9,025 nucleotides of DNA, taken from NCBI GenBank assembly GCA_025774615.1, contig JALGVQ010000182.1:1-9025 (forward strand). Reading direction: 5' to 3'. The stretch is from a bacterium (lineage in GTDB: Bacteria; Blakebacterota; Blakebacteria; Blakebacterales; Blakebacteraceae). Numbering within the stretch: position 1 is the first letter of the stretch; the number at the start of each line of letters is the position of its first letter. The notes under the pieces are model-generated. The model had not been told where the DNA came from, searched no databases, and saw only the letters and a program-made list of their open reading frames with translations. Below, piece after piece: positions 1 through 9,025 of this stretch. Both the position numbers and the translations under genes were made by a program.

Positions 1-54
1 TCCTGCCCCCGGAAACGGGGTGTACCATGTCAGGCGGATGACTATCTTGGACCC

Positions 55-3000
55 ATGCAAGAACACACCGATCCAGCTCCCGCAATGCTCCGATCCTTCG
101 AACGACCGTTCAGACTCGAATTCATGTTCCTGCCCGGTGCTCACGACGCCCGCGGATCAGCCGTCACGCTGAAATCGGCGCGCGACCTGGGGATCAGACT
201 CGAGAGCGTGGAGAGTCGGGATATCTATCTCATCGACTGCGCGCTTACTCCCGATGAACTCAACCTGATCACCGAAGCTTTCGTCGACCCGGTCGTCCAG
301 AGCGTCGATCCCGGAACTGCCTCCCCTGAATCCTCCACCGAATCCTTCTCATGGGCGATCGAAGTGGGTCTGAAACCGGGCGTCACCGATAACGTGGGTA
401 CCTCGGCACGGGTCGCCATCGGCGACCTGCTCGGCAGGACCCTCAGCGAAGAGGAGGATGTTTTCACCTCGATCCTCTACCTGTTGAGGGGTTCCATCGA
501 CCGTGGGGAAGCCGGAAGGATCGCGACCGACCTGCTGGCCAATCCCCTGATCAACTCGATCTCTCTTCACTCGTTCGAGGAGTGGTCCAGCCAGCCGCAG
601 GATATCACCCCTCCCCGCATCACTTCCGGAGTCGAGCCGGTGGTCGAGATCCACAACCTCGACCGACCCGATGATGAACTGATACAGATGAGCCGGACGG
701 GACTGTGGGCGCTTACCATCGAGGAGATGCGCGCGATCCGCGAACACTTCAGCGATGAGGAGCGGAGCAGGAAGCGGTCTGAATTCGGCCTTGGCCCGAG
801 CCCTACCGACGTCGAGATGGAGACCCTGGCCCAGACCTGGTCGGAACACTGCAAACACAAGATATTCAACAGCACTATCGAATATGAAGATGCTGAAGAA
901 GGAGAGACCCTCAGCATCAGAAGCCTGTTCGACAGCTATATCAGAGGGACCACCCGCAAGGTGGAGCCCGAGATCGACTGGCTTCTTTCAGTATTTACGG
1001 ACCATGCCGGTGTTGTGGCTTTCACCGAGGAGACCAACCTCGTCTTCAAGGCTGAGACCCATAACACACCGAGCGCACTCGACCCCTACGGCGGAGCCAT
1101 GACCGGCATAGTCGGTGTGAACCGGGATCCCTTCGGAACCGGACGGGGTGCCGATCTGCTGATCAACACCTGGGGGTACTGCTTCGCCTCACCGTTCCAT
1201 GACGGGGAGATACCGGAGGGACTCATGCATCCCCGACGGATCCGGGACGGGGTTCACCAGGGGGTCATCGACGGCGGTAACCAGTCGGGGATCCCTTACG
1301 GACGGGGATGGGAACTCTTCGACGAACGGTATCTCGGTAAACCGCTCGTCTACTGCGGCACGGTTGGCATCATGCCAGCCACTCTGCCGGACGGATCAGT
1401 GAGCCACGAGAAGATCACTGAAACGGGTGATGTCATCGTCATGGTGGGCGGCCGGATCGGCGCCGACGGTATTCACGGCGCGACCTTCTCAAGCCAGGAA
1501 CTGCACGAGGAATCTCCCAGCCAGGCGGTACAGATCGGTGACCCGATCACGCAGAAGAAGATGACCGACTTCCTGCTGGAAGCTCTCGACATGGGACTCT
1601 TCACCAGCATCACCGACAACGGCGCCGGAGGTCTCTCGTCGAGCGTTGGAGAGATGGCTCAGGCAACAGGCGGCGCGACGATCGATCTGGCCGAAGCGAA
1701 GCTGAAGTATCCCGGCCTCATGCCCTGGGAGATACTCCTCTCCGAGGCACAGGAGCGGATGACTGTGGGCATTCCTCCCGACAGGCTCGATCCCTTCCTG
1801 GAACTGGCCACCCGCCGTGAAGTGGAGGCCGTGCCGCTCGGATCCTTCACCGATTCGGGATACTTCCACGTCCTCTACGGCGAGCAGACCGTTGCGCTCA
1901 TCGAGATGGAATTCCTCCATGACGGCTGGCCCGAACCCCTGCTCAACGCGCGCTGGAACGCTCCGCAATCCCGACCGCTTCCCCTGCCCGAGCTGGCCCC
2001 CGATCTCGCGCTCAGAGAGATCCTCTCCCGGGAGAACATCGCCAGCAAGGAGGAGAAGTCGCGTCAATACGATCACGAAGTGAAGGCACGCACCATCGTG
2101 AAACCCTTTGTCGGCGTCGCTGCTGACGTGCCGGCTGACGCCACGGTCTTCCTCGTCGATTTCGATCGCCCCGAAGGGGTCGTTCTGGCCGAGGGGATCA
2201 ATCCATGGTTCAGCGATCTTGATACCAGGCATATGGCGATGGCGGTCGTGGATGAAGCGGTGAGACGACTCGTGGCGGGGGGCGCGAAGCCCGGCACGAT
2301 CTCGGCGCTCGACAACTTCTGCTGGCCCGACCCGGTGGAGAGTACCACCACTCCTGATGGCCGGTACAAGCTCGCCCAGCTGGTGCGCACCTGTCAGGGG
2401 CTCCATGACGCATGCGTGGCATACGGCGTGCCGCTCATCTCCGGAAAGGATTCGATGAAAAACGATTCCACCCGGGGAGGGGTGAAGATCAGCATCCCGC
2501 CGACACTGCTGGTGAGCACCATGGGCCGGATCGATGACGTTGCCCTCTCCCAGACACCTGAACCGAAAGCGGCAGGTGATATCCTCTACATCGTCGGGGA
2601 GACCGCGCCGGAGCTGGGAGCCTCCGAGTTCGCCCGGTGGGCAGAATCACGGAATGGTTCCCTGAAAGAGGGCCCGCTCGACGCGGCTGTGGGAGGCAGT
2701 CCCCCCGTGACCGATCCGCATCTGATGAGGGTCCGATATGAGAAGATGAGCAAGGCAATCGCTGACGGTATCCCGGCCAGTGTGAAGACTCCCTCGCTGG
2801 GCGGATTGGGCGTAGCGCTCGCCTGGATGGCGTTCGGCGCCGAACTCGGACTCCGGGTGGACCTCGATGCCCTGCCGATCAGGGGGGAGATCGACCTCTG
2901 GGGACGTCTCTTCAGCGAAAGCACCGGTCGATTCCTCGTTACGGTTCCCCCCGACCAGGCAGCCCTTTTCGAAGATGCCCTTGCCGGCGAACCCGTTGCA

Positions 3001-3120
3001 CGCCTCGGAACAGTTGAGGATTCGCCGCGGCTCGTGATCTCTCTTGATGGGGAGACACTCATCGATGACGACATCATGGAACTCAAACGTATCTGGAAAG
3101 CCCCCCTGGCCGGATTCTGA
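55..3120 (+). CDS. purL: Phosphoribosylformylglycinamidine synthase, PurL with N-terminal PurS-like region
   Basis: This is the synthetase subunit of FGAM synthase, the ATP-dependent step of cytosolic purine biosynthesis that turns FGAR plus glutamine-derived ammonia into FGAM. The 1021 residues begin with two PurS-like units (about 16-86 and 98-178; the second contains VGLKPGVTD). The PurL body follows: WSEHCKHK at 263-269, ETHNTPSALDPYGGA at 335-348, GDPITQKKM at 496-503, DNGAGGLSSS at 521-530, LSEAQERM at 562-569 and SGKDSMKND at 796-804. There is no C-terminal glutaminase domain, so the length lies between short PurL (about 740) and the roughly 1300-residue fused enzyme; separate PurQ follows 24 bases downstream. 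ATG 55 is the first in-frame start in the window, but it has no good Shine-Dalgarno sequence and the frame is open to the left edge. ATG 85 is an alternative start; both precede the first PurS-like unit. Confidence 0.96.
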   Translation: MQEHTDPAPAMLRSFERPFRLEFMFLPGAHDARGSAVTLKSARDLGIRLESVESRDIYLIDCALTPDELNLITEAFVDPVVQSVDPGTASPESSTESFSWAIEVGLKPGVTDNVGTSARVAIGDLLGRTLSEEEDVFTSILYLLRGSIDRGEAGRIATDLLANPLINSISLHSFEEWSSQPQDITPPRITSGVEPVVEIHNLDRPDDELIQMSRTGLWALTIEEMRAIREHFSDEERSRKRSEFGLGPSPTDVEMETLAQTWSEHCKHKIFNSTIEYEDAEEGETLSIRSLFDSYIRGTTRKVEPEIDWLLSVFTDHAGVVAFTEETNLVFKAETHNTPSALDPYGGAMTGIVGVNRDPFGTGRGADLLINTWGYCFASPFHDGEIPEGLMHPRRIRDGVHQGVIDGGNQSGIPYGRGWELFDERYLGKPLVYCGTVGIMPATLPDGSVSHEKITETGDVIVMVGGRIGADGIHGATFSSQELHEESPSQAVQIGDPITQKKMTDFLLEALDMGLFTSITDNGAGGLSSSVGEMAQATGGATIDLAEAKLKYPGLMPWEILLSEAQERMTVGIPPDRLDPFLELATRREVEAVPLGSFTDSGYFHVLYGEQTVALIEMEFLHDGWPEPLLNARWNAPQSRPLPLPELAPDLALREILSRENIASKEEKSRQYDHEVKARTIVKPFVGVAADVPADATVFLVDFDRPEGVVLAEGINPWFSDLDTRHMAMAVVDEAVRRLVAGGAKPGTISALDNFCWPDPVESTTTPDGRYKLAQLVRTCQGLHDACVAYGVPLISGKDSMKNDSTRGGVKISIPPTLLVSTMGRIDDVALSQTPEPKAAGDILYIVGETAPELGASEFARWAESRNGSLKEGPLDAAVGGSPPVTDPHLMRVRYEKMSKAIADGIPASVKTPSLGGLGVALAWMAFGAELGLRVDLDALPIRGEIDLWGRLFSESTGRFLVTVPPDQAALFEDALAGEPVARLGTVEDSPRLVISLDGETLIDDDIMELKRIWKAPLAGF

Positions 3121-3125
3121 TCCGC

Positions 3126-3136
3126 AGGGGAGGGAG
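3126..3136 (+). promoter_or_regulatory. Ribosome binding site of purQ
   Basis: The purine-rich run AGGGGAGGGAG lies just after the purL stop. Its AGGGAG part ends 8 bases before ATG 3145, which fixes the purQ start and fits reinitiation in a polycistronic mRNA. Confidence 0.7.
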
Positions 3137-3144
3137 AGAACCAC

Positions 3145-3951
3145 ATGGCAGAGACGCACCCACCGAGAGTACTGATCCCGACCGGGTTCGGCCTGAACTG
3201 TGAACGGGAGACCGACCTGGCCTGCCGGATGGTGGGGTTCGAGACCGACCTGGTGCACATCAGCGACCTCTCAGCGGGTAAGGCCACCCTTTCCGATTAC
3301 GGCATGGTGGTGATCATTGGTGGGTTCTCCTTCGGTGATCATCTGGGTGCCGGGAAGGTGCTCTCCATCAGACTGCTGAACACCCTCCCCGAACCCCTGG
3401 CTGCCTTCGTTGATGGGGGTGGCCTGCTGCTGGGCATCTGCAACGGCTTCCAGACACTCGCAAAGATGCGGCTCCTGCCCAGGCTCGACGGTGATGACAC
3501 GCAGACGGTCACCGTGACGGGCAATGAGCGGGGATGTTTCCACGATGGATGGGTGACTGTGGCGGGTGATCCCGACTCCCGGTGTATCTTCACCCGCGGT
3601 CTTGAGCGGCTCGACCTGCCGGTTCGGCATGGTGAGGGACGTGTCGTGACCACCTCGCCGGAACTACGCAGTCGTCTCGTGGAAGAAGGGCTCGCGCCTC
3701 TCTATTACATCGATCCGCAGGGAGAGCGGACCGAAGAGTTCCCTCACAACCCGAATGGATCCCCCGACGGTATTGCCGGGCTCTGTGATACCACCGGTCG
3801 TGTCTTCGGCATGATGCCCCACCCTGAAGCGTACCATTCCCCCCTGCTCCATCCGCAGTGGCCGCGGCAGAAACGGGAAGGGACCCTCCCCGCTGAAGGG
3901 CCCGGTCTCATCATATTCCGGAACGCATTCGACTACCTGACAGGAACGTGA
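3145..3951 (+). CDS. purQ: Phosphoribosylformylglycinamidine synthase, glutaminase subunit PurQ
   Basis: This is the class I glutamine amidotransferase subunit that hydrolyses glutamine and passes ammonia to PurL. Its 268 residues are about normal for the longer PurQ type that accompanies long PurL. The N-terminus PRVLIPTGFGLNCERET is the usual PurQ opening. IIGGFSFGDHLGAGK is at 57-71, the nucleophile elbow GICNGFQ puts the catalytic Cys at 99, and the His/Glu of the triad are seen in MPHPE (H226, E228). The segment NPNGSPDGIAGLCD (202-215) matches the family's NPNGS motif. It is preceded by a strong Shine-Dalgarno sequence, sits 24 bases behind purL, and its TGA stop overlaps the next start. 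The two subunits are therefore very probably cotranscribed. No key residue is missing. Confidence 0.96.
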   Translation: MAETHPPRVLIPTGFGLNCERETDLACRMVGFETDLVHISDLSAGKATLSDYGMVVIIGGFSFGDHLGAGKVLSIRLLNTLPEPLAAFVDGGGLLLGICNGFQTLAKMRLLPRLDGDDTQTVTVTGNERGCFHDGWVTVAGDPDSRCIFTRGLERLDLPVRHGEGRVVTTSPELRSRLVEEGLAPLYYIDPQGERTEEFPHNPNGSPDGIAGLCDTTGRVFGMMPHPEAYHSPLLHPQWPRQKREGTLPAEGPGLIIFRNAFDYLTGT

Positions 3952-4646
3952 TGCCATCATCCCCTCGGAAAACGGGGCATGAAGGTCGGCGTGATCTGCT
4001 CCGGTTTCTTTCCTTCCTGATCGTGTTCGTCGTGGCGATCATCCTGCTCCGAAGCGGAACGACCGGCATCGAATGGGAACCGGGAGCGCTCCGCAGCTGG
4101 TTCGAGCGTTCGGGGAACCTGACACCACTCCTCTTCTTCCTGCTCTTTCCGGTCCTGGTGAACCTGATGGTCCCGTTCACCCTCCTTTCGATCGTCGCCG
4201 GGATGCTCTTCGGTCTGAAGACAGCGCTGATCCTGGTCTTGCCTGCGACCATTCTTTCCCACGCGTTCGGGTACGCGATCAGCGCCTGGTTCCTGCGGGA
4301 TACAGTGCGGAACATGCTCGACAGGATGAACCTGCTCAGGTTCCTGAAACAGTTCGAACAGATGTCCGCCTGGCGGCTCTCATTCGCGATCCGGTTCACT
4401 CCCCTCTCGCTCGGATCGCAGAATTATCTGCTGGGACTGGCCCGGATCTCTTTCCTGCCTTACCTGATCGGGTCGCTGGCCGGCACCCTGCCCTGGATGG
4501 TGGCTTTCATCCTGGTGGGCGCCTCGGCCGATCTCACCTTCGGGCTGCCCTTCCTGGCCGCGATCGTGGCCTGGGGCGTACTCGTCCTGGTCGCCAGCCG
4601 CTGGTGGCGCAGGCAGGGAACTATCCCGGACAAGCAGGCCCCCTGA
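3951..4646 (+). CDS. TVP38/TMEM64 (VTT domain) integral membrane protein
   Basis: This 231-residue inner membrane protein has a basic N-terminus (PRKTGHEGRR), a first membrane segment at about 17-34 and further hydrophobic stretches near 56-75, 77-110, 170-190 and 198-216. The VTT signature is readable: GMLFG at 84-88, then R148-x2-P151, N158, G162, F168, G178 and P181 in the order expected for TVP38/DedA-type proteins. The family is linked to lipid or undecaprenyl-phosphate transport, but the substrate here cannot be read from sequence. ATG 3951 shares one base with the purQ stop (TGATG), and AGGA at 3942-3945 gives a 5-base spacing. GTG 3948 would add one residue but leaves too little spacing. 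Coupling to purQ suggests one operon, though no functional link to purines is obvious. Confidence 0.88.
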   Translation: MPSSPRKTGHEGRRDLLRFLSFLIVFVVAIILLRSGTTGIEWEPGALRSWFERSGNLTPLLFFLLFPVLVNLMVPFTLLSIVAGMLFGLKTALILVLPATILSHAFGYAISAWFLRDTVRNMLDRMNLLRFLKQFEQMSAWRLSFAIRFTPLSLGSQNYLLGLARISFLPYLIGSLAGTLPWMVAFILVGASADLTFGLPFLAAIVAWGVLVLVASRWWRRQGTIPDKQAP

Positions 4647-4689
4647 CACGTACGCTTTCACTCTTGGCATGATGAGGGACCGGACTTAG

Positions 4690-4719
4690 TGTCATGTCAG
4701 GTGACAGGATAATGACATG
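4690..4719 (+). promoter_or_regulatory. Possible operator/promoter of the redox operon: TGTCA/TGACA half-site cluster
   Basis: Four half-sites lie in 28 bases: TGTCA at 4690-4694 and 4695-4699, TGACA at 4702-4706 and 4713-4717. The inner pair forms the palindrome TGTCA-GG-TGACA, and CATGTCA (4693-4699) is the inverse of TGACATG (4713-4719). GATAAT at 4708-4713 would be a -10 box lying inside the cluster; no good -35 box stands at the right distance. A repressor bound here would cover the -10 box. The regulator is unknown and no regulator gene is in the window. The same arms could instead form an RNA hairpin. Confidence 0.4.
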
Positions 4720-4764
4720 TTCGAAGAGTCCAGAGACACCCTGAAGGAGCCGGAAACAACATGA
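4717..4764 (+). CDS. Possible 15-residue leader peptide upstream of the glutaredoxin gene
   Basis: A short open frame begins at ATG 4717 and reads [15 protein letters not shown]. Its stop TGA (4762-4764) overlaps the glutaredoxin start as ATGA. AGGA at 4706-4709 stands 7 bases before its ATG, so it could be translated and coupled to the next gene. Against it, if GATAAT at 4708-4713 is the -10 box, transcription would start after the ATG. A chance ORF of this length is common, so it is listed only as a candidate. Confidence 0.2.
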   Translation: MFEESRDTLKEPETT

Positions 4765-5009
4765 AGGTCATGCTCTACGCCCTCAGTACCTGCGCCTGGT
4801 GCCGGCGGATCAAGCGTTTCTTCAATGAGAACGAGGTCGAATACGACTTCGTGGATGTGGATCTGCTGGAGGGAGATGAAAAACAGCAGAGACGGACAGA
4901 GTTGAAGGAATGGAACCCGAAAGGATCGTATCCAACGGTCGTGATCGACAACGAGAAGGTCGTGATCGGGTTCAACAAGGACCGCCTGCGGGAGGCACTC
5001 GGACTATGA
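4761..5009 (+). CDS. Glutaredoxin-like thiol-disulfide protein
   Basis: This is a compact cytosolic thioredoxin-fold protein of 82 residues, about the normal size for bacterial glutaredoxin or NrdH-like proteins. The first beta strand KVMLYAL leads into the dithiol active site C11-A-W-C14, followed by the basic stretch RRIKRF. The cis-proline is P58 in SYPTVVID, and IGFN (69-72) replaces the usual glutaredoxin IGG-type turn. CAWC is not the standard CPYC, which may shift redox potential or partner. AAGGAG at 4744-4749 lies 11 bases before the ATG. Its stop overlaps the next start (ATGA). It is therefore probably made together with the iron-sulfur disulfide reductase that follows and is a natural substrate candidate for it; that partnership is inferred from gene order. 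A glutathione-dependent role is possible but not shown. Confidence 0.87.
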
Positions 5010-5566
5010 GCGAAGAACATTCCGACGCGGCGCGCACACTGTATGAGAGACTGAAGAGCGAGGCTGAGGCGGCAGGGTATAACCTCAATCCCGACGTCGA
5101 TTTCGTCCTCGATCTGATGGAGGGGCTCCTGAAGAACGAGGAACGCTACGGTTACCAGGCCTGCCCCTGCCGCCTGGCCGATGGAACGCGCGAGCAGGAT
5201 CTCGACATCATCTGCCCCTGTGACTACCGCGACCCCGATGTGGGTGAGTTCGGGGCATGCTATTGCGCGCTTTACGTCTCAGAAGAGATCGCCGGAGGGG
5301 AGAAAGAGGCTGAACCGGTGGCCGAGCGCCGGGGAACACCGGCCGCCAGGGGATGGGGCCCGATGAAGAAACGGGGCGGGACCGGTACTACCGCCGGAGA
5401 ACCCGGCGACAGCGATGACGATGTTGACCACCCCTGTCTGGCGTTGCACCGTCTGCGGCTATCTGTGTGCCCGTCCGCAGCCCCCGATGAAATGCCCGGT
5501 CTGCCACGTGGACCGGGATCGCTTCGAGAGGTTCGGCTGACCGCACCTCTTCCTGAACAGCATTAA
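5006..5566 (+). CDS. Ferredoxin:thioredoxin reductase-type catalytic subunit (4Fe-4S disulfide reductase), C-terminus probably out of frame
   Basis: FTR catalytic chains take single electrons from ferredoxin through a [4Fe-4S] cluster and reduce a disulfide in a thioredoxin-fold partner. The first 108 residues are a full FTR domain: C53-P-C55, C70-P-C72 ([13 protein letters not shown]) and C85-Y-C87 (FGACYCALY). By analogy with plant-type FTR, C55 and C87 would be the redox pair and the other four would hold the cluster. ATG 5006 overlaps the glutaredoxin stop; an in-frame ATG at 4910 lies inside that gene and is not likely. After VAERR (105-109) comes a Gly/Pro linker with an acidic stretch SDDDVD. 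From 5435 the read frame gives an unconvincing Leu/Pro/Arg-rich tail of 43 residues (186 in all). The +1 frame over the same bases encodes a rubredoxin-like domain. Removing one C from 5431-5434 gives a clean 177-residue fusion ending at 5540. No FTR alpha chain is visible. Confidence 0.88.
5415..5540 (+). CDS. Rubredoxin-like domain in the +1 frame (displaced C-terminus of the reductase, or overlapping small gene)
   Basis: In the frame one base ahead of the FTR frame, ATG 5415 or ATG 5421 opens a reading of 41 or 39 residues. It contains [10 protein letters not shown] and [15 protein letters not shown]. The arrangement C-x2-C-G-Y, twelve residues, C-P-x-C and an aromatic end is that of the rubredoxin-like domain found in rubrerythrins, which binds one iron by four cysteines. 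The first Cys codon is at 5445. There is no well-placed Shine-Dalgarno sequence (GGAG 5396-5399 is 15 bases from ATG 5415), so independent translation is doubtful. The domain is more likely the true C-terminus of the FTR protein, joined by a one-base change in the C4 run at 5431-5434 or by a ribosomal +1 shift at CCC-TGT. Confidence 0.6.
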
Positions 5567-5570
5567 AACA

Positions 5571-5602
5571 GAAGCCGCTTCAGGTGAACGGAGCGGCTTT
5601 TT
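5571..5602 (+). terminator. Rho-independent terminator of the glutaredoxin/FTR operon
   Basis: AAGCCGCT (5572-5579) pairs perfectly with AGCGGCTT (5592-5599). The loop is closed further by a T-G wobble and a C-G pair (5581/5590). Five T follow the stem (5598-5602), then CTT. It lies 5 bases after the TAA at 5564-5566 and 31 bases after the alternative TGA at 5538-5540, and serves either reading. Confidence 0.9.
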
Positions 5603-5628
5603 CTTCGTCATCCTGACAGCCTGACCTG

Positions 5629-5634
5629 TATGAT
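5629..5634 (+). promoter_or_regulatory. Weak candidate -10 box for the secreted-protein gene
   Basis: TATGAT matches five of six bases of the sigma-70 -10 consensus and sits between the terminator and the long downstream ORF. No convincing -35 box lies 16-18 bases upstream, and FCB-type bacteria may use a different promoter form. It would give a 5' leader of about 110 bases containing the inverted repeat. Confidence 0.2.
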
Positions 5635-5635
5635 C

Positions 5636-5652
5636 CGTTGGAGTCGTTGGAG
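5636..5652 (+). repeat. Short tandem direct repeat CGTTGGAG x2
   Basis: CGTTGGAG occurs at 5636-5643 and 5645-5652, separated by one T. It overlaps a looser direct repeat, GGAGATATACCGGCT (5649-5663) against the similar stretch at 5679-5695. It could be a binding site or a chance duplication in a non-coding spacer. Confidence 0.4.
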
Positions 5653-5666
5653 ATATACCGGCTAAC

Positions 5667-5734
5667 CAGGAGCCTGTCGGAGATACACTCCGGCTGCTGC
5701 TTTCGCTATCGTCGGATTCTCCGACAGGCTCCTG
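5667..5734. repeat. Perfect 17-bp inverted repeat with 34-base loop
   Basis: CAGGAGCCTGTCGGAGA (5667-5683) is the exact inverse of 5718-5734. Two smaller hairpins compete with it: CGGAG/CTCCG (5678-5682, 5688-5692) and GTCGGA/TCCGAC (5711-5716, 5720-5725). No T tract follows, so it is not a standard terminator for the + strand. It ends 17 bases before ATG 5752. It may be a 5' UTR structure, a dispersed REP- or MITE-like element, or part of a bidirectional transcription stop. No flanking target duplication was seen. Confidence 0.7.
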
Positions 5735-5751
5735 TTGATTATCGAGATTCA

Positions 5752-8700
5752 ATGGCAAGAGACCCGTCATATCAACGGAGACCGGGAGTGGCGAACCTCC
5801 CACCGATGATCGCGGCAGCCATGACAGCCCTGCTGCTGGGATTCTCTGCAGGGACGCGTGCCCAGTCGACCGGCCTCTCCGTGACCGAACGCCTCCGCCT
5901 CAAGGCTCCCCTGGAGGAGACCGATCGTCGCGCCTTCTTCAGGTCGGCGGACGCGACCGACCGGGCAGTCGCCCCAATGGATCACAGCCGGCTGTCCGTC
6001 TACACCTACAACCTCGGCCTCACCACCGGCCGGATTTTCTCCTCGGGGCGCGGAGCCTACCCGAACGAGGAGGGAACCCTGCGCGCCTTCTACTTTGTCT
6101 CGGCGCCCGCCTTTGCCGTCGAAGCCGGCCCCTGGCACCCGAATCCAATGGTCCATGAGAACTCCGATTACCACTCACTCTCGAAGATCGACTGGGAGGC
6201 GAAGGATGGATCGCGCGGGACGCTCTTCACCCAGCCTCAGATCGGAGGCTACCCGTTAATGGCCATGACCGATCTGCCCGCGACCTGGACGTATCTGACT
6301 GGTGGCTGGCCGGCCCCTGAAGAGGTGGTCGAGGTCTGGCTCGGGACGGACACCTGGCACAAGTGGGAACGGCGGATGCAGCGCGAGACATATGGCATCT
6401 TCGATGACACATACGCCGACCGGGAAGGACGGGGAGATTCCATCCCCCTCGGCATCGAGGTGCAGTTCCGGGCCCTCACGAACAAAGACGACGATATCGT
6501 CTACTTCCAGTACGAGTTCACGAACACCTCCAGCAATCATTTCACCGGGGTGTACCTGGGTCAGATCGTCGACTCGGGAAGTCCGACCACAAACGACTTC
6601 GAGGGGGCATTCCTCCGGTATGACCAGGAACTCCCACTCCTGTATGCCGTCAGCGCGCACTACGACCAGGAATCGGGCTCACACACCCGACCATCCACCG
6701 GTGAAACGGTGTCATGGGTCGGGACCATCTGGCTCGATACACCCACCGGTTCCTGGAAGATGAGTGAGTCCGGACCCCGCTGGTACTCCTATTCGGAGAA
6801 CCCGTCGCAGATCCTCACGCGCGTCGCCCTGCTCGACTGGGATGATCGTATCCTTTCCAGCGAACCGTCACTGTACGGCGCGATGTCGGGGGATGTCTCC
6901 CTCATGGAGCCCTCCGAGGCCGACCGGGTATGGAAGACCGGCCAGCACGGGGGTGTCCCGGTCCTGAAGCAGACCGAGGAGGATTACAAGGCCTGGAATA
7001 CCGACTGGGAAAATAACTCAGACCTCTTCTACTACGTCGCCTCGGGGCCGGTGAATATGCCGCCGGGGACGACCCTCGACTATGTGTTCGCTATTGTGGG
7101 TGGCTATACCGAAGGGGAGATGCGGGCCGAGGCCGCCCGCGCTATTGAAGTGTATAACGACCGGTTCATCACCTCTTCCGTACTACCGGCTCCCAGGGTC
7201 ACGGTGAACGGCGTCAAAGCCGGACCGCACGGCAGGGAGTACGATCCCCGCATCCATAATTATCCCATATTCTACGCCCCATCCGGCCGGGTCACCCTCA
7301 ACTGGGACGGCCAGTTCATCGAGAGGGCGCTCGACGCTGCCACCCGTGAAGCAGATTTCGAAGGATACCGTGTCTACCGCTCCTCCGACCGCGGCCTGAC
7401 CTGGGGCGCTCCCATCCATGACCCGGAGGGGCGACGGGTCGGCTGGGTCCCGGTGGCGCAGTTCGATCTGGTGAACGGGATACGGGACACCGATCCGATC
7501 GGTTACCGGCACCTGGGAGATGACACCGGGATACGGCACACCTGGACTGATACAACGGTATTCGACGGCCTTGAATACTGGTATACGGTGACCTCTTACG
7601 ACCGGGGTGTCCAGGATGATGAAGGGTGGGTCTCCGCCTCGCTGGAGTCACCGATCCCGGCGAATCCCAACGCGCCCTCTCTGGCAGGGGTGATCGCCGG
7701 GCCGAGACCGCCGGGGTACCGGCCGGGCGGCTTTGCCGACGGAGGAGATGTGGGCGGATTCCGTGTCCTGCTCCCCGCCGCTGATGAACGCTCGACGGCG
7801 ATCGGGGTGCGGTTGGTGGAAGAGGATGCCCTCACCGGGGGTTCATACCAGGTCGATGTCCACGATCATTACCAGAAGATCATTCACCATCTCCACGGGG
7901 TGACCGATCGCTTCGATTCGTTTGAGCGGGGCGGGATCGAGGTCTGGATCATACCCGCCGGCGAGTACAGGATCGGCCCCCAGCGATGCGACTCCCCCGG
8001 TCAGGGATATGGCGCGACCGATATTCTGACCGGCTTCCGGGTGGAAGTCTCCCAGCCCAACGATGCCAACGGCGGCATATACTCCTTCACGCAGACGACC
8101 GATGCCGGCACCGGCGCAGGATTTACGGTTCTGACAGCCGACGCCACCTACGCCTCGGTCTCGGATGGATCGAACAGGGCGAACCTCACCGGCTTCATGA
8201 ACGACCTGGAGGTCAGGTTCACCGGGTTCGCTCCCGGCGGGAGTGACACAAATCGGGCCCACGACGCCATCACACGCGGTCCCGTACCGATCCCCTTCGA
8301 ACTATGGGATATCGAGAGTGATATCCGGCTCTACCCGGTGATCATCGATTCCGCCTCGGTCGGGACCCAGTACGATCAGGGGAGCAGAGCGGGTGAATGG
8401 GATGGCCGGGACCACATCTTCGTAACCACCGAGCCCTATTTTGATGAAGGCGGCGAAGTGGTTGATTTCTCCACCCTTCATCCGGCCTCGGCTGACAGCT
8501 ACTGGGTGGAGGACGCATCTGCACCCGCCAGCCGGTCGGACTGGATCTACCGGCTGGCATTCTATGAGAGAGACAGCACCCACACCCGCTGGGATGCCGG
8601 TGATATCTGGGCCATCAAGCCGTATCAGACCCTCAAATACCATGCCGGTCAGAGTTTCGGATTCAACACCGTCCTCCCGGCGACCGAAGAGGTGGAAAAC

Positions 8701-9025
8701 AACCTGGACGGGGTGACCGTCGTCCCGAACCCCTACTACGTGTACGCGGAATGGGATCGGGGAGAGGGGGAGCGGAAGATCCAGTTCCGGAACGTCCCGG
8801 CCAACTCCACCATCCGGATACTCACCCTCTCCGGAGAGCTGGTGGCGATCCTCGATCATCACGGGGACGCAACCGCGGTTGCCGGTAATCGCGGCTACAA
8901 CAGCAACCGGGTCGGAACGGTCGACTGGAACCTCTGGTCGTACGAATTCATGGAAGTCTCATACGGTCTCTACATCTACATCGTGGAGACCGACGACGGC
9001 CGGCAGAAAGTCGGCAAGTTCGCCA
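5752..9025 (+). CDS. Large secreted beta-rich protein with FN3-like segment and probable C-terminal sorting domain (3' end cut by window)
   Basis: One frame stays open from ATG 5752 to the window edge (1091 full codons, no stop). The N-terminus has arginines (R3, R9, R10), a hydrophobic core MIAAAMTALLLGF (19-31) and a likely signal peptidase I site TRA|QS after residue 37. GTG 5788 is an alternative start with GGAG at 5777-5780, spacing 7, but its n-region has no basic residue. The mature part is rich in aromatic, Gly and Asp residues with only one cysteine seen (C746). An FN3-like piece runs about 537-612 (EGYRVYRSSD to YTVTSYDRG). Near the end VVPNPYY (990-996), then FRNVPANSTIRILTLSG and YGLYIYIVETDDG resemble FlgD-like/type IX C-terminal domains; VGKFA (1087-1091) suggests the stop is only a few codons away. 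I do not recognise a catalytic domain; function is unknown, surface or extracellular location is inferred. Confidence 0.85.
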   Translation, partial: MARDPSYQRRPGVANLPPMIAAAMTALLLGFSAGTRAQSTGLSVTERLRLKAPLEETDRRAFFRSADATDRAVAPMDHSRLSVYTYNLGLTTGRIFSSGRGAYPNEEGTLRAFYFVSAPAFAVEAGPWHPNPMVHENSDYHSLSKIDWEAKDGSRGTLFTQPQIGGYPLMAMTDLPATWTYLTGGWPAPEEVVEVWLGTDTWHKWERRMQRETYGIFDDTYADREGRGDSIPLGIEVQFRALTNKDDDIVYFQYEFTNTSSNHFTGVYLGQIVDSGSPTTNDFEGAFLRYDQELPLLYAVSAHYDQESGSHTRPSTGETVSWVGTIWLDTPTGSWKMSESGPRWYSYSENPSQILTRVALLDWDDRILSSEPSLYGAMSGDVSLMEPSEADRVWKTGQHGGVPVLKQTEEDYKAWNTDWENNSDLFYYVASGPVNMPPGTTLDYVFAIVGGYTEGEMRAEAARAIEVYNDRFITSSVLPAPRVTVNGVKAGPHGREYDPRIHNYPIFYAPSGRVTLNWDGQFIERALDAATREADFEGYRVYRSSDRGLTWGAPIHDPEGRRVGWVPVAQFDLVNGIRDTDPIGYRHLGDDTGIRHTWTDTTVFDGLEYWYTVTSYDRGVQDDEGWVSASLESPIPANPNAPSLAGVIAGPRPPGYRPGGFADGGDVGGFRVLLPAADERSTAIGVRLVEEDALTGGSYQVDVHDHYQKIIHHLHGVTDRFDSFERGGIEVWIIPAGEYRIGPQRCDSPGQGYGATDILTGFRVEVSQPNDANGGIYSFTQTTDAGTGAGFTVLTADATYASVSDGSNRANLTGFMNDLEVRFTGFAPGGSDTNRAHDAITRGPVPIPFELWDIESDIRLYPVIIDSASVGTQYDQGSRAGEWDGRDHIFVTTEPYFDEGGEVVDFSTLHPASADSYWVEDASAPASRSDWIYRLAFYERDSTHTRWDAGDIWAIKPYQTLKYHAGQSFGFNTVLPATEEVENNLDGVTVVPNPYYVYAEWDRGEGERKIQFRNVPANSTIRILTLSGELVAILDHHGDATAVAGNRGYNSNRVGTVDWNLWSYEFMEVSYGLYIYIVETDDGRQKVGKFA

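Follow-up and report, generated by a model that had tools for sequence, protein, structure and literature searches.

A glutaredoxin-like gene is followed at this locus by an ORF in which an FTR domain is read in one frame and a rubredoxin-like domain in the +1 frame. Does this break reflect an error of the assembly, a true mutation, or a use of both frames by the cell? We analyzed the locus within the whole stretch of 9,025 nucleotides, hereafter called the window. An earlier note on this DNA had proposed four options for the break, namely a sequencing error, a mutation, a programmed +1 shift, and two proteins made from one message.

Gene organization and reading frames

The assembled ORF (5006..5566, plus strand) starts at ATG 5006, ends at TAA 5564-5566, and encodes 186 amino acids comprising the FTR domain, a linker, and an out-of-frame tail of 43 residues. 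The FTR catalytic (FeThRed_B) domain covers residues 16-103 (5051..5314, plus strand). It contains the complete CPC-x14-CPC-x12-CYC motif, scored 74.3 bits to Pfam FeThRed_B (PF02943, cut-off 22), and was also supported by alignments with PDB entries 4TPU, 7PWE, and 2PVD, of which 7PWE contains the FTR-only type of domain.

A rubredoxin-like domain of the rubrerythrin type is present in the +1 frame at 5433..5540 (plus strand, including the stop TGA 5538-5540). It matched RUBY_RBDX with 53.6 bits (cut-off 26.5, E 1.5e-14) and was recovered at 5439-5528 by the whole-genome search; thus, the domain is far beyond chance. The C-terminal CxxC...CxxC motif had been described as CTVCGY, twelve residues between the second and third Cys, and CPVC, and this is what we observed. 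Skipping one base at CAC-CCC yields a 177-residue fusion that ends at 5540, so that both the 186-residue ORF and the fused product of the earlier note were reproduced, as was the location of the two domains in different frames of one ORF. No single continuous frame for both domains exists in the assembled gene, because its linker contains one base too many (net +1). Conservation of the 43-residue tail, regarded in the note as an argument against a broken fusion, was not found: the tail had no Pfam match, and its frame is not continued in the fused gene of any relative.

The upstream gene (4761..5009, plus strand) overlaps the FTR ORF by 4 nt (ATGA) and encodes a glutaredoxin-like (Grx-like) protein of the NrdH/YruB type with CAWC as its CxxC motif (Pfam Glutaredoxin, 47.7 bits). 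Its best NCBIfam match was the YruB-type glutaredoxin at 55.3 bits, which is below the cut-off of 88.55. Past both stops, a possible transcription terminator (AAGCCGCT...AGCGGCTTTTTC) was read by eye at 5571..5602 on the plus strand; a pattern scan gave this hairpin on the minus strand only.

Similarity to ferredoxin:disulfide reductases

The fused 177-residue read aligned end to end, through residues 2-176, with PDB 4TPU (173 residues, Methanosarcina acetivorans; E 2.4e-55), which we take to be the structure of a ferredoxin:disulfide reductase (FDR). The two share the domain order, the length class, and all Cys residues of the FTR and rubredoxin domains, but the window gene has the net +1 base in the linker and a different linker sequence. 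The FTR-rubredoxin fusion had been given in the earlier note as the architecture of the Methanosarcina enzyme, and the match of 4TPU to the whole shifted read, together with the in-frame fusions of relatives, agrees with this.

According to PMC6262447, FDRs are Fe-S enzymes that occur in archaea and bacteria and are related to the FTR catalytic subunit, and one of them reduces a thioredoxin-like protein. The paper also cites structural work on FDRs, and its reference list names an FDR supplying electrons to class III ribonucleotide reductase. As the literature names an FDR with that role, a glutaredoxin partner would be reasonable here. Most relatives, whether fused or FTR-only, have a Grx-like ORF immediately upstream, and judging from this gene order the Grx-like protein is likely the redox partner of the reductase. 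By analogy with the family, the intact enzyme would receive electrons from a low-potential ferredoxin, or from its rubredoxin domain, at a [4Fe-4S] cluster adjoining the CPC/CYC active-site pair, and this pair would reduce the disulfide of the neighboring glutaredoxin in two one-electron steps. With this locus, an FDR-type enzyme and its probable glutaredoxin partner are added to a bacterial phylum that has been little sampled and is represented here by four genomes.

The FTR-rubredoxin fusions of L008, from a Chloroflexota draft genome (NJBK01000046.1), and of L009-L014 showed about 72-76% identity to the window gene over both domains. The nearest relative was L008, with 85% identity in the FTR domain and 88% in the rubredoxin domain. 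These genes are continuous ORFs with linkers such as VGFTRSGMPVWRC, whereas the window gene is broken. FTR-only proteins with an upstream Grx (e.g. L120-L128) resemble the window gene in the end of the FTR domain (P-E/D-R-R-x) and in the Grx neighbor; unlike the window gene, they have no rubredoxin domain in any nearby frame and no long tail.

A selenocysteine FtrB (CxU) has already been listed (PMC9312934). It belongs to the same FTR family, but the window protein matched its model (NF041072) with only 59.7 bits, below the 160-bit cut-off, and has Cys instead of Sec at all motif positions. In the phylum of the L008 genome, the FTR-rubredoxin fusions L146 (G343:C10:74515-74985) and L149 (G455:C23:113519-113992) have an in-frame TGA in place of the second Cys codon of CYC (CY*GLYV), and a short hairpin that resembles a bacterial SECIS comes after it. 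Both are predicted to be selenocysteine FDRs, and, in contrast to the CxU FtrB, this rubredoxin-fused form may not have been listed yet. Another fusion, L031 from Methanosarcinales, carries two tandem and nearly identical rubredoxin domains.

Occurrence of the fused form in related genomes

We searched the whole genomes of three phyla with the fused sequence, in which a frame-broken copy would give two rows, as the window gene does. In-frame fusions were found in 6 of 17 genomes around G006, full-length in-frame fusions numbered 20 among 198 genomes around G019, and 21 in-frame fusions were present in the 301 genomes surrounding the draft genome of L008 (Chloroflexota). The rubredoxin domain was out of frame in none of the 47 fused genes of these surveys, and no pair of rows indicating a frame-broken copy appeared. 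About 28 further genomes around G019 have a naturally shorter FTR-only form, and in one genome (G213) the two domains are separated by a contig break, each being located at the end of a different contig. The best 80 database relatives were also all in frame; this ranking is biased to intact copies and serves as supporting evidence only. A separate rubredoxin gene at this place, which the note had set against a broken fusion, was found in no relative examined: at ten FTR-only loci of the genomes around G019 (L119-L128), none of the frames in the 700 nt downstream encoded a rubredoxin domain, with the restriction that L119, which belongs to G213, is truncated by the end of its contig.

The gene was not found in G001-G003, and a search of viral contigs gave no relative. 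G001, the closest genome and a member of the same genus, has an assembly gap exactly at the locus, as its purQ-VTT contig ends before the locus and the next homologous contig begins inside the following gene. Its lack of the gene is thus uninformative, and the intact gene is seen in no near relative. In G002, another gene follows VTT.

Coding constraint on the rubredoxin frame

Compared with the seven nearest relatives, 133 of 197 nucleotide differences in the rubredoxin part (68%) fell at third codon positions, and the corresponding value for the FTR part was 159 of 219 (73%). All four Cys of the rubredoxin domain and nearly all of its invariant residues are kept; the only notable departure is His167, at which nearly all others have Lys or Arg. 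The third-position bias, the identity to relatives, and the retained Cys indicate that selection at the protein level acted on the rubredoxin frame until very recently, or is acting on it still. An old pseudogene remnant, in which the rubredoxin part has long been dead and drifting, is therefore extremely improbable. The identity of this part to relatives is slightly lower than the trend predicts (seventh lowest among 83), as such a remnant would show, but it is within the range of intact genes, the third-position bias is undiminished, and the frame contains no stop and all of its Cys.

Position of the frame change and other breaks in these drafts

The break had been assigned to the CCCC run at 5431-5434. 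This run is a plausible candidate, but other positions fit as well. A stop TGA at 5364 closes the rubredoxin frame, which is open only from 5367 onwards, and the linker before Pro-Val-Trp, which is conserved from 5433, is variable among relatives. Thus, a +1 change at any point in 5367-5436 fits, and this variable linker (5367..5436, plus strand) holds the net change if it is single. The window is rich in G or C runs of at least four; therefore, adjoining such a run lends little weight to the CCCC site. Codon usage leaned weakly to the 3' part, at about 5411-5444, where the likelihood is nearly flat; localization by codon usage is too noisy at this length, and it favored the third frame at about 5328-5376 and the wrong frame at 5460-5514, for which homology decides.

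We ran a home-made gene-finding HMM on 366 kb of the genome to look for further frame breaks. Because most of its flags fell on normal ATGA overlaps or at the ends of contigs, and the break in the window itself escaped it, only candidates confirmed by Pfam or homology were used. The same draft has at least two further breaks in conserved genes. One is in ccmF (L186, G000:C34, about 6500, minus strand), of which the two halves are read in different frames and match positions 21-127 and 173-283 of the CcmF_C profile. A paralog of the gene downstream of the FTR ORF (L209, G000:C117, about 8284) goes out of frame close to the C-terminus, at AGATCAGATC, a tandem repeat of five bases; the C-terminal remainder is encoded in another frame with 77% identity. 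In G001, a VTT-domain gene (L205, G001:C126, about 386) is likewise split over two frames. Isolated indels are thus general in these drafts. The contig sizes suggest a short-read assembly, in which an indel error at C4 is uncommon.

Evaluation of explanations for the frame break

Use of both frames by the cell, in whatever arrangement, is improbable. One such arrangement is a programmed +1 ribosomal frameshift at CCC-TGT that yields both the FTR-only and the fused protein. The rubredoxin frame is still under coding constraint, as expected if it is translated, but the 47 fused genes of the whole-genome surveys all need no shift, the RNA following the site showed no stronger folding than shuffled sequences (z 0.27), neither a stop codon nor a Shine-Dalgarno-like sequence adjoins the site (GATGACGATGTTGACCACCCCTGT), and the linker, in which a signal would have to be located, is not conserved, so that there is no slippery site in common. 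The most telling point is the presence of further frame breaks in the same genome, and we consider the programmed shift very unlikely. An equally slight chance is given to a gene split, in which the rubredoxin domain is made as a separate protein of 41 residues from an internal start. ATG 5415 and ATG 5421 are both in the rubredoxin frame, GGAGAA is present at 5396-5401, and the domain is intact. However, ATG 5415 is about 13 nt away from GGAGAA, which is a long spacing, the stop of the FTR frame (5564) lies beyond that of the rubredoxin frame (5538), which makes a termination-coupled restart impossible, and no separate rubredoxin ORF accompanies the FTR-only genes at the ten loci mentioned above. 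Taken more broadly, the production of rubredoxin-less and rubredoxin-bearing reductases from one message, through a lineage-specific +1 shift or an internal start and with altered electron uptake, is quite unlikely. A shift that is both real and used would bear on the contribution of the rubredoxin domain to FDR function, but our data gave no support for one.

Among the four options of the earlier note, the programmed shift and the two products are thus disfavored, and error or mutation is favored. We lean towards a consensus or assembly error of the draft genome as the source of the net +1 indel, with modest conviction. A recent true frameshift in the sampled strain is possible, at well under an even chance. 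In the case of a real shift, the cell would make an FTR-only protein that ends in a junk tail of 43 residues and lacks the rubredoxin domain; this product could still work, because FTR-only relatives exist naturally. Whichever of the two origins applies, the locus is very probably an ordinary two-gene operon for a Grx-like protein and an FTR-rubredoxin enzyme, and the indel in the linker is isolated and not programmed. Single-base breaks in draft metagenome genomes can mimic split genes or recoding and call for caution.

Flanking region

Between the FTR ORF and the next gene, the window contains an inverted repeat (5667-5734) with perfectly matching arms of 17 bp, CAGGAGCCTGTCGGAGA, and a loop of 34 nt. 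Its core, GGAGCCTGTCGGA, occurs once more (L179) in about 366 kb of the sampled genome. The following gene (5806-9024) encodes a long, secreted-looking protein that is 47% identical to its paralog on C117, and its C-terminus may resemble type 9 secretion sorting domains, judging from the residues present.
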